Part shown: positions 1-64,000 of the stretch, one piece after another | Numbering within the stretch: position 1 is the stretch's first letter | How the letters are laid out: each line of letters begins with the position of its first letter | Source of the DNA: Euzebya tangerina | GTDB taxonomy: Bacteria > Actinomycetota > Nitriliruptoria > Euzebyales > Euzebyaceae | Reading direction: 5' to 3' | Length of the DNA stretch: 64,000 nt | Assembly: GCF_003074135.1 (NCBI RefSeq) | Contig: NZ_PPDK01000001.1 | Coordinates: 2,790,001-2,854,000 of the forward strand | Notes under the pieces: generated by a model | The model's input: only the letters and a program-made list of their open reading frames with translations | What the model was told of the DNA's origin: nothing | Databases searched by the model: none | Program-made: the position numbers and the translations under genes

Positions 1-728
1 GCCAGGATCAGGTTGTACTGCAGTTCGAGCATCGCCAGCAGGCGTTGATAGTCCTGCCGACCCATCCGCCGGGTCAGCCGCGGGTCGTCGGGACTGGCGA
101 TGACCTCGAGGCGCGAGTCGGCCTGGGAGGTGTAGGGCCGGATCTGGGCGTAGCTGGTGATCTCGTCGGGGATGGCCAACAGATCAGCAGCAGTGGCCAT
201 GGTCTCCCGCTGGACCCGGTATCCCAGGCTGCCCGCATCCGGGTTGGCGTCCAAGGCGACCACGCGGTCACCGCGCGTCGAGGCCAGCGTGTGCCCGAGG
301 TTCAGCGCCGTCGTGGTCTTGCCCACGCCGCCCTTGGTCGAGACCACGGCGATGGACCTGGCCCCGGGGAGCGGACGGCGGGTCAGCCGGAGCAGCTCTC
401 GAGCTCGGTCCTCGCCAGGTGTGGGAGCCGGGGTGTAGCGGCCTCCGGTGATGCGCCACAGGGCTCGCCGCCACCCCTTCCGGGGCGCCGGGTTGGTCTC
501 GGTCACCCACCCGTCGTCGTCGAACCCGACGTCGGGGTCATCGACCTCGGTCGCTCCGCGGAGGGAGAACGGGTCATCCTCGGGCAGCACGAACGTGGAT
601 GGGTCGATCGGGACGTCGTCCAGGCTGACTTGCTCGGGTAGCTCGAAGCTCGCTGGCTCGGGCCGCGGGTCGAGAGTCGTCGAGAAGTCCCCCGCAAGTC
701 CCGATCGGTCACGTCCGTGGTCCGACAC
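1..728 (-). CDS. ParA/MinD-family P-loop ATPase, C-terminus cut by window edge
   Basis: Partial gene: about 242 codons are visible and the C-terminus lies beyond the left edge. The chosen start is GTG at 728, preceded by an AGGA-type ribosome site. An acidic, low-complexity N-terminal tail of about 90 residues precedes the ATPase domain. The deviant Walker A KGGVGKTT lies at residues 132-139, followed by a LALDANPDAG-like switch segment. This family forms ATP-dependent dimers that position cargo or plasmids. The protein is clearly paralogous to the divergently transcribed neighbour at 1075-2415 (same tail-GG-linker-ATPase layout). Next to a Tad locus, a role in positioning the pilus machine is an inference. 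Similar proteins also accompany ESX secretion loci. Confidence 0.8.
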   Translation of the reverse strand, partial: MSDHGRDRSGLAGDFSTTLDPRPEPASFELPEQVSLDDVPIDPSTFVLPEDDPFSLRGATEVDDPDVGFDDDGWVTETNPAPRKGWRRALWRITGGRYTPAPTPGEDRARELLRLTRRPLPGARSIAVVSTKGGVGKTTTALNLGHTLASTRGDRVVALDANPDAGSLGYRVQRETMATAADLLAIPDEITSYAQIRPYTSQADSRLEVIASPDDPRLTRRMGRQDYQRLLAMLELQYNLIL

Positions 729-1074
729 TTCAGTCCTGCCGCCTTTGCTGCCCTTGCCGCCTCGTCCGTACCGCTGCCGGCACGCGCCCTCCGGGCCGAC
801 TCTACCCGTCAATTCACTAGTCCCACCACTCGGACGAGCGGACAATAAGTGCACCTCAGGTTGCGTTGGCGTGCGCACGGATCCCTCCATGGCCAGCACT
901 TTCGCAGAGATGGACCACACCAGACCTAACGAGTTGGGAACATCATGTATCAGTCCGACGGGTGCGGCTGGCGCCCAGTCCGCGCCGACGACTAGCGTTC
1001 GGGCAGTCTTGGTAGCGTTCGCCGAGCGGTTCATGCCGACGGCACGACGACAGGCTGAATGGAGGACGACAGCG
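729..1074. promoter_or_regulatory. Divergent intergenic region between two ParA-like genes
   Basis: 346 bases with no convincing gene. It must hold the promoters of both flanking ATPase genes. Two TAGCGTTCG direct repeats start at 993 and 1013, 20 bp apart; the second TAGCGT could be a -10 for the rightward gene, giving a leader of about 50 nt that contains a GGAGG ribosome site at 1061-1065. No clear -35 is visible. Confidence 0.4.
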
Positions 1075-2415
1075 GTGGAGGACAGCGGCAGCGCTCGCCC
1101 CCTGTGGGCTGACGACGAGGACGAGGGGAGCGGTGATGCCGCGCCCGCCGCCCCCATGCCGCCCGCTCCGCCAGCCGCTGACTCGCCGTCGCAGACGACG
1201 CGGTACTCCGAGGCCGACCTCAAGCAGGCCATCGAGGAGGTCAAGCGGATCGCCAGCGAGCGCGAGGCTGCCGGTGACCCGGAGGATGCGCCCTCCGAAC
1301 CGGGGGAGGTCGGCCCCTGGACAGCTGAGGCCGGCCCACCGGCGTCGCAGACGTTTCCGACGGTCTTCCACGACGGCCGTCCCGACGTCCAGGGGCACGC
1401 CGTCCGGGCGGATGGTGGGGCCGGCTCCGACGCCACCGCGCAGCCGCTGCACGGACATCGGGCGTCCGCGGCCGTCCCTCCCGGCCCGCCCGTGCTCGAG
1501 GAGTCGACCGTCCTGCGCCCACGGAAGGAACGGCCCACCGAGGGCTGGCGCGCGTGGCTGTACACCATCTCCGGCGGTGCGATCAACATCGGTCCGGGGC
1601 GCCGGGAGCGGGCGTGGAACGATCTGGTTCGTCGCTGTCAGGCTCCCTGCCCGACGGGGCGGAGGATCGCCGTCATCTCCCGCAAGGGCGGGGTGGGCAA
1701 GACCACGACGACGCTGATGCTCGGGCACACCCTGGCCGCCATCCGCCCGGACCGCGTCATGGCCATCGATGGCAACCCCGACGCCGGAACCCTGGGTCAC
1801 CGGATCTCCGGTCAGACGACGGCCACGGTGGTCGACGCGCTGGCCCAGGTGGGCAACGTCCGCGGCTATCCCGATGCCAGGGCATTGACCTCACAGGCCC
1901 CGTCGCGGCTGGAGATCCTGGCTTCGCCGCAGGATCCCCACGCCTCCCGTGCCCTGCGCGGTCGCGACTACCAGGCGGTGATGAACGAGCTCGACCACCA
2001 CTACAACGTCATGCTGTGCGACACCGGCACCGGGATCATGGATGACGCCAACCTGGGGATCCTGGACGCCATCGACCAGATCGTCCTGGTGACCGGGACT
2101 GCCCTGGACAGCGCCCGTGCCGCCTCCATGACCCTGGATTGGCTCGAGTCACACGGCCGGGCGGCCCTGGTGACGGATGCCGTCGTGGTGATCAACGCCA
2201 TCAGCGACATGGGGCGCGTGGACATCGATCAGGTGATCCGTCACTTCGCCGACCGGTGTCGGGCCGTCCATCGCGTGCCCTTCGACGAGCACCTCGAAGC
2301 CGGTGCGGTGACCGATCCGGATCGGCTCGCCCCGACGACGCAGGAGGCGTGGCTGTCGATCGCGGCAACCGTCGTCGACGGGTTCGCCCTCCCGTCGCCG
2401 AGGAGTCGCCGATGA
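1075..2415 (+). CDS. ParA/MinD-family P-loop ATPase
   Basis: 446 aa from GTG at 1075, chosen because GGAGG at 1061-1065 gives correct spacing. Residues 1 to about 150 are acidic and proline-rich, with low complexity. The ATPase domain follows, with deviant Walker A KGGVGKTT starting at K204 and an AIDGNPDAG segment. A DTGTGIMDD stretch matches the Walker B/switch II region. It is a paralogue of the divergent partial gene at 1-728. It leads the rightward cluster that continues into the Tad genes, so a role in polar or spatial placement of the pilus machine is plausible but inferred. The reading frame stays open upstream to 448, but that extension runs through the divergent promoter region and is not credible. 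Confidence 0.8.
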   Translation: MEDSGSARPLWADDEDEGSGDAAPAAPMPPAPPAADSPSQTTRYSEADLKQAIEEVKRIASEREAAGDPEDAPSEPGEVGPWTAEAGPPASQTFPTVFHDGRPDVQGHAVRADGGAGSDATAQPLHGHRASAAVPPGPPVLEESTVLRPRKERPTEGWRAWLYTISGGAINIGPGRRERAWNDLVRRCQAPCPTGRRIAVISRKGGVGKTTTTLMLGHTLAAIRPDRVMAIDGNPDAGTLGHRISGQTTATVVDALAQVGNVRGYPDARALTSQAPSRLEILASPQDPHASRALRGRDYQAVMNELDHHYNVMLCDTGTGIMDDANLGILDAIDQIVLVTGTALDSARAASMTLDWLESHGRAALVTDAVVVINAISDMGRVDIDQVIRHFADRCRAVHRVPFDEHLEAGAVTDPDRLAPTTQEAWLSIAATVVDGFALPSPRSRR

Positions 2416-2437
2416 GCCACACCCGTGGGGATCGCGC

Positions 2438-3382
2438 GTGAGTGATGTGATCGGCATCGGGCGCCGGACGGGGCCGTTCCTGGCCGATCCCGTCCACGTG
2501 GTGCACGTCGACCCCGAGGACATCGCGGGGGACCTGGTCGCGGTCTTCGACATGGTCAAGTACCACGTCGACCGGGACGGCCAGATCCTCATGGTCTTCC
2601 CCGACCGCCTGGCACCCGAGATCGAGACACCGCTGCGGATCGTCCGGTCGAGCCTCGGTGCCCGCGGGGTCCTGATGCACGCGACGACCCTTCCACCCCT
2701 GGCAGCTGACGTCCTGATGACGTTGCTCGCGGCCGTCCGACCCCAGGTGCCGAACGTGGCCGCCCTCGCCGCCGCCCTCCCCATGCTCGAGCAGCAGATC
2801 CTCCACTTCACGTGGCTGTCCTCGGTGGCCGGGTTGACCCACCCGGCACCCTCGGTGGGCCAGCACGCCCGCTCACTGCTGCCCGGAGGCTCCTGGATGG
2901 TCCGATCCTGGCCCGAGCTCGCCGTGGAGCGGTTCGATCTCTCCAAGCCGTTCGAGGTGCCGAGAGCGTCACAGGAGGTCGGCGTCGCACTGGCCGACCT
3001 GGACGGCGATCGCAGTTGGATCGATCCGCTGGTCGGGACGCACATCGCCAACCCGGTGAGTGTGGAGGTGGAGCCGAGCGCCGATGCGCGCACCTGGTGG
3101 GGCTGCGATCGGGTCGCCCAACTGGTGCTGTATCCGCGGGACATCGATCGGGTCGTCAGCGCGTTGGCTGGCGTCCTCGACATCGGTCGGTGTCGCTGGT
3201 GCGGCGAGACGGTTGGTTCGGCGACCTGCCCCTGGTGCCGCCTGCCGCGCGGGGGGATGCCCCTGGGCCAGAACATTACAAGTGGAGCCGCGGCGGAGGA
3301 GCAAGTGGCAACCTGGGACCCAACGGGAGATACGGGACCCGCTGTTGCCGCGCAGCAGCACATGGAGAGGACGCAAGGATGA
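2438..3382 (+). CDS. Hypothetical protein with C-terminal zinc ribbon
   Basis: 314 aa from GTG at 2438. No family is recognised for the body of the protein. Near the C-terminus is a CRWCG...CPWC pattern, two CxxC knuckles typical of a small zinc ribbon, followed by a low-complexity tail. There is no signal peptide or membrane segment, so it is probably cytoplasmic. Its stop codon overlaps the start of cpaB by 4 bases (ATGA), which places it in the pilus operon by translational coupling. It may be an adaptor linking the ParA-like ATPase to the assembly machine; this rests only on position. Confidence 0.65.
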   Translation: MSDVIGIGRRTGPFLADPVHVVHVDPEDIAGDLVAVFDMVKYHVDRDGQILMVFPDRLAPEIETPLRIVRSSLGARGVLMHATTLPPLAADVLMTLLAAVRPQVPNVAALAAALPMLEQQILHFTWLSSVAGLTHPAPSVGQHARSLLPGGSWMVRSWPELAVERFDLSKPFEVPRASQEVGVALADLDGDRSWIDPLVGTHIANPVSVEVEPSADARTWWGCDRVAQLVLYPRDIDRVVSALAGVLDIGRCRWCGETVGSATCPWCRLPRGGMPLGQNITSGAAAEEQVATWDPTGDTGPAVAAQQHMERTQG

Positions 3383-4125
3383 ATCCACGCCAGCGGCGGG
3401 GAGCTCTACTGGTGGTCATCAGCATCGTCGGTGCGATCGCGGTGTTCGTCTCGGTGTCCGGGTTCGTCGCCGATGTCCGACAGCAGGTCGGCCCCATGAC
3501 GACGGTCGTCCGTCTGACGACCGACGTTCCTGCGTTCGCGCCCATCCCCCCCGACGCCGTGGAGGTGCTGGAGGTCCCGGTGCTGTGGCAGCCGCCCTTG
3601 GCGATCGAGTCCCCCGACGAGATGGCCGGGCTGGTTCCCGGCCTGGCGTTGCCCGTCGGCTCCGTCCTCGAGGAGAGCGACCTGCAGCCACCACCCGCCG
3701 TTCAGGAGGGCATGCGGCAGATCGCCATCACCGTGGACGCCGAGACCGGCGTGGCCGGTGAGATCGGGGTCGGCGACGTCGTGGACATCATCGCGACCAG
3801 GCAGGGGTTCGCCGGTCAGAACCCGAGCGCGGAGATCGCCATCGAGGCGGCGCAGATCCTGTCCATCGGGACGCCGCGCCCCGACGTGCCCGACGCGGGC
3901 CTGATCGAGCAGGCCGGTCAGGAGCTGTTGCCCGACTTCGGCAACAACGTCGTGCCGGTCACCTTCAATCTGCCGACCAGCGACGTCCTGCGGTTGGCCT
4001 ACGTCGAGAGCTTCGCCACCAGCGTCCGCCTGGCGTTGCGCTCACCGACGGACTTCTCCCAGCTCGCGACGCCGGACCGGATCTACGCGCCGTCGAGCAG
4101 CATCGCGGAGGAGGGGGACTCGTGA
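3379..4125 (+). CDS. cpaB: Flp pilus assembly protein CpaB/RcpC
   Basis: 248 aa from ATG at 3379, overlapping the preceding stop codon. An N-terminal membrane anchor (residues about 8-30) is followed by a SAF-like beta-clip region: residues around 48-100 carry the PAFAPIPPDAVEV and LPVGSVLEESDL patterns typical of CpaB. The rest is the RcpC-type C-terminal domain. CpaB is an envelope component of Tad pili, thought to link the machine to the cell wall in bacteria lacking a secretin. The start of the next gene (GTG at 4122) overlaps its stop. Identification is by domain layout and locus. Confidence 0.85.
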   Translation: MNPRQRRGALLVVISIVGAIAVFVSVSGFVADVRQQVGPMTTVVRLTTDVPAFAPIPPDAVEVLEVPVLWQPPLAIESPDEMAGLVPGLALPVGSVLEESDLQPPPAVQEGMRQIAITVDAETGVAGEIGVGDVVDIIATRQGFAGQNPSAEIAIEAAQILSIGTPRPDVPDAGLIEQAGQELLPDFGNNVVPVTFNLPTSDVLRLAYVESFATSVRLALRSPTDFSQLATPDRIYAPSSSIAEEGDS

Positions 4126-5627
4126 TCTCGGTCATCCTGGCCACGGCCCAGCAGCGGCACACCGCCGAGCTGGGCGACCTGGCCAGCGAATCGGGCGTGT
4201 TCACGGTGGCCGACGTGGCGGCGGACAGCGGCTCCCTGATGACGGCGCTCGAGGTCTCCGACTACGACGTCGTCCTGCTCGATGCCGAGATCGGGCCTCT
4301 GGCGGCCTTCGACGTGGCCCGGGCCCTCGGGCAGCAGTTTCCTGACACCGCCCTGGTCCTCGTGGCTGCCGACACGGGTCCGGAGCTGCTCGAACGTGCC
4401 ATGAACGCCGGCTTCCGCGGTGTCGTCAACCTGCCGCTGGAGCTGGAGGATGTCACCACCAAGGTCGAGCTGGCCGGCACCTGGTCTCGTCGGCTTCGTG
4501 GCCGGCTGAACGACCCCGAGGACGAGCGGCCCGGTCGCATGATGGTCTTCGCCGGCGCCAAGGGCGGTGTGGGCACGACGACGCTGGCCACCCACGTCGC
4601 GCTCGAGACCCAACTCGCCAACCCCGACCGCCGGGTCTGCCTGGCCGACTTCGACCTGCAGGCAGGCGACGTCAAGACCCTGCTCGATCTCAGCCACCAT
4701 CGCAGCGTCGATGACCTGGTCGAGGTGGCGCAGGACGTGACGGCCCGACACCTCAACGATGCGCTGTTTGCCCATCCCTCCGGTCTCCGCGTGCTCCTCC
4801 CGCCCCCGCAAGGCGAGTTCGAGACCGACATCACCCCCGAGGTCGCCCGGGGCATCCTCGGCGCGGTCAGGACCCGCTTCGACCTGGTGGTGGTCGACGT
4901 CGGGACCGTCATGACCGACGGCGGCTCGATGGCCACGGAGCTCGCGGACGAGGTGCTGCTGGTGGTCACCCCCGACGTCCTCAGTCTGCGAAGCGCCGCG
5001 CGTCTCACGGCACTCTGGGAGCGCCGACGCCATCGGAAGGGTGGGATCACCGTGGTGCTGAACCGGTCCAGCCGCGACACCGAGGTCCAGGCGGACCTGG
5101 TGAGTCGGGTGCTCGAGATGGAGGTCCTCGACGCCACCATCCCGTCGGTGTTCCGGGAGCTCGAACCGGCGGTCAACTCCGGCATCGAAGAGCACCTCGA
5201 GGACGGGCCGATCCGCTCCGCGATCCTCGGCCTGTGTCGGGAGCTCAAGCTGATCCGACCGCAGGAGCGACGGTCGTTCTTCGGTCGCGGAGGCGATGAC
5301 TCCGGACAGGCGACGATCGAGGCGCTGGGGATCTTGCCCTGGGCGCTGCTGATCATCCTGGTGTTCTGGCAGCTCGCGGTCATGGGCTGGACCTACTCCT
5401 GGGGTGAGCACGCCGTCCGCGAGGCGGCCCGGGAGCTTGCGATCGGCGGGCCGGTCGAGCAGACCGTCCGTGAGGAGCTGCCGGTGTCGATGCACGACGG
5501 GCTGCAGGTGCGCTCGGGGCTGAGCACCGTCCAGGCCCAGATCAGGGTGCCGATCCTGGTTCCCGATTGGCTCTCCCCCTGGTCGATCACCGTGCAGCAG
5601 GGCACCATCAGGGAGCGAGGCCTATGA
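4122..5627 (+). CDS. CpaE/TadZ ATPase fused to a TadE-like pseudopilin
   Basis: 501 aa, about 100 longer than usual for CpaE. Residues 1-120 form a receiver-like domain with LLDAE at the phospho-acceptor position. Residues 140-380 are the ParA-like TadZ ATPase, with deviant Walker A KGGVGTTT from K147. The last 107 residues are a TadE-like pseudopilin. It has a class III-type processing site G395|QATIE400 with the diagnostic Glu at +5, then a hydrophobic helix and a VREAARELA amphipathic stretch. I see no internal ATG or GTG that would start the pseudopilin separately, so the fusion looks real unless there is a sequencing error. Peptidase cleavage after G395 could release the pseudopilin from the ATPase (inference). 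GTG start, with 4-base overlaps to both neighbours. Confidence 0.85.
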   Translation: MISVILATAQQRHTAELGDLASESGVFTVADVAADSGSLMTALEVSDYDVVLLDAEIGPLAAFDVARALGQQFPDTALVLVAADTGPELLERAMNAGFRGVVNLPLELEDVTTKVELAGTWSRRLRGRLNDPEDERPGRMMVFAGAKGGVGTTTLATHVALETQLANPDRRVCLADFDLQAGDVKTLLDLSHHRSVDDLVEVAQDVTARHLNDALFAHPSGLRVLLPPPQGEFETDITPEVARGILGAVRTRFDLVVVDVGTVMTDGGSMATELADEVLLVVTPDVLSLRSAARLTALWERRRHRKGGITVVLNRSSRDTEVQADLVSRVLEMEVLDATIPSVFRELEPAVNSGIEEHLEDGPIRSAILGLCRELKLIRPQERRSFFGRGGDDSGQATIEALGILPWALLIILVFWQLAVMGWTYSWGEHAVREAARELAIGGPVEQTVREELPVSMHDGLQVRSGLSTVQAQIRVPILVPDWLSPWSITVQQGTIRERGL

Positions 5628-5977
5628 GACGACTGCATGAGCGTGACGAGGGCAGCTACATCATGGAACTGCTCGGGTTCCTGCCCGCCTTCGCGATCGT
5701 GGCGATCCTCGCCTTCCAGTTGGCCGCGATCGGTGGCGCCGCCGTCGCCGCCGAGAACGCCGCACGCACCGGTAGCCGCGCGGCCTCGCTCGGCATCAGT
5801 CCGCGCAACGCCGCGATGTCGGCCCTCGACCCGGATCAGCGCCGGTACGCCAGGGTCAGCGGGGGCCTGGGCGGTGTCACCGTGGTTCTCGACGTGCCCG
5901 TGGTCATCCCCGGCATCGACCTGAACGTCGTCACGATCCGACGCAGCGCCCACCTCCCACCGCGGTTCGGATCCTGA
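5624..5977 (+). CDS. TadE/TadF-like pseudopilin
   Basis: 117 aa from ATG at 5624, overlapping the previous stop (ATGA). A short basic leader ends at G10, followed by SYIME with Glu at +5. This is the class III prepilin cleavage site G|xxxxE, and a hydrophobic helix follows at residues about 16-38. The remaining 75 residues are a small extracytoplasmic domain with NAARTGSRAA, as in TadE/F proteins. These are minor pseudopilins processed by the TadV peptidase. It follows directly after the CpaE-TadE fusion, so two TadE-type units are made from consecutive genes. Confidence 0.85.
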   Translation: MRRLHERDEGSYIMELLGFLPAFAIVAILAFQLAAIGGAAVAAENAARTGSRAASLGISPRNAAMSALDPDQRRYARVSGGLGGVTVVLDVPVVIPGIDLNVVTIRRSAHLPPRFGS

Positions 5978-5979
5978 TC

Positions 5980-7305
5980 ATGGCCCGGCCGACGGACCAG
6001 GAGTTGGGCGCGACCCGCAACGGCGGTCAGGGCGGCGAGCTCGACGTCCGCCGCTACCGCGAGATGCTGCTCCAGGAAGTGGACCTGGACGAGCTGGACC
6101 GCCTCTCCAGCACACAGCGCCGGGCACGACTGGAGCGGCTGGTCGGCCACATCATCAGCCGCGACGGTCCCATCATGTCCTCGACGGAGCGGCGCAACCT
6201 CATCCGCCGAATCGTCGACGAGGCGCTTGGGCTCGGTGTCCTCGAGCCGCTGCTGGCCGACCCCAACGTGACCGAGATCATGGTCAACGGGCCGAACCAG
6301 GTGTACGTCGAGCGGGCCGGTACGTTGACGCTGTCCAACTCCCGGTTCTCCTCCGAGGAGCAGATGTACCAGACGATCGATCGGATCGTCAGCCAGGTCA
6401 ACCGACGTGTCGACGAAGCCAGTCCCATGGTCGATGCACGCCTGCCAACCGGCGAGCGGGTGAACGTGATCATCCCGCCGCTGTCGCTGAACGGGCCGGT
6501 CCTGACGATCCGGCGGTTCCCCCGGGCCTTCACGATGGCCCAGCTGGCCGAGATGGGGTCGGTGGACGAGGCGACCATGTGGCTCCTGCGGTCCATGGTC
6601 GAGGTGCGGTGCAACATCATCATCGCCGGGGGTACGGGCACCGGGAAGACCACGTTCCTGAACTCCCTGTCCGGCTACATCGGGGCCAGCGAGCGGATCG
6701 TCACGATCGAGGACTCCGCCGAACTGCAACTGCAGCAGCCACACGTCGTCCGCCTGGAGTCCCGTCCTCCCAACGTGGAGGGCAAGGGCCAGGTCACGAT
6801 CCGCGACCTGGTCAAGAACAGCCTGCGCATGCGCCCCGACCGGATCATCGTCGGGGAGGTTCGCGGGGGCGAGACCCTCGACATGCTGCAGGCCATGAAC
6901 ACCGGGCACGAGGGATCGCTCTGCACGGTGCACGCCAACTCCGTCGACGATGCGATCCTGCGTCTCGAGACCCTCGCGTCGATGACCGAACTGGACATCG
7001 CCTTCGAAGCGCTCCGAGACCAGATCAGCGGTGCCGTGGACGCCCTGGTCCACCTGCGCCGCTATCCCGACGGATCCCGTCGGGTGGCCCAGATCGCCGT
7101 CACCGCGTCGCAGGATCGCAAGACCTTCCAGTTGGATCCGGTCATGACCTTCGAGGCCGATCCCATGGAGGCTGAGCGGCGGGTCACCGGCCGGGTGAAG
7201 CACGGCTCGATCCCCGCCTGGCTGGCAGAGCGGTTCCGCCTGGCGTCCATCAGCCTGCACCCCGTGTTCCGTGCGGCACCCGAGCCGGAGGCGGTCGGCC
7301 GGTGA
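5980..7305 (+). CDS. cpaF: Tad secretion ATPase CpaF/TadA
   Basis: 441 aa from ATG at 5980. This is a type II/IV secretion-family hexameric ATPase that powers Flp pilus polymerisation at the cytoplasmic face. Visible motifs are [11 protein letters not shown] in the N-terminal domain, Walker [10 protein letters not shown] at residues 217-225, the Asp-box [12 protein letters not shown], Walker [17 protein letters not shown] and a His-box [10 protein letters not shown]. Length and order match CpaF. It overlaps tadB by 4 bases (GTGA). It sits between the pseudopilin genes and the two platform proteins, as in classic tad operons. Confidence 0.95.
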
Positions 7306-8231
7306 CGTCATCGGTCATCCTGGCCCTGCTGGCGGCAACCCTCCTCGTCGCCGTCGTCGGGATCGCGGTGATGGCGCGTGCCAGCAGCTCGCGCAGTCTG
7401 GCCTATCGCCGAGCCAAGCTGAACCTGCGCCGTCCGGCGGTCGGCCCCGGGCGGTCCCGCTTCGACAAGCTGGTGTCGAGCGTGGCCCTCGGACGGTCCG
7501 TCTCGCGACGACTGGACGCTGCCGGGCGCACCGACCTGCTGGCCGGCGACGTCGTGGCCGTGGCACTGCTGGCCGCCGCCGGTGTCATCTACCTGCTGAG
7601 CAGCGTCGTGACGGTCGGCGCCGCAACCGTCGTCGCGCTCGGCCTGCTGCTCGTCGCCAACCAGTACCTGAACTACCTCGTGCAGAAGCGGATCGACGCG
7701 TTCTCGGACCAACTTCCCGACATCGCGCTGGTCATGTCCAATGCCGCCGGTGCCGGCATCGCCATCCCCAACGCCCTGCAGCTGACCGCGAACGAGATGG
7801 CCGAACCAGCTGCGTCGCTGCTGCAGCACGCCGTTCGTGAGCTCGCGGTCGGCGCGTCGCTGGCGGACGCCATGGACTCGCTCAAGGAGCGTGTGCCCTC
7901 GCGCGAGATGTCGGTGCTCGTCTCCACGCTGATCATCCAGCAGCGGGCGGGCGGTGATGTGATCGAGGCGCTCCGCGAGATGTCGACCAACCTCGAGCAG
8001 CGACGAGATCTGCGTCGCGAGGTCCGCACCGTGATGTCAGGCGTCCGCTTCACCGCCTACGCCATCATGGGCCTTGGAACCGGCTCCCTGCTGCTCATCG
8101 AGTCCTTGCGCTCCGGAACCCTTCAACGCATGACCTCGAGCTTGGCTGGCCAACTCATCCTCATCGCTGCGTTCGGGTTCTTCTTCATCGGCTTCCTCGC
8201 CGTTCGCCGATTGTCACGGGTGGACGTATGA
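7302..8231 (+). CDS. tadB: Tad pilus inner-membrane platform protein TadB
   Basis: 309 aa, GTG start overlapping the cpaF stop. An N-terminal membrane helix, then a pair of helices around residues 85-115, a cytoplasmic T2SF/GspF-like domain (FSDQLPDIALVMSNAAGAG, typical of TadB) and two C-terminal membrane helices. TadB and TadC form the membrane platform on which CpaF acts. It overlaps tadC by 4 bases, so the three are translationally coupled. Confidence 0.9.
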   Translation: MTSSVILALLAATLLVAVVGIAVMARASSSRSLAYRRAKLNLRRPAVGPGRSRFDKLVSSVALGRSVSRRLDAAGRTDLLAGDVVAVALLAAAGVIYLLSSVVTVGAATVVALGLLLVANQYLNYLVQKRIDAFSDQLPDIALVMSNAAGAGIAIPNALQLTANEMAEPAASLLQHAVRELAVGASLADAMDSLKERVPSREMSVLVSTLIIQQRAGGDVIEALREMSTNLEQRRDLRREVRTVMSGVRFTAYAIMGLGTGSLLLIESLRSGTLQRMTSSLAGQLILIAAFGFFFIGFLAVRRLSRVDV

Positions 8232-9103
8232 GCGCCGGATTCGCCGGACTGCTCGCGCTGGGCAGCTACGTCGTCGGGATCCTCGGATTCCGCATGATGC
8301 GCACGCCACCGGAGTCACTGCGTGACTACGATCCGCGCCAGGGAAGCACGAGGACCTCGTTGGTGGGCAAGGTCAGGGCGGCCGTCGGCCGGCGCTTCGG
8401 CCCCTTCGTCCTCGATCTGCTGAGCCCACGGTCCCGGGCACGACTCAACCGGCACCTGGCCGCGTCAGGCCGAGCGCCGGGTCAGACGCTGAACGACGTG
8501 GCGGCGACCAAGGCAGCAGACGTCTTCACCACCAGCCTCCTCGGGGTCGGGGCGACGCTGTACTGGGTGCCGCTGCTGCCGCTGCTGATGGTGTACGGCT
8601 GGTTCCGGATCAACCTGACGCTGCGCCAGGAAGCCAAGGCCCGCCAGACGCGGATCGAACGAGACCTCCCGGACTTCCTCGATGTGCTCAGCGTGACCGT
8701 CCAGTCGGGCATGAAGTTCCGCACGGCACTTCGCCGTGTGGAGGAGCGCTTCGACTCGCCCGTCGCCGAGGAGTTCCGCACCGCCCTGCGACAGATGGAC
8801 GTCGGCGCCTCCCGACGGGAGGCCTTCCAGGGGGTCCGCGACCGCAACCCGAGCCCCTCCATGAACCGCTTCATCGGGGCACTGCTCCAAGCCGAGGAGC
8901 TCGGCTCGCCCCTCACCGACGCGATGGGGGCCATCTCCAAGGACATGCGCAAGGCCTTCGGTCAGAGCGTCCGAAAGCGAGCCGCGGAGGCGGCGCCGAA
9001 GGTGAGCCTCGTCGCGACGGTCATCCTGATGCCGGGCGCCGCACTGCTGCTGATCGGCGGCCTCATCATCGGCGGCAACATCACCGTTCCGGGGGGCGGG
9101 TAG
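8228..9103 (+). CDS. tadC: Tad pilus inner-membrane platform protein TadC
   Basis: 291 aa from ATG at 8228. One N-terminal helix, a central pair of helices (about residues 95-125), a T2SF domain with RDLPDFLDVLSVTVQSGMKFRTAL, and a glycine-rich C-terminal helix. It is the partner of TadB in the assembly platform. The next gene, a histidine kinase, starts 3 bases after the stop, so the regulatory pair is probably co-transcribed with the machine. Confidence 0.9.
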   Translation: MSAGFAGLLALGSYVVGILGFRMMRTPPESLRDYDPRQGSTRTSLVGKVRAAVGRRFGPFVLDLLSPRSRARLNRHLAASGRAPGQTLNDVAATKAADVFTTSLLGVGATLYWVPLLPLLMVYGWFRINLTLRQEAKARQTRIERDLPDFLDVLSVTVQSGMKFRTALRRVEERFDSPVAEEFRTALRQMDVGASRREAFQGVRDRNPSPSMNRFIGALLQAEELGSPLTDAMGAISKDMRKAFGQSVRKRAAEAAPKVSLVATVILMPGAALLLIGGLIIGGNITVPGGG

Positions 9104-9106
9104 ACC

Positions 9107-10351
9107 GTGGGTGAGACGCAGCCGATCCCACGCTCGTTGCAGCGGCTGTCGAAGATGGCGATCGATCTGCGGCTGATCCTGCTGCTCACCGCCATGGCGA
9201 TGTCGCTGTGGCGGGGTGCGGAGCGCCCGGTGCTGGGCCTGATGCTCGTGGCCTCCTACTTCGCCATCGGGCTGCTGCTGTGGTGGGATCGGGTTGTCGG
9301 GCACCTCCTGGCCAGACCGTCGTTGTTCATCCTGGACTTCGCCGTCACCGTCCTGATCCTGGTCGCCGCCGGCACGACGGGTCCGTTCGTCCTGTACGCC
9401 GTCAGCACGGCGTTCCTTGCGGGTGTCCTGTACGGCCGCATCGGTGGCTCGGTCTTCGGACTCGCCATCGCGGCGATGTCATCGATCATCGCGTTCCGTG
9501 ACGGCGCGACCCTCGATGACCTGACCGGCTCGGTGATCATCCCGATACTGATCGTGGTCGCGGGCATCGGTGCCGCGTCGGTCCGACAACTGGTCCTGCA
9601 GACCGAGCAGTTCAAGTCCGATCTGGCCGACATGACGGCCCGCGCCGCGACGGCTCAGGAGCGGGCTCGGCTGGCGCGGGAGATGCACGACACCCTCGGC
9701 AAGACCCTCTACGGCGTCTCCATGGCCGCCTCCCTGCTCCCGGAGTACGTGGAGCGCTTCCCCGACGAGGCCGTCAAGCAGGCCAGGATGATCGCCTCCT
9801 CCACCGAGGTGGCGTCGAAGGAGGCGCGTGTGCTGATGAGCGACCTCCGATCGGACTCGCTCAACCTCCCGCTGCACGAGGCCATCGAGCAGTGGGTCAC
9901 CGAGTGGGCCGCCGAGAGCCGCATCGAGGCGTCGTTGGCCCTCAACAACGTCGGGGAGATGAGCTCCTCCTCCCGCTACGAGATGTTCACGATCGTGCGG
10001 GAGTCGCTGCGGAACGTGTCCACGCACTCCGGGGCGACGCGTGTGTCCGTCTACCTGGCCAGGGCCGGGGGGAACGTGTGCGTCGAGGTCGCGGACAACG
10101 GCAAGGGCCTGCCCTCCACCGATCTGGATGCGCTGGCTGCCGAGGGGCACTACGGCCTCGTGGGCATGGCCGAGCGTGCTCGCCGAGCCGGTGGCCAGCT
10201 GACGATCGACAGTCGCCCCGGCGCGACGACCATCCGGGCGGAGGCCCCGGCCACCTCCTCCCACGACATGGTGCCAAGCACGGTCGCCGAGAACGGTGGG
10301 GCAGCGCCGGACAGCCCCGTCCGCCGATCCGAAGTGGAGTCTGCGCCATGA
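9107..10351 (+). CDS. Membrane sensor histidine kinase, NarL-type partner
   Basis: 414 aa, GTG start 3 bases after tadC. Six hydrophobic helices fill roughly residues 15-160 with little extracellular loop, suggesting it senses a membrane or lipid-soluble signal. A HisKA_3 dimerisation domain follows with phospho-acceptor H194 in REMHDTLGKT. The HATPase_c domain carries ADNGKGLP and HYGLVGMAERARRAGG, the classic DegS/NarX-family end. The stop overlaps the response regulator start (ATGA). Such pairs usually respond to envelope state. Control of the pilus genes is inferred from its position inside the tad cluster. Confidence 0.88.
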   Translation: MGETQPIPRSLQRLSKMAIDLRLILLLTAMAMSLWRGAERPVLGLMLVASYFAIGLLLWWDRVVGHLLARPSLFILDFAVTVLILVAAGTTGPFVLYAVSTAFLAGVLYGRIGGSVFGLAIAAMSSIIAFRDGATLDDLTGSVIIPILIVVAGIGAASVRQLVLQTEQFKSDLADMTARAATAQERARLAREMHDTLGKTLYGVSMAASLLPEYVERFPDEAVKQARMIASSTEVASKEARVLMSDLRSDSLNLPLHEAIEQWVTEWAAESRIEASLALNNVGEMSSSSRYEMFTIVRESLRNVSTHSGATRVSVYLARAGGNVCVEVADNGKGLPSTDLDALAAEGHYGLVGMAERARRAGGQLTIDSRPGATTIRAEAPATSSHDMVPSTVAENGGAAPDSPVRRSEVESAP

Positions 10352-10995
10352 TCCGCGTCCTGGTCGTCGACGACAATCCGGTGATCCGCAGCGGCCTGGT
10401 CGCGCTGCTGCGCCTGGAGGACACCATCACCGTCGTCGGAGAGGCCGGGACGGGCAAGGAGGCGGTCGAGAAGGTGTCGAGCGCCCTACCGCACGTGGTG
10501 CTCATGGATGTCCGCATGCCGGTGATGGACGGCATCGAGGCGACCGAGAAGATCCTGGCCGGCACGAGCACCACGAAGGTGCTGATGCTCACCTACACCG
10601 ACGAAGAGGACATCGTGGCCCAGGCCATCCAGGCTGGCGCCAGCGGGTACGTCGTTCACGGGCGGTTCAAGGGTGAGGAGCTGACCGAGGCGATCACGCG
10701 GGTCCACGAGGGCGGGTCGCACGTCAGCCCCACTGTGGCTCCGGCGCTGTTCGAGCTGGTCCGACGCGCACCCGCCGGTCGGCAGGACCTGACGCCCGAC
10801 TTCGGCCTGACCGAGCGTGAGGTCGACGTCGTCAACCTCATCGCCAGGGGCATGTCCAACGCCGAGATCGCGGGCGAGCTCTTCATCGGCGAGAAGACGG
10901 TCAAGAACCACATCAACCGGGCCTACGCCAAGCTCGACGTGACCAACCGGGCGCAGGCCATCGCCGTCTGGCTCGGAACGGGCGGCGTGCGGTGA
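10348..10995 (+). CDS. NarL/LuxR-family response regulator
   Basis: 215 aa from ATG at 10348. Receiver domain with acidic VVDDN near the N-terminus, phospho-acceptor D54 in LMDVRMP, the switch Thr in MLTYTDEED and a conserved-type C-terminal end of the receiver. A LuxR-type helix-turn-helix follows near residues 155-205 (LTEREVDVVNLIARGMSNAEIA). It is the cognate partner of the preceding kinase. It lies directly upstream of the GC-rich repeat region and the flp pilin gene, which makes those sites obvious candidates for its targets (inference). Confidence 0.9.
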   Translation: MIRVLVVDDNPVIRSGLVALLRLEDTITVVGEAGTGKEAVEKVSSALPHVVLMDVRMPVMDGIEATEKILAGTSTTKVLMLTYTDEEDIVAQAIQAGASGYVVHGRFKGEELTEAITRVHEGGSHVSPTVAPALFELVRRAPAGRQDLTPDFGLTEREVDVVNLIARGMSNAEIAGELFIGEKTVKNHINRAYAKLDVTNRAQAIAVWLGTGGVR

Positions 10996-11005
10996 CGGGA
11001 CCCAG

Positions 11006-11062
11006 GGGGGCCCAATCGGAATTGGGCCCCGAGTGGGCCGGCAATTTGGGCCCTGGGGCCCT
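11006..11062 (+). promoter_or_regulatory. Bipartite GGGCCC-rich element upstream of flp
   Basis: Two parts. First, a perfect 10-bp hairpin (arms 11007-11016 and 11021-11030, loop CGGA) beginning GGGGGCCCAATCG. Second, ATTTGGGCCCTGGGGCCCT at 11044-11062. The same two parts, in the same order and orientation relative to the gene, lie upstream of the Flp-leader gene at 16877-18274; the second part matches 17 of 19 bases. It could be a terminator after the response regulator, an operator, or both. There is no T-run. Confidence 0.5.
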
Positions 11063-11148
11063 GTCAGAGGCGACCGAGGGTCCATACCGTTCTGAGTGTC
11101 GCGAGACGCCACACGGGAACAACGACCTCAACACAAGGGACGCACCTC

Positions 11149-11367
11149 ATGAACGCAGTGATCAACCTCTACCTGACAACCCTCTCGCTCGTCGACGGCC
11201 TGCGCGATCGCCTGGCCGACGAGGAGGGCCAGACCACGATGGAGTGGCTGGGCATCGCCGCCGTGCTCGTCGCCATCCTCGTGGCCTTCGCCGGCCTGGG
11301 CGGGGACATCGCCGACTTCCTGCGGGCCACCTTCGAGCGGCTGGTCAACACCATCACCGGCGCCTAG
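11149..11367 (+). CDS. flp: Flp-type major pilin
   Basis: 72 aa from ATG at 11149, with an AAGGGA ribosome site 8 bases upstream. Class III prepilin: the leader ends at G27, followed by QTTMEW with Glu (E32) at +5. A 22-residue hydrophobic helix and a short tail then end at NTITGA. After cleavage the mature pilin would be 45 residues, normal for Flp. It is exported and polymerised by the CpaF/TadB/TadC machine encoded upstream. A strong hairpin follows directly after the stop (11395-11419) and should make this the most abundant product of the cluster. The leader-cleavage sequence closely resembles that of the large protein at 16877-18274. Confidence 0.93.
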   Translation: MNAVINLYLTTLSLVDGLRDRLADEEGQTTMEWLGIAAVLVAILVAFAGLGGDIADFLRATFERLVNTITGA

Positions 11368-11394
11368 CCATCCTGCTGACGTCCATCGCGTCAC

Positions 11395-11419
11395 GGAGCC
11401 CGGTCCTGGACCGGGCTCC
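11395..11419 (+). terminator. Strong hairpin after flp (terminator or attenuator)
   Basis: 11-bp perfect stem (11395-11405 with 11409-11419) and a 3-base loop, GC-rich, without a T-run. It lies 27 bases after the flp stop and only 13 bases before the next start codon. It would stabilise flp mRNA and limit read-through into the VWA gene. Confidence 0.6.
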
Positions 11420-11432
11420 ATCGCGTCTGGTC

Positions 11433-12812
11433 ATGGCGCTCATGGTCGTGTTGGTCGTCGGCTGCACCTCCGACGGGGACCCAGCAGCCACCGCGTCGGC
11501 GACGGCCCCCGCGGTGGTGGTGACCGAGACCGCACCGGGTCCGGCTACTGCCTCGACGCCGACGGAGGAGCCGACCTCCGAACCATCCGACGAGCCGACG
11601 GAGGAGCCGACCGAGGATGCGACGGCCTACCCCGACGCCCCCGGCCTGATCATCCCCGAGGGGTCCGTCGCGACGTGTGAGCTGGCCGGTCCCGAGTTCT
11701 GCCAGGACAGCAACGGCAACTTCTTCCCCGACTTCGTGGATGAGCAGTTGGGTCTTGACCCGACCGTGCTCCCGTGCCGTGACGTGGACTGTCCCGGTGT
11801 CCTGCCAGGGGACGCGACACTCGAGGGACTGAATCAGAACACCCTGTTCATCCTGGACGCGTCCGGGTCGATGGCGGGTCAGGTCGGCGGCGAGACGAAG
11901 ATGGCGGCAGCCAAGGCGGCCCTGGTGGAGTACGTCAGCATCACGCCGGAGTTGGTCGACATCGGCTTGGTCGTCTACGGCCATCAGGGCGACAACACCG
12001 ACGCGGGACGGGCCGAGTCCTGTGCGGGCGTCGAGACCTTCGCCGAGATCGGGGAGCTCAGCTTCGACACCGTCGAGGCGACCGTGGCGCAGTTCGAGCC
12101 GACAGGGTGGACGCCCATCGCGACCTCGTTGGAGTCCGCGGGACCGCTGTTGACCGACGCCGTGGCCGCGGACGCAGCAGAGGGCATCGACGCACCGACC
12201 AATCGGGTGGTGCTGATCTCCGACGGGCTGGAGACGTGTGACGGTGACCCGGTGGCCGCCGCCCAATCGCTGATCGGTCAGGGCATCGACCTGGTCGTTG
12301 ATGTCATCGGCTTCGACATCCCCGACGCCGACCGATCCGCGCTGGAACAGGTCGCCACGGTCACGGGGGGCACCTACTCCGATGTCGGCAACGGTGACGC
12401 ACTGCGAGATGCCCTCGACGTGTACAGCGATCAGTTCTTCGCCGCGGCGGACGCCATCAACTGCCGGGTGGAGGCCGTCGGCCAGACCACCACGTGTGGG
12501 CAGGCCATCCGGATCGAGGGCCGTGATCTCATCCGGGACCTGGCACGTGAGGCGGGTGATGCCGGCGATGCTGATCGCGAGCGGTTCCTGACAGCCTGGG
12601 GCGCGACGGCGCAGCAGGAGAACCTGGATGCCGAGGAGGCCTACGAGGACGAGATCCTGGCCGAGTTGGAGGAGTACCGGGCGCTGATCCAGGACGCTCT
12701 GGCCCGGCGTGAGGAGCTGCGGGCTGGCGGGAGCAAGGTGGCAGCCGCACCGGCATCGACCTGTCCGCTTGTCCCGCACGCCGACCTGGCACCGCAGGGC
12801 GGACCGGTGTGA
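11433..12812 (+). CDS. VWA-domain lipoprotein of the pilus locus
   Basis: 459 aa from ATG at 11433; ATG at 11442 is the alternative, and neither has a good ribosome site. A short hydrophobic leader ends in a lipobox VVGC (C11), so it is predicted to be lipidated and surface-exposed. Residues 15-65 are a Thr/Glu/Pro-rich spacer. The von Willebrand A domain starts near residue 138 with an intact MIDAS D142ASGS and a conserved ISDGLETC. The C-terminus is a Glu-rich, probably helical region. VWA proteins act as metal-dependent adhesins or assembly factors and occur at tips of other Gram-positive pili. The gene is coupled to the TadG-like gene by a 4-base overlap. Confidence 0.78.
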   Translation: MALMVVLVVGCTSDGDPAATASATAPAVVVTETAPGPATASTPTEEPTSEPSDEPTEEPTEDATAYPDAPGLIIPEGSVATCELAGPEFCQDSNGNFFPDFVDEQLGLDPTVLPCRDVDCPGVLPGDATLEGLNQNTLFILDASGSMAGQVGGETKMAAAKAALVEYVSITPELVDIGLVVYGHQGDNTDAGRAESCAGVETFAEIGELSFDTVEATVAQFEPTGWTPIATSLESAGPLLTDAVAADAAEGIDAPTNRVVLISDGLETCDGDPVAAAQSLIGQGIDLVVDVIGFDIPDADRSALEQVATVTGGTYSDVGNGDALRDALDVYSDQFFAAADAINCRVEAVGQTTTCGQAIRIEGRDLIRDLAREAGDAGDADRERFLTAWGATAQQENLDAEEAYEDEILAELEEYRALIQDALARREELRAGGSKVAAAPASTCPLVPHADLAPQGGPV

Positions 12813-13999
12813 GACGCTCCCCGTCGCGGCGGTCCGTCTGGCAGGGATCCGCCTGGCAGGCGTCTGCGCTGCAGCGAGACCAGGGGACCGTCGCGCCGCT
12901 GTTCATGGTGATCATCTGGCTCACGCTGCTGATCGGGGTCCTGTTCTTCCAGACCGGTCGCGCGTCGGATCTCGGGGCCGAGGCCCAGACCGGCTCGGAT
13001 GCGGCGGCGCTTGCCGGCGCGGAGGACATCCGACTGCAGATCCTCGAGTGGATGGCATCGGGCGGCTTCTCCCGGGGCCCCTTCGTCCTCAACCAGCCGC
13101 GTGCGTTCGCGGCCTCCAGCCGCTACGCGGCGATCAACAGCACGCGCATGATCGACTTCTCGATCCGCCGGGAGGGCTACCTGCAGTACCGGGTCAGCGT
13201 CGAGACGACCACCTACAGGCGACTGCCGGACGCCGGGTTCGACAGCACCGGGGTGGATGGAGTGGGTGATGCGGAGTTCTCGGTCGGCAACAGCGAACGT
13301 GGACGGCAGTCCGCCGCCGCCGTGGTGCGCATCGGACCATCGGTGTTCCTGTCCGAGGGCGGCTTCTGGTCCTCGACGACCGGTGAGGGCCACTTCGTCG
13401 CGGACCAGACCGCCAGTGCCGGCGTGCTCCCGCAGGGCGGTGGCGGGTCTGCCGTGGGGACCACGACCAGCGGCGGCTGTGCGATCGGGCGGAGCGAGTT
13501 GAACAGCCTGGCGGCCGAAGCCGGGGTGACCGAGGAGTTCGCCGGGCGGTCGGCGCTGGCCAGGTACAGCGACTGCGACGGCGGCGTGTCCGTCGCACCG
13601 CTGACACGGCCGATGAAGATCTCACTGCTGCGCCTCGAGAATGCGATGAACGAGCCGCTGAACCTCAACAGCGCCTACCGGTCACCGGCATATCAGGCCC
13701 AGTTGTGCGAGCGCGTCAACGGCCCGTGTGCCCCGCCGGGCCAGTCCATGCACAACTTCGGGTTGGCGGTCGACGTGCAGAACTGGCGTGCCGCCACGGT
13801 TGCGATCAACCTCGAGCCGACCATCGGGCTGTGCCAGCCGCTGCCCAGCAACGACGCCGTCCACTTCGTGCACAACTCCGGGCGCGAGTGCGGAGGATCC
13901 ACCGGCACATCTGGCGGCACCTCGGGGATCTCCGGTCCGTTCAGCAGCCTCGGCGGGTTCGGTGCACAGGGCCTGCTGTCGGTGCGACTGGTCGAGTAG
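12809..13999 (+). CDS. TadG-like pilus protein fused to a VanY/M15 peptidase domain
   Basis: 396 aa, GTG start overlapping the previous stop. Residues 22-60 match a TadG-type N-terminus: RDQGTVAPLF, a membrane helix, then a segment rich in Ala/Asp ending SDAAALAGAEDI. The C-terminal 150 residues form a D,D-carboxypeptidase/VanY-type M15 domain. Its zinc ligands are visible as SMH315xxGLAVD322 and DAVH352F, with an AYRSPAYQ segment before them. The fold hydrolyses peptidoglycan stem peptides. Tethered to a pilus protein, it could open or anchor in the cell wall where the pilus emerges (inference). A Gly/Ser/Thr-rich tail follows. Confidence 0.8.
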   Translation: MRRSPSRRSVWQGSAWQASALQRDQGTVAPLFMVIIWLTLLIGVLFFQTGRASDLGAEAQTGSDAAALAGAEDIRLQILEWMASGGFSRGPFVLNQPRAFAASSRYAAINSTRMIDFSIRREGYLQYRVSVETTTYRRLPDAGFDSTGVDGVGDAEFSVGNSERGRQSAAAVVRIGPSVFLSEGGFWSSTTGEGHFVADQTASAGVLPQGGGGSAVGTTTSGGCAIGRSELNSLAAEAGVTEEFAGRSALARYSDCDGGVSVAPLTRPMKISLLRLENAMNEPLNLNSAYRSPAYQAQLCERVNGPCAPPGQSMHNFGLAVDVQNWRAATVAINLEPTIGLCQPLPSNDAVHFVHNSGRECGGSTGTSGGTSGISGPFSSLGGFGAQGLLSVRLVE

Positions 14000-14068
14000 G
14001 CATAAACCTTCTGGAGTGATTACCGAACACGGAGGTGCCCGCCGGGCGCGCTAGCGTACCGATCGCAC

Positions 14069-15460
14069 ATGGGACACAACCGCGGGAGAACCGGGGGCAG
14101 CCCCGCAACGTGGGGCGTGACCGGCCGGCCGTCCGGCACGGCCCTGGCGTTCGTGCTGCTCACGATCACGCTGCTGGCGGTCGTGCTGCTGGTGTGGACT
14201 GCTGGGACAGCCACGGCGGCGACCACCGAGGAGCCGACCGAGCCACAGCCGGCACCCACCGCCGCGCCGCTCGGCAGCGCACCGGTCCTGCTGATCATCG
14301 ACGCGTCGGGGTCGATGAACGCCGACGACGGGTCAGGACAGCCGAAGATCGAGGCTGCCCGGACCGCGCTGCGCCAACTGGTCGACGAGTTGGGGACCGA
14401 CTCGCAGGTCGGCCTGCGCGCCTACGGCCACCGCACGCCCAACACCGACCGGGAGGCTGGCTGTGCGGACACCGAGCTGCTGGTGCCGGTGTCGAGCGAC
14501 AACATCGATCAGCTCAGGACGGCGGTCGACGGGCTGAGTGCATCTGGCTTCACGCCGATCGGCGCGTCGCTGCGAGCAGCCACCGAGGACCTCGTCGACT
14601 TCGAACAGCGGACCGTCGTCCTGATCAGCGACGGCATCGACACCTGTGCCCCTCCGGCCGCCTGCGATGTGGCTCGCGAGATCGTCGGCGAGGGCGTTGA
14701 GCTTCGCGTGGAGGCGATCGGCTTCCAGGTCGACGACGCCGCCGCTGATGAGTTGCGGTGCATCGCAGAGGTCACGGGCGGCACGTACCGGCCGGCTGAC
14801 AACGCCGAGGACCTGGCCCGAGAGTTGCGCGCCAACGTCCCTACCGGAGAGCCCATCGAAGGTGGGCCCAGTCCCGCCGAGGCGACGCTGATCGGGCCAG
14901 GGCAGTACGTCGATGAGATCTCGTTCCCGGAAGAGCGTTGGTACGCCGTGGACCTGGAACCGGGCGACCGCGTCCGTGCCTCCGCCGCGGTCATCGGCAA
15001 CGACGAGACGCCCTCCATCCCGGCGGCCGAGACCGAGATGATCCTCAGCTTCGTCGATGTGATCGGTTCGACCCCCTGCGACACCGACCGCGTCCGGGGC
15101 ATCGGTCCCCAGACGGTGAACCTGGCCGTCGATGGGCTGCAGGTCGCCGGTGGGACCGTGTGCAGCGAGCCGGGCCGGTACACGATCGGCCTGCGGATCA
15201 TCCCACCCGAGGACTCATCGGAGAGCCGTCCACTGCGGGACGGACTGACGTTACCGATCGAGCTGTTCGTCGCGGTGACCTCATCCACCGTGCTCGACGA
15301 ACCAACTGAGGCACCGGAGCGACCGGAACTCGCAGCTCCGGTCCCGCTGCCACCCGGTCGCCAGCCGACCCCGCCGTCGCTGTACCTGCTGACGATGAGC
15401 GGCTTCGGTCTGGTCGGCGCCCTGCTCGGGGGCTTCTTCTCACGGAAGCTCGGCCCATGA
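14069..15460 (+). CDS. Membrane-anchored VWA-domain protein
   Basis: 463 aa from ATG at 14069. N-terminal signal/anchor helix at about residues 25-50 with an A-x-A-like end, then a Thr/Pro/Glu spacer. The VWA domain has MIDAS D78ASGS and ISDGIDTC. A beta-rich domain of about 170 residues follows, and a C-terminal membrane helix before a basic end (FFSRKLGP). This is a type I surface protein. A TAGCGT hexamer at 14052-14057, 11 bases before the start, may be its own -10. Its VWA domain resembles the one in the lipoprotein at 11433-12812 (TGGTY and GFTPIG-type segments in both), so the two are probably paralogues. Confidence 0.8.
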   Translation: MGHNRGRTGGSPATWGVTGRPSGTALAFVLLTITLLAVVLLVWTAGTATAATTEEPTEPQPAPTAAPLGSAPVLLIIDASGSMNADDGSGQPKIEAARTALRQLVDELGTDSQVGLRAYGHRTPNTDREAGCADTELLVPVSSDNIDQLRTAVDGLSASGFTPIGASLRAATEDLVDFEQRTVVLISDGIDTCAPPAACDVAREIVGEGVELRVEAIGFQVDDAAADELRCIAEVTGGTYRPADNAEDLARELRANVPTGEPIEGGPSPAEATLIGPGQYVDEISFPEERWYAVDLEPGDRVRASAAVIGNDETPSIPAAETEMILSFVDVIGSTPCDTDRVRGIGPQTVNLAVDGLQVAGGTVCSEPGRYTIGLRIIPPEDSSESRPLRDGLTLPIELFVAVTSSTVLDEPTEAPERPELAAPVPLPPGRQPTPPSLYLLTMSGFGLVGALLGGFFSRKLGP

Positions 15461-16143
15461 GGGGTGCGATCCTGGCGATCCTCCTGCTCGGTCTGCTCGC
15501 ACCGGCTGCGTGGGCTCAGTCCCCGACGGAGGAGGTCCTGTCCGTGGAGGGGGCGGCCAACCCGCTGGACGCCCCCACGGTGCAGCCCGGCATGGTCGTC
15601 GACACGATCCTCGAGTCCGAGACGCTGTGGTACGGCATCGACGCCGGCAACGGTCAGACGGTCACGGCCACCGTGACGATCCTGGGACAGCCAGAGGCGC
15701 CGGAGTCCGAACGGACCGACCTCGTCATCGGATTGACGGATCAGCAGCGGCAGACGTTGCAGGAGGACACCGCCCCCTTCGACGGACGGACCGACATCGA
15801 GGTCGTCCTGGCCGACCAGGCGATCCCGCCGATCCCGGGCGGCCTCCCGTTGCTGTCGGTTCAGCTGACCGCCGGTGCTGACCCCAGTGGGCTCGCCGGT
15901 CGAGGCTTCCGGCTGGTGCTCGAGGTCGAGGTCACCGGTGACGCGCAGCCGCTGCCCACGGTCGATGCCGCCCCACCCCCGCAGCAGCCATCGGCGGAGG
16001 CCGGTGCCGACCCGCTGTTCACCGCCCCACCGGCTCCACCGGACGAGCCACCGGACTACGTCGGCGACCTCTTCCCCTTCGCCGCCATCGCGTTGGCCGT
16101 CGGGGCTGTGGCTGGCTTCGAACTGAGCCGGCGGGGCCTGTGA
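15457..16143 (+). CDS. Secreted, membrane-anchored protein of unknown function
   Basis: 228 aa from ATG at 15457, overlapping the VWA gene stop. Clear signal peptide (MRGAILAILLLGLLAPAAWA, likely cleaved before Q). The extracellular part of about 150 residues is beta-rich. A Pro/Ala-rich linker leads to a C-terminal membrane helix near residues 203-222 ending in SRRGL. The extracellular part resembles the post-VWA domain of its upstream neighbour in pattern (a W-YGID / W-YAVD motif followed by G-x-VTA-like strands). The two probably work as a pair at the cell surface. No family name is recognised. Confidence 0.65.
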   Translation: MRGAILAILLLGLLAPAAWAQSPTEEVLSVEGAANPLDAPTVQPGMVVDTILESETLWYGIDAGNGQTVTATVTILGQPEAPESERTDLVIGLTDQQRQTLQEDTAPFDGRTDIEVVLADQAIPPIPGGLPLLSVQLTAGADPSGLAGRGFRLVLEVEVTGDAQPLPTVDAAPPPQQPSAEAGADPLFTAPPAPPDEPPDYVGDLFPFAAIALAVGAVAGFELSRRGL

Positions 16144-16469
16144 GTGCCGCCCTGGTCGTCGACGGCGTTCGCTGCGCACCGCTCGAGGTGGCCGGCGACT
16201 CGGCAGCGCGCCGGCGAGGCCTGCTGGGTCGGGACGGTCTGGAGGGCGCCCTGTGGCTCGCCCCCGCCAAGCAGGTGCACTCGTTTCGGATGCGCTTCGA
16301 CCTCGACATCGCATTCGTCGATCCGACCGGACTGGTCCTGCACGTCCAGGCGCTGCCCCGAAACCGGATCACCCGGATCGTGTGGCGCGCCCGGGGGGTC
16401 ATCGAGGCAGAGCACGGGTCGTTCCTCGCCTGGGGGCTGCAAACCGGAAGCCGCGTCCAACTGCCCTAG
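16140..16469 (+). CDS. DUF192 family protein
   Basis: 109 aa, GTG start overlapping the previous stop. It matches the DUF192 pattern: RRRGLLGRDGLEGALWL, then VHSFRMRFDLDIAFVD and a late LEWxxG-like segment (FLAWGLQTGSRVQLP). Members are small beta-barrel proteins of unknown function, often exported, but this one has no visible signal peptide. It is last in the rightward pilus operon and converges with a leftward gene 21 bases later. A role in the pilus system is inferred only from position. Confidence 0.8.
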   Translation: MSAALVVDGVRCAPLEVAGDSAARRRGLLGRDGLEGALWLAPAKQVHSFRMRFDLDIAFVDPTGLVLHVQALPRNRITRIVWRARGVIEAEHGSFLAWGLQTGSRVQLP

Positions 16470-16490
16470 CGCTGGTTGTCGCTGCGCCGG

Positions 16491-16880
16491 TCAGGCACCG
16501 CGAGGCTCGCGGAGGCCCCCGGCCCACGCCCCGGTCGCGGCGCCCACCACCGGGAGCACGAGCGCGGAGAGGATCGGTGTTGCCGGGCTCTCACCCCACC
16601 CCAGCGCCGCCAGCACGATCGTGACCACGGCGGCCCCGGCGAATCCGGCGGCTGCTGCCGGTGTCCCCAAGCTCAGCTGACGAGCCGTCCTTCGGGCACC
16701 GAGGAAGGCGCCGATCAGGGCAGGAAGCGGCGTCGCCAGGAGCGCCAGCAGTCGGGTCTGGCCGACTGATGTCACCGCAGCGAGGACGCCGATCACAACC
16801 GCGACCAGCAGCCACGCGCCGACGGTCACCGCCAGGGCCATGACCCCTCCGTTCAGCAGGGTGCGGACCTCGGCCGTCAT
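16491..16880 (-). CDS. Small integral membrane protein
   Basis: 129 aa. The start is ATG at 16880, which overlaps the stop of the upstream Flp-leader gene (ATGA); a longer frame to 16904 would overlap more. Four hydrophobic helices are predicted at about residues 12-35, 45-65, 75-95 and 100-120. There is no GxGD prepilin-peptidase motif, so it is not an obvious TadV. Coupling to the large Flp-leader protein suggests a chaperone or membrane partner for it, but that is inference. No family is recognised. Confidence 0.65.
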   Translation of the reverse strand: MTAEVRTLLNGGVMALAVTVGAWLLVAVVIGVLAAVTSVGQTRLLALLATPLPALIGAFLGARRTARQLSLGTPAAAAGFAGAAVVTIVLAALGWGESPATPILSALVLPVVGAATGAWAGGLREPRGA

Positions 16881-18274
16881 GGCCCGCCGGTGCACCCGAT
16901 CCACTCGATGAACCGTCCCGTCTCGGGGTCGTAGTAGGCGGCATCGGTTAGGTCCAACTGGACACCGGTCAGCCCGAGTTCGATTCCGAGCCCCACGACC
17001 AGGCTCACCTGACCCGAGACGGACGCCTCTGCGGCGGTGCGGGTGTAGTTCTCGATCGACACCGTCCCGTGGTCGCGGAGATGGTCCAGCAGAACGTCGG
17101 CCGCCTGCGACAGATCCTCGACGGAGCGGGACCCCACGAAGTCACCCAGCGCGTCGCCGAGCCCCGGAGCCGTCAGGTCCAACTCGGCGGTCACGACCGT
17201 TCGGGAGCCCGTGCCTCCCTGCGCGGTTCCCCTGACGCTTCGAAGCACGTCTGCTGGGTTGGACATCTCCGGGATCGCCGCCACTTCCACGGTCCCCTCT
17301 GACACGCTGATGATCCGAGCGGTCGTCGGGTTGCCGGCCGGGTCGTAGTCGACCTCCAACTGGACCTGCTGACCCCCGCTCGCGCCCACGCCCACCAGAA
17401 TGCCCAACTGGCCGGCCGCTTCCCTGCTGAGATCCAGCTGCAGGGTGCGACTGCCGTCGGCCTTCTCGGTCACGCGGCCATTGGCTGCCACCGATGCATC
17501 CACCTCGGCCACGACCCCGTCAGCCGACCCCTCGACGGTCACACCGGCCTGGCCGTGGGTGCTCTCGGCCTCGCCCTGCGGTCGTTCGGTGCCGACGATC
17601 CAGTCGACGACGTCCCGGGCGCCGACCGCAACGTCCTCGACGAGTGGCGGCAGGATGGTCTCGAGTGCTTCGTCCGTCAGGCGATCCATGATGTAGGCCT
17701 CGGCCTCATCCGGGTCCGTGAACACCCGCGTCTCGCCGACCTCGCCGCCCAGCGCTACGCCCACCTCGGCGCCGATGCCGCCTTCCAGATCCGCCGAGCC
17801 GATATCGATCCCGCCCTCTGCGCCGATGTCGGCCGACACGCCGATCGATCCGCTCTCGACGAACGTCACGTGGATCTGGCCCTGGGCGTCCTCGGAGACG
17901 ATCAGGCCTTTGCCCCCTCCGAGATCGACGAAGCCGATGCGGACCCCCGCCTCGGCGTTGCCGATGAACGTCGAACGGGTGCAGTCCCGCTCCGGCTCTC
18001 CGCTGGGGGCGGCGAAGTCGAATGGCGTGGTCGGTGGCGGGGGAGGAGCTCGGAAGCTGCAGGTGCCGTGCGGATTGCCGCTCGCCATCGCGATGAAGCA
18101 GTTCCACGTCCGCTGGATGTCCCGCCCGAGCGCCGGACCGCTGAGCATCAACGCCAGGATCACGGCAACCGACACGGCGCCGACGCCCAACCACTCCGTG
18201 GTGGTCTGTCCGTCGTCCCGAGCCAGTGCTCGCCGGCATGCCTCTGGGCTGAGCAGGCACGCCAAACGGGACAT
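16877..18274 (-). CDS. Large protein with Flp-type prepilin leader (putative pilus adhesin or tip)
   Basis: 465 aa from ATG at 18274. The N-terminus is a class III prepilin signal: leader ending R19DDG22, then QTTTEW with Glu (E27) at +5, then a hydrophobic helix. It is nearly the same processing site as the 72-aa Flp pilin, but followed by about 400 residues of extracellular domain. A Pro-rich hinge lies near residue 75. After it come Gly-rich, beta-type segments with repeats of the GIGAEVG / GIDIGSAD kind. Ordinary Flp pilins lack such a domain. It could be a minor pilin that caps the fibre or binds a target (inference). It is transcribed away from the lipoprotein behind it and coupled to the membrane protein at 16491-16880. 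Confidence 0.75.
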   Translation of the reverse strand: MSRLACLLSPEACRRALARDDGQTTTEWLGVGAVSVAVILALMLSGPALGRDIQRTWNCFIAMASGNPHGTCSFRAPPPPPTTPFDFAAPSGEPERDCTRSTFIGNAEAGVRIGFVDLGGGKGLIVSEDAQGQIHVTFVESGSIGVSADIGAEGGIDIGSADLEGGIGAEVGVALGGEVGETRVFTDPDEAEAYIMDRLTDEALETILPPLVEDVAVGARDVVDWIVGTERPQGEAESTHGQAGVTVEGSADGVVAEVDASVAANGRVTEKADGSRTLQLDLSREAAGQLGILVGVGASGGQQVQLEVDYDPAGNPTTARIISVSEGTVEVAAIPEMSNPADVLRSVRGTAQGGTGSRTVVTAELDLTAPGLGDALGDFVGSRSVEDLSQAADVLLDHLRDHGTVSIENYTRTAAEASVSGQVSLVVGLGIELGLTGVQLDLTDAAYYDPETGRFIEWIGCTGGP

Positions 18275-18307
18275 GCCCTGACTCTAGGTGGCGGCCCACC
18301 GGGCACG

Positions 18308-18362
18308 AGGGCCCTGGGGCCCAAATCGACGCAGGCCGGGGGCCTAGGCGATCTGGGCCCCC
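18308..18362 (-). promoter_or_regulatory. Bipartite GGGCCC-rich element upstream of the Flp-leader gene
   Basis: Read in gene direction: GGGGGCCCAGATCG (18362 to 18349), a 22-base spacer, then ATTTGGGCCCCAGGGCCCT (18326 to 18308), 33 bases before the start codon at 18274. It matches the element upstream of flp in order and orientation, with 17 of 19 identical bases in the second part. It also lies after the lipoprotein stop at 18391, so terminator function cannot be excluded. Confidence 0.5.
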
Positions 18363-18390
18363 GGACGCTCCTCGCGCTGCGCGCCGGGGC

Positions 18391-18933
18391 TCACAGGTCC
18401 GTGACGACCAGGGTGCGCAGAATCTGTTCCATTCGTCCATCGTCGAAGACGGACTGGGGCGCCTTGAGCGAGAGATAGACCAGCTGCTCGGCACCGTCGG
18501 TGGTCGCGAAGACGTCCCACTGCCGATCGCGTGGGGTGTCCGCGGCATCCACGAAGGTGGCGTCGACCAGAATGGCCTCGTCGGCACCCGCGACGTCGAT
18601 GCGTCGCTGGTCCAACTCCTCGTAGTCCTCCGCCACGGTCAGCTTGAACTGCTCGATGACGCCGAACGCCGCCAGCTCGAGATCACCGGACACCGGTCCG
18701 ACCTGCACCTGCAGGCCTTCGGGAACGCCGTCCTCCTCAGCCGTCCCGACGACGTCGACGCGGCCGGGTTGGTTGCCGCGGAGCGTCCAGTCAGGTGGAA
18801 CTGACACCTCGAAGCTGTCCTGCGCGATCGTGGTCCAGGTGTCCGGCACGTCCGCGGTGCCGCCGAACGAGCAGGCCTGCAGGCCCACGATCAGCACCAG
18901 GCTGATGGTCACCGTTCGAGACGCACTTCCCAT
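18391..18933 (-). CDS. Putative lipoprotein
   Basis: 180 aa from ATG at 18933, chosen because it gives a proper signal peptide (MGSASRTVTISLVLIVGLQAC) with lipobox LQAC; the frame stays open to 18984. The mature part contains a PPDWTLR motif and ends in a LYLSLKAP-like beta segment, a pattern like LpqN/photosystem PsbP-like secreted proteins of actinobacteria, but I cannot assign the family firmly. It is divergent from era and forms the upstream end of the leftward block that meets the pilus locus. Confidence 0.7.
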   Translation of the reverse strand: MGSASRTVTISLVLIVGLQACSFGGTADVPDTWTTIAQDSFEVSVPPDWTLRGNQPGRVDVVGTAEEDGVPEGLQVQVGPVSGDLELAAFGVIEQFKLTVAEDYEELDQRRIDVAGADEAILVDATFVDAADTPRDRQWDVFATTDGAEQLVYLSLKAPQSVFDDGRMEQILRTLVVTDL

Positions 18934-18989
18934 GAGATGAACTCTGCCAGACCTGGTCGGCGGAAGCCCTCGGACGGATGTCACACTGC

Positions 18990-18995
18990 TACGGT
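18990..18995 (+). promoter_or_regulatory. Leaderless -10 hexamer for era
   Basis: TACGGT followed by 6 bases (CAGCCC) and the GTG start at 19002, with no ribosome site. It is one of about ten such arrangements in the window. Confidence 0.55.
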
Positions 18996-19001
18996 CAGCC
19001 C

Positions 19002-19895
19002 GTGGACGAGGCGGCCTTCCGATCCGGCATATGTGCCATCGTGGGGCGCCCGAACGTCGGCAAGTCGACGCTGCTGAACGCGATCCTGGGGGAGAAGGTG
19101 GCGATCACGACGCCCGTCCCGCAGACCACGCGTCACGCCATCCGTGGCATCCACACCACGGCAGATGCCCAGATCGTGTTCATCGACACACCCGGAATCC
19201 ACAAGCCGCGGACCCTCCTCGGCTCCCGCCTGAACGACGTGGCCCAGGGAGCACTCGACGGTGTCGACCTCGTGGTGTTCGTCGTGGACGGCGACGGCGG
19301 CGTCGGGCGCGGTGATGCCTACCTGGCTGAGGTCCTCGCCGAGAGCGGCGTGCCGCTCATCGGCGTCCTCAACAAGGTCGACCGGTTGAGCCGGAACGGG
19401 CAGCTGCCGGCACTGGCTGCACTGGCCGAGTTGGGTGAGTTCGACGAGATCGTGCCGATCAGTGCCCGACGCGGCGAGCAGGTGGAGCTGCTGGTCGACC
19501 TCATCAACCAGCGGCTGCCGGAGGGACCTCCGCTCTACCCGCTCGACATCACCACCGACAGCGACCAGGCCCAGCGGATCGCCGAGATCGTCCGGGAGAA
19601 GGCGATGGTCGCCATGCGGGAGGAGGTGCCCCACTCCATCGCGGTGCTGGTCGACGAGGCTGGGCCCGGCCGGACCGACGGCGTCACCGCCATCTTCGCC
19701 TCGATCTACGTCGAGCGGGACTCCCAGAAGGGCATCGTCATCGGCCGGCAGGGCGCGGTCCTGGCACGGATCGGCACCGCCGCTAGGCCGGAGATCGAGG
19801 CCCTCGTCGGAACCCCGGTGTACCTGGACCTCCGGGTCAAGCTGATGAAGGAGTGGCAGCGCGACCCGAAGAAGCTGGACAGCCTTGGCTACTGA
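19002..19895 (+). CDS. era: GTPase Era
   Basis: 297 aa from GTG at 19002. The ATG at 18978 is an alternative, but a TACGGT hexamer 6 bases before the GTG argues for leaderless initiation there. GTPase motifs: G1 GRPNVGKST (residues 15-23), G2 PQTTRH, G3 DTPG, G4 NKVD, G5 ISA. The C-terminal KH domain includes GIVIGRQGAVLARIG. Era binds 16S rRNA and helps mature the 30S subunit. Gene order era-recO-uppS is common in actinobacteria; recO starts 17 bases after the stop. Confidence 0.95.
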   Translation: MDEAAFRSGICAIVGRPNVGKSTLLNAILGEKVAITTPVPQTTRHAIRGIHTTADAQIVFIDTPGIHKPRTLLGSRLNDVAQGALDGVDLVVFVVDGDGGVGRGDAYLAEVLAESGVPLIGVLNKVDRLSRNGQLPALAALAELGEFDEIVPISARRGEQVELLVDLINQRLPEGPPLYPLDITTDSDQAQRIAEIVREKAMVAMREEVPHSIAVLVDEAGPGRTDGVTAIFASIYVERDSQKGIVIGRQGAVLARIGTAARPEIEALVGTPVYLDLRVKLMKEWQRDPKKLDSLGY

Positions 19896-19912
19896 CCTCG
19901 GAGGAGGCTGAG

Positions 19913-20632
19913 TTGGGCCACTACGTGGTCGACGGGATCGTCCTGCGGAGCTACAAGCTGGGTGAGGCCGACCGGATCCTCAACGTGCTCACGGCCAACC
20001 GCGGGAAGGTGCGGGCGGTCGCGAAGGGGGTCCGCAAGCCAGGCTCCCGCTTCGGCGGTCGACTGGAGCCCTACGGCCACGTGCAACTGCAGCTGTACGA
20101 GGGTCGGAACCTGGACATCGTCAGCCAGGCCGAGCTGATCACCTCCTTCGTGGAGGTGCGGGAGGACTGGGTGGCCTCCGCGTGCGCGGCCACCATGGCG
20201 GAGGCGTGTGACAAGCTGGCGCAGGAGGGGGAGCGGGCGACCTCGATGTTCCTGCTGCTCAAGGACGCGCTGGGTGTCCTGGCAGCCGGGCCGGAGCAGC
20301 CAGCCGCGGTGCTCGACGCCTTCCTCATGCGACTCAGCGTGTTGGAGGGGTTCCGCCCCGAGCTGGACGCGTGCGTGACGTGCGGGACGACCGAGGACAT
20401 CGTGGCGTTCCACGTCGGCGGGGGCGGGGTGCTGTGCGCCCGGGACACCCCGTCGGGGCTCCAACGCGTCGGGCCGGACGTCCTGGACCAAATGCGCCAA
20501 CTGACCCACGGCCCGTGGGCTGAGATCGTCAGCGGCGGCGGCACCTCTCGACGGGTCGGTGCGCTGGTCCGGTCCTACCTGTCCTACCACCTGACCACCA
20601 ACCTCAAGGCCTGGGAGGCGGTGCCGCGATGA
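19913..20632 (+). CDS. recO: DNA repair protein RecO
   Basis: 239 aa from TTG at 19913, chosen because GGAGGAGG lies at ideal distance upstream and the protein then begins LGHYVVDGIVLRSYKLGEAD, the usual RecO start. OB-fold N-terminus, helical middle, and a CVTCG zinc-type pair near residue 160 with a further Cys after it. RecO loads RecA onto SSB-coated single-stranded DNA with RecR. The stop overlaps the uppS start by 4 bases. Confidence 0.92.
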   Translation: MGHYVVDGIVLRSYKLGEADRILNVLTANRGKVRAVAKGVRKPGSRFGGRLEPYGHVQLQLYEGRNLDIVSQAELITSFVEVREDWVASACAATMAEACDKLAQEGERATSMFLLLKDALGVLAAGPEQPAAVLDAFLMRLSVLEGFRPELDACVTCGTTEDIVAFHVGGGGVLCARDTPSGLQRVGPDVLDQMRQLTHGPWAEIVSGGGTSRRVGALVRSYLSYHLTTNLKAWEAVPR

Positions 20633-21354
20633 CGGCCGCGCCGGACGTTCCCGCGGCGGTCCCGAACCACGTCGGCATCATCATGGACGGCAACGGTCGC
20701 TGGGCCGGCCAACGCGGCCTGGCTCGCACCGAGGGACACAAACGCGGAGAGGCGGCGCTGTTCGACACCGTGGAGGGTGCCCTCGCGGCCGGATTGCAGT
20801 GGCTGACCGTGTACGCGTTCTCCACGGAGAACTGGCGGCGCCCGGCACCCGAGGTCCGGTTCATCATGTGGTTCAACCGGGATCTGCTGGTCCGCCGGGC
20901 CGACGAGTTGAACGAGCGCGGTGTCCGGGTGCGCTTCATCGGCAGGCGGACGGCGCCGATCCCGAAGAGCCTGCTCAAGATCATGGACGATGCCGAGCAG
21001 CTGACGGCAGAGAACCGTCGCCTGACCCTGCAGATCGCGTTCAACTACGGCGGGCAGGCCGAACTGGGTGACGCGGCAGGGCGGCTGGCCCGTGACGTGG
21101 CGTCCGGCCGGCTGGCGCCGGAGGACGTCGACGAGTCCAGTCTGGCGCAGCGCCTCTACGCCCCGGACGCGCCCGACGTGGACCTGATGGTGCGAAGCTC
21201 AGGTGAGCGCCGGCTGTCGAACTTCCTGCTGTGGCAGGCGGCGTATGCCGAGCTCGTCTTCGACGAGGTGTTGTGGCCCGACTTCCGGCGAGACCACCTC
21301 TTCGCGGCCATCCACGAGTTCAACCGTCGCACGCGTCGGTTCGGCGCGGTCTGA
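20629..21354 (+). CDS. uppS: Isoprenyl transferase (undecaprenyl-diphosphate synthase type)
   Basis: 241 aa from ATG at 20629. Cis-prenyltransferase signature HVGIIMDGNGRWA with catalytic Asp, then GHKRG, LTVYAFSTENWRRP, and the C-terminal DLMVRSSGERRLSNFLLWQAAYAEL. It condenses isopentenyl diphosphate units onto an allylic primer to make the lipid carrier for cell-wall precursors. Actinobacteria often have two paralogues with different chain length; which this is cannot be told from sequence alone. Confidence 0.92.
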   Translation: MTAAPDVPAAVPNHVGIIMDGNGRWAGQRGLARTEGHKRGEAALFDTVEGALAAGLQWLTVYAFSTENWRRPAPEVRFIMWFNRDLLVRRADELNERGVRVRFIGRRTAPIPKSLLKIMDDAEQLTAENRRLTLQIAFNYGGQAELGDAAGRLARDVASGRLAPEDVDESSLAQRLYAPDAPDVDLMVRSSGERRLSNFLLWQAAYAELVFDEVLWPDFRRDHLFAAIHEFNRRTRRFGAV

Positions 21355-21360
21355 CCCGTC

Positions 21361-21430
21361 CTCGTGGCGGGGAACCTGACCTCGTGCCGGGGAACCTGGC
21401 CTCGTCGTGGGGAACCTGACCTCGTGGCGG
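21361..21430. repeat. Tandem repeat, 20-bp unit, 3.5 copies
   Basis: Unit CTCGTGGCGGGGAACCTGAC, with copies starting at 21361, 21381 and 21401 and a half copy at 21421. The copies differ at one to four positions. It lies between two convergent genes, directly after the uppS stop. Function unknown. Confidence 0.85.
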
Positions 21431-21431
21431 G

Positions 21432-22910
21432 TCAGCTCAGCGGGGTCAGCAGCTGGTCGACCGGGGCGAAGTCGTCGGTCAGGACCCTGGCGCCGTCGAT
21501 GAACTCGTCCAGACCGGCGTCGTCGCCGACCACGATGTCGTCGTCCTCCCGCTCTTCGGCGCGGCGCTGGATGGCCTCGACATCGATCGGGGCGTTCGAG
21601 CCGACCATGACGAAGTTGCCGCCCTCCCGCCCGGCAATCCGCTCCGGCGGCGCAATGACGGCGACGTGCTCGAACACGTCACGGATGGTTGCCGCCTCGG
21701 CCCGAGCGAACCCCAACGGCCCGTAGTCGATCAGGTTGATCGCATAGGTCCCCTCGTCCGTCAGGACGCGCTCGACCTCCTCGACCAGCTCCCGGGTCGT
21801 CAGATGCCACGGCACCGCCTGACCACCGAAGGCATCGCCGATGACCAGGTCGTAGCGCCCCGACGCCTCCTCGAGGATGTTCAGTCGCGCGTCGCCGGTC
21901 CGGGCCTGCAGGTCCTCGGAGAGCACCAGGCCCAGGTCGTCCTCCGCCAACTCCACCATCACGGGGTCGAGCTCCAGGACCCGGGAGAAGGTGCCGGGTC
22001 GGGTGGCCTCGAGATACATCGGCAACGAGAACCCGCCCCCGCCGATGTGCAGCACGTCGAGTGGTTCGCCGGGATCCCCCAAGGTCGACAGCACATCTGA
22101 CAGCGCCTGGGCGTAGGTGAACTCCAGATGCGTTGGGTCCTCCAGGTCCACGTAGGAGTGGCGCAGGGTGTCGAGCGTCAGCAGTCGTCCGCTGCTGCGC
22201 TCCGGATCCACGGTGACGGAGGCGCAGAAGTACGCGCTCTCGACCTGACACGGGGAGGGGAAGGCCAGGCCCAGCGCGCCGGTCGCGAGGGCCAGGACGG
22301 TGGCGGCCCCGACGACGGCTCTGGTCTGCAGGTCTCGGGGCAGCCGGTACCACACGACGACGCCCCACCCCACCAGGACCCCGCCGACGCCGAAGATGAT
22401 CGGCGTGGTCGGCAGGGCGGCGACGAGCAGGAACCCGGTGATGAACGTCCCGAACAGTGCGCCGAACGTGGACACGGCCGAGAGCCGCCCGACCACCGCA
22501 CCGGTCTCGTCCAGATCCGCCAGCTGCAGCTTGATCACCGTCGGGTTGACCGCGGACAGCACGGCGGCCGGCAGGAAGAACCCGACCGTGGACAGGAACA
22601 CGATCGCCAGCGGCCCCGATCCCAGCCCCACGCCACCGAACAGCCGGATGATGGGCAGGGAGGCGATCGAGAGTGCGCCGCCGAGCACCAGCATAGGACC
22701 CAGCAGACGTCGCGGGTCATGGTTGTCGGCCAGCCTGCCGCCGTACCAGGTCCCGACGGCGATTCCCGCCAGGACCACGCCGATGATCCCGGTGAACGTC
22801 TCGAGTGTCACACCGACGTAGGGAGCGAGGAGTCGGCCGGCCAGGATCTCGAAGACGAGGACAGCGGCGGAGGTGAAGAAGACCAGGCAACTGGCAGCGA
22901 GTTGGGACAT
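21432..22910 (-). CDS. Membrane protein fused to a spermidine-synthase-like domain
   Basis: 492 aa from ATG at 22910. The first about 210 residues hold seven to eight membrane helices with an MFS-like loop (GTWYGGRLADNHDPRR). The C-terminal 250 residues are a SpeE-like methyltransferase fold: glycine loop LHIGGGGFSLP, acidic LELDPVM, GDAR and YDLVIGDAFGG. Such fusions are widespread but poorly characterised; polyamine synthesis has not generally been shown for them. Divergent from the DUF2332 gene. Confidence 0.8.
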   Translation of the reverse strand: MSQLAASCLVFFTSAAVLVFEILAGRLLAPYVGVTLETFTGIIGVVLAGIAVGTWYGGRLADNHDPRRLLGPMLVLGGALSIASLPIIRLFGGVGLGSGPLAIVFLSTVGFFLPAAVLSAVNPTVIKLQLADLDETGAVVGRLSAVSTFGALFGTFITGFLLVAALPTTPIIFGVGGVLVGWGVVVWYRLPRDLQTRAVVGAATVLALATGALGLAFPSPCQVESAYFCASVTVDPERSSGRLLTLDTLRHSYVDLEDPTHLEFTYAQALSDVLSTLGDPGEPLDVLHIGGGGFSLPMYLEATRPGTFSRVLELDPVMVELAEDDLGLVLSEDLQARTGDARLNILEEASGRYDLVIGDAFGGQAVPWHLTTRELVEEVERVLTDEGTYAINLIDYGPLGFARAEAATIRDVFEHVAVIAPPERIAGREGGNFVMVGSNAPIDVEAIQRRAEEREDDDIVVGDDAGLDEFIDGARVLTDDFAPVDQLLTPLS

Positions 22911-22919
22911 GCGCGCCCG

Positions 22920-22925
22920 ATGCTA
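22920..22925 (-). promoter_or_regulatory. -10 hexamer for the membrane SpeE-like gene
   Basis: TAGCAT on the minus strand, 9 bases before the ATG at 22910. Near-leaderless arrangement. Confidence 0.45.
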
Positions 22926-23013
22926 CGGTCCGCGGGCCGTTCGCTCCGCTGTCGGAGCGGGGTCCGAGCGCGACGCTGGGCGGCGGCGTTGGGGGTTCGG
23001 ACACCAGGTTTGC

Positions 23014-23019
23014 GACAAT
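23014..23019 (+). promoter_or_regulatory. -10 hexamer for the DUF2332 gene
   Basis: GACAAT followed by 7 bases and the GTG at 23027. It fits the leaderless pattern apart from G instead of T at the first base. Confidence 0.4.
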
Positions 23020-23026
23020 GCCCGCT

Positions 23027-24133
23027 GTGTCCGACCGCGCTGCTCCACCCTCATCTGACGACATCACCCGATGGCAGGCCCGGCTGGGTGCCCAGGCACA
23101 CTCGGCCTGGCAGTTGGGTTCGTCGCTGTACGCGGACCTGCTGGCACGGGTCGGTGACGACCTCGGCGTTCGCGGTCCGTGCTTCACCGTCATGGAGCCC
23201 TACCTCCACCAGGCGAGCAGTTCGGCGCTGGGGCTGCGCTTCCTCGCCGCGGTGCACCGGATCGTGCTCCGCAGGCAGGCGCCGGCGCTGGCGCTGCACT
23301 ATCCCTCCGTCGGTGGCTCGGCGCCGGTCGAGGGGGCGTGGCGGCCATTCCGCAACGCGGTCGAGGAGCACCGGACCGTCCTGACTGACTTGACGGCGCG
23401 GACGTGTCAGACCAACGAGGTGGGTCGCTCGGCTGCTCTGGCAGTCGGGCTGCTGTGGCTGGCACACACCTACGAGCTGCCGCTGCACCACCGCGAGATC
23501 GGCGCCAGCGCCGGCCTCAACCTGCAGTGGGACGCCTTCACCTACGGAACGGCGGATCGGTCGGTGACCTGGGGACCGGCGGACTCGGCCGTCGACCTGA
23601 CAGGCCACTGGGAGGTGCCGCCTCCCACCATCCCGCGCGTGGTGGAGGTCGCCAGCAGGGCGGGGTGCGATCCCCGGCCCGGCGACCCGACCACGCCGGA
23701 GACCCGAGAGGACCTGACGGCGTCGGTCTGGCCCGACCAACGCGCGCGCCACGCCCGACTGAAGGGGGCCTTGGCACTGGCCTCCGAGCGACCGGTGCGA
23801 GTCGACCAGGCTGGCGCCGGGGAGTGGCTGCTCGATGTCCTGGCCGAGCGGCCGCCCGGTGTCACGGTGGTCACGCACTCCGTGGTGTGGCGCTACATCC
23901 CCGAGCGCGAGCGGGAGGTGATCGTGCAGTTGCTGGAGGATCACGGTCGGGACGCCGACGAGCAGCACCCGATCGCCTGGCTTCGGCTCGAACCGACACC
24001 GCCGAAGATGGTCTACGACGGCCGGCCGTACCCGTTGACGGTCACGACCTGGCCGGGCGGGACGACCCGCGTCCTCGGTCACGCCCAGGCACACGGCCAG
24101 GGGTTCCGCTGGAACGACGGCCACGCCGGTTGA
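23027..24133 (+). CDS. DUF2332 family protein
   Basis: 368 aa from GTG at 23027; ATG at 23018 is possible but would lie inside the likely -10. The DUF2332 signature is visible: TNEVGRSAALAVGLL, then REIGASAGLNLQWD, and VVTHSVVWRYI further on. The ELGASAGLNL-type segment resembles a methyltransferase glycine loop, but no activity is known for the family. No signal peptide. It stands alone between divergent and downstream promoters. Confidence 0.85.
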   Translation: MSDRAAPPSSDDITRWQARLGAQAHSAWQLGSSLYADLLARVGDDLGVRGPCFTVMEPYLHQASSSALGLRFLAAVHRIVLRRQAPALALHYPSVGGSAPVEGAWRPFRNAVEEHRTVLTDLTARTCQTNEVGRSAALAVGLLWLAHTYELPLHHREIGASAGLNLQWDAFTYGTADRSVTWGPADSAVDLTGHWEVPPPTIPRVVEVASRAGCDPRPGDPTTPETREDLTASVWPDQRARHARLKGALALASERPVRVDQAGAGEWLLDVLAERPPGVTVVTHSVVWRYIPEREREVIVQLLEDHGRDADEQHPIAWLRLEPTPPKMVYDGRPYPLTVTTWPGGTTRVLGHAQAHGQGFRWNDGHAG

Positions 24134-24196
24134 CGACCACGATCCCGGCCACGATCGGGCGACCCAGCGGGCCACCGTCCGCCGACCGCCTCCGGG

Positions 24197-24202
24197 TAGG
24201 AT
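24197..24202 (+). promoter_or_regulatory. Leaderless -10 hexamer for deoC
   Basis: TAGGAT followed by CCGTCAC (7 bases) and ATG at 24210, with no ribosome site. Confidence 0.55.
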
Positions 24203-24209
24203 CCGTCAC

Positions 24210-25166
24210 ATGAGCGCTCCCGTCGCCGCGTCGGCCCAACTGCCCGACGCCACCGCCAGCCGCTCGACCCTGCGGGCGTTCCTGCACGGCCTGCCCGGTG
24301 TCGACACCGTGGGCGCCGAGTCCAGGGTTGCCACGCTGGGCACCCGCTCGATCAAGAACGAGTCCAAGGACCAGGCGCTGGACCTGGTGATCTCGATGAT
24401 CGACCTGACGACGCTGGAGGGGGCCGACACGCCGGGGAAGGTGCGCGCCCTGGCGCACAAGGGCCTGAACCCGGACCCGGAGATGCGGGACTGTCCGGCC
24501 GTCGCGGCCATCTGCGTCTACCCGGACCTGGTGGCCGACGTCGTGGCGATCACCCAGGGGACCGGGGTTGCCGTCGCCGCCGTGTCGACGGCCTTTCCGG
24601 CCGGTCGTGCCGCGATGGACGTCAAGCTCTCCGACACCAGGCAGGCCGTCGCGGATGGCGCCGACGAGATCGACATGGTCATCGACCGAGGCGCCTTCCT
24701 GGCCGGGAGGTATGACGAGGTCCTGGCTGAGATCGTCGCCATCAAGGAGGCATGCGGCGACGCCCACCTCAAGGTGATCCTGGAGACGGGGGAGTTGGCC
24801 ACCCTCGACAACGTCCGTCGGGCCAGCTACCTCGCGATGATCGGCGGCGCCGACTTCATCAAGACCTCCACCGGCAAGATCGCCCCCGCGGCAACCCGAC
24901 CGGTGACGCTGGTCATGCTCCAAGCCGTCGGTGACTTCCACGCCCGGACGGGTCGCCGCATCGGGGTCAAGGCGGCAGGTGGGATCCGCTCCTCGAAGGA
25001 CGCGATCCGCTACCTCGTCCTGGTCAACGAGACCGTCGGCCCCGAGTGGCTGACCCCCGAACTGTTCCGCTTCGGCGCCTCGAGCCTGCTGAACGACGTG
25101 TTGCTGCAGCGTCGCCGTCGGTCCTCAGGTGTCTACGAGGGCCCCAACTACGTAAGCGAGCCATGA
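24210..25166 (+). CDS. deoC: Deoxyribose-phosphate aldolase
   Basis: 318 aa from ATG at 24210. Class I aldolase: the Schiff-base lysine lies in GADFIKTSTGK, the second catalytic lysine in GVKAAGGIR, and the acid residues in ADEIDMVIDRGAF. It cleaves 2-deoxyribose 5-phosphate to acetaldehyde and glyceraldehyde 3-phosphate. The aldehyde dehydrogenases downstream would oxidise the acetaldehyde. The N-terminal 40-residue extension and a longer C-terminus match the long actinobacterial/animal-like DeoC form rather than the 260-aa E. coli form. Confidence 0.93.
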   Translation: MSAPVAASAQLPDATASRSTLRAFLHGLPGVDTVGAESRVATLGTRSIKNESKDQALDLVISMIDLTTLEGADTPGKVRALAHKGLNPDPEMRDCPAVAAICVYPDLVADVVAITQGTGVAVAAVSTAFPAGRAAMDVKLSDTRQAVADGADEIDMVIDRGAFLAGRYDEVLAEIVAIKEACGDAHLKVILETGELATLDNVRRASYLAMIGGADFIKTSTGKIAPAATRPVTLVMLQAVGDFHARTGRRIGVKAAGGIRSSKDAIRYLVLVNETVGPEWLTPELFRFGASSLLNDVLLQRRRRSSGVYEGPNYVSEP

Positions 25167-25227
25167 CTGCACCAGACCTCTCGCCTTGCCGCCCCCGCAT
25201 CCCCGCTGCCAGCGTTGGGCCTCGACT

Positions 25228-25246
25228 CGCGGGGCGCCGCCCCGCG
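25228..25246 (+). terminator. GC hairpin between deoC and the aldehyde dehydrogenase
   Basis: 8-bp perfect stem (25228-25235 with 25239-25246), 3-base loop, no T-run. It lies in the 169-base gap after deoC, so it may attenuate rather than end transcription. Confidence 0.4.
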
Positions 25247-25335
25247 TCGCTCGTCCCGCCTTGGCACCAGGGCGCGGATGGCGCCAATGCTTCGAGCCTG
25301 GTTCGCCACGGCGCGCTATCGACTGAGGGAGAGCC

Positions 25336-26772
25336 ATGACCGAGTTCGAGTACGCACCTGCCCCCCAAGCCGCCGACGTCGTCGAGATCAAGTCGAGCTA
25401 CGGCCCCTTCATCGATGGTGAGTTCGTGGAGGCGAGCGGTGGGGCACGCAAGACCATCAACCCGGCGACCGAGGAGGTCCTGGCCGAGGTGGGGGACGCC
25501 TCCGAGGAGGACGTCGCCGCCGCCGTCGCCGCCGCACGTCGGGCCCAGACCGAGGTCTGGGGGCCCATGTCCGGTGCCGAACGGGCCAGGTACCTGTACC
25601 GGATCGCCCGACTGATCGCCGAGCGCAGCCGCGAACTCGCGGTCCTCGAGACCATGGACAACGGCAAGCCGATCCGTGAGTCGCGAGACGCCGACCTGCC
25701 GCTGGTCAGCGCTCACTTCTTCTACTACGCGGGCTGGGCTGACAAGCTCGAGCACGCCGGGTTCGGACCTGCCCCGCAGCCGCAGGGCGTTGCCGCGCAG
25801 ATCATCCCGTGGAACTTCCCGCTGCTGATGGCGGCGTGGAAGCTGGCACCCGCACTGGCGACCGGCAACACGGTGGTGCTCAAGCCCGCGGAGACCACAC
25901 CTCTGTCAGCACTGCACCTGGGTGAGATCCTCCAGCAGGCCGACCTGCCGCCAGGGGTGGTCAACATCGTGACGGGTGCCGGCGAGGTGGGTCAGTCGCT
26001 CGTGGGCTCGGCGGTCGACAAGGTGGCATTCACCGGCTCGACCGCAGTCGGCAAAGCCCTCCAACGTGAGGTGGCGGGCACGGGCAAGTCCCTGACGCTC
26101 GAGTTGGGTGGCAAGGCTGCCAACATCGTCTTCGACGACGCGCCGCTGGACCAGGCCGTCGAGGGGATCGTCAACGGGATCTTCTTCAATCAGGGCCATG
26201 TCTGCTGCGCCGGCAGTCGTCTGCTCGTGCAGGAGTCGGTGGCCGAGGAGCTCCTGGACGCCCTCAAGTCCCGGATGCGCACCATGCGGCTGGGGGACCC
26301 GCTGGACAAGAACACCGACATCGGCGCGATCAACTCGGCCGAGCAGTTGGCCAGGATCACCGAGCTCGCGGCCAGCGGGGACGCCGAGGGCGCGGACCGC
26401 TGGTCGCCGCCCTGTGAGCTGCCGAGCCACGGCTTCTGGTTCCCGCCGACGCTCTTCGCCGAGGCCAGCCAGGCGATGCGGATCAGCCGGGAGGAGATCT
26501 TCGGCCCGGTTCTGTCGGTGCTGACGTTCCGGACGCCCGATGAGGCAGTGGCGAAGGCCAACAACACCCCGTACGGCCTGTCGGCCGGCGTCTGGACCGA
26601 GAAGGGGAGTCGGATCCTCGACATGGCCGGTCGTGTCCGGGCTGGCGTGGTCTGGGCCAACACGTTCAATCGGTTCGACCCGACCAGCCCCTTCGGTGGG
26701 TACAAGGAGTCCGGCTTCGGTCGCGAGGGTGGGCGGCAGGGCCTGCTGCCGTACCTGAAGGGAACGATCTGA
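25336..26772 (+). CDS. Aldehyde dehydrogenase family protein
   Basis: 478 aa from ATG at 25336. NAD(P)+-dependent aldehyde oxidation. Visible motifs: IIPWNFPLLMAAWKLAPALA in the cofactor domain, FTGSTAVGK at the Rossmann turn, the catalytic Glu in LELGGK and the catalytic Cys in NQGHVCCAGSR, with EEIFGPVLSV near the end. Full length. Beside deoC it probably removes the acetaldehyde from deoxyribose breakdown (context inference). Its stop and the next start share one base. Confidence 0.9.
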   Translation: MTEFEYAPAPQAADVVEIKSSYGPFIDGEFVEASGGARKTINPATEEVLAEVGDASEEDVAAAVAAARRAQTEVWGPMSGAERARYLYRIARLIAERSRELAVLETMDNGKPIRESRDADLPLVSAHFFYYAGWADKLEHAGFGPAPQPQGVAAQIIPWNFPLLMAAWKLAPALATGNTVVLKPAETTPLSALHLGEILQQADLPPGVVNIVTGAGEVGQSLVGSAVDKVAFTGSTAVGKALQREVAGTGKSLTLELGGKAANIVFDDAPLDQAVEGIVNGIFFNQGHVCCAGSRLLVQESVAEELLDALKSRMRTMRLGDPLDKNTDIGAINSAEQLARITELAASGDAEGADRWSPPCELPSHGFWFPPTLFAEASQAMRISREEIFGPVLSVLTFRTPDEAVAKANNTPYGLSAGVWTEKGSRILDMAGRVRAGVVWANTFNRFDPTSPFGGYKESGFGREGGRQGLLPYLKGTI

Positions 26773-27629
26773 TGGCGCGAGTCCCCGTGATGAAGACCCA
26801 CAAGCTCTACCTCGGCGGCGCCTTCCCGCGCTCGGAGTCGGGACGGACCTACGAGGTGACCGACCACGCAGGCACCTTCCTGGCCAACGTGGCCCAGGCC
26901 AGCCGCAAGGACGCTCGCGACGCCGCGGTCGCCGCCCGCAAGGCGGCAGGGCCGTGGGCCGCACGAACGGCGTACAACCGGGGACAGATCCTGTACCGGG
27001 TCGCCGAGATGATGGAGGGACGGCGTGACCAGTTGGCCGCCGACGTGCGCTCAGCCGAAGGGGGCACCGCGGCCGCTGCGCACGCGCAGGTGGACGCCGC
27101 GATCGACCGGACCATCTGGTACGCCGGCTGGACCGACAAGCTGACCCAGGTGCTCGGCAACGCCAACCCTGTGGCCGGCCCGTACTTCAACCTGTCCACC
27201 CCGGAGCCGACTGGCATCGTCGCGGCCGCAGCGCCACAGGACTCGAGCCTCCTGGGCCTGATCAGCGTCACCGCCCCGGTCCTGGCGGCGGGCTCGGTGG
27301 CCGTGGTGGTCGCCAGCCAGGCGCGCCCGACCCCGGCCATCACGATGGCCGAGATCCTGCACACCAGCGACGTCCCCGGCGGCGTGGTCAATCTGCTCAC
27401 CGGTCACACGGCGGAGTTGATGCCGGTCCTCGCCGCGCACATGGACATCAACGCCGTCGACCTCGCCGGCGTCGCCCCGGATGCTCGCGCCGATCTCGAG
27501 ATCCTTGCAGCCGGATCCACCAAGCGGGTCGTGGGGAGGGAGGACGTGCCGTGGGGTGAGCCACAGACGACCGTGCGCCTCCGCGCAGCCACGGAGATCA
27601 AGACCGTGTGGCACCCGATGGGCACCTAG
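26772..27629 (+). CDS. Aldehyde-dehydrogenase-like protein lacking the catalytic half
   Basis: 285 aa from ATG at 26772, about 200 residues shorter than a complete enzyme. The N-terminal substrate/cofactor region is recognisable (KLYLGGAFPRSESGRTYEV; GPYFNLSTPEPTGIVAAAAP; GGVVNLLTGH). The NPW motif is replaced by AAPQD, and the segment with catalytic Glu and Cys is missing. The frame ends naturally with no sign of a nearby frameshift in the remaining DNA. Coupled to a full ALDH, it may be a structural subunit. Whether it binds cofactor is unknown. Confidence 0.8.
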   Translation: MARVPVMKTHKLYLGGAFPRSESGRTYEVTDHAGTFLANVAQASRKDARDAAVAARKAAGPWAARTAYNRGQILYRVAEMMEGRRDQLAADVRSAEGGTAAAAHAQVDAAIDRTIWYAGWTDKLTQVLGNANPVAGPYFNLSTPEPTGIVAAAAPQDSSLLGLISVTAPVLAAGSVAVVVASQARPTPAITMAEILHTSDVPGGVVNLLTGHTAELMPVLAAHMDINAVDLAGVAPDARADLEILAAGSTKRVVGREDVPWGEPQTTVRLRAATEIKTVWHPMGT

Positions 27630-27633
27630 CGAC

Positions 27634-27649
27634 CTGGTCAGAGGACCAG
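27634..27649 (+). terminator. Weak hairpin after the ALDH pair
   Basis: 6-bp stem CTGGTC/GACCAG with an AGAG loop, 5 bases after the stop codon, without a T-run. Confidence 0.3.
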
Positions 27650-27865
27650 AGGGCTTACGTCGCCGCAACGCGGTCGAAACGTGCATCCCTGATGCTGTCA
27701 GCCAGACAGAGACCACAACTACTCCGGTAGTGGACAGGCGATTGGACTGGCCGTAGGCTCCGGCTCATCGGTCCAGGGCGCAACAGTCGACGCACTCCGT
27801 CGCACCCCGCGCCGTCAAGCGCAAAACCTGCGCGGGACCACAACCGTGAACGTGAAGGGAAACAA

Positions 27866-29020
27866 GTGCGCAACAAGACCTTGATTGCTCTGCTGCTGCT
27901 CCTCGCGCTCGTCGCCGCCGCCTGTACATCAGGCGACGACGAGGGCTCGGACGACGCCAGCGAGGAGGAAACTAGCGAAGCCGACGGGGAGGGCGACGAG
28001 GACACCTCGTCCGACGACGAGGCCGCGGCAACCGACGACACCGAGGACGATGTCGCAGCTGCCACCGGCGAGGAGGGCTCGACGCTGGCAGCCACCATCG
28101 ACGCTGGCGTGCTGGAGTGCGGTGTCAATGGTCAGCTGGCCGGCTTCTCGCTGAACGAGGGCGGCGAGTACACCGGACTGGACGTCGACTACTGCCGTGC
28201 GATCGCGGCCGCGATCCTGGACGACCCGGACGCCGTCAACTACACCGACTTGACCGCGGAGACCCGCTTCACCGCGCTGCAGTCCGGTGAGGTCGACGTC
28301 CTCTCGCGAAACGGAACCTGGACCGCGTCCCGTGACGGTGAGCTCGGTCTGCAGTGGACCGCGACCACCTACTTCGACGGTCAGGGCATGCTCGTCAACG
28401 CCGACGACCCGGCTGAGTCGGTCGCCGACATGGACGGCTACCTGATCTGCGTCCAGACCGGTACCACCACCGAGCTGAACCTGGAGACCTACTTCGACAA
28501 CCTCGGCATCTCCTACGAGCCGGTGAACGTGGCTGACGAGGCAGCGGTCACGGAGAACTTCACGAATGCCGCATGCGACGCCTACACCACCGACCGCTCG
28601 GGCCTTGCGTCCTTCGCGGCCACCTACACCGGTGGTGAGACCCGCATCCTCGAGGACGTGATGTCCAAGGAGCCGCTCGGTCCCGCCGTCCGCCAGGGCG
28701 ACGACCAGTGGTTCGACATCGTCCAGTGGGTCGTCTTCGCCACCTTCCAGGCGGAGGAGTACGGCATCGACAGCACCAACGTCGATGGCTTCGACTCCGG
28801 CGACAACGCCGACATCGCACGTTTCCTGGGGCAGGAGGAGGGCCAGACACTTGGCACCGCACTCGGCTTCCCCGACGAGGAGTGGGCAGCTCGGGTCATC
28901 GCCGCCGTTGGCAACTACCAGGAGATCTTCGATCGCAACATCGAGCCGATCGGCCTGGACGAGGGCGTCAACCAGCTGTGGACAGAGGGTGGGTTGCACT
29001 ACCCGCCGCCCTACCGATAG
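27866..29020 (+). CDS. aapJ: General L-amino acid ABC transporter, substrate-binding lipoprotein
   Basis: 384 aa from GTG at 27866, with a GAAGGGA ribosome site. The signal peptide ends in lipobox AAC (about residue 20). A strongly acidic Asp/Glu/Ser linker of about 50 residues then holds the binding domain off the membrane. The domain matches AapJ: VLECGVNGQLAGFS, GLDVDYCRAIAAAI, TRFTALQSGEVDVLSRN and the C-terminal ETLLWTEGGLHYPPPYR-like end. The 235-base gap upstream contains a possible -10 (TAGGCT, 27754-27759) and no gene. A strong terminator separates it from the permease genes, which would give excess binding protein. Confidence 0.9.
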   Translation: MRNKTLIALLLLLALVAAACTSGDDEGSDDASEEETSEADGEGDEDTSSDDEAAATDDTEDDVAAATGEEGSTLAATIDAGVLECGVNGQLAGFSLNEGGEYTGLDVDYCRAIAAAILDDPDAVNYTDLTAETRFTALQSGEVDVLSRNGTWTASRDGELGLQWTATTYFDGQGMLVNADDPAESVADMDGYLICVQTGTTTELNLETYFDNLGISYEPVNVADEAAVTENFTNAACDAYTTDRSGLASFAATYTGGETRILEDVMSKEPLGPAVRQGDDQWFDIVQWVVFATFQAEEYGIDSTNVDGFDSGDNADIARFLGQEEGQTLGTALGFPDEEWAARVIAAVGNYQEIFDRNIEPIGLDEGVNQLWTEGGLHYPPPYR

Positions 29021-29040
29021 GGCTCAGCTGATGTAACGCT

Positions 29041-29085
29041 GACGGCCGCGGACGGAAGAGATTCCGCCCGCGGCCGTCGCCTTTT
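29041..29085 (+). terminator. Rho-independent terminator between aapJ and aapQ
   Basis: 17-base arms (29041-29057 with 29062-29078, one mismatch), GAGA loop, followed by CTTTTCT. The most convincing intrinsic terminator in the window. Confidence 0.85.
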
Positions 29086-29138
29086 CTGCTCGCGTTTGGC
29101 AGACTCCCCCAATCCCGTAGTCAGCCCCAGGAGGGCAC

Positions 29139-30329
29139 GTGTCGACCACCGCACCAATCCCGGAACTCCGAAGCCAGGAGAATCCGCCCTTCTATCGCGA
29201 CATCCGCGTCATCCGGTGGATCGGCCAGATCGCCGTCGTGGTGGTCGTGGTGCTGGTGGCCCGCTACCTCTACGGCAACATCATCGAGAACCTCGAGAGT
29301 GCTGGGCTGCCAACCGGATTCAGCTTCCTCGATGGCAAGTTCGGCTCGGCCATCCCCGGCTTGGACGATGCCGCCGACGAGTCAGTCCGCGGAGCGTTCT
29401 GGTTGGGGTACCTCAACACGCTCCGCGTCATCGTCGTCGGCATCCCCTTCTGCACCCTCATCGGCGTGTTGATCGGCATCGCCCGGCTCTCTGACAACGC
29501 CGCCGCCCGGACGTTCGGCACGCTGTACGTCGAGACCTTCCGGAACATCCCGGCGCTGGTGTGGATCTTCATCACACACTTCGCGATCACGCTGGTCGGC
29601 TTGCCGGCGATCACCGAAGCGAACACACCCCTGGATGTGTTCGTCGTGTCCAACCGGGGCATCGGCATCCCGTGGCTGAACCCGGACGCCAGCACCTTGA
29701 TGTTCGTCGGCTTCATCGGAATCGGTCTGCTTGCTGCCGTGCTGATCAGCGCCTACCGAGGCCAGGTCAATGCCAAGACCGGTGCGCCGGCTCGCGGGGG
29801 GCTGTACGGGTCCATCGGCTTCATCATCGTCCTGCTCATCGGGAACGTCGTGGCCGGCAACGCGCTGGCTCTCGACCCGGCGTTCGTCGACGGCCGTCAG
29901 ATCGGCGGTGGCCTGGACATCAATCCCGCCTACGCCTCGTTGACCATCGCCCTGACGCTCTACACCGCATCGCACGTGGCTGAGATCGTGCGCGGCGCCA
30001 TCCAGGCCATCCACAAGGGGCAGACGGAGGCGGCGCAGGCGATCGCGCTGACCGGCTTCCAGCGCTACCGCTTCGTGATCCTGCCCCAGGCCTTCCGGAT
30101 CATGATCCCACCACTTGCGAACCAGTACCTCAACATCACCAAGAACTCCTCACTTGCCGTGGCCATCGGCTACATCGAGATCACGGCGATCTTCCAGCGG
30201 GCCACCAACAACGCCGCCCCCGCCATCCAGACCGTCGTGGTCCTGATGGGGCTCTACCTCACCTTCTCACTCTCCATCTCGGCGGTGGCGAACTTCTTCA
30301 ACCGCCGACTGGCCCTGGAGACGCGGTAA
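29139..30329 (+). CDS. aapQ: General L-amino acid ABC transporter permease AapQ
   Basis: 396 aa, GTG start at 29139. HAAT-family permease with about eight membrane helices: one N-terminal, a long periplasmic loop (residues 45-85), and the conserved core around YLNTLRVI. The cytoplasmic EAA loop reads [25 protein letters not shown]. It forms the membrane channel with AapM. Two bases separate it from aapM. Confidence 0.9.
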
Positions 30330-30331
30330 CC

Positions 30332-31621
30332 ATGTCGACGGTAACCACAGACGCTCCCGGTCCCCAGGACAACCCGCCGGCACCGGAGCCAGATCTTCCT
30401 CCGGGCTTGGAAGAGGGCATCGGCGGCCTGATCCGCAAGAACCTCTTCAAGGACCTCAAGAACTCGATCCTGACGCTGATCTTCGGTGCGATCATCGCCT
30501 ACGCGCTGTACCGCACGGTCAACTTCGTGTTCTTCAACCAGAAGCCCACGCCGGAGGGCGGGACCCGCAACGCCTGGGACATCCTGCGCCAGAACCTCGA
30601 GATCTTCATGGTGGGGACCTCGTTCGACGACACGGGCATCGGGCTTCCCCGTCTGTGGGCGTCCATCTACACGATTGCGTTGATCATGGGGTTCGCGGCG
30701 GGTGGGCGCCCCGACGAGGCCCAGACACCCATCCGGGCCGGGTCGCGCATCGCGATGACCTTCCCCCCGGTGCTGGCCGCCGTCGCCCTGCTGTCCATGA
30801 CGACCACGATCACGCCGACACTGCTGACCCTCGGGATCGCCGTGCCGTACCTGCTGGGCCGTCAGGTCGGGCCTCTCCTGCCGATGGCCGTCCAGCGACG
30901 GCGTGGGCTGATCATGTTCGTGTTGGCCCTGGTCGCCTTCTGGCTCGAGTCGGGTTTCCGATCTTCCAACATCGACCAGTTCGGTGGGCTGCTGCTCACG
31001 CTCAACGTGGCATTCATCTCGATCGTGGCCTGCTTCCCGATCGGCGTGGTCCTGGCGCTGACCCGGCGCTCGTCCTTCCCGCTGCTGCGCCCGCTCGCGG
31101 TCCTCTACATCGAACTCATCCGCGGTGTCCCGCTGATCACGCTGCTCTTCATGGGTCAATTCGCGCTGCGGTTCTTCTTCCCGCCGGACTTCGAGCCGCC
31201 GGGAGAGGTGTTCCGGGCGATCATCATGTTCACGCTGTTCAGTGCCGCCTACGTCGCCGAGATCGTGCGAGGCGGCCTGCAGTCGGTCCCCGACGGGCAG
31301 ACCGAGGCCGGCCAGGCAGTCGGCCTGTCACCCATCACGATCAGCCGCAAGATCGTGCTGCCACAGGCGCTGCGCAACTCGATCCCGGCCCTGGTCGGTC
31401 AGTTCATCGCCCTCCTGAAGGACACGACGCTGCTGATCATCATCGGTCTGTTCGAGTTGCTCGGTGTCTCCGATCCGATCCTCGGATCGCTCGAGTTCGC
31501 CAATCAGGGTTACGCGGCAGAGGTGTACGCCTTCGTCGCATTCATCTTCTGGGTCATGTGCTTCTCCATGTCCCGTGCCTCACAACGCCTCGAAACCAAG
31601 CTGGGAGTCGGAACCCGATGA
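30332..31621 (+). CDS. aapM: General L-amino acid ABC transporter permease AapM
   Basis: 429 aa from ATG at 30332. A hydrophilic 35-residue N-terminus, then about ten membrane helices. The EAA loop [25 protein letters not shown] and [19 protein letters not shown] match AapM. It pairs with AapQ. The stop overlaps the start of the ATPase gene by 4 bases. Confidence 0.9.
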
Positions 31622-32415
31622 GTGACCAAACAACACCCGATGTCGAAGACCTCCGCAGCGCGGCTCTCAAGCCGGGCGGCAACGGCAACCCGATCATCAC
31701 GATCAGCGACATGGACAAGTTCTACGGGGACTTCCAGGCGCTGAAGAACATCAACCTGGTGGTCGGCGAGCAGGAGGTGGTGGTGGTCATCGGCCCGTCG
31801 GGCTCGGGCAAGTCCACGATGATCCGGTGCGTCAACCACCTCGAGGAGCACACTGAGGGCACGATCGTCGTCGATGGCGTCGAGCTCTCCCAGGACATCC
31901 GCAACATCCAGGAGATCCGCCGCGAGTGCGGCATGGTCTTCCAGTCCTTCAACCTGTTCCCCCACATGACCGTGATGGAGAACATCACCCTGGGGCCACG
32001 CCAGGTCAGGAAGGAGCCGAAGGCGGAGGCCGAGGCCGAGGCGATGCGGCTGCTCGAGCTGGTCAAGATTCCCGAGCAGGCCCAGAAGCAGCCCGGTCAG
32101 CTCTCCGGTGGTCAGCAGCAGCGTGTGGCGATCGCCCGGGCACTGGCGATGAAGCCGAAGGTGATGCTGTTCGACGAGCCGACCTCCGCCCTCGACCCCG
32201 AGATGGTCAAGGAGGTGCTGGACGCGATGCAGGAGCTGGCGAAGTCCGGCATGACCATGATCGTGGTCACCCACGAGATGGGCTTCGCCCGCGCCGTCGC
32301 CGACCGGGTCGTGTTCATGGCTGACGGCGAGATCGTGGAGGTCGGGACGCCGGAGCACTTCTTCGACAACCCGCAGGAGGAGCGGACGAAGCTCTTCCTG
32401 TCTCAGATCCTGTAG
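31618..32415 (+). CDS. aapP: Amino acid ABC transporter ATP-binding protein
   Basis: 265 aa from ATG at 31618. Walker [11 protein letters not shown]-loop [15 protein letters not shown], signature LSGGQQQR, Walker [13 protein letters not shown] and the switch histidine in VTHEMGFA. This is the PAAT-family ATPase. It ends the aap operon and converges with the leftward toxin gene. Confidence 0.93.
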
Positions 32416-32442
32416 CGGGCCTCCGAGGTCGAGTTGTGCTGT

Positions 32443-32817
32443 CTAGCAGGGGAGGACATCGACCGCGTAGCGGGTGAAGACCTCGTCCCGGGTGACGAGC
32501 GTCAGATTCTCGGCCAACGCCTGAGCCGCCAGCATGCGGTCGAACGGGTCGCGGTGGTGCGGCGGGAGGCGACCGGCGTCGCGCGCGTGCTCGAGCGTCA
32601 CGGGAAGCGGCTCGAACCCTTCGACCGCGGACTCCTCGACCAGGTCGACCTGGAGGGAGAGCTTCCCGATGGCGGCCTTGATCTCGGCCTCCCAGATCGA
32701 CACGGCTGAGACGACGACCAGTCCGTCCTCCGCGGCGATCGATCCGATCGCTGCCTCGCTGAGTGGGTCGCCATTCAGCCACCAGAGCAACGCATGGGTG
32801 TCCAGCAGCAGGCTCAT
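32443..32817 (-). CDS. vapC: PIN-domain toxin (VapC-like)
   Basis: 124 aa from ATG at 32817. PIN fold with the four acidic metal ligands visible: D6 (LLLDTH), E43 (SIWEAEIK), D93 (DPFDRML) and D111 (TRDEVF). These proteins are Mg-dependent RNases, usually cutting tRNA or rRNA. The start overlaps the antitoxin stop (ATGA), the standard antitoxin-first arrangement. The RHDxFD-type segment HHRDPFDRML places it with PIN toxins paired with Phd/YefM antitoxins. Confidence 0.9.
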   Translation of the reverse strand: MSLLLDTHALLWWLNGDPLSEAAIGSIAAEDGLVVVSAVSIWEAEIKAAIGKLSLQVDLVEESAVEGFEPLPVTLEHARDAGRLPPHHRDPFDRMLAAQALAENLTLVTRDEVFTRYAVDVLPC

Positions 32818-33089
32818 CCCTGGTCGTCTGCGGCGGGGTCGTCGAAGGCAGAGTCGTTGGAGGCAGAGCCCTGGAAGGCTCGGATCACCTCGGGCGGCGT
32901 CTGGTCGAAGTCGGGTTCGACCGTGATCTTGCCGGCCAGCCGCCCCGGTCGTCGGCCGGGACGGGCGACGTAGGGGACCAGTCGGGCGACGGGCTTCCCG
33001 TTGCGGCCGATGAGCACCTCCTCGCCGTCCTCGACCTTTCGGATCAGGCGGGACAGGGAGGACTTCGCGTCGTGCATGTTGACGATCAT
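32814..33089 (-). CDS. Phd/YefM-family antitoxin
   Basis: 91 aa from ATG at 33089. The N-terminal Phd DNA-binding fold is visible (MHDAKSSLSRLIRKVEDGEEVLIGRNGKPVARLVP). The acidic C-terminal tail with PDFDQTPPEVIRAF would wrap the toxin. The start codon is preceded by TAGACT plus 6 bases, and the whole -10/spacer lies inside a perfect inverted repeat (33090-33105), so the complex very likely represses its own promoter. Confidence 0.88.
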   Translation of the reverse strand: MIVNMHDAKSSLSRLIRKVEDGEEVLIGRNGKPVARLVPYVARPGRRPGRLAGKITVEPDFDQTPPEVIRAFQGSASNDSAFDDPAADDQG

Positions 33090-33105
33090 GGGCTAAGTCT
33101 AGCCC
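33090..33105 (-). promoter_or_regulatory. Operator and leaderless -10 of the toxin-antitoxin operon
   Basis: Perfect inverted repeat GGGCTAAGTCTAGCCC directly abutting the antitoxin ATG. On the minus strand it contains TAGACT (33101-33096) 6 bases before the start. Binding by the Phd-type protein would block RNA polymerase. Confidence 0.65.
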
Positions 33106-33226
33106 GATTTCTGGAGGGAGACGCTGGAGTGATGCCAGACGTGACGGCGCAGAGGCGGGCCTGGCCGGGGTCCGTACTATGCGGGACCAGTCAAGACCGA
33201 CCCGTACTGCCCGGAGTTATCTTCCC

Positions 33227-34660
33227 GTGACCGTAGACCCCCACCATCCCCCCGGCTTCGACGCCGACCTCCCACTCGTCGACCCGTTGGCCGACGACAC
33301 CGTCACCGACCACCACACCTCGATGGAGACCATCGTCGAGCTGTGCAAGCGGCGGGGGATCATCTTCCAGTCCTCCGAGATCTACGGCGGCCTGCGGGGG
33401 GCCTGGGACTTCGGGCCGCTCGGTGTGGCACTGAAGGAGAACGTCCGCGACGCCTGGAAGACCGCCATGTTCCAGCTGCGGGACGACGTCGTGCCCATCG
33501 AGGCCTCCATCCTCATGCACCCCAAGGTCTGGGAGGCCTCCGGCCATGTCGGCGGGTTCACCGACCCGTTGGTGGACTGTCGCAACTGCCAGAGCCGGTA
33601 CCGCGAGGATCAGCTGCCGACCAACAAGTCCGGTGAGATCTACTGCCCGAACTGCGGGCAGGCCGGGACCTTCACCGAAGCGCGCGAATTCAACCTGATG
33701 TTCCGGACCTTCGTGGGTCCGTCGGAGGACACCGCGGCCCAGGTCTGGATGCGCCCGGAGACCGCACAGGGCATGTTCGTCGACTTCGCCCACGTCCAGC
33801 TGACCAGCCGGAAGAAGGTCCCGTTCGGCATCGGCCAGATCGGGCGGTCCTTCCGCAATGAGATCACGCCCCGCAACTTCATCTTCCGCGTCCGCGAGTT
33901 CGAGCAGATGGAGATGGAGTTCTTCTGCAAACCCGGCACCGACGAGGCGTGGCACGACTACTGGATCCGTCAGCGCTACGACTGGTACACCGCTCTCGGG
34001 ATGGACCCGGCCAACCTGCGCATCCGACCACACGCCGAGGACGAGCTGAGCCACTACTCCAAGGGCACCGTCGATCTGGAGTACCGCTTCCCGATGGGTT
34101 GGGGCGAACTCGAGGGCATCGCCAACCGGGGCGACTTCGACCTGACCCAGCACGCCGAGCACTCCGGCAAGGACCTGAGCTACTTCGACCAGGCGGCGGG
34201 GGAGCGGTACATCCCCTACGTCATCGAGCCGGCGGCCGGCGTCGACCGGACGGTCCTGGCGTTCATGGTCGATGCCTACGCCGAGGAGGAGGCTCCTGCA
34301 GCCAAGGGTGGCACGGAGACCCGGACGGTCCTGCGCTTCCACCCCGACCTCGCACCGGTCAAGGTGGCTGTGCTCCCGCTGTCGAAGAAGGACACGCTCA
34401 CCCCCACCGCGCGGCGCGTCAACGACCTCCTCAAGCCGCACTTCCGAGGCGTGGACTACGATGAGTCGGGCCAGATCGGCCGTCGGTATCGGCGGCAGGA
34501 CGAGGTGGGGACGCCGTTCTGCGTGACCGTGGACTTCGAGACGGTGGAGGACGACGACGCCGTCACGGTCCGCGACCGCGACACGATGGACCAGGACCGG
34601 GTCCCGATCGAGAACCTCGTGGCGTACCTCGACGACCGCTTCGCGGCGGCGCGGGCCTGA
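33227..34660 (+). CDS. glyS: Glycyl-tRNA synthetase (class II, dimeric type)
   Basis: 477 aa from GTG at 33227 (a later ATG at 33323 starts the conserved METIVELCKRRG core and is the main alternative). Class II synthetase: motif 1 region YGPLG-like WDFGPLGVALKENV, a zinc site CRNCQSRY...CPNCG, motif 2 GRSFRNEITPRNFIFRVREFEQMEMEFF-type and motif 3 GVDRTVLAFM, with a C-terminal anticodon-binding domain (VAVLPLSKKD). It charges tRNA-Gly. No T-box is visible in the 137-base upstream region. Confidence 0.93.
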   Translation: MTVDPHHPPGFDADLPLVDPLADDTVTDHHTSMETIVELCKRRGIIFQSSEIYGGLRGAWDFGPLGVALKENVRDAWKTAMFQLRDDVVPIEASILMHPKVWEASGHVGGFTDPLVDCRNCQSRYREDQLPTNKSGEIYCPNCGQAGTFTEAREFNLMFRTFVGPSEDTAAQVWMRPETAQGMFVDFAHVQLTSRKKVPFGIGQIGRSFRNEITPRNFIFRVREFEQMEMEFFCKPGTDEAWHDYWIRQRYDWYTALGMDPANLRIRPHAEDELSHYSKGTVDLEYRFPMGWGELEGIANRGDFDLTQHAEHSGKDLSYFDQAAGERYIPYVIEPAAGVDRTVLAFMVDAYAEEEAPAAKGGTETRTVLRFHPDLAPVKVAVLPLSKKDTLTPTARRVNDLLKPHFRGVDYDESGQIGRRYRRQDEVGTPFCVTVDFETVEDDDAVTVRDRDTMDQDRVPIENLVAYLDDRFAAARA

Positions 34661-34735
34661 GGGGCCAATCGACCGGTGTGTCGCGTGTGCGCGTGGGGGC
34701 GCTCGGAGGTGACACACCCTCGAGTGCGACCCTGC

Positions 34736-34741
34736 TAGCGT
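34736..34741 (+). promoter_or_regulatory. Leaderless -10 hexamer for the SDR gene
   Basis: TAGCGT followed by 8 bases and ATG at 34750. Confidence 0.5.
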
Positions 34742-34749
34742 CACGGCTC

Positions 34750-35688
34750 ATGATTGCCGGACGTCAGCGCCGAGAGCCGTACCAGGTCGCGGGGCGCACC
34801 GTCCTGATCACCGGCGCCGCCCGCGGGATCGGGGCCGCACTGGCCCGACGGCTGCACGCCGCCGGCGCCAACGTGTCGCTGGTCGGCCTCGAACCTGACC
34901 GCCTCACTGCACTCGCGGCCGGCCTCGGACCCCGCGCGGCCTGGTTCGAGGCCGACGTCACGGACAACGATGCCGTCGTCACCGCCGTCGAGGGCACGGC
35001 CAGTCGGTTCGGCGGAATCGACGTCGCCGTCGCCAACGCTGGCCTGTCCTTCATCGGGACCCTGGCCACGCAACCGATGGAGCAGTGGCTGCGCACGATC
35101 GACGTCAACCTGAACGGCGTCTACCGGACCAACCGGGCCGTGGTGCCCCACATCGTGGCCAGCGGCGGCTACCTGCTGAACATCGCCTCGCTGGCCGCCG
35201 TCGCCCACGCCCCGCTGATGAGCGCCTACACCGCCTCCAAGGCCGGCGTCGAGGCCCTGACCGACGCACTCCGCGCCGAGTTGCTGCCCACGTCCGCCCA
35301 CGCCGGCTGTGCCTACTTCGGCTTCATCGAGACCGACCTGGTTCGCGGGGCCTACGAGACCGGTGCCGCTTCGGCCCTCAACGCCACCCAGCCCGGCTTC
35401 CTCAAGACGCCCATCCCACCGGATCAGGCCGTCGACGCCATCGAGCGCGGCATCAGCCGCCGGGCCAAGCGCATCTGGGCCCCACGGTTCGTCGGACCGG
35501 TCCTCGCCCTGCGCAGTACCGTCACGCCGATCCTCGAGCGGACCTTCGGTGCCAAGCGCGACCAACTCGCGCGGGCGCTTCTCGTCGCCCAGCAGGATGC
35601 GGACCAGCCCGTCGACCTCTCCCTCGGCGTCGCCGTCACCGACGGCCAGGCCGCCGGCGAGCGAGGCCCCGCCCGCGACCTGGTGTGA
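34750..35688 (+). CDS. Short-chain dehydrogenase/reductase
   Basis: 312 aa from ATG at 34750, supported by the -10 hexamer 8 bases upstream. Classical SDR: cofactor motif TGAARGIG, VANAG, the catalytic Ser in LNIASLAA and YTASK. The C-terminal 100 residues extend beyond the core (typical SDR about 250 aa) and include a basic RRAKRIWAPRF segment that may contact membrane or substrate. Substrate unknown. Confidence 0.85.
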   Translation: MIAGRQRREPYQVAGRTVLITGAARGIGAALARRLHAAGANVSLVGLEPDRLTALAAGLGPRAAWFEADVTDNDAVVTAVEGTASRFGGIDVAVANAGLSFIGTLATQPMEQWLRTIDVNLNGVYRTNRAVVPHIVASGGYLLNIASLAAVAHAPLMSAYTASKAGVEALTDALRAELLPTSAHAGCAYFGFIETDLVRGAYETGAASALNATQPGFLKTPIPPDQAVDAIERGISRRAKRIWAPRFVGPVLALRSTVTPILERTFGAKRDQLARALLVAQQDADQPVDLSLGVAVTDGQAAGERGPARDLV

Positions 35689-35697
35689 GCCGGTGGG

Positions 35698-36045
35698 TCA
35701 GTGCCACCCGCCCAGCCGACCGTAGGGGTCGTTGCCCAACCCCTCCTCGGGTGCCCCCTGTCGACGGGTTCGCGTGATCGCGACGATGTCCTGCTCGATC
35801 CGCTCGGTGCGGTCCATGACGGCCGCGATGCCACGCGCCATCCAGACGACCAACCGCAGCGCAGCGCCGGCGATGAAGGTGAGGATCCAGGCGATGATGG
35901 CAAACGCGAGGTCTCCGGCCCGGAACAGCTGGGCACCCGCAACCACCCCGGCCAGACCGACGACGACCACCAGGCCGTCCGCAACGCGAGCGGCGGCGAT
36001 CAACTCTCGCGGACGGGGCTCCGGGGTTGGCTCCGAGCTGCTCAT
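35698..36045 (-). CDS. Small membrane protein
   Basis: 115 aa from ATG at 36045, chosen because TAGGAT lies 7 bases upstream; the frame stays open to 36078. Two hydrophobic helices at about residues 24-42 and 47-70 are followed by a cytoplasmic helix with DRTERIEQDIVAI (possible coiled coil) and a Gly-rich tail. It converges with the SDR gene and diverges from the dNTPase-like gene. No family recognised. Confidence 0.7.
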   Translation of the reverse strand: MSSSEPTPEPRPRELIAAARVADGLVVVVGLAGVVAGAQLFRAGDLAFAIIAWILTFIAGAALRLVVWMARGIAAVMDRTERIEQDIVAITRTRRQGAPEEGLGNDPYGRLGGWH

Positions 36046-36052
36046 GGACTCG

Positions 36053-36058
36053 ATCCTA
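36053..36058 (-). promoter_or_regulatory. Leaderless -10 hexamer for the small membrane protein
   Basis: TAGGAT on the minus strand, 7 bases before ATG at 36045. Confidence 0.5.
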
Positions 36059-36085
36059 CGGCACCGGATCGGATGCACCGGCTGC

Positions 36086-36091
36086 TAGCAT
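36086..36091 (+). promoter_or_regulatory. Leaderless -10 hexamer for the dNTPase-like gene
   Basis: TAGCAT followed by 7 bases (CCAGCCC) and GTG at 36099. Probable promoter of the dNTPase-like/dnaG/sigma cluster. Confidence 0.55.
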
Positions 36092-36098
36092 CCAGCCC

Positions 36099-37124
36099 GT
36101 GCCTGATCCTCGTTCGGCCCGCGAACGCACCGAGGAGTTGGAACGCGCAAGCCTCTCGGCGTGGGCCACGCTGTCCGACGAGTCGAAGGGGCGCGAGCAG
36201 CCCGAGGCAGCCGACAGACTGCGGACGTCGTTCCAGATCGACATCGAGCGGATCCAGGGGTGTGGGGCGTTCGGTCGGCTCACGGACAAGAGCCACTCAC
36301 TGCTCTCCGTTCGTGGCGCGGGGTACCGCTCCCGACTGCAGCACACGCTCTCCGGGGCACGTACGGCTCGAACCATCGCTCGGGCGCTGCGTCTGAACGA
36401 GGACCTGACGGAGGCGATCGCCCTAGGGCGGGAGCTGGGCGCACCCGCGTTCGGGCGGGCAGGTGAGGCGGCCCTGGGCCTGTTCACCGAGCCGGCCTTC
36501 CGGCACAACCACCAGTCCGTGCGCATCATTGAGACGCTCGAACCGGGGCCGGCCGGCACCCCCGGCCTCAACCTGTCCTTCGAGGTTCGCGACGGCATCG
36601 CCTGTCACACCTCAGATGCCCCGACCCCGGCGACCCGGGAAGCGGAAGTCGTCAGGGTCAGCGCCCGGATCGCGCAGGTGATCGACGAGATCACCGACGC
36701 GCTGGAGACCGGCGTCGTGGTGCTGTCCGACCTCCCGGCAGAGGCCATCGGCAGTCTGGGTGATCAGCCGACCTCCTGGCGCGGTGTCTTGACGGAGGAC
36801 GTCGTGGCCGCCTCCGCCGGGCGGCCTGAGATCGCACTCGGTGAGCCAGCTCAGTCCGCGCTCGACACGCTGGTGGACTTCATCGTCGATCGCGTCGCCG
36901 ATGGTCACGCCCGTGCGGACGAGCAGGGCCGGGGCAGCCACGTGCTGTCGAGTCTGGTCGTGTTCTATCGGGACAATCCCGACCGGCTGCCAGCAGCGTT
37001 CCGTCACACCAACGACCCGCTCGACGTGCGGATCATCGACGGTGTGGCCTCGCTGTCGGACCGGCAGGCCGTCCAGCAGTTCAACCAGTTCTTCCTGCCT
37101 CAGCAGACACCACGGCTGAGCTGA
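36099..37124 (+). CDS. dGTPase-like (HD-domain family) protein with lost metal site
   Basis: 341 aa from GTG at 36099. It aligns by eye along the actinobacterial Dgt (dNTP triphosphohydrolase) family: RIQGCGAFGRLTDKSHSL, YRSRLQHTLSGARTARTIARAL, LEP and GLNL landmarks are in the right order. The metal-binding residues are mostly gone. H82 of the first motif remains, but the HD pair is R111-E112, the GHPPFGH segment reads GAPAFGR, and the later Asp motif reads SARIAQ. It also lacks about 80 residues. It should not hydrolyse dNTPs; it may bind nucleotides or act as a regulator. It sits 17 bases before dnaG, where an active Dgt is usual in actinobacteria. Confidence 0.85.
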   Translation: MPDPRSARERTEELERASLSAWATLSDESKGREQPEAADRLRTSFQIDIERIQGCGAFGRLTDKSHSLLSVRGAGYRSRLQHTLSGARTARTIARALRLNEDLTEAIALGRELGAPAFGRAGEAALGLFTEPAFRHNHQSVRIIETLEPGPAGTPGLNLSFEVRDGIACHTSDAPTPATREAEVVRVSARIAQVIDEITDALETGVVVLSDLPAEAIGSLGDQPTSWRGVLTEDVVAASAGRPEIALGEPAQSALDTLVDFIVDRVADGHARADEQGRGSHVLSSLVVFYRDNPDRLPAAFRHTNDPLDVRIIDGVASLSDRQAVQQFNQFFLPQQTPRLS

Positions 37125-37141
37125 GGTCGAGCAGACGCGGC

Positions 37142-38986
37142 ATGGCCGGCAGGATCAACGACGAGGATCTGAACTCCCTCAAGCAGCGCCTGGACATCGT
37201 CGAGGTCGTCCAGCCCTACACCGCGCTGAAGCGTTCGGGCAGCAACTTCATGGGTCGCTGCCCGTTCCACGACGAGAAGTCGCCGTCGTTCTCGGTCCGA
37301 CAGGACAAGGGCTTCTATCACTGCTTCGGCTGCGGCGTCGGCGGTGATGCCATCACCTTCGTCCAGGAAGCTGATGGCCTCAGCTTCACCGAGGCGGTCG
37401 AGAAGCTCGCGCGGCAGTTCGGCATCACCCTGCGGTACGAGGAGCTGCGTCCGGGGCAGGCGAAGGCGCTCGGACGGCGCACGCGGATCCTCGAACTCAC
37501 GGCTGCCGCGGACACCTTCTACCGCCAGCAGCTGCGCAGCACGACGGGGGACTCGGCGCGGACCTACCTGACCGAGCGAGGGGTCGAGGAGGAGGCCTGG
37601 GACATCTTCGGCATCGGCTGGGCCCCGGACGCCTGGAGTGCGCTCTCCGATCATCTGATCGCCGAGGGCGCCTCACCGGCCGACGTCATCCAGGCCGGGC
37701 TGGCGACGAAGGGTCGGCGGGGGCCGGTGGACCGCTTCCGCGCCCGGGTCCTCTTTCCCATCAGAGACCAACGCGGTGACACCGTGGCCTTCGGCGGGCG
37801 GATCCTGCCGGGCGGGCCCGTCGTCACGAAGATGGACGGTGCCGCGCCGAAGTACATCAACTCACCGGGCACCGACATCTACGACAAGTCGACGACGTTG
37901 TACGGACTTGATCTGGCCCGGCGTGAGATCGTCAAACGCCGCGAGGTCCTGGTGGTCGAGGGCTACATGGACGTCATCGCCCTCAACCTGGCGGGGATGC
38001 CGAACGCCGTCGCGCCCTGCGGGACGGCCCTGACCGAGCAGCACTTCACCCTCCTCCAGCGGCTGGACGCCAGGGTCACGCTCTCCTTGGACGCCGACGA
38101 CGCCGGGTTCGATGCCGCCGAACGAGCCCGGGAGCGAGCCGAGAAGGTGGGGGTCCGCGACCTGGGGGTGCTCGTGCTCCCCGACGGCCAGGACCCCGCT
38201 GATCTCGTCTCGGCCGGCGGCGTGGAGGCCGTGAGAGCGGCACTGGCCGATCGCAAGACCGCCGTGGAGTTCCAGATCGAGCACCTGCTCCGCGGCGCGG
38301 ACCTCAGCACGCCAGAGGCCAAGACGCAGGCGTATCGCTCCACCTTCGACCTGCTGGGCAGGATCACTGACCCGACCCTGCGGTACCACTACGTCTTCAA
38401 CGTCGTCGGCCCCCGAGTCGGCTTGCCCGCCCAGCGGATCGAGGACGAGCTGAACCGCGCCCACCCCAGCGGTGCACGGGATCGGTCGAGCGAGCGTCAC
38501 AACCCTCCACAGGCGCCGACGGCGTCGCCGACCCGAGACACCCAGATGCTGCTCGAACGGCAGGTGCTGCAGGTTGCGTTGCAGCGACCGGATCTGCTGC
38601 CCGACGATTGGGGCATGGTCGAGGAGGACGTGTTCGTCGCGGACGTCTCCCGGACCCTCTTCCGGGCCATCACGACTCATGACGGTGACCTCGACCTCGT
38701 GCTCGATGCCATGCCGGACGACGACCTGCGGTCGCGGGTCCGCGGACTCGCTGCGGCGGAGCTGACCATGAGCACCCATCCGTCCCAGGTGGCACGGCTG
38801 GTGGACGCGCTCCGTGCCAAGGACGCGCGGCGCCGCTGGCAGGCGGCCCGACAGGAGCTCCAGGACAACGCCGGGCTGCTGGATGCCACGCGGCAGGCGG
38901 ACCTGCTTCGCGACGTCGCTGAGCTGGAGCGGGTCTGGCGCGCGTACGAGCGGCGGGACGTCCACGACCGGGACGTGGTGATGTGA
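37142..38986 (+). CDS. dnaG: DNA primase
   Basis: 614 aa from ATG at 37142. CHC2 zinc finger with C40, H43, C61 and C64 ([13 protein letters not shown]...YHCFGCG). The TOPRIM domain shows [11 protein letters not shown] and SLDADDAG metal-binding acids, and a C-terminal helicase-binding domain follows. It makes RNA primers for replication forks. It overlaps the sigma factor gene by 4 bases (GTGA), a compact form of the macromolecular-synthesis operon. Confidence 0.95.
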
Positions 38987-40164
38987 GCGCCGAGCCCAGT
39001 CGCGTCGACGCGATGCCCCCGGTGCCGGCCGGATTGCTCGACCACGTCGCCGTCACCGACCTGTTGAACTTGGGACGGACCCGCGGCTACGTGACCCGAG
39101 AGGACATCGGCGATGTCGTCGACGGTGCCCGGCTGTCGGACGCCGATGCGGCTGCGCTGATCGGCTTGCTGGATGCCGAGGGCATCAGCCGCCGACGGTC
39201 CGTCCCCGACAAGCAGCGATCAGGGGCCTCCTCGGTCACCGCCCAACTCGCGAACGCTCGCGATCCCGTACGCCTGTACCTGCAGGAGATCGGCACCGTC
39301 GATCTGTTGTCCTCCGAGGAAGAGGTGGATCTGGCCAAGCGGCATGAGGCCGGGTTGGCTGCGGGGGACCGGCTCGATCTGATCGGCGAACGACTCGATC
39401 CTGAGCGGCGCCGACAGCTCCTGCGGCAGCAGCGCGCCGGCGAACGCGCCAAGGCCCGACTGGTCGAGGCGAACCTCCGTCTGGTGGTCTCGATCGCCAA
39501 GCGGTACGTCGGTCGTGGGATGGTCCTGCTGGACCTCATCCAAGAGGGCAACCTCGGTCTCATCAGGGCGGTCGAGAAGTTCGACTATCGCAAGGGCTAC
39601 AAGTTCTCGACCTACGCCACGTGGTGGATCCGGCAGGCCATCACACGTGCCATCGCCGACCAGGCCCGGACCATCCGGATCCCGGTCCACATGGTCGAGA
39701 CGATGAACAAGGTCGTCCGGACCAGCCGGCAGCTGCATCAGCTCCTGGGTCGGGAACCGACCCCGTCGGAGATCGGCGACGAACTCGACCTCGAACCCGA
39801 GAAGGTCGAGGACATCCTGCGCATCAGCCAGGAGACCGTCAGTCTCGAGACGCCGGTCGGCGGCGAGGATGACGCCTTCCTCGGCGACTTCATCGAGGAC
39901 GAGACAGCCGTCAAGCCGATCGAGGTCGCCAGCGTCTCGATGCTGAAGGAGGACCTGATCGGGGTGCTGCACACGCTCGGTGAGCGGGAGCAACGGGTCA
40001 TCATCCTGCGCTACGGCCTTGACGGTCAGGACGTCCGCACCCTGGAGGAGGTCGGCGCCGAGTTCGGGGTGACACGGGAACGCGTCCGCCAGATCGAGGC
40101 CAAGACCTTGGCCAAGCTGCGGCACTCCTCACGCAGCAACCAGCTGCGCGACTACCTGGGCTAA
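38983..40164 (+). CDS. rpoD: Primary-type RNA polymerase sigma factor
   Basis: 393 aa, GTG start inside the dnaG stop. A short region 1.1-like segment (residues about 20-60, [20 protein letters not shown]), region 1.2 [11 protein letters not shown], region 2 [17 protein letters not shown]...[17 protein letters not shown], region 3, and region 4 with [25 protein letters not shown]. Region 2.4 and 4.2 helices are intact. Position next to dnaG and presence of region 1.1 support the housekeeping sigma; the short acidic N-terminus leaves room for a group 2 factor. It probably reads the TAnnnT promoters listed here. Confidence 0.9.
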
Positions 40165-40176
40165 GGCCCCCGGGGC

Positions 40177-41325
40177 TCAGACGTCGCTGTGTTGGCGGAT
40201 GCCGTCGACCAGGCGCAGCAACGCCTCCGCGCGCGAGGTGCCGGCCTGCGCGGCCTGCGCTCGTCGGAGGAGCGCCTCGCGTCGTTGGAGGCGGGACATG
40301 CGGGCTTGGAAGCTGGTGCCATTCGACCGCGGTACGGGATCCGCTGTCCGCTGGATGACCGGGGGGTCGCTGGCCTTCTCCTCGAACGTCGAGGGTGTGT
40401 CGTTGGGTGACCGCGTGGGCAGCTGCGTGACCGCGTTGGGGTCCGGGCTCCCGGTGGTGGGACGACCATCGGTCAGGGTCCCGGCTTCGACGGCGTGAAA
40501 CGCCGCTTGGAGTGCGGTGTCAGCTGGTTCGCGCGGGAGATCGGCGGGCACGGACGCGCTCTCGGCGGACATGGCTGCGCCGGTTGGCATCGCGATGCCC
40601 GGCGCACCATGAGGACCCGTCGGTGCTGCAGCGACGTTGTCTGACAGCTGAGGCGACGGGTCGGGCTGGGGTGACTGCCGCCGACGTCGTGCGGGTCTCG
40701 GGTCAGCGTGTGTACTGCCGGCGTGGTGCTGCAGCAGGTGGTCAAGCGGACCGTCCGCTGCGAGGAGCTTGCGGTCCCGGAGTTCGACCAGTCGCCCCAG
40801 GACGACTTCCCACTCGAGCTCCAGGGATGCCTGCACCCAGGCCGGCACGGCCCACTCGCCACAGGCGTCCAGGATGTCGAGTGCCTGGGCATCGACCAGC
40901 ACCCGACCCTCCGGCGCGATGCGCTCGAGGACGACCTCGTGTGCTGGGTCCCCGACCGGCAGGAGCCATGAGATCGGATTTGCGGAGGCATCAAGATGCC
41001 AATCAGCATCGGGACCCACGAAGTCCTGGACCGCACGCACACGAGTTGCTGCCTGCGCTCGCACCGTGTGGACGACGATCTTCTTCTCGAGCCAGGGGAG
41101 GTTCTCGAAGAGGTGCTCGAGCTCCGGCGCGTCGGTGTACCGCAGGTGCGGACCGCTGTGCGGCGGGACGGTGACACCGAGCACCTCGATGGCCTCGGTC
41201 AGCTCCTCGTTCGGACCGACCCAGATCGGCGACCCGTCGCGATGCCACACCATCGCATCACCCGCCGTTGCCAGGCCGGTGAAGTCGATCGGGATCGACT
41301 CGCTGAGTCGGACGAAGACACTCAT
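40177..41325 (-). CDS. Hypothetical protein of the roadblock/GTPase cassette
   Basis: 382 aa from ATG at 41325, overlapping the roadblock gene stop (ATGA). Residues 1-195 look like a folded domain of unknown type (IPIDFTGLATAGDAMVWHRDG; EWEVVLGRLVELRDRKLLAADG near its end). Residues 200-340 are low-complexity, Pro/Ala/Ser-rich. The C-terminal 40 residues are a basic helix (RMSRLQRREALLRRAQAAQA). No membrane segment. It may be the effector of the cassette, with the tail as a docking helix (inference). Confidence 0.6.
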   Translation of the reverse strand: MSVFVRLSESIPIDFTGLATAGDAMVWHRDGSPIWVGPNEELTEAIEVLGVTVPPHSGPHLRYTDAPELEHLFENLPWLEKKIVVHTVRAQAATRVRAVQDFVGPDADWHLDASANPISWLLPVGDPAHEVVLERIAPEGRVLVDAQALDILDACGEWAVPAWVQASLELEWEVVLGRLVELRDRKLLAADGPLDHLLQHHAGSTHADPRPARRRRQSPQPDPSPQLSDNVAAAPTGPHGAPGIAMPTGAAMSAESASVPADLPREPADTALQAAFHAVEAGTLTDGRPTTGSPDPNAVTQLPTRSPNDTPSTFEEKASDPPVIQRTADPVPRSNGTSFQARMSRLQRREALLRRAQAAQAGTSRAEALLRLVDGIRQHSDV

Positions 41326-41768
41326 GACGCCACTGACAGCTTCGGTCGGTCGGGGAGTGGGACGAGTGGCTCGGTCGAGACCGGCAGGCGGTCGTTCTTG
41401 CTGAGCAGCTCTGCGGCGCGCCGCGAGGCGTGCAGGACCTGAGCCATGTTGCTGGAGTCGTCGACCAGCAGGGTCAGGACCGCGTCCTTGCGAACCAGCT
41501 TGCTCGCCACGATCCCGTCCTCGGTGTGGACGAGGTGGGCGTGGACCTCGCCGCTGCCCAACAGGGAGCCGGTGCGCGTGGCGAGGGAGTGGGCGCTCGC
41601 CATGACTGCGGCGGCGGCGTTGCGATCACCGTCGATCGAACTGGCCAGCCAGCGGCCGTCGAGGGTGGACAGGAGCCAGCCGCGCAGACCCGCCAAGCTG
41701 ATCTCGTTCAGCGCCTCACGGGTCAGCACGGAGATCGGGACGTTGGTGGTGTGGTCCTCGGCGGTCAT
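41322..41768 (-). CDS. Roadblock/LC7-domain protein
   Basis: 148 aa from ATG at 41768. Roadblock fold pattern: LAGLRGWLLSTLDGRWLASS, then AAAAVMASAHSLATRTGSLLG and a VRKDAVLTLLVDDSSNMAQVL strand-helix end. Roadblock proteins bind small GTPases and act as scaffolds or GTPase-activating partners (MglB in Myxococcus, CvnB in Streptomyces). The start overlaps the GTPase gene stop by 4 bases. Confidence 0.8.
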   Translation of the reverse strand: MTAEDHTTNVPISVLTREALNEISLAGLRGWLLSTLDGRWLASSIDGDRNAAAAVMASAHSLATRTGSLLGSGEVHAHLVHTEDGIVASKLVRKDAVLTLLVDDSSNMAQVLHASRRAAELLSKNDRLPVSTEPLVPLPDRPKLSVAS

Positions 41769-42331
41769 GCGGTGCTCTTCTCTAGCAGCGAGTCGGTCAT
41801 GGTCAGCAGCAGGTCGAGCAGGATCGCGGCGGTCGACGCCGCATCACGGACGTCGACGGGTCGAGCCACGTCGGCAAGGTCGGAGCGGATCGACGCGGCC
41901 ACCTCTTTGGCCTCCTCGTCGTCGTCCAGGCGGTTGACCGCAACGAGGAAGGGAACGGATCCGTGTGCCTCCAAGGTGCGGAGGATGTCCGCGGCATCGG
42001 TGTGACTGGTTGGGTCGGTGCCGTCGAGGATCAGGATGAACCCGTCCATGCCGACTGCTGCGACGTCGAGCATGAAGCGGAACCGGGCCTGTCCGGGGGT
42101 TCCGAAGAGGAGCAGTTGGACTGCCTCGTCTCCGGAACCCACCGTGAAGGTTCCGTAGTCCATCGAAACGGTGGTGCCGGCCTTTCGGTCGGCCTCGTCC
42201 CCGCTGGTCGCCGTCTCGGTGCTGACGACCGGCGTCTGGGACAGGTGGGTGATGAAGGAGGTCTTACCCGCCGCGAACGGGCCCGCGACGACGACCTTGA
42301 CGGTCTCAGCCGCCGTGGGATCCCAGTTCAT
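41765..42331 (-). CDS. Small Ras-like GTPase (CvnD/MglA-like)
   Basis: 188 aa from ATG at 42331. P-loop GPFAAGKTS at residues 17-25, an acidic/Thr switch I region, switch II LFGTPGQARFRF and a specificity motif VNRLDDD (NRLD in place of NKxD). This matches the GTPases of actinobacterial conservons and MglA-like switches. Paired with two roadblock proteins it should form a GTP-dependent molecular switch. No conservon histidine kinase is present next to it. Confidence 0.85.
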   Translation of the reverse strand: MNWDPTAAETVKVVVAGPFAAGKTSFITHLSQTPVVSTETATSGDEADRKAGTTVSMDYGTFTVGSGDEAVQLLLFGTPGQARFRFMLDVAAVGMDGFILILDGTDPTSHTDAADILRTLEAHGSVPFLVAVNRLDDDEEAKEVAASIRSDLADVARPVDVRDAASTAAILLDLLLTMTDSLLEKSTA

Positions 42332-42335
42332 CGGC

Positions 42336-42701
42336 TCAGATCTCGAGCTGCGCCTCGACGTTCTGCAGCTGGCGGCGAGCCAGGGCCAGGTTGGCCTTGG
42401 AGCTGTCCAGCGCGAGGTAGAGGAACAGTCCCTCGGAGCCGTGGTTGGTCAGGGGACGGATCAGGTGGAACTGACCGGTCAGGGTGATGAGGATGTCCTC
42501 GATCTCAGCCGAGAGGCCGAGGGACTTGATGGTGTTGAGCTTGGCACGCACGACCTCGGTGTTGCCGGCCGCAGCCAGCTCCAGGTCCAGTTCGCCGCCG
42601 CCGGCTTGGCCGAGGGCCATGCCGCTTGCCAGGTCGACCAGGCAGACGCCCTTGGCGCCCTGGATCTCCATGGCCTGCTTGAGTGAGGTATCGATGTCCA
42701 C
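42336..42701 (-). CDS. Roadblock/LC7-domain protein
   Basis: 121 aa from GTG at 42701, preferred because GAAGGA lies 7 bases upstream and roadblock domains start about here. The frame extends to a GTG at 42800, which would add 33 residues but has no ribosome site. Pattern: IQGAKGVCLVDLASGMALGQAGG, AELEA-like NTEVVRAKLNTIKSLGL, EIEDILITLTGQFHLIRPL and a LFLYLALDSSKANLALARRQL helix. It is first in the leftward cassette, 4 bases before the GTPase gene. Confidence 0.78.
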   Translation of the reverse strand: MDIDTSLKQAMEIQGAKGVCLVDLASGMALGQAGGGELDLELAAAGNTEVVRAKLNTIKSLGLSAEIEDILITLTGQFHLIRPLTNHGSEGLFLYLALDSSKANLALARRQLQNVEAQLEI

Positions 42702-42837
42702 GATGTTGTCCTTCGGAGTGGGGAGGTTCGCAGCACCAGGATTGGTGGCTGCACTCCGAACATCGACGGCCCGATCGGGGCTCTTGAGGCCGAAATTCAC
42801 GCTGCGTGGAGGATTGTCGAACCCCCATTAGCAATCT

Positions 42838-43050
42838 TTAGTCCGAGAAGAGGTCGGTCACCGAATCGGGCAACTCGCCCTGTGCGGTCGACCACACATC
42901 ACGAGCGCTGGCCTGCAACGACTTGGCCGTCTCGGATCCGAGGAAGGCGTCGAACGCCTCGAGGATCTGCTGATGACGCTCCCGTCCGGCCTTGGTTCCG
43001 AAGAAGTAGCCGAGAGCCCCACCGATGAGCAGACCGAACTTGGTTCCCAT
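42838..43050 (-). CDS. Small YtxH-like protein
   Basis: 70 aa from ATG at 43050; TAAGCT 7 bases upstream supports this start over one at 43089. A short hydrophobic Gly-rich segment (LLIGGALGYFFGTKAGRER) is followed by an amphipathic helix. This is the YtxH-type layout of small membrane-associated stress proteins. Function unknown. Confidence 0.65.
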   Translation of the reverse strand: MGTKFGLLIGGALGYFFGTKAGRERHQQILEAFDAFLGSETAKSLQASARDVWSTAQGELPDSVTDLFSD

Positions 43051-43057
43051 GTCGCGC

Positions 43058-43063
43058 AGCTTA
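43058..43063 (-). promoter_or_regulatory. Leaderless -10 hexamer for the YtxH-like gene
   Basis: TAAGCT on the minus strand, 7 bases before ATG at 43050. Confidence 0.45.
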
Positions 43064-43109
43064 CTGGGGGGAGCGAGGGGATGTCGCACCCCTGTGATCC
43101 CCTTGGAGG

Positions 43110-43742
43110 ATGGGCTACCGAGGCAAGGTCGAGGAGCAGTCGCGGGCGCGGGAGCTGCGGGCCGACGGCCAGCGGCTGGCCGACATCGCGGAGGAGTTGG
43201 GTGTGTCCAAGGCCTCGGTGTCGGTCTGGGTGCGGGACGTGCCGACGCCGCCGATCCCGCGGCGGGGTGGGGGACGGCGAGAGCCGAACGTGCTGCAGCG
43301 ACGGAAGGCGTCGGAGATCGAGGCAGGGTTGGCCTGGGGTCGGGAGACGATCGGGGTGATGTCGGATCGGGACCTCCTCATCGCGGGCACTGCGCTGTAC
43401 GCCGGGGAGGGGGCGAAGCGGGACGGGATGGTGCAGTTCGCCAACACCGATCGGAGGATGATCGGGCTCTTCTGTCGCTGGCTGCGCCACTTCTTCGACG
43501 TTGATGAGCAGCGACTGCGGGTTCGCTTGTACCTCCACGAGGGCCTGGATCTCGACGCAGCCACGGCGTACTGGTCACTCCAAACGGCCATTCCTCCCCA
43601 GCAGTTCGGCAAACCGTACCGAGCCGTGTCAGAGCACGGAATCCGGCACTCCAAGCACGAGTACGGTTGCCCGAGCATCCGCTACTCATGCGCGCAGACG
43701 CACCGGCGAATCGCCGGGCTGATGGACGCGCTCTTGGGATGA
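43110..43742 (+). CDS. Helix-turn-helix protein with LAGLIDADG-like C-terminal domain
   Basis: 210 aa from ATG at 43110. GGAGG touches the start codon directly, which is too close for a normal ribosome site, so the start is uncertain. Residues 8-42 form a helix-turn-helix (ELRADGQRLADIAEELGVSKASVSVWV). Residues 85-205 follow a pattern seen in many actinobacterial proteins: GTALYAGEGAKRDG, FANTDRRMIGLFCRWLR, HEGLD and a CPSIRYSC-type end. The GTALYAGEG segment resembles one LAGLIDADG helix of homing endonucleases, but no activity is proven. It ends 3 bases before the convergent tRNA-Asn gene. Confidence 0.65.
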   Translation: MGYRGKVEEQSRARELRADGQRLADIAEELGVSKASVSVWVRDVPTPPIPRRGGGRREPNVLQRRKASEIEAGLAWGRETIGVMSDRDLLIAGTALYAGEGAKRDGMVQFANTDRRMIGLFCRWLRHFFDVDEQRLRVRLYLHEGLDLDAATAYWSLQTAIPPQQFGKPYRAVSEHGIRHSKHEYGCPSIRYSCAQTHRRIAGLMDALLG

Positions 43743-43745
43743 GAG

Positions 43746-43818
43746 CTCCGAGGGTGGGGCTCGAACCCACGACCTATTGATTAACAGTCAACCGCTCTGC
43801 CAGCTGAGCTACCTCGGA
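43746..43818 (-). tRNA. tRNA-Asn (GUU)
   Basis: 73 nt cloverleaf. Acceptor TCCGAGG/CCTCGGA with discriminator G, D-arm AGCTCAG, anticodon GTT (43783-43785 on the complement) in loop CTGTTAA, T-loop TTCGAGC. No encoded CCA. Confidence 0.95.
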
Positions 43819-43924
43819 ATGATGGGACCGACCCCGCGGGCCCGTCGCCAGGTCCGTCGAGTCTGCCACGTCCAACTGCCCTCGTCATCAGCCGGGCGGC
43901 CATCCAGCACGCCGATCTACTCGG

Positions 43925-43930
43925 TAGCAT
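43925..43930 (+). promoter_or_regulatory. Leaderless -10 hexamer for idh
   Basis: TAGCAT followed by GCCGGCC (7 bases) and ATG at 43938. An upstream in-frame ATG at 43929 overlaps the hexamer, which favours 43938. Confidence 0.55.
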
Positions 43931-43937
43931 GCCGGCC

Positions 43938-46163
43938 ATGACTGACTCCCCGATCATCTACACCTACACCGACGAGGCCCCGGCACTGGCCACCCACTCC
44001 TTCCTCCCGGTCATCGAGGCCTTCGCCGGCGCCTGCGGGGTGGGCATCGAGACGCGCGACATCTCCCTCGCGGCTCGGACCCTGGCGCAGTGGAACGACA
44101 CGCTACCGGAGGACCGTCGGGTGAACGACGCGCTGGCCGAACTGGGGGAGTTGGCCAAGACCCCGGAGGCCAACATCATCAAGCTGCCGAACATCTCCGC
44201 CTCGGTGCCGCAGCTCAAGGCGGCCATCGCGGAGCTGCAGTCCCACGGCTTCGACATCCCCGACTACCCCGACGAGGTCACCTCCGACGCCGACACCGAT
44301 GCCCGGGCTCGCTACTCGGTCGCGATGGGGTCCGCCGTGAACCCGGTGCTGCGTGAGGGCAACTCCGACCGTCGGGCGCCCGCGGCGGTGAAGGAGTACG
44401 CCCGCAACAACCCGCACTCGATGGGGGAGTGGTCGGCTGATTCGAAGTCCCACGTCGCAACCATGGACGGCGGGGACTTCCGCTCCAACGAGAAGTCCGT
44501 CACGATTGAGGAGGCCGGGTCGCTGCAGATCCGTCTGACCGATGCCGAGGGCCAGACGACGGTGCTGAAGGAGTCGGTGCCGGTCGAGGCCGGTGAGGTC
44601 GTCGACTCCACCTTCATGAGCAAGGAGGCGCTCGAGGCCTTCCTGAGGGCTCAGGTGGCCGATGCCGAGACGACGGGGGTCCTGTTCAGCCTGCACATGA
44701 AGGCGACGATGATGAAGGTCAGCGACCCCATCATCTTCGGTCACGCCGTTCGGGCGTACTTCGCCGAGGTCTTCGAGACCTGGGAGGCGGAACTCGCGGC
44801 CGCCGGCGCCAACCCGAACGACGGCCTGGGCGGGGTCATCAAGGCCGTCGAGGAGGAGCTCGACGCCGACACCGCGGCCGCAATCAAGGCCGACATCGAC
44901 GCTGCGCTTGAGAGCGGCCCTGACCTGGCCTACGTCAACTCCCACAAGGGGATCACGAACCTCCACGTCCCCTCCGACGTCATCATCGACGCCTCGATGC
45001 CCGCGATGATCCGCACGTCCGGGCAGATGTGGAACGCCGATGACGAGACCCAGGACACGAAGGCCACGATTCCCGACTCGAGCTACGCCGACCTGTACCA
45101 AGCCACCATCGAGTACTGCAAGGCCAACGGGGCCTTCGACCCCTCGACCATGGGAACGGTGCCCAACGTCGGCCTGATGGCGAAGAAGGCGGAGGAGTAC
45201 GGCTCCCACGACAAGACCTTCGAGATCCCACACGCCGGGACCGTCGAGGTCGTCGACGGCTCCGGCACGGTGCTGATGGCTCACGAGGTCGAGGCGGGAG
45301 ACATCTGGCGGGCCTGCCAGGCCAAGGACGGCCCCATCCGGGACTGGGTCAAGCTGGCGGTCAACCGAGCCCGCGCGACCGGCTGGCCGGCGATCTTCTG
45401 GCTGGACGAGACCCGGGCGCACGACGCCCAGCTCATCGCCAAGGTCAAGACCTACTTGGATGAGCACGACACCGAGGGCCTCGACATCCAGATCATGAAC
45501 GTCGCCGATGCGGCCTGGTACACGCTGGAGCGGGCCGGCCGCGGCGAGAACACGATCTCAGTCACCGGGAACGTGCTGCGTGACTACCTGACCGACCTCT
45601 TCCCCATCCTTGAGCTCGGGACCTCGGCGAAGATGCTCTCGATCGTCCCCCTCATGAACGGCGGCGGGCTGTTCGAGACCGGGGCGGGCGGGTCGGCACC
45701 CAAGCACGTCCAACAACTGCAGGCCGAGAACCACCTGCGCTGGGACTCCCTCGGCGAGTACCTCGCTCTGGGCGTGTCGCTCGAGCACTTCGCTGACGTC
45801 ACCGGCAACGGCGGCGCCAAGGTCATGGGCGAGGCACTGTCGCGGGCGACGACCGAGTACCTGAGAGAGGGTCGCTCGCCATCACGGAAGGTGAACGAGC
45901 TGGACAATCGCGCCAGCACCTTCTACCTGTCCCTGTACTGGGCGCAGGCGCTGGCCGAGCAGGATGACGACGCTGACCTTGCCGCGACCTTCACTCCGGT
46001 GGCTGAGGCACTGGCTGAGGCAGAGGAGACCATCGTGGCCGAACTGATCGAGGTGCAGGGCGAGCCGGTCGATCTGCACGGCTACTACTACATCGATCGC
46101 GACAAGGCCGACCGTGTGATGCGGCCCAGCAAGACCTACAACTCGATCCTTGCCGACATCTGA
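43938..46163 (+). CDS. icd: Isocitrate dehydrogenase, NADP-dependent, monomeric type
   Basis: 741 aa from ATG at 43938. The length and landmarks ([21 protein letters not shown] at the N-terminus, [37 protein letters not shown] and [21 protein letters not shown] near the end) fit monomeric Idh II. It converts isocitrate to 2-oxoglutarate in the TCA cycle and makes NADPH. The monomeric enzyme is common in actinobacteria. Its end overlaps the sulfatase start by 14 bases if the TTG start of the latter is right. Confidence 0.95.
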
Positions 46164-47634
46164 GCGCCGCGGCGGCGCACCCACCACTGGTGATCGGCGC
46201 CCGCCCAACATCGTCTTCATCATGAGCGACGATCACGCCGCGCATGCCATCAGCGCGTACGGCTCTCGCATCAACGCCACACCCAACTTAGATCGGCTTG
46301 CCGCTGAGGGGATCCGGCTGGACTCGGCGTTCTGCACGAATTCGATCTGCGCGCCGTCCCGCGCGGCGATCCTGACGGGGGAGTACAACCACCGCAACGG
46401 CGTGACGTCGCTGCACGACACGCTCGATGCTGACCGGTGGTCGTTCCCCAAGGCATTGCAGCAGGCGGGGTACATGACGGCCCTCATCGGGAAGTGGCAT
46501 CTGGGGCATGGCCCCGGGGTCGATCCGGCCGGGTTCGACGTCTGGCGGGTGCTGCCAGGGCAGGGGCACTACCACAACCCGGTGATGCTCGAGGCCGAGG
46601 GTCGGGTCGTCGAGCGCCCCGGCTACGTCACCGACCTCATCACCGACGACACCATCGAGTTCATCGAGCGGCAGGTCACGACCTCGCCGGACCAGCCGTT
46701 CGCGGTGATGTGCCACCACAAGGCGCCGCACCGGTCGTGGGAGCCGTCGCGTCGCCATGCCCACCTCTTCGAGGACGAGACGATCCCGGAACCGGAGACC
46801 TTCGATGACGACTTAGTCGGTCGGGCCGCCGTGGTCCAGGCTGCCCGGATGCGCATGATGGACCTGGACCCGTACCTCGACCTGAAGGCGCCGGTGCCGG
46901 AGGGGTTGTCGTTGGATGAGGAGATCAGCTGGCGCTATCAGCGCTACATCAAGGACTACCTGCGTGTGGTGGCCTCCATCGATGACAACGTCGGGCGGCT
47001 GCTGGACGTGATCGAGGCACTGGGGCTGGCCGAGGACACCATCGTGGTCTACACCTCCGACCAGGGCTTCTTCTTGGGTGACCACGGGATGTTCGACAAA
47101 CGGCTGATGTATGAGGAGTCGTTGCGGATGCCCTTCCTGCTGCGGTATCCACGCCTTGTGGAGCCGGAATCGGCCTGCGACGACATCGTCGTCAACGTCG
47201 ACGTCGCCCCTACCCTGTTGGAGCTCTGTGGCGTGGAAACCCCCGACCACGTCCAGGGTCGGTCGTTCGTAGACGTGCTCACCGGAGAGACGCCGGATGA
47301 CTGGCCGACGTCCATGTACTACCGGTACTGGATGCATCGCGACGGCGCACACTTGGCTCCGGCGCACTACGGCGTGCGGACCAAGACACACAAGTTGATC
47401 TGCTACTACAACGATCCGCTGGAGGAGGTCGGAGCACACGGGCCTGTGAACCCGGTGGAGTGGGAGCTCTTCGACCTGGTCACCGACCCCTACGAGGTCG
47501 ACAACGTCATCGCTGACCCGGCGTACGCCGAGGTCCGAGCCGAGCTGGTGGCCGAGCTGGCCCGACAGCAGGAAGCCGTGGGGGACGAGCCCTACCCCCG
47601 CGCCGAGGCAGCCCTGCCGACGCACGGGGCGTGA
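46150..47634 (+). CDS. Sulfatase family protein
   Basis: 494 aa from TTG at 46150, which overlaps the idh end; there is no ATG or GTG before the conserved start [15 protein letters not shown], so the unusual start is forced. Cysteine-type sulfatase: C67-A-P-S-R at the formylglycine site, metal ligands in SDDH and [18 protein letters not shown]. It has no signal peptide, so it may act in the cytoplasm or the annotated start misses it. It needs a formylglycine-generating enzyme, not encoded here. Substrate (sulfate ester or phosphonate-like) unknown. Confidence 0.85.
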
Positions 47635-47646
47635 GCGGAGCTGGCG

Positions 47647-48120
47647 TTGTCACTCGCGACACGATCCATGACCCGTGGCGACGTCCCGGCGTGTGTGGCC
47701 CTGGTCAACCACATCATCGCGGTCGGCGGTACCACAGCCTACGAGGCACCCTTCACCGACCACGGCTTCGCTGACCGGTACCTGGGCGATGCTGCCATCA
47801 CCACGGTGGTGCTCGAGGGAGGCCGGTTGGTCGGGTTCCAGGGCGCGTTCGAGGTCGAGCGCGGCATCTTCAGCCTCGGGACCTTCACCGATCAGCAACG
47901 GCCGGTGCCCGGGGCCGGTCGCGCCCTGTTCGATGCAACGGTCATGGCCGCACGGGCGCGTGGCGGTGTTCGACTTCTGGCCAAGATCACGTCGGACAAC
48001 GCCGGTGGCTTGGCGTTCTACACGGCGATGGGCTTCATCGACGATCACGTCGTTCCTGCCGACCACACGCGTCCGGACGGGACGGCTGTCGACCGGATCG
48101 TGAAGGTGTATCCGCTGTAG
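47647..48120 (+). CDS. GNAT-family N-acetyltransferase
   Basis: 157 aa from TTG at 47647 with a GGAG ribosome site 6 bases upstream; 12 bases after the sulfatase stop. GNAT fold: N-terminal TRGDVPACVALVNHIIAVGG, the acetyl-CoA-binding turn near PVPGAGRALFDATVMAARARG and the C-terminal DNAGGLAFYTAMGFID. The HxxxE and NxxxxxFY landmarks are typical. Acceptor substrate unknown. It is the last chromosomal gene before the integrated element. Confidence 0.82.
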   Translation: MSLATRSMTRGDVPACVALVNHIIAVGGTTAYEAPFTDHGFADRYLGDAAITTVVLEGGRLVGFQGAFEVERGIFSLGTFTDQQRPVPGAGRALFDATVMAARARGGVRLLAKITSDNAGGLAFYTAMGFIDDHVVPADHTRPDGTAVDRIVKVYPL

Positions 48121-48182
48121 CGTCCTCCGAGCGCGGGCCGATGGACGGTGTGATCAACGTCGCCGGGATCATCCAGCCGTTC

Positions 48183-48199
48183 GCGCTCACCGTGAGCGC
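48183..48199 (+). terminator. Short perfect hairpin before the left element boundary
   Basis: GCGCTCAC, one base, GTGAGCGC. It lies in the gap after the acetyltransferase gene, 19 bases before the att repeat. Possible terminator, no T-run. Confidence 0.35.
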
Positions 48200-48218
48200 A
48201 GCGAGTCGGTCTCAGTGA

Positions 48219-48258
48219 GCCGGGCGGGGCTCGAACCCGCGACCAAGCGATTATGAGT
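48219..48258. repeat. Left att site: displaced 3' half of tRNA-Met
   Basis: 40 bases identical to 60999-61038; one mismatch at 48218 (A for G) if extended to the tRNA 3' end. The sequence then diverges at 48259. A hairpin GTTGAG/CTCAAC (48257-48262 with 48268-48273) and another GACCTGC/GCAGGTC (48282-48288 with 48295-48301) follow just inside the element. Confidence 0.9.
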
Positions 48259-48673
48259 TGAGAGGCACTCAACGCTGTGCTGACCTGCGGAAATGCAGGT
48301 CGGAGAGGAGCGAACGGCGCCGAGTTTGTTGCTCTGGAGTTCGTACCGCTGTGCGGTCTAGAAAAGTTCGTTGCCGGCAACGACCGAAGCACCGAAGTAC
48401 GCGATCCGCGTGATCCGCTCCGATCGAGGGGTCGTGTCCCGGCTGATGGCACACGCGCGACTAGCCCTCGCGCCGGCGTCCCCCTCGGCCTAGCTGACCT
48501 TGTCGAGGGGCGTCTGCAGTTCCGCCGTGAACTCCTCGATTCCCCCACTCAATGCGACTCAGTCGAACGGGCGGACTTGCATACGTAGATCACCACTTCC
48601 GGTCGCGCCAACGCTCCCACGGCGGGTCGGGATGGCACCCTGCGAGGATCGCAGCGCCGGAGGAGGGCGGCTA
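48259..48673. other. Non-coding left end of the element
   Basis: 415 bases without a convincing gene. Two small hairpins lie next to the att repeat, and TGCAGGTCGGAG (48294-48305) recurs near the right end (60976-60987), a possible integrase arm site. The promoter of the nuclease-like gene must lie in the right part; a GGAGGAGGG ribosome site is at its end. Confidence 0.5.
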
Positions 48674-49993
48674 ATGGACAACAACTGGAGGCGGGCACGG
48701 CTGATACCCGTGCGTGGGATCGGCAGCGAGAAGGAGGCGGAGGAACGGGCGACGTCGGCCCTGTTGGCCGTCCTCTCGATCGTGCGGCCGCTGTCGGCGG
48801 AGCTGTTCAAGCCGATGGGTGCCTCCGGCGCGGCCAGGGCGACCGTCGAGTGCTTCACCGAGGTGATCTTCGATCTAGACGGGAAGAAGGTCCGCCCTGA
48901 TGGGCTGGTCCGGGTCAGCTACGGCAAGGGAACCTGGACGGCCTTGATCGAAGTAAAGACAGGCACCTCCAGGTTGGATCCGGACCAGCTGACCTCGTAC
49001 ATCAAGATGGCCAGAGCCCGGAAGTTCGACTGCGTGATCACGATCTCGAACGAGATAGCCCCGGCACCCGGTCATCATCCGACGCCGGCTGCGGTCCCTC
49101 GGGCGAATTCGACGGTCCAGCTGCACCACATCTCGTGGACTCAGCTGGTGACGACGGCAGTCCGCTTGCACGAGCACATCGGCGTCGATGACGCCGAGCA
49201 ACGGTGGCTCCTCGGAGAGCTCATTCGGTACCTGCAGCACTCCGCGTCTGGTGCGCTGTCGTTCAACGACATGGGTGGCGATTGGGTCGCGGTCCGCAAC
49301 GCGGCGAAGGATGGGACGCTCTCCAAGGGCGAGGCGGGAGCCATGGACATCGCGCAGCGCTGGGACCAGCTCGTCCGCTACATCGCGCTGATGATGGGCG
49401 CCCAGACCGGCCTCGATGTTGTCCAGTACCTCAGCCGTTCACATGCCAGCGATCCCCGCGCCCGCGCTGATGCGGTCGTCAAACAGCTCGCCGACGCAGG
49501 ACGCCTGGACGCGACTCTTCGGATACCCAACACCACGGGCGACCTCGAAGTGTGTGTGGACCTCAGGTCTCGCCAGGTCGTGTGCTCGACGACGATCAAG
49601 GCTCCAGAGGACAAGGGGGCGCGAGGTCGGGTCGGGTGGCTCACTCGACAGCTCCGAGACGCTGCACCGGGTGACCTGCAGATCGAATCTCGGGCTCACC
49701 GTGCGAAGATCGGCCCGACGGCGTCCTTGGCTGCGGCTGTGGAGGACTCTGCGCTCCTGGTCGATGACCAGAAGCGTGACCCGGCGACGTTCACGCTGAC
49801 CTCTAGGTCCGACATGGGCGCAGGGCGGATCGTGGGGAAGGGCAAGGGCGCGTCGTTCATCGAATCGGTCGAGGACGCGATCAACGCTTTCTACGACCAG
49901 GTCCTCTCACGGCTGAGTGCTTGGCAGCCGAAGGCAGCGCCGAGGCAGACCGTTGCAGAGCCCGCGGACGAGCAGACATTCGAGGACGGGTAG
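48674..49993 (+). CDS. PD-(D/E)XK nuclease-like protein
   Basis: 439 aa from ATG at 48674, with a strong GGAGGAGGG ribosome site. The N-terminal 130 residues fit a restriction-endonuclease-like fold: P75-D76 after a strand (GKKVRPDGLV), then E93-V-K95 (WTALIEVKTG) and a helix with LDPDQLTSYIKMA. That is the PD-...-ExK metal/catalytic signature. The remaining 300 residues match nothing I recognise. There is no methyltransferase nearby. As cargo of a mobile element, a defence or anti-competitor nuclease is plausible, but unproven. Confidence 0.7.
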   Translation: MDNNWRRARLIPVRGIGSEKEAEERATSALLAVLSIVRPLSAELFKPMGASGAARATVECFTEVIFDLDGKKVRPDGLVRVSYGKGTWTALIEVKTGTSRLDPDQLTSYIKMARARKFDCVITISNEIAPAPGHHPTPAAVPRANSTVQLHHISWTQLVTTAVRLHEHIGVDDAEQRWLLGELIRYLQHSASGALSFNDMGGDWVAVRNAAKDGTLSKGEAGAMDIAQRWDQLVRYIALMMGAQTGLDVVQYLSRSHASDPRARADAVVKQLADAGRLDATLRIPNTTGDLEVCVDLRSRQVVCSTTIKAPEDKGARGRVGWLTRQLRDAAPGDLQIESRAHRAKIGPTASLAAAVEDSALLVDDQKRDPATFTLTSRSDMGAGRIVGKGKGASFIESVEDAINAFYDQVLSRLSAWQPKAAPRQTVAEPADEQTFEDG

Positions 49994-50261
49994 GCCTCGT
50001 TCAAAGCAACCGGCCTTGCGGGGACTACCCGGTGATCGCTCGGCGATCTCGAAGGGTCATGTGGGCGGCAGCGCTGGTGGCGTAAGGCAACGTCTACCTG
50101 TGTCGGCCCGACCCTTCGGCGATACCCGTAGGTCGCCGGGACACGTGGCGTCCGTTCGGTCGCCGATCAGGATCGCTTGCTCGAGGTCTGCACTCAACTC
50201 CACCTCGGGGGTAGCCGATACCCATACGGTTCCGTCTGCTGTCAGCCATCTGGGGGTTCTT
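49994..50261. other. Intergenic region before the SGNH/CWB2 gene
   Basis: 268 bases. The downstream frame is open through most of it but shows no signal peptide or ribosome site, so it is treated as non-coding. I see no repeat or RNA structure. Confidence 0.4.
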
Positions 50262-53200
50262 GTGTCGCGTGTCCTAGTCGTAGTCGCTCTCATCGGCTCG
50301 CTGTTGAGTTTTCCTGTCGAAACTGCGGTTGGGCAGGAGGAGAGCTTCGCGGCCTGCGGGACGGCCAACGGTTTCACCTTTCAGAGCTTCTCTGGTGGAC
50401 CGTCCCCTGATGTGAACCATTTCTCGACGAGGGGGTACACGTCTGAAGGGCAGGGCTGTGCCCAGTTTCGGCTTATTGTGCCCGCCGCAAACGCTCAACG
50501 TGCGATCTTCACAGGCCGGACCTTCGGAGAGAAGGAACTCTGCCTGCTCATTGTGAACGGTCAGCCGGTCTATGACGATTCATCTTGCGATGGCCCCATT
50601 AGCTATGGCCATGGTCGGTCCCACATCCCCATCGACGAGGAACTGCTTGTCGACGGCTTGAACCGCATCGTGTTCGAGTTCCGCAACGGTAGCTACGTTC
50701 AGCGGCCAGTCCTAGCAGTTCAGGACGGCCTGTTCGGTGCTGGGACAGGCCAGGCACCCTCGGGCCGCCTTGAGGTTTCTCCTCGCGGAGGAGTCGTCTT
50801 CCCGGCGGGCGGTCATGCCACGCTGGATGCTGTCTACACGGGAGAGGACGGCCCTATCAGCAATGCGACGGTCCTCTTTGAAGTGACCGAGGGGCCCAGC
50901 GTTGGTGAGTCGAATCGCGGGAGCTGCCTGGTGCCATTCAGCATCGCCAGCGTCTTTGGCGCGTCCCATGCATGTTCCACTGACGCTGAAGGTCGACAAG
51001 CCCTGACGTACGAGCAGTCCGGTGACGACGCCGAAGTCGATCGTTTGCGATTGTGGGTCGACGAGAACAGCAACGGTCAACCCGACTTCGCCGAGGCCTC
51101 GACGACGGTCGAGGTCCACTGGCGCGATACTCAAGCAACCTATGTTGCTCTTGGTGATTCGTACTCCAGTGGCGAGGGAACTCCGCCCTACGAACCGGGA
51201 ACTGAAGACGAGGATCAGTGTCACCGGTCGGTCTCGCACTCCTACAGTTCGGTCATGCGCTGGCCTGGCTCAGACGTCCCTGTTGATGATGACCCCAGTG
51301 TCGACCACACGATGTTTGCATGTTCTGGGGCGGTCATGGCCAACATTACCCGAGTTGCCCACGGCGGTCTGCCGGCTCAACTTGTCCAGCTTGAGGAGTC
51401 CGGTCTTGATCCGGACCTTGTGACCATGTCCATATCTGGAAACGACGCCAACTTCTCAGCCGTGTCAATCGCTTGTGCCAAGACCAGCTGCTTGGACGAA
51501 GCCGCGGACTTCACCGGCGACCTCACCATGGAGGAGTGGCTCCCGGCCCACATCGACAGTCTTCAGAGCCAGCTGGTCGGCACGCTGGCCCAAGTTCGAC
51601 GTGCCGCTGAGGACGCCACAGTTCTGCTTGTGGGTTACCCACGTCTGATGACTGACCACACTTGTGATCTGACGGTTGCGTTCGGTGGAGGAGAGTCGTT
51701 CTTCTTCAACGACATGACCGACCGACTTAACGGCGTGATGGCAGACGCCGCTGAAACAGGCGGGGTTCACTTTGTTAACCCGCAGCCCGAATGGACAAGC
51801 CACGAGCTGTGCGGTGATGGCCTTCGGTACATGCGGTGGGCGCGCTTCATCATCAACACAGAACGCGACTTCATCCCCGACGAGTGGATCGACTTGTCGC
51901 CCTATCGTGTGAGTCGCGAGTCATTCCATCCCAACTACCTGGGCCAGCGAGCCTACGCGGCCGCAGTTGAGCGGACCCTTGAAGATGCGGTTGAGCAGTA
52001 CGGCCAGAACGCAGTCGGTCTACCACCAAACCCCAACGATGGACCGCTGACATGTCCCTCGCCACCCTGCGACGACCCTGCGCCCAGCAACGCCCTCACT
52101 CGTGTGACGGAGAAGTCGCCGCTCGACGTGCTGCCGTCGCTCGGCCTGGCGACCATTGAGGGAAGCTGCCAAGAGCTGGCTCGGCCAGAACAGGAGCTGG
52201 TCTTTGCGGCCGAAGAATTCTCGTTCGGCTCCGACGTCGTCCTAGCCGAAGTTGGCGAAGACTTTGAGCGCCGAGCAATCGCCACCGTGACTGCTGGCGA
52301 AGATGGCTCGGTCGAGTACACCCTTGACTCGCCTGGCGACGAACTCTCTGCGAACTCAACCCTTTATGAGTTCAAGGGAACTGGTCTGCTGGGCGAGCCC
52401 CGCTCGGCTCTGGTCGGGCTCGGCCTACACGTCGATGCTTGCTCGAATCAACATCCAACTCCGCAAGTAGGCGGTGTTGTCGACGGCGAGGAGATCGTGG
52501 CGGGCACTACCCGACGCTTCAGCTTCGAGTGTGAACTGCAGGAACAGGGCCAAGATTGCGTCAGCAGCCACCCAGACGGTGCCTTGCTCGACACGTCATT
52601 CCCAGGGACCTATGAGATCGCCATCTCCACGACTGCAACAGACGGCTCCATCAACACCGAAGTAGTTGAGTACTCAGTGGTCGCCGACACAACCGCACCG
52701 ACGATCGAACCAGTCACTCCGCGCGAGGGAGCCGAGTTCGTAGTAGGGGACGAGGTGATCATCACGTTCGACTGTGAGGACTCGCAAAGCGAGGTGACGG
52801 CCTGCCGGAGCGATGCTGATGGCTCAGTGCTCGACACCGCAGCCTTGGGTGACCACGAGCTGCAGATCCAAGCCATTGATTCCGCTGGCAACGCCAGTCT
52901 GGCAACCGTTCGCTACACGGTTGTTGAGCAGCCCGCAGAGCCCTCTCCCGAGCCGACAGGGCCGCCTCCGCCGACCCCGACACCGGAGCCCGCACCAGAC
53001 CTACAGCCGACGCCGGCCCCCTCCATAGCGATAGAGCGTCTGGATGGAGCTGTGCTGGAAGCCGCCATCACCATCAGTCAAGGCCGACATGGGGATGGAA
53101 CTGCGCAGTTCGCCGTCCTTGCCCGATCAGACGAGTTCGCGGACGCCCTGGCTGGGTCCTCGCTGACGAGCGGCGGCCCACTGCTACTGACCTCCTCGGA

Positions 53201-53966
53201 CCAGGTGCATCCCGCCGTTCTCGAAGAGCTGCAGCGAGTTCTGGTCGACGGAGGCACCGTCTACCTACTGGGTGGACCGAGTGCACTTGCCCCCTCTATG
53301 GAAGACGAACTGGAGAACGCCGGCTTGGCGCCCCAACGTCTGGCAGGCTCGAATCGGGTGTTGACGTCGCTCGCGGTAGCCGACCAGCTTGCAGAGTTGT
53401 ACGGCGCTCCTGCGACCCAGTACGTCGCACGAGCCAATCCACGTCCCGACGACCCCACCTCGGCTTGGGCTGACGCCATCGCTGTCGGTCCGCTGCTTGC
53501 CGCCACCCAGACGCCGGTTCTTTTGACATGGAGCGATCATCTCGAGCCGGAACTCCGGCGGCGACTAGAGGCAACCCACCCTCACACTGCGCTGCTTGGG
53601 GGAGAACATGCGATCCCGTCAGGGCTACTGCCCCACCAACAGTCCATGAGCCGAATTGCTGGGGACACCCGTGCAGAGACAGCGAGCGTCATCGCGACTC
53701 TGTGGCCAAGCCAGATCCGCGGGGCCACACTCGTCAACTTGAATGAGAGAGACGCCTGGTCCCGGGTTCTGCCGGCCGCTGGGCTAGCCGCTGAGACTGA
53801 CAGCCCAATCTTGGCAGCCGACCAATCGCTCCACCCAAGCAGTGCCGACGTAATCTCGGCGGTCCGCTGCGATGCCCAGTCCGATCTGACCGTGCTGGCG
53901 CTCGGCGACGAGGAGGCCGTTGCCGACGATGTCTTGAGCCGTCTCGTCAGAGAGGATGGGTGTTGA
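50262..53966 (+). CDS. Secreted SGNH-family esterase with Ig-like and CWB2 repeats
   Basis: 1234 aa from GTG at 50262, chosen for its GGGGG ribosome site and because a signal peptide follows at once (VSRVLVVVALIGSLLSFPVETAVG). Residues about 30-170: unknown beta domain. About 180-290: Ig-like/bacterial adhesion-type region. 295-575: SGNH hydrolase with nucleophile S300 in GDSYSSGEG, block III SGNDANF and the His in ESFHPN (H556). 720-890: two Ig/HYR-like repeats, the second with DSAGNAS. A Pro/Thr linker leads to about 300 residues of cell-wall-binding CWB2 repeats (FADALAGSSL, GGTVYLLGG, RLAGSNRVLTSLAVADQL). It is likely exported and bound to the wall, where it may deacylate polymers. Base composition is lower in GC than the neighbours. 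Confidence 0.85.
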   Translation: MSRVLVVVALIGSLLSFPVETAVGQEESFAACGTANGFTFQSFSGGPSPDVNHFSTRGYTSEGQGCAQFRLIVPAANAQRAIFTGRTFGEKELCLLIVNGQPVYDDSSCDGPISYGHGRSHIPIDEELLVDGLNRIVFEFRNGSYVQRPVLAVQDGLFGAGTGQAPSGRLEVSPRGGVVFPAGGHATLDAVYTGEDGPISNATVLFEVTEGPSVGESNRGSCLVPFSIASVFGASHACSTDAEGRQALTYEQSGDDAEVDRLRLWVDENSNGQPDFAEASTTVEVHWRDTQATYVALGDSYSSGEGTPPYEPGTEDEDQCHRSVSHSYSSVMRWPGSDVPVDDDPSVDHTMFACSGAVMANITRVAHGGLPAQLVQLEESGLDPDLVTMSISGNDANFSAVSIACAKTSCLDEAADFTGDLTMEEWLPAHIDSLQSQLVGTLAQVRRAAEDATVLLVGYPRLMTDHTCDLTVAFGGGESFFFNDMTDRLNGVMADAAETGGVHFVNPQPEWTSHELCGDGLRYMRWARFIINTERDFIPDEWIDLSPYRVSRESFHPNYLGQRAYAAAVERTLEDAVEQYGQNAVGLPPNPNDGPLTCPSPPCDDPAPSNALTRVTEKSPLDVLPSLGLATIEGSCQELARPEQELVFAAEEFSFGSDVVLAEVGEDFERRAIATVTAGEDGSVEYTLDSPGDELSANSTLYEFKGTGLLGEPRSALVGLGLHVDACSNQHPTPQVGGVVDGEEIVAGTTRRFSFECELQEQGQDCVSSHPDGALLDTSFPGTYEIAISTTATDGSINTEVVEYSVVADTTAPTIEPVTPREGAEFVVGDEVIITFDCEDSQSEVTACRSDADGSVLDTAALGDHELQIQAIDSAGNASLATVRYTVVEQPAEPSPEPTGPPPPTPTPEPAPDLQPTPAPSIAIERLDGAVLEAAITISQGRHGDGTAQFAVLARSDEFADALAGSSLTSGGPLLLTSSDQVHPAVLEELQRVLVDGGTVYLLGGPSALAPSMEDELENAGLAPQRLAGSNRVLTSLAVADQLAELYGAPATQYVARANPRPDDPTSAWADAIAVGPLLAATQTPVLLTWSDHLEPELRRRLEATHPHTALLGGEHAIPSGLLPHQQSMSRIAGDTRAETASVIATLWPSQIRGATLVNLNERDAWSRVLPAAGLAAETDSPILAADQSLHPSSADVISAVRCDAQSDLTVLALGDEEAVADDVLSRLVREDGC

Positions 53967-54355
53967 TTGTGGCCAACTTGTGCCTCTCCGTTGCCCTTCT
54001 GCTAGCACTCACCGGTTGTAGTTCCTCGCCGTTTGACCCCAACGATCTAGACGAGTACTTCGAGGAGGCGATCTTGCCGGCGGATGCAGAACAAGTGAGT
54101 CGGACCGTGAGATGGCCTGACTTCAAGAACGAAACCGCGGTCCAGACTCGCCTCTACGAGTCCGAGCTTAGTACCGAAGAGATCTGTGCGGAAATTCGTA
54201 ACCAAATCCCCGAAGACGAGGACGACGATCGGGACTCGACCCCATGCGAGTTTATCACCGACGACGGTTTCGCGACACGCTACATAAGTGTTCTCGATCA
54301 AGAATTCACTCAGTTGGACATCCAGATTATCGTCGCTCACGAACCTGCCGAGTAG
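53960..54355 (+). CDS. Small lipoprotein
   Basis: 131 aa from GTG at 53960 (TTG 53963 and GTG 53969 are alternatives), overlapping the SGNH gene stop. The signal peptide ends in lipobox LTGC (C20). The mature part of about 110 residues is acidic (DEYFEEAILPADAEQV; EDEDDDRDS) with two Cys that could pair. No family recognised. Coupling suggests it works with the SGNH/CWB2 protein at the cell surface. Confidence 0.7.
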   Translation: MLIVANLCLSVALLLALTGCSSSPFDPNDLDEYFEEAILPADAEQVSRTVRWPDFKNETAVQTRLYESELSTEEICAEIRNQIPEDEDDDRDSTPCEFITDDGFATRYISVLDQEFTQLDIQIIVAHEPAE

Positions 54356-54859
54356 CGGGAGGCCCAAGGGTCCGAGATTGCTCTCGCTAGTTCGAAGAAA
54401 TTAGCTCGGGGTGGGCGACGTTAATCGCAGACGCCCCTTAAGTCTTCTATGCCAAGTTCTCTGCTGACGACGAATCGTTGCGACTGTCGGCGAGCAGTGA
54501 ACCGCCCCGAGAGAGCGTGAGGCCGCTCGATCAGTCGGATATTGCCAACTCCAACCTGCTTCGTCAGCGAGGCAGTTTGCTACGACCTCCGAAGGCAACA
54601 GATTTCGTCACCGTCTGGGTACATCCGCTCGACTGACGTCTCGTGATCGGTAGGGAGGACGGCCGCGGGTTCCCTGCTGTTGCGCCTGCCAGACCGCCGT
54701 CTGAGCAGCGACGAAGTGGTCGTGCTGCGGTTGACCGCGGGTGGAAGGGCCGAGAGGCCGGTCACCAGTGATGCCGTACAGGTCGCGATAGGCGACGGCA
54801 GTCCCAACCTGCTGCAGCCAGGTGCGGCGGGCCGCGCTGTCTGGCGGTGGCTGGCTGAG
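54356..54859. other. Intergenic region between convergent lipoprotein and relaxase genes
   Basis: 504 bases; the left part is AT-richer than the rest of the window. Short open frames exist on both strands but have no ribosome site or recognisable motif. I see no terminator hairpin with a T-run and no tRNA. Confidence 0.5.
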
Positions 54860-57800
54860 TTATCTGATCCACGGCTCGTGTCGACCGAGTGCGACGATCG
54901 CCTGATCGGTGACCTGCTGTTCGATGAGTTCGGCCCGGTCATCCAGCGCGGTACGTAGGTCGAGATCGGCAACCCGATAGGCCTTGGGGATGAGCCCTGC
55001 GATCGCAGCGCCTGTCCTGACTTTCTTGTGGGCAGTCATCGTGTGGACGCGGTGGTGCAGGACTGCGGCGATGTCACGGGAGTCATTTAGATGGTCGGCC
55101 TCGATCGCCGCGGGGAGTAGTTGCTCGGCCGGGTAGCCAGCGGCCTCTGCCCGTCGCAGCGCGGCACCGAGCGGTCCGAAGGCACCGGAGGACATCACCT
55201 GGTCGAGTTGACCGTCGGTGAGCCCGCTGGCGCGTAGGGCGGCTTCCCAGCGGGGTTGTTGGGCGAGGGCGGCGATGGTGTCGTACTCCGCCGCCAGTTG
55301 AGCGATGGAGACGACCCTGTCCTGCTCGACTCGGAGCCGGTCGTGGACGGACGGCTCGACCCCGGCTCGCCCGAGGATGCCGGTGAGCAATTGCCGGGTA
55401 CCAGCTGGCTGCTGGTCCTGGTGGCGTTCACCTTCAGGCTGGTCCGTTGCGACATATGCGCGGTTGGTGTGTCGACCGCGGGTCATCGCCACGTAGAGGC
55501 TCTGGCGGGTCATCCCTGGGGTGGTGATGGTGTGGGCGGTGTCTACGGTTGCGCCTTGGGCTCGGTGGATGGTGGTGGCGTAGCCCAGCTCGAGGTGCTC
55601 GGCGACGTACGCGGCGGGCAGGGTGATGGTGCCGTTGCTGGTGTGGCGTCGGAGGGTGAGGCTGCCGTCCTCGTGTGCGGTGGTGATAGTCCAGCGGTCG
55701 CCGTTGCGCACCCACCCCGGCCCGGTCGACAGCCGCCGGTCGTTCCGCCGGGTCACCACCACATCCCCGGTCGAGGCGTAGGTGTGGTCGTGGAGTCGGA
55801 CCTGGATGCGGGTGTCGACCTCGCCGGCGGCGATCCGATCGGTCCGTGCCCGGCTGTTGAGCTGGGTGACGGTGTCGCGGGTCGGGGCGATGAGCAGGCT
55901 GTCCAACCCGCTGGCGAGGTCGGCCTGCCAGCCGGCGTAGGCGGCGTCGAGCATCGCCTCGCTATCACCACCGTCGATGCGGCCGTGCTTGTCGTAGGTG
56001 TCGATGGATGTTGTGTCGCCGTCGCGGAGGGCGAGGCTGGCGTCGGCCTCCCAGGCGTTGGTGAAGCGGCGGACGTCGGTGAGGGTTGGTGTGTCGTGGC
56101 GGGAGCGGGCGATGAGCGCGAAGGCGCCACCGGCATCGACGGCGCCGAGCTGAGCCGGATCGCCCACCAGCAGCACCTTGGCGCCGGCCTGTCGGGCGTG
56201 GTCGGCGATGGCGTCGAGGGTTCGTGTGCCCGCGAGCGACGCTTCGTCGACGATAACCAGCTGTCCGGCCCGTAGGCTCGCGTTGCCGTTGTCATAGTCA
56301 TGGAGCCACTTGGCGGTGTTCTCCGTTCCGATGCCGAGGTCTCGGGCGAGGACGGCCGCTGCGGCGGCGGAGGGGGCGAGCCCTATGGCCGAACCTTGAC
56401 CATGCGTGTGTTCCCAGACAGCTCGGAGGCTGGCCATGGTGGTGGTCTTGCCCGTCCCGGCCGGACCCACCAGCACGTCCACCACTCGACCCGACCCCAC
56501 GATCGCTCGGACCGCATCCGCCTGATCCGCCCCCAGCGGGTGATCACCGGCCGGGATGTGGTCGACCAGCACCGGTGGGACCGTCGGACCGGACCGGTCC
56601 CCCGCAAGTTCGAGCAGTCGGGCTTCGGCGTTCAGCAGGTCGTGGGAGGTGTACACGGTGGAGTTGGCTGGCTGGAACACCGAGGTGCCATCCGCTCTCC
56701 GGAACACCTCGGGCACCGGCGCCACCTCGGGTGGGGTGAGCCGGACCGACCGCTGCTCAGCCGCAGCCACCACCTGCCGGATCGCGTCGGCGCGTGCCTC
56801 GGGGGTGGGGAAGCGGATGCCAGCGGTCTGCCGTGACGCATCGGCGTGCAGGTTCGAGTACCGCCACGTCGACCTCCGCTCACCCACCACCGCCACGACC
56901 CGATCAGCCAGCCACCCCACACGCTCCACCGACAACCCGCCGGACGGCATCGACAGACGGCGGTTCAGGATCTGGCCGGTCCAGTTGGGTCTGACGCCGA
57001 GCGGCTCTGCCCGGTCGCGCCACTCGGCGGTGAGGTCAGCCAGCGACCGCACGGTCTTGTCCGGGCGGGTGGCCAGTGTGGCCTGCTGCCGCAGCTCGAT
57101 AACCACCCTCGCGGATGGTTGCCGGCCGTGGTTGGCGACGTAGTCGGCGATCAGCCGCTGGACTTCGGTCTCGATCGCCCCAGCACGGGTCGAGAACGCC
57201 TCGATCAGGGCGTCGTCGACCCCGGTGATCTCCCACGCGGGGTTGCGATCCCGCCCTCGGTCCCGTTGCTCCCACTCGATGCCGAGGGTGGTGGTGAGTC
57301 GGTCGGCCAGGATGGTGTTGTAGTACTCCGAGATCGCCACCACTGACCCGTGCACCGGCCGCGAATCCAACGCCCGCCACCGCCCATCCATGCTGGTGCG
57401 GACCTTGTTGGAGACCACCACATGGGTGTGCAGCTGCGGATCCACGGCACGGGAGTCCCAGTGCTCAAACCCCGCCGCCGCCACACCGTCGACCTCGACC
57501 TGGGCCACCGCACCATCACCCGCTGAGACACCGGTCCGGGTGGCGGCGACCTCGGCCTCGAACAGCCGCAGCGTGTCCGCCACTGCGGCCCGGTGCGCCT
57601 CGAGGACCTGGTCGCGGGTGTCGGGGTCGGCCAGCGCCCACAGGACCGACACGCTCTTGGGCACCGAGAACGTCAGATCAAACCCCGCCACGGCGGTCCG
57701 ACCCGACCTGGGCTCGTACTGCGGGTAGGCACGACCCAGCGCCTGGCCGGTGATCGGATCGCAGCCCTCACCGAGCAGCAGTCGCAGCTGGGACTCCTCC

Positions 57801-58000
57801 ACCACATCACCGGGTGCGATCCAGCCGTCCCCGAGCGCGGCGACGCCGCTGCCGAGCCAGTAACCCGGCGGCGTCCCCGCCGTGGTGTAGTACTCCACCA
57901 TCGACCGCCCCGCCGGCCGATCCCCGTCCACCACCGCCACAGAGGAGAGCAGGTACTTGTAGCCCTCGCCAGCCGACATCACCCGCATCGACACCGTCAC
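54860..58000 (-). CDS. MobF-family conjugative relaxase with helicase domain (TrwC/TraI-like)
   Basis: 1046 aa from GTG at 58000. The N-terminal relaxase domain has MRVMSAGEGYKYLLS, FDLTFSVPKSVSVLWALAD and the metal-binding LH191TH193VVVSN; the nicking tyrosines would be among the N-terminal Tyr residues. A RecD/TraI-type helicase follows, with Walker A GPAGTGKTT (K518), VIVDEASL, VGDPAQLGAVDAGGAF and a C-terminal ATTIHRAQGATVD...VAMTRGRH. It would nick oriT and unwind the transferred strand. It is the only transfer gene seen in the element. Confidence 0.93.
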   Translation of the reverse strand: MTVSMRVMSAGEGYKYLLSSVAVVDGDRPAGRSMVEYYTTAGTPPGYWLGSGVAALGDGWIAPGDVVEESQLRLLLGEGCDPITGQALGRAYPQYEPRSGRTAVAGFDLTFSVPKSVSVLWALADPDTRDQVLEAHRAAVADTLRLFEAEVAATRTGVSAGDGAVAQVEVDGVAAAGFEHWDSRAVDPQLHTHVVVSNKVRTSMDGRWRALDSRPVHGSVVAISEYYNTILADRLTTTLGIEWEQRDRGRDRNPAWEITGVDDALIEAFSTRAGAIETEVQRLIADYVANHGRQPSARVVIELRQQATLATRPDKTVRSLADLTAEWRDRAEPLGVRPNWTGQILNRRLSMPSGGLSVERVGWLADRVVAVVGERRSTWRYSNLHADASRQTAGIRFPTPEARADAIRQVVAAAEQRSVRLTPPEVAPVPEVFRRADGTSVFQPANSTVYTSHDLLNAEARLLELAGDRSGPTVPPVLVDHIPAGDHPLGADQADAVRAIVGSGRVVDVLVGPAGTGKTTTMASLRAVWEHTHGQGSAIGLAPSAAAAAVLARDLGIGTENTAKWLHDYDNGNASLRAGQLVIVDEASLAGTRTLDAIADHARQAGAKVLLVGDPAQLGAVDAGGAFALIARSRHDTPTLTDVRRFTNAWEADASLALRDGDTTSIDTYDKHGRIDGGDSEAMLDAAYAGWQADLASGLDSLLIAPTRDTVTQLNSRARTDRIAAGEVDTRIQVRLHDHTYASTGDVVVTRRNDRRLSTGPGWVRNGDRWTITTAHEDGSLTLRRHTSNGTITLPAAYVAEHLELGYATTIHRAQGATVDTAHTITTPGMTRQSLYVAMTRGRHTNRAYVATDQPEGERHQDQQPAGTRQLLTGILGRAGVEPSVHDRLRVEQDRVVSIAQLAAEYDTIAALAQQPRWEAALRASGLTDGQLDQVMSSGAFGPLGAALRRAEAAGYPAEQLLPAAIEADHLNDSRDIAAVLHHRVHTMTAHKKVRTGAAIAGLIPKAYRVADLDLRTALDDRAELIEQQVTDQAIVALGRHEPWIR

Positions 58001-58312
58001 CCAACCACGCCCAATCCTCGTCTGCCAGATGTGTGAACTGGTATGACGGGGGAGGAGCAGGGCTTGTGTCAGGAATCTTTCGGGGGAGGGTCTGAGGACG
58101 CGTGAGGTTGCTGGAGCGCAGATACGCGGTGGGTGGGGCGAGCAGGAGGTGGACGGCGCGGGCTGTCGATGGTGGATCTGGGAGGTGGGCTGGCTTGGTC
58201 AGCAGCGAACTTCTTGGCACAAGGGGCCGTCGTCGTCCGTCAGACCTGCCATCCGCGACACCAGGAGGATGCAGATGAACAGAGCTGTCGAGCCGACAGG
58301 CCGGACGCGAGC
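58001..58312. other. Region upstream of the relaxase (possible oriT)
   Basis: 312 bases between divergent genes with no supported coding sequence. MobF elements often carry oriT next to the relaxase gene, so it is the first place to look. I see G-rich runs (GGGGGAGGAG, GGGGGAGGG) but no clear inverted repeat with a nic site. Confidence 0.3.
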
Positions 58313-58561
58313 ATGAGTCTCACGCCGGCTCAACGATCCTTGCGGGCGAAAGTCGCCGCGCACGCCCTACACGCAAGTGTCGACAGCCGGTCGCACACCA
58401 AGCGCGCCCGGTCCGCCTTCCTGCGACGCTTTGAAGAGCAAGTTGATCCAGATCGGGTGCTCTCTGAGGATGAGCGTCGTAGGCGCGCCCATCAGGCGCT
58501 GCGGTCGCACATGACGAGTCTCGCTCTGAAGTCCGCGATCGCTCGGTCTCGGCGCTCCTAA
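58313..58561 (+). CDS. Small conserved protein of actinobacterial mobile elements
   Basis: 82 aa from ATG at 58313. Basic and helical: PAQRSLRAKVAAHALHAS, then RSAFLRRFEEQVDPD and LSEDERRRRAHQALRSHMT. Proteins of this pattern are common beside relaxase or integrase genes in actinobacteria, from memory of the family; no function is known to me. It could be a DNA-binding accessory to transfer. The ribosome site is weak. Confidence 0.65.
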   Translation: MSLTPAQRSLRAKVAAHALHASVDSRSHTKRARSAFLRRFEEQVDPDRVLSEDERRRRAHQALRSHMTSLALKSAIARSRRS

Positions 58562-58629
58562 GCTTGCGGCGCGCCGCCTCGCCTCACCGAGCCAAACACC
58601 GTGCCCCATTTCATGCTCAGGTCAATGGG

Positions 58630-59208
58630 TCAGCTGTCCCGTGGATGCTCCGGATCATCGAAGACCGGCCACCGCCAGACATCGATCATGTCGGCTTGGG
58701 CCTCCATGAGTCGATCCTCGAAGTGCTCCCACCCCTGCTGGCGGATTGCCTCGTACTCGACCCTCGTGACCAGGAGCAGCCAGACAAGTGCAACGTCCCC
58801 ATAGGCTGCGAACTCATCGGGCAGGTACACGGGGATCGCGGCGTACATCGCCTGCATGAGCGAGATGCCGTCCTTGAACAGGTCGCCATACGGGCCCAGG
58901 GTGTCTCCTCGGAGGAGGGGCTGATCCCTCGAGAGCACCTCCATGCCCGCCTGCTGGAGGAAGCCAGGTATGGGCCCGGGCCGGAACACGTCGGGCACCA
59001 TCATGATGAACTCGTGGCGGATGGGGCGATCCATGTCGGAGGGCAAGGGGAACTCGCTGAGGCCGAGTGTTGAGAAGATCGCCGTGTCGACGATCTTCCC
59101 CGGCTCGTGCATCGCCACGCCGAACGGCAGCTTGGTGCCGTCCCGGGTGTGATGCCAGCCCTTAGTGATGGGGCCCAAGAACTCCTCTAGGTGATCAACT
59201 AGCGTCAT
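58630..59208 (-). CDS. SUFU-family (suppressor of fused-like) protein
   Basis: 192 aa from ATG at 59208 with GAGGAG 5 bases upstream. It fits the SUFU fold found in bacterial immunity proteins: VDHLEEFLGP, VAMHEPGKIVDTAIFSTLGLSEFPLP, then IRHEFIMMVPD, a LYGDLFKDGISLMQAMYAAIPV-like middle and a VEYEAIRQQGWEHFEDRL end. In bacteria such domains often protect against polymorphic toxins or act as adaptors. No cognate toxin is obvious nearby. Confidence 0.75.
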   Translation of the reverse strand: MTLVDHLEEFLGPITKGWHHTRDGTKLPFGVAMHEPGKIVDTAIFSTLGLSEFPLPSDMDRPIRHEFIMMVPDVFRPGPIPGFLQQAGMEVLSRDQPLLRGDTLGPYGDLFKDGISLMQAMYAAIPVYLPDEFAAYGDVALVWLLLVTRVEYEAIRQQGWEHFEDRLMEAQADMIDVWRWPVFDDPEHPRDS

Positions 59209-59348
59209 CAGACTCCTCGAGGAAGGTCGCGGTTGCCGCCGAACGGCTATCAAGTATTGCCTGCACTTCCATTGCACCGGCAGCACTCCAGCAGCAAGCG
59301 AACCGTGCTGACCACAACAACTATCTCGGAGGGAGTTCAGCCGAAGAT

Positions 59349-59912
59349 GTGAGCGGACATCCACTCAGGTATGACTTGGTCGACCTTGAAGAACCGGGTC
59401 GAACACACATGCGGAATTCACTCAGCGGAGGCGGCCATTTGAGTAGGCAACTTCTCGAGCGGCCTCGCTTAGGTCACAGTCGTGCATTCACGTTAGGACC
59501 GCCAGACGTCAAGGCCAAACTTCAATCCGATTTCTTGTCAGGCGGAACAGGTCTCTCCTCCCGAATTCCAAGCTGGCTGCTCGATCTGATCGAAGGCCGA
59601 CGATCGGCTTGGCTATACGCAGAAGATGAGATGGCCCGAGTCGGCGACAGCTCGCTCAAGGACGGCGAAGACTGGTTCTTCGCGGTCGACCGAGTCATTC
59701 ACTTCGCCGCCAGTACCGGTACGAGGGCGACGACTCGAGATCAGCTCTGGCGGGCGAACGCGATCTACCAGCTGAACGCGTGCGTTTCGCATGCTCCTCC
59801 TCCGTCGGGCAAGGTCGGCAGTCGGCCTGAGCTTGAAGAGATCGCAGCCCAAGCGGCGCTCGTCATCGTTCGCGCGTGGGATGGAGAGGGCTTCGTCGTT
59901 GCCGAGCTCTAG
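59349..59912 (+). CDS. Hypothetical protein
   Basis: 187 aa from GTG at 59349 (GGAGGGA about 15 bases upstream, a little far), or 167 aa from ATG at 59409. No membrane segment or signal peptide. Trp and Arg are frequent in the middle (LLDLIEGRRSAWLYAEDEM; DRVIHFAAS). It ends DGEGFVVAEL. No family recognised. It is divergent from the SUFU gene and converges with the integrase gene, so it is part of the element's cargo. Confidence 0.55.
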   Translation: MSGHPLRYDLVDLEEPGRTHMRNSLSGGGHLSRQLLERPRLGHSRAFTLGPPDVKAKLQSDFLSGGTGLSSRIPSWLLDLIEGRRSAWLYAEDEMARVGDSSLKDGEDWFFAVDRVIHFAASTGTRATTRDQLWRANAIYQLNACVSHAPPPSGKVGSRPELEEIAAQAALVIVRAWDGEGFVVAEL

Positions 59913-60007
59913 TCGCCGGTTCACGGAGTTCCCGACTGACCTCGCGTCGCGGCAGGATGATGTCCTCGTGGTGATCACGCCAGCCTCCATCACCAACGGA
60001 GGAGTGT

Positions 60008-60931
60008 CTAGAGCGCGTCGCCCGGGGCGATGTTCCGGTAGCGCTCTCTCGCACGGGAGTCCGCGACCGAGGCACCGTAGCGGTTCAGCATGTCGCGGGA
60101 CCGCCACCCGGCCAAACGCATGAGCGAGTCGTCATCAAGGCCCTGTCGGCGCATCGAGCCCGCGAAGGTGTGGCGGAACTGGTGGGGATGGACGTGGCCG
60201 ATGCCCGCCTCCTCGGAGCGGCGACGGATGACCTGGGCGATCCCGGACTTGGTCATCTGGCCCCGCGAGGACGTGCCGAGCCACAGCCCCCCGCTGTCCG
60301 CCTCCGCGTGATCGACCCGGACGCGGAGGTACCGGTCGATGGCGCGGACGGTCTTGCGGCCGAAGGGGCACGCCCGCTCGCGCCCGCCCTTGCCGGTGAC
60401 CCACACCACCTTGTCCACGTCGAGATCGAGATCCGCGACGCCGATCCCGGCCATCTCCGACAGGCGGATCCCGGTGTCGATGAACAGCCGGATGATCGCG
60501 GCGTCCCGCCGCTGGGCGAAGCCCTTGCCCTCGCACACCTTCAGCAGCCGTGCCAGATCCTCGGCGGCGAGCACCGGTACCGGCTGCTCCGGCACCTTGG
60601 GCGGCTTGAGCCGCGCCATCACGTCGACGTCGAGCTCGTCCTCCTCGTACGCCCACTTGAAGAACTGCTGCAGCGAGCGGTACCGGTTCGCCACCGTCGC
60701 GGGCTTGACCCGGCCCGACTCGTAGGCGAGGTACCCGACGACAGCATCACGGGTGAGCGGATCGACGCCTTCGCGGGCGGCCCACTCTCCGAGGTAGCGC
60801 ACCGCCATCCCGTACAGCTCAATGGTCCGCTCGGTCCTGGTCGAGGCCCGCAGATGGCGTCCGAAGGACGTCGTGAGGGCCTCCAGACGGGGGTCTGGGA
60901 GTCGCCTGCTCGCATCGTGTTTGTTGCTCAC
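60008..60931 (-). CDS. Tyrosine recombinase (integrase) of the tRNA-Met element
   Basis: 307 aa, GTG start at 60931. XerC/D-like size. The N-terminal SAM-like DNA-binding domain has TIELYGMAVRYLGEWAAREG. The catalytic domain shows R156 (TGIRLSE), lysine in TGKGGRER, H250-Q-F-R253 (HPHQFRHTF), W276 and nucleophile Y285 (MLNRYGAS). Its start is 65 bases from the 3' end of tRNA-Met, the integration target. It should excise and integrate the element using the 40-bp repeat. Confidence 0.93.
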   Translation of the reverse strand: MSNKHDASRRLPDPRLEALTTSFGRHLRASTRTERTIELYGMAVRYLGEWAAREGVDPLTRDAVVGYLAYESGRVKPATVANRYRSLQQFFKWAYEEDELDVDVMARLKPPKVPEQPVPVLAAEDLARLLKVCEGKGFAQRRDAAIIRLFIDTGIRLSEMAGIGVADLDLDVDKVVWVTGKGGRERACPFGRKTVRAIDRYLRVRVDHAEADSGGLWLGTSSRGQMTKSGIAQVIRRRSEEAGIGHVHPHQFRHTFAGSMRRQGLDDDSLMRLAGWRSRDMLNRYGASVADSRARERYRNIAPGDAL

Positions 60932-60975
60932 AGAGCGGTATGCTCCGCGTCCGATCTGGCGAAGTCAAGCGTTTG

Positions 60976-60987
60976 TGCAGGTCGGAG
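60976..60987. repeat. Possible integrase arm site, right end
   Basis: TGCAGGTCGGAG, identical to 48294-48305 at the left end and in the same orientation. Both copies are inside the element, close to the att repeats. Confidence 0.4.
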
Positions 60988-60995
60988 GGTGTTTG

Positions 60996-61069
60996 TGGGC
61001 CGGGCGGGGCTCGAACCCGCGACCAAGCGATTATGAGTCGCCTGCTCTGACCAACTGAGCTACCGGCCC
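60996..61069 (-). tRNA. tRNA-Met (CAU), target of the integrated element
   Basis: 74 nt. Acceptor GGGCCGG/CCGGCCC with discriminator A, D-arm AGCTCAG, anticodon CAT (61033-61035 on the complement) in loop CTCATAA, T-loop TTCGAGC. The regular first acceptor pair G-C argues for elongator Met or a lysidine-modified Ile rather than the initiator. Its 3' half is repeated at 48219-48258. Confidence 0.93.
60999..61038. repeat. Right att site: 3' half of tRNA-Met
   Basis: 40 bases identical to 48219-48258, running from the acceptor stem through the anticodon. Because the intact tRNA is here, this end restores the gene after insertion. Confidence 0.9.
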
Positions 61070-61093
61070 CTGCAGGCACGGGAGCCTACGTGG

Positions 61094-61270
61094 TCAGTGT
61101 GTGACGCTCAGGACCGGGGCCAGGTCGGAGTCGGTGGACTCGCTTGATCGATCGTGCGCGAGGATGGCCAGTACGGCGTCCACGCCGGCCTCGTAGGCCG
61201 TGGGGTCGCCGTACAGGTACGCCTTCCGCACCAACTGGTCTCGAAGCGAGTCGAGAGTGCTGTCCTCCAT
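61094..61270 (-). CDS. Small hypothetical protein
   Basis: 58 aa from ATG at 61270. TATCGT 8 bases upstream (minus strand) fits leaderless initiation. Sequence: acidic, helical, with LRDQLVRKAYLYGDPTAYEAG and ending VLSVTH. No signal or membrane segment. It lies between the two tRNA genes in the short chromosomal remnant. No family recognised. Confidence 0.5.
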   Translation of the reverse strand: MEDSTLDSLRDQLVRKAYLYGDPTAYEAGVDAVLAILAHDRSSESTDSDLAPVLSVTH

Positions 61271-61278
61271 AAGCCAAC

Positions 61279-61284
61279 ACGATA
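61279..61284 (-). promoter_or_regulatory. Leaderless -10 hexamer for the 58-aa gene
   Basis: TATCGT on the minus strand, 8 bases before ATG at 61270. Confidence 0.4.
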
Positions 61285-61369
61285 AGCAACCTGTGTTACT
61301 TGTCTGTTGCCCAGGGGTGAACACTGGCCCTGACTGTTCGGACAGCGGCCAGCAGGGCAGGCTGGAGAC

Positions 61370-61630
61370 ATGACACCTGCCAACGCACTGCTCGCGGCCG
61401 GCTACGCCGCCGCCGTCCCGACCACCGCGACGCTCCTGCGGATTGCCTGGCGGCGGAACCTGCCCCTCTTCTTGACGCTCGAGGCCGGAACGGCCGCCAT
61501 CGTCGCTGGCTGGGCCATGAAGGGGGAGTCTCTGCCCGCCTACATGAATGCCGGCTTCGGGCTCGGATTCCTGGCGACGTGGGTGTCCGTCGGTCGGATC
61601 AAGGAGAAGCGCGAGGCTGCGGAGCAGTAG
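61370..61630 (+). CDS. Small membrane protein
   Basis: 86 aa from ATG at 61370. GGAG lies just 2 bases upstream of the start, closer than usual. Two to three hydrophobic helices (about residues 5-22, 32-50, 58-75) end in a basic, charged tail (KEKREAAEQ). No family recognised. Chromosomal gene between the two integrated elements. Confidence 0.6.
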   Translation: MTPANALLAAGYAAAVPTTATLLRIAWRRNLPLFLTLEAGTAAIVAGWAMKGESLPAYMNAGFGLGFLATWVSVGRIKEKREAAEQ

Positions 61631-61712
61631 CCAGCTCGACCACGCGTTGAAGGTGGCCGAGCGGCGCGGCAGACTCCCCTCCACCCACCAAGACGTCCGA
61701 CCGATGGACCTC

Positions 61713-61783
61713 GGCCCGGTGGCCAAGTGGTAAGGCATGCGACTGCAACTCGCTTATCGCCGGTTCGATTCCGGCCCGGGCCT
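61713..61783 (+). tRNA. tRNA-Cys (GCA)
   Basis: 71 nt. Acceptor GGCCCGG/CCGGGCC, discriminator T as is typical for Cys, anticodon GCA (61745-61747), T-loop TTCGATT. An integrase gene follows 114 bases later with its C-terminus facing the tRNA, so this tRNA is probably the target of the second element. Confidence 0.95.
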
Positions 61784-61828
61784 CTCACCAGCACTTTCGC
61801 TCCGAATCGGCCGGATCGCCCCCGCTCA

Positions 61829-61888
61829 GTGCACACACAGTGCACATCAGGGTCGGCAGAGGAGCGCACCAGTGCACATCCCGTGCAC
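61829..61888. repeat. Cluster of GTGCAC repeats near tRNA-Cys
   Basis: Four copies starting at 61829, 61840, 61872 and 61883; the first three share AGTGCACA. Two more copies at 63071 and 63085 lie upstream of the integrase start. Candidate arm sites for the integrase or excisionase. Confidence 0.6.
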
Positions 61889-61896
61889 GGGGACGG

Positions 61897-63015
61897 TCAT
61901 CCGAAGATGCCGTCCACGGCCGCTCGGGTGCTGTCGTCGGAGTCCGGCCACATGTGTCTGTAGGTGTCGAGGGTCTCGCCCGCGGTGGCGTGACCGAGGC
62001 GCGCCTGGACCACCTTCACGCTCTCTCCGTGCTGGATGAGCAGGGAGGCGTAGGTATGGCGCAGGTGGTGGAACGTGGCGTCAGGCACGCCTGCAGCGTT
62101 CGCGGCCTTCCTCCATGTGGGGGAGAACGTGTTGCGCGCCACTGGTCGACGGCCACCGGTGGTGAACACGAGCGAGACCGACTGCTCGCTCAGCCGATGC
62201 GCTGCATCGCGGACAGGCATCTTCTGAGACTCAGGAGAGAAGGCCTCGATGTGCGCCTGTAGCGCCTCGACGGTGGTGCGGGGGAGTGGGATCTCTCGAC
62301 GTGACGCCTTCCGCTTCGGCGGTCCCAGGAACGGCGGTTCTCCGGCTACCTTCGCGAGCTGGCGGTCGACGGTGAGCACGGGATCGGGACCGAGGTCGAG
62401 GCGGTCCATGGTGAGTCCGAACACCTCACCGATCCGTAGCCCCGTTGTGGCAGCGAGCGTCACAGCAGCGCGGTAGTGCTCAGGCATTGCGTCCCTGACC
62501 GCCTCCACCTGCGCCACCGTGAGCGGCTCCACGGGCTTCTTGACGACCTCGGGGAGGCGTGTCCCATCGCATGGATTGCTCCGTATCTTCTGATCGCGCA
62601 CAGCGCTCTTGAAGATCGAGAACGTGATCCCGTGGATCACCGCCACCGTGGAGGGCGCGAGCTGCTCACTGAGTCCCTTCACCCACTTCTGGATGTCGCC
62701 TGGCCGGATCCGTCGGAGCTGGCGATCGCCGATAGCTGGGTAGGCGTGACGACGAAGATGGCTTTCGTAGCTCTTCGCTGTGGTGGGACGGATCATCTGC
62801 ACCTGGCGCCACTCCTCCGCGTACTCGCGGAAGGTGATGGTCCCGGCATCGGGATCGATCCAATCGCCGCGGAGCTTGTCAGCCCGCATCGTGACAACGA
62901 ACGCCTCCGCGTCCGTCTTGCGCCTGAACTGCTTCGACCGCGACTTGCCCGCTTCGTCTCGGTATCGGACCTGCCAGGGCTTCGCGCTCTCGGGACGCTT
63001 GGTGATCGTGGCCAC
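61897..63015 (-). CDS. Phage-type tyrosine integrase
   Basis: 372 aa from GTG at 63015, preferred over an upstream GTG at 63090 because GAGGAG lies 10 bases before it and the protein then starts VATITKRPESAKPWQVRYRD, typical of actinophage integrases. Arm-binding N-terminus (residues 1-60), SAM-like core-binding domain (65-165), catalytic domain with Arg in TTGLRIGEV, H316-H-L-R319 (FHHLRHTYASLL), H342 (LGHAT) and nucleophile Y352 (LDTYRH). Its 3' end points to tRNA-Cys, 113 bases away. Confidence 0.93.
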   Translation of the reverse strand: MATITKRPESAKPWQVRYRDEAGKSRSKQFRRKTDAEAFVVTMRADKLRGDWIDPDAGTITFREYAEEWRQVQMIRPTTAKSYESHLRRHAYPAIGDRQLRRIRPGDIQKWVKGLSEQLAPSTVAVIHGITFSIFKSAVRDQKIRSNPCDGTRLPEVVKKPVEPLTVAQVEAVRDAMPEHYRAAVTLAATTGLRIGEVFGLTMDRLDLGPDPVLTVDRQLAKVAGEPPFLGPPKRKASRREIPLPRTTVEALQAHIEAFSPESQKMPVRDAAHRLSEQSVSLVFTTGGRRPVARNTFSPTWRKAANAAGVPDATFHHLRHTYASLLIQHGESVKVVQARLGHATAGETLDTYRHMWPDSDDSTRAAVDGIFG

Positions 63016-63145
63016 TCGACTGCTCTCCTCTGCTCCAGGGGTGTAGTCAAGTGTATCGACAGTAAGCCCCGTGCACTGTAGCCAGTGCACACCAACGAGA
63101 GCTGATGGCGGACGACTAGGGCCAACTTGAAGGGTGCCGCCCCGC

Positions 63146-63159
63146 TGTCTGTACAGACA
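63146..63159. promoter_or_regulatory. Perfect 14-bp palindrome before the excisionase-like gene
   Basis: TGTCTGTACAGACA, 3 bases upstream of the ATG at 63163. A repressor dimer bound here would block translation start or transcription of the gene. Similar in form to operators in phage control regions. Confidence 0.6.
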
Positions 63160-63162
63160 TCC

Positions 63163-63369
63163 ATGAGCCCAGCAGCATCCGCAGACCGCCTTCTGACCCT
63201 CGATGAAGTCGCCAGCTTCCTCGGGATCCCCAAGTCCACCCTGTACGCGTGGCGCTCGATGTCACCGAAGCAGGGTCCCCGAGGGATCAAGGTCGGGAAG
63301 TACGTCCGCGTGCGCCAGTCAGAGCTTGATCGCTGGCTGGAGGAGCAGGCTGAGGACGTCGAGGCGTGA
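63163..63369 (+). CDS. Excisionase-like helix-turn-helix protein
   Basis: 68 aa from ATG at 63163. MerR-like winged helix (LLTLDEVASFLGIPKSTLYAWRSM), a loop with PRGIKVGKYVRVRQSELDRWLEEQ, the exact plan of the DNA-binding excisionase (AlpA/Xis) family. It probably directs the neighbouring integrase toward excision and may control its own operon through the palindrome. The stop overlaps the next gene (GTGA). Confidence 0.85.
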   Translation: MSPAASADRLLTLDEVASFLGIPKSTLYAWRSMSPKQGPRGIKVGKYVRVRQSELDRWLEEQAEDVEA

Positions 63370-63836
63370 GCACCTACGCCGATCTGATGGCAGCCGCGGA
63401 ACAAGTTCAGCAGATGGTCAAAGACGCCCGCGAGTACACCACCTACTTCGTCGGCACACTCGGGCTTGATGACCATCACGGGCTTGAAGACACCGAGCGG
63501 GACTTAGTCAAAGTCGGGGAGACCAAGTCTCGCACTCCCCACAAGCGCCTCATCAGCGCCAGCCGCATGCCGGAGCCGATGCAGCCCGTCCTCATCGCCA
63601 CGATCAAGCCGTGGCGTGATCACTGGGCGCACGGGATCATCTTGGACACCGATCCTGACGACGATCGGTACTACGCCGCACGCAAGTACGGGCTGGAAAC
63701 GCCTCACGAGTGGTTCCGTGGGGGAGCGGAGATGAAGATCTTGCACATGGCGCTCACGCTGCAGAAGCAAGGTCTGGTCAAGGTGACCGAGCACAGAATC
63801 TCTCTCGAACGCCGGGAACCCCGAGTACCGCGCTAA
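63366..63836 (+). CDS. Hypothetical protein, possible GIY-YIG/T5orf172-like domain
   Basis: 156 aa, GTG start overlapping the excisionase stop. A helical N-terminus, then YTTYFVGTLGL...LVKVGETKSRTPHKRLISASRMPEP and PVLIATIKPW. The VKVGETK-xx-RL pattern resembles the second half of a GIY-YIG nuclease (T5orf172 type), but the first motif is poorly matched, so this is tentative. Coupled to the excisionase-like gene, it belongs to the second element. Confidence 0.55.
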   Translation: MSTYADLMAAAEQVQQMVKDAREYTTYFVGTLGLDDHHGLEDTERDLVKVGETKSRTPHKRLISASRMPEPMQPVLIATIKPWRDHWAHGIILDTDPDDDRYYAARKYGLETPHEWFRGGAEMKILHMALTLQKQGLVKVTEHRISLERREPRVPR

Positions 63837-64000
63837 CCCATCGCCCAGTCCGCTGAGCCGCCCGCCGCGGCGTCGAGGATCTCCTGATCGAGGGTCCCGC
63901 GCCGCCGCTTCCCCTCACACGACGCACAGAGGCCGTGAGCCCGAAACTCAGTTGATCCGCAGGGGCACACGAACGCCTCACGATTGACGCGGGCAGGACG
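63833..64000 (-). CDS. Partial zinc-ribbon protein
   Basis: The 55 C-terminal codons are visible; the start lies beyond the right edge. The visible part has CPCG...LCASCEGK, two cysteine pairs of a zinc ribbon, followed by a basic KRRRG stretch and an acidic helix (LDQEILDAAAGG). Its stop (TAG, 63833-63835) overlaps the end of the convergent gene. Too little is seen for a function. Confidence 0.6.
   Translation of the reverse strand, partial: RPARVNREAFVCPCGSTEFRAHGLCASCEGKRRRGTLDQEILDAAAGGSADWAMG

Follow-up and report, generated by a model that had tools for sequence, protein, structure and literature searches.

The window analyzed here, a 64,000-nucleotide stretch of Euzebya tangerina DNA, contains a plus-strand Tad locus with genes for CpaE-like, TadE-like, TadA, TadB, and TadC proteins, a histidine kinase, a response regulator, a pilin, vWA proteins, and a TadG-VanY protein. 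Beyond this locus and divergent from era lies a minus-strand trio of genes encoding a lipoprotein, a large protein with an Flp-type leader (P0001), and a small membrane protein, whose gene shares 28 bases with the 3' end of P0001. Individual features are as follows (the slash marks the predicted cleavage site).

4122 to 9103, plus strand: Tad core, from the CpaE/TadZ-like gene to TadC (cluster conserved across genomes; TadA search)
5980 to 7305, plus strand: TadA, part of the Tad core
7302 to 8231, plus strand: TadB (Pfam T2SSF match)
8228 to 9103, plus strand: TadC, part of the Tad core
11149 to 11367, plus strand: Flp pilin, 72 amino acids (aa), EEG27/QTTMEW (homologue in the Tad locus of genome G003)
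12809 to 13999, plus strand: TadG-like protein with a VanY-like C-terminal region (PF13400 and PF02557)
16491 to 16904, minus strand: small apolar membrane protein, 137 aa (G003 homologue in the same cluster)
16877 to 18274, minus strand: P0001, 465 aa, founder of the aligned family (open reading frame [ORF]; full-length homologues)
18209 to 18274, minus strand: predicted class III leader of P0001, 22 residues, ending in ARDDG22, after which the cut is predicted (leader alignment; pattern control)
18134 to 18208, minus strand: QTTTEWLG and apolar alpha-1 helix of P0001, residues 23 to 47 (same register as the 72-aa pilin)
16880 to 18133, minus strand: neck and beta-rich body of P0001, residues 48 to 465 (family alignment; invariant cysteines)
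18391 to 18984, minus strand: lipoprotein partner, lipobox LQAC, start probably at ATG 18933 (PsbP/Mog1/DcrB-type fold)

Several further details of this region were recorded. The CpaE/TadZ-like ORF (4122 to 5627, plus strand) has a TadE-like pseudopilin segment (SGQATIEALGILPWALLIILVFWQ) at its C terminus and is an apparent CpaE-TadE fusion; the C-terminal end of the CpaE-like ORF at locus L037 also seems TadE-like. The TadG-VanY protein joins a Tad component to a wall-peptidase-like (D-Ala-D-Ala carboxypeptidase) domain and has homologues in G003 and G023. A DUF192 gene (16140 to 16469, plus strand) adjoins the region of the Tad genes and P0001 and recurs nearby in G003, G014, G023, G052, and G164.

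The reading frame of P0001 starts with an ATG at 18274, and its stop codon ends at 16877, in agreement with the coordinates and the length of 465 aa given in the original prediction; the gene lies on the minus strand. Its high third-position GC content (0.71/0.52/0.85 for the three codon positions) and a full-length homologue (43% identity over residues 13 to 464) encoded by a congeneric genome indicate that P0001 is a real coding gene. The N terminus, MSRLACLLSPEACRRALARDDG22/QTTTEWLG, shows the class III prepilin features, namely a G at position -1, an E at +5, and then an apolar helix. Around the cleavage site, 18 of 44 residues are identical to those of the 72-aa pilin in an ungapped alignment. 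The match between these two leaders, which formed the core of the original prediction, was confirmed by two lines of noncircular evidence (the leader profile, A3, having been built in part from large proteins that it later re-found): (i) in a search of its whole own genome, P0001 matched the 72-aa pilin through the leader alone (residues 10 to 58; E value, 2e-4), together with three more large leader proteins, the last one weakly; and (ii) a strict class III leader pattern occurred in exactly two ORFs of the window, namely P0001 and the pilin, and in none of 30 codon-block shuffles. A prepilin peptidase of the A24 type is encoded by a single-copy gene of the same genome, away from the window (PF01478, 60.5 bits, G000:C2:328549).

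Past G22, P0001 extends for 443 aa, compared with 43 to 76 aa for the Flp pilins of related genomes, and thus falls outside the length of canonical Flp major pilins (about 45 to 75 aa). The range of 50 to 80 aa initially quoted for Flp pilins is borne out by the pilins read here, but large leader-bearing pilin-like proteins are already known, as described below. Identification of P0001 as TadE, TadF, or TadG was rejected, because its leader follows the Flp pattern GQxxxE[WY] and Pfam gave no match to a TadE or Tad entry.

Neither the P0001 sequence nor a 15-member family profile matched any entry in Pfam, NCBIfam, or the PDB. Profile matches were found in 7 of the 66 genomes of the class, one of which (G014) was a match to the leader only, leaving full-length members in 6. 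The family was found more widely across the phylum, in a sample of 396 genomes in which few candidates were scored per genome. No P0001 homologue was found in viral contigs, and a plasmid search with the G164 family member gave no match. In the alignment of 15 members from 14 genomes, G-1 is shared by all, E+5 occurs in 14, Cys72, Cys98, and Cys461 (P0001 numbering) are invariant, and similarity runs to the C terminus, the last cysteine included. The body is probably disulfide-tied; its AlphaFold model, based on an alignment of two sequences only, had a pLDDT of 38, too low for the model to be used. The family members scanned, including P0001, had no vWA match in Pfam. A second copy in the same genome (L011) is unlinked to Tad genes, and the f41-family members likewise lie far from Tad genes.

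Many other large proteins with such a leader (here, like P0001, called giants) occur in related genomes, and some in the genome of E. tangerina itself; they include toxin-type bodies. When 19 leaders of pilins and giants were aligned, G-1 and E+5 were the sole invariant positions. The clearest case is P0004 (G003; L015, 12780 to 14579, plus strand), which is located between era and recO and adjoins the Tad locus of its genome. In this protein, an Flp leader precedes a PT-HINT domain (3e-12) and a CdiA-type RNase A domain (RNAse_A_bac, 1e-27), and the neighboring ORF, ending at 14863, belongs to the CdiI_2 immunity family (2e-10). P0004 therefore combines the processing domain, toxin domain, and adjacent cognate immunity family of a polymorphic toxin. 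A plasmid search with P0004 matched only its HINT and RNase A parts. In the genome of E. tangerina, an ORF at L009 (6193 to 7590, minus strand) joins an Flp leader to PT-HINT, with a weak EndoU match. Downstream of it lies a 154-aa ORF (5725 to 6189, minus strand) with no Pfam match, a candidate immunity gene. The same genome carries an Flp-leader ORF at L010 (7308 to 8615, minus strand) with proline-rich and aspartate-rich DDDGIPD-type repeats and no Pfam match.

Domain calls on giants at hand-picked loci in other genomes included RHS bodies in G014 and G046 (Pfam repeats) and in G010 (RHS-like YD repeats, by eye). G046 also carries EndoU, calpain, Abhydrolase_8, and DUF6782 metallopeptidase bodies, and further Pfam matches comprised calpain in G095, Abhydrolase_8 in G003, a thermolysin-type (M4) domain in G040, and both Tox-REase-5 and Abhydrolase_8 in G164. 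All these fusions are in-frame single ORFs with the leader near the N terminus in most; in some giants (e.g., in G164), the frame runs further upstream of the leader and the start is uncertain, and several start codons were guessed. Behind the RHS giant of G046 come two similar membrane proteins of about 260 to 275 aa (both within L037, 9431 to 11591, plus strand), which may be duplicated immunity genes. A separate family of Flp-leader proteins, whose conserved body (YVQYWxYYPDS ... DDWES) matched nothing in Pfam, was noted in two further actinobacterial genomes (L142, 700 to 1656, minus strand; L152, 2142 to 3092, plus strand).

P0001-type giants had the lipoprotein as a neighbor at about nine loci (two in the genome of E. 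tangerina and others in G003, G023, G052, G046, G095, G164, and, by eye, G040). An ORF resembling the small membrane protein of the window was also seen by eye in G023. No lipoprotein was detected beside the giants of f41-family genomes or near the RHS and HINT giants. Since the lipoprotein accompanies P0001-type giants and not RHS or HINT giants, it seems to be tied to the P0001 body rather than to the leader. An AlphaFold model of the window lipoprotein, of moderate confidence (pLDDT, 64; pTM, 0.61), matched the PsbP/Mog1/DcrB/LpqN fold in Foldseek (best E value, 3.5e-7, to PsbP; TM score, about 0.56). The Eag chaperones EagT6 and SciW have the same fold, whereas the partner is an exported lipoprotein. 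A role as an Eag-like chaperone of the pilin helix is not favored, because none was detected beside the toxin giants, which carry this helix as well.

Tad loci contain or adjoin family members or RHS giants in six genomes (G000, G003, G023, G052, G010, and G046), the RHS giants of G046 and G010 being immediate neighbors of Tad genes, and the G164 family member has a TadG-like gene nearby. Prepilin peptidase and TadA were each found in 19 of 20 genomes tested. Two of the 20 are genomes of the same genus in which no giant was found, and both proteins are present there too; being near universal in the genomes tested, these genes are necessary but do not discriminate and lend weak support. When 33 giant leaders were compared with Flp pilins taken from 17 genomes, the pilin of the giant's own genome had a mean rank of 2.48 (8.76 in permutations; P = 5e-5); the giant of G176 ranked its own pilin 16th of 17. 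The residue at +6 follows the same line: in the genus of the window, the pilins and six of the seven giants have W, and in other genomes, 25 of 26 giants have Y. This resemblance supports either a common origin or a common use of giant and pilin leaders; it is not decisive, because shared ancestry or local duplication of leaders would give the same signal.

On this evidence, the preferred reading of P0001 is that of a minor pilin, large and modular, belonging to the neighboring Tad system. It appears reasonably probable that the adjacent Tad (type IVc) machinery serves P0001 as a large, modular prepilin of the Flp type. The leader and alpha-1 helix would enter the membrane, a cut after G22 by the prepilin peptidase would follow, and the Tad extension machinery would handle the helix as it does that of the Flp pilin, leading to Tad-dependent export and possibly to incorporation into the fiber. 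The 400-residue beta-rich body would be exposed on the outside with the PsbP/Mog1-fold lipoprotein, either on the pilus (at its tip or along the fiber) or in the membrane. Conservation of the C terminus argues for a surface device of constant form, as opposed to a variable toxin. The initial proposal of a giant minor pilin exported by the same Tad machine is supported in part, by the Flp-type leader, the lone peptidase, the Tad neighborhood, and the own-pilin resemblance of giant leaders. The adhesin role attached to it is just one possibility among several, given that the leader is widely used and often carried by toxin-type bodies.

It is possible, if somewhat doubtful, that P0001 is a tip adhesin, as initially suggested, and so caps the Tad fiber and binds surfaces. 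A large, presumably extracellular body on a pilin leader beside a Tad locus would fit such a role, for which there are precedents (PMC12607857, PMC12075869, and PMC10191384), but no lectin or other adhesion domain was detected in P0001 by Pfam, vWA being likewise absent, and the patchy presence of full-length members implies that P0001 is not required for Tad pili. Another tentative alternative, equally doubtful, is a pseudopilin-like anchor whose leader is cut but which stays in the cell membrane outside any fiber, its body working at the cell surface with the lipoprotein. The recurrence of the lipoprotein and small membrane protein as neighbors and the unlinked copy at L011 speak for this; however, E+5, a residue important for type IV pilin assembly, is kept in 14 of the 15 aligned members, and giant leaders resemble the local pilin.

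Improbable, in our view, is a fixed-type antibacterial toxin with the lipoprotein as an immunity protein outside the membrane. In its favor, toxin-type bodies with immunity genes occur among the sister proteins that share its leader, the lipoprotein stands beside P0001-type giants and not RHS or HINT giants, and the distribution is patchy, but no toxin motif was found in P0001, its end is conserved in all 15 members in place of the exchangeable C-terminal domain of polymorphic toxins, and f41 members have no detected lipoprotein. Finally, any N-terminal apolar helix resembles a pilin helix to some extent, but a coincidental signal anchor is highly improbable given the absence of the leader pattern from shuffles, the leader-only pilin match in the whole-genome search, and the invariance of G-1 and E+5 across unrelated bodies, the last of which leads us to expect a prepilin peptidase substrate instead.

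The reading of P0001 as a modular prepilin can be compared with known systems. P0001 shares with the Flp pilins of Tad (type IVc) pili the G at -1, Q/T-rich positions +1 to +4, E at +5, an aromatic residue at +6, the apolar alpha-1 helix, and adjoining Tad genes, but it has 400 extra residues and invariant cysteines and is not the major subunit. Large pilin-like proteins of Tad systems include CpaL of Caulobacter (PMC12607857) and KilN/TadG (PMC12075869). These tip minor pilins resemble P0001 in their prepilin-type leader, large C-terminal module, and Tad association; however, P0001 lacks vWA and has an Flp-like leader, and no search here found a relation. PilB and PilC of Streptococcus sanguinis are modular type IV pilins with a proposed tip location (PMC8179133 and PMC10191384), and CpaL is a further tip candidate. 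As in P0001 and its sisters, a functional module is pasted onto a pilin leader in these proteins, although the present system is of the Tad/Flp type rather than T4a, and many of its modules are toxins or enzymes and not adhesins.

The sister giants also resemble polymorphic toxins (PMC3482391), with a trafficking part at the N terminus that stays constant, PT-HINT or RHS, a variable toxin, and an immunity gene; they differ in that the trafficking part is a Tad prepilin leader, and P0001 itself has no variable toxin end. In the searched text of the comprehensive 2012 survey of polymorphic toxin trafficking (PMC3482391), neither pilins nor prepilins are mentioned. A paper on ARC toxins (PMC12605009) names Flp pilins once, in passing, as N-terminal partners of ARC toxin domains, and no systematic description of large or toxin proteins with Flp leaders was found in the open-access literature.

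The occurrence of the same leader on other bodies, in this genome and across the phylum, many of them of the polymorphic-toxin type, makes the Flp leader look like a general trafficking module of Actinomycetota and suggests that the Tad machinery handles far more than pilins. We put forward, as a hypothesis that is plausible but short of probable, that the Tad pilus of Actinomycetota is a toxin-delivery route. In this scenario, polymorphic toxins would be synthesized as giant prepilins of the Flp type. After processing by the prepilin peptidase, the Tad machinery would export or present them, and HINT self-cleavage would release some, with P0001 and its lipoprotein as a constant accessory or a fixed-type effector. 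If the leader truly traffics toxins, Tad pili would join the routes of contact-dependent competition, in monoderms, for which few are known, and the way in which Tad pili kill, an issue posed by the Kil system of Myxococcus, could be tested directly. The lipoprotein partner and the Tad locus also provide a function-linked handle on an unannotated protein family that spans several families of Actinomycetota.
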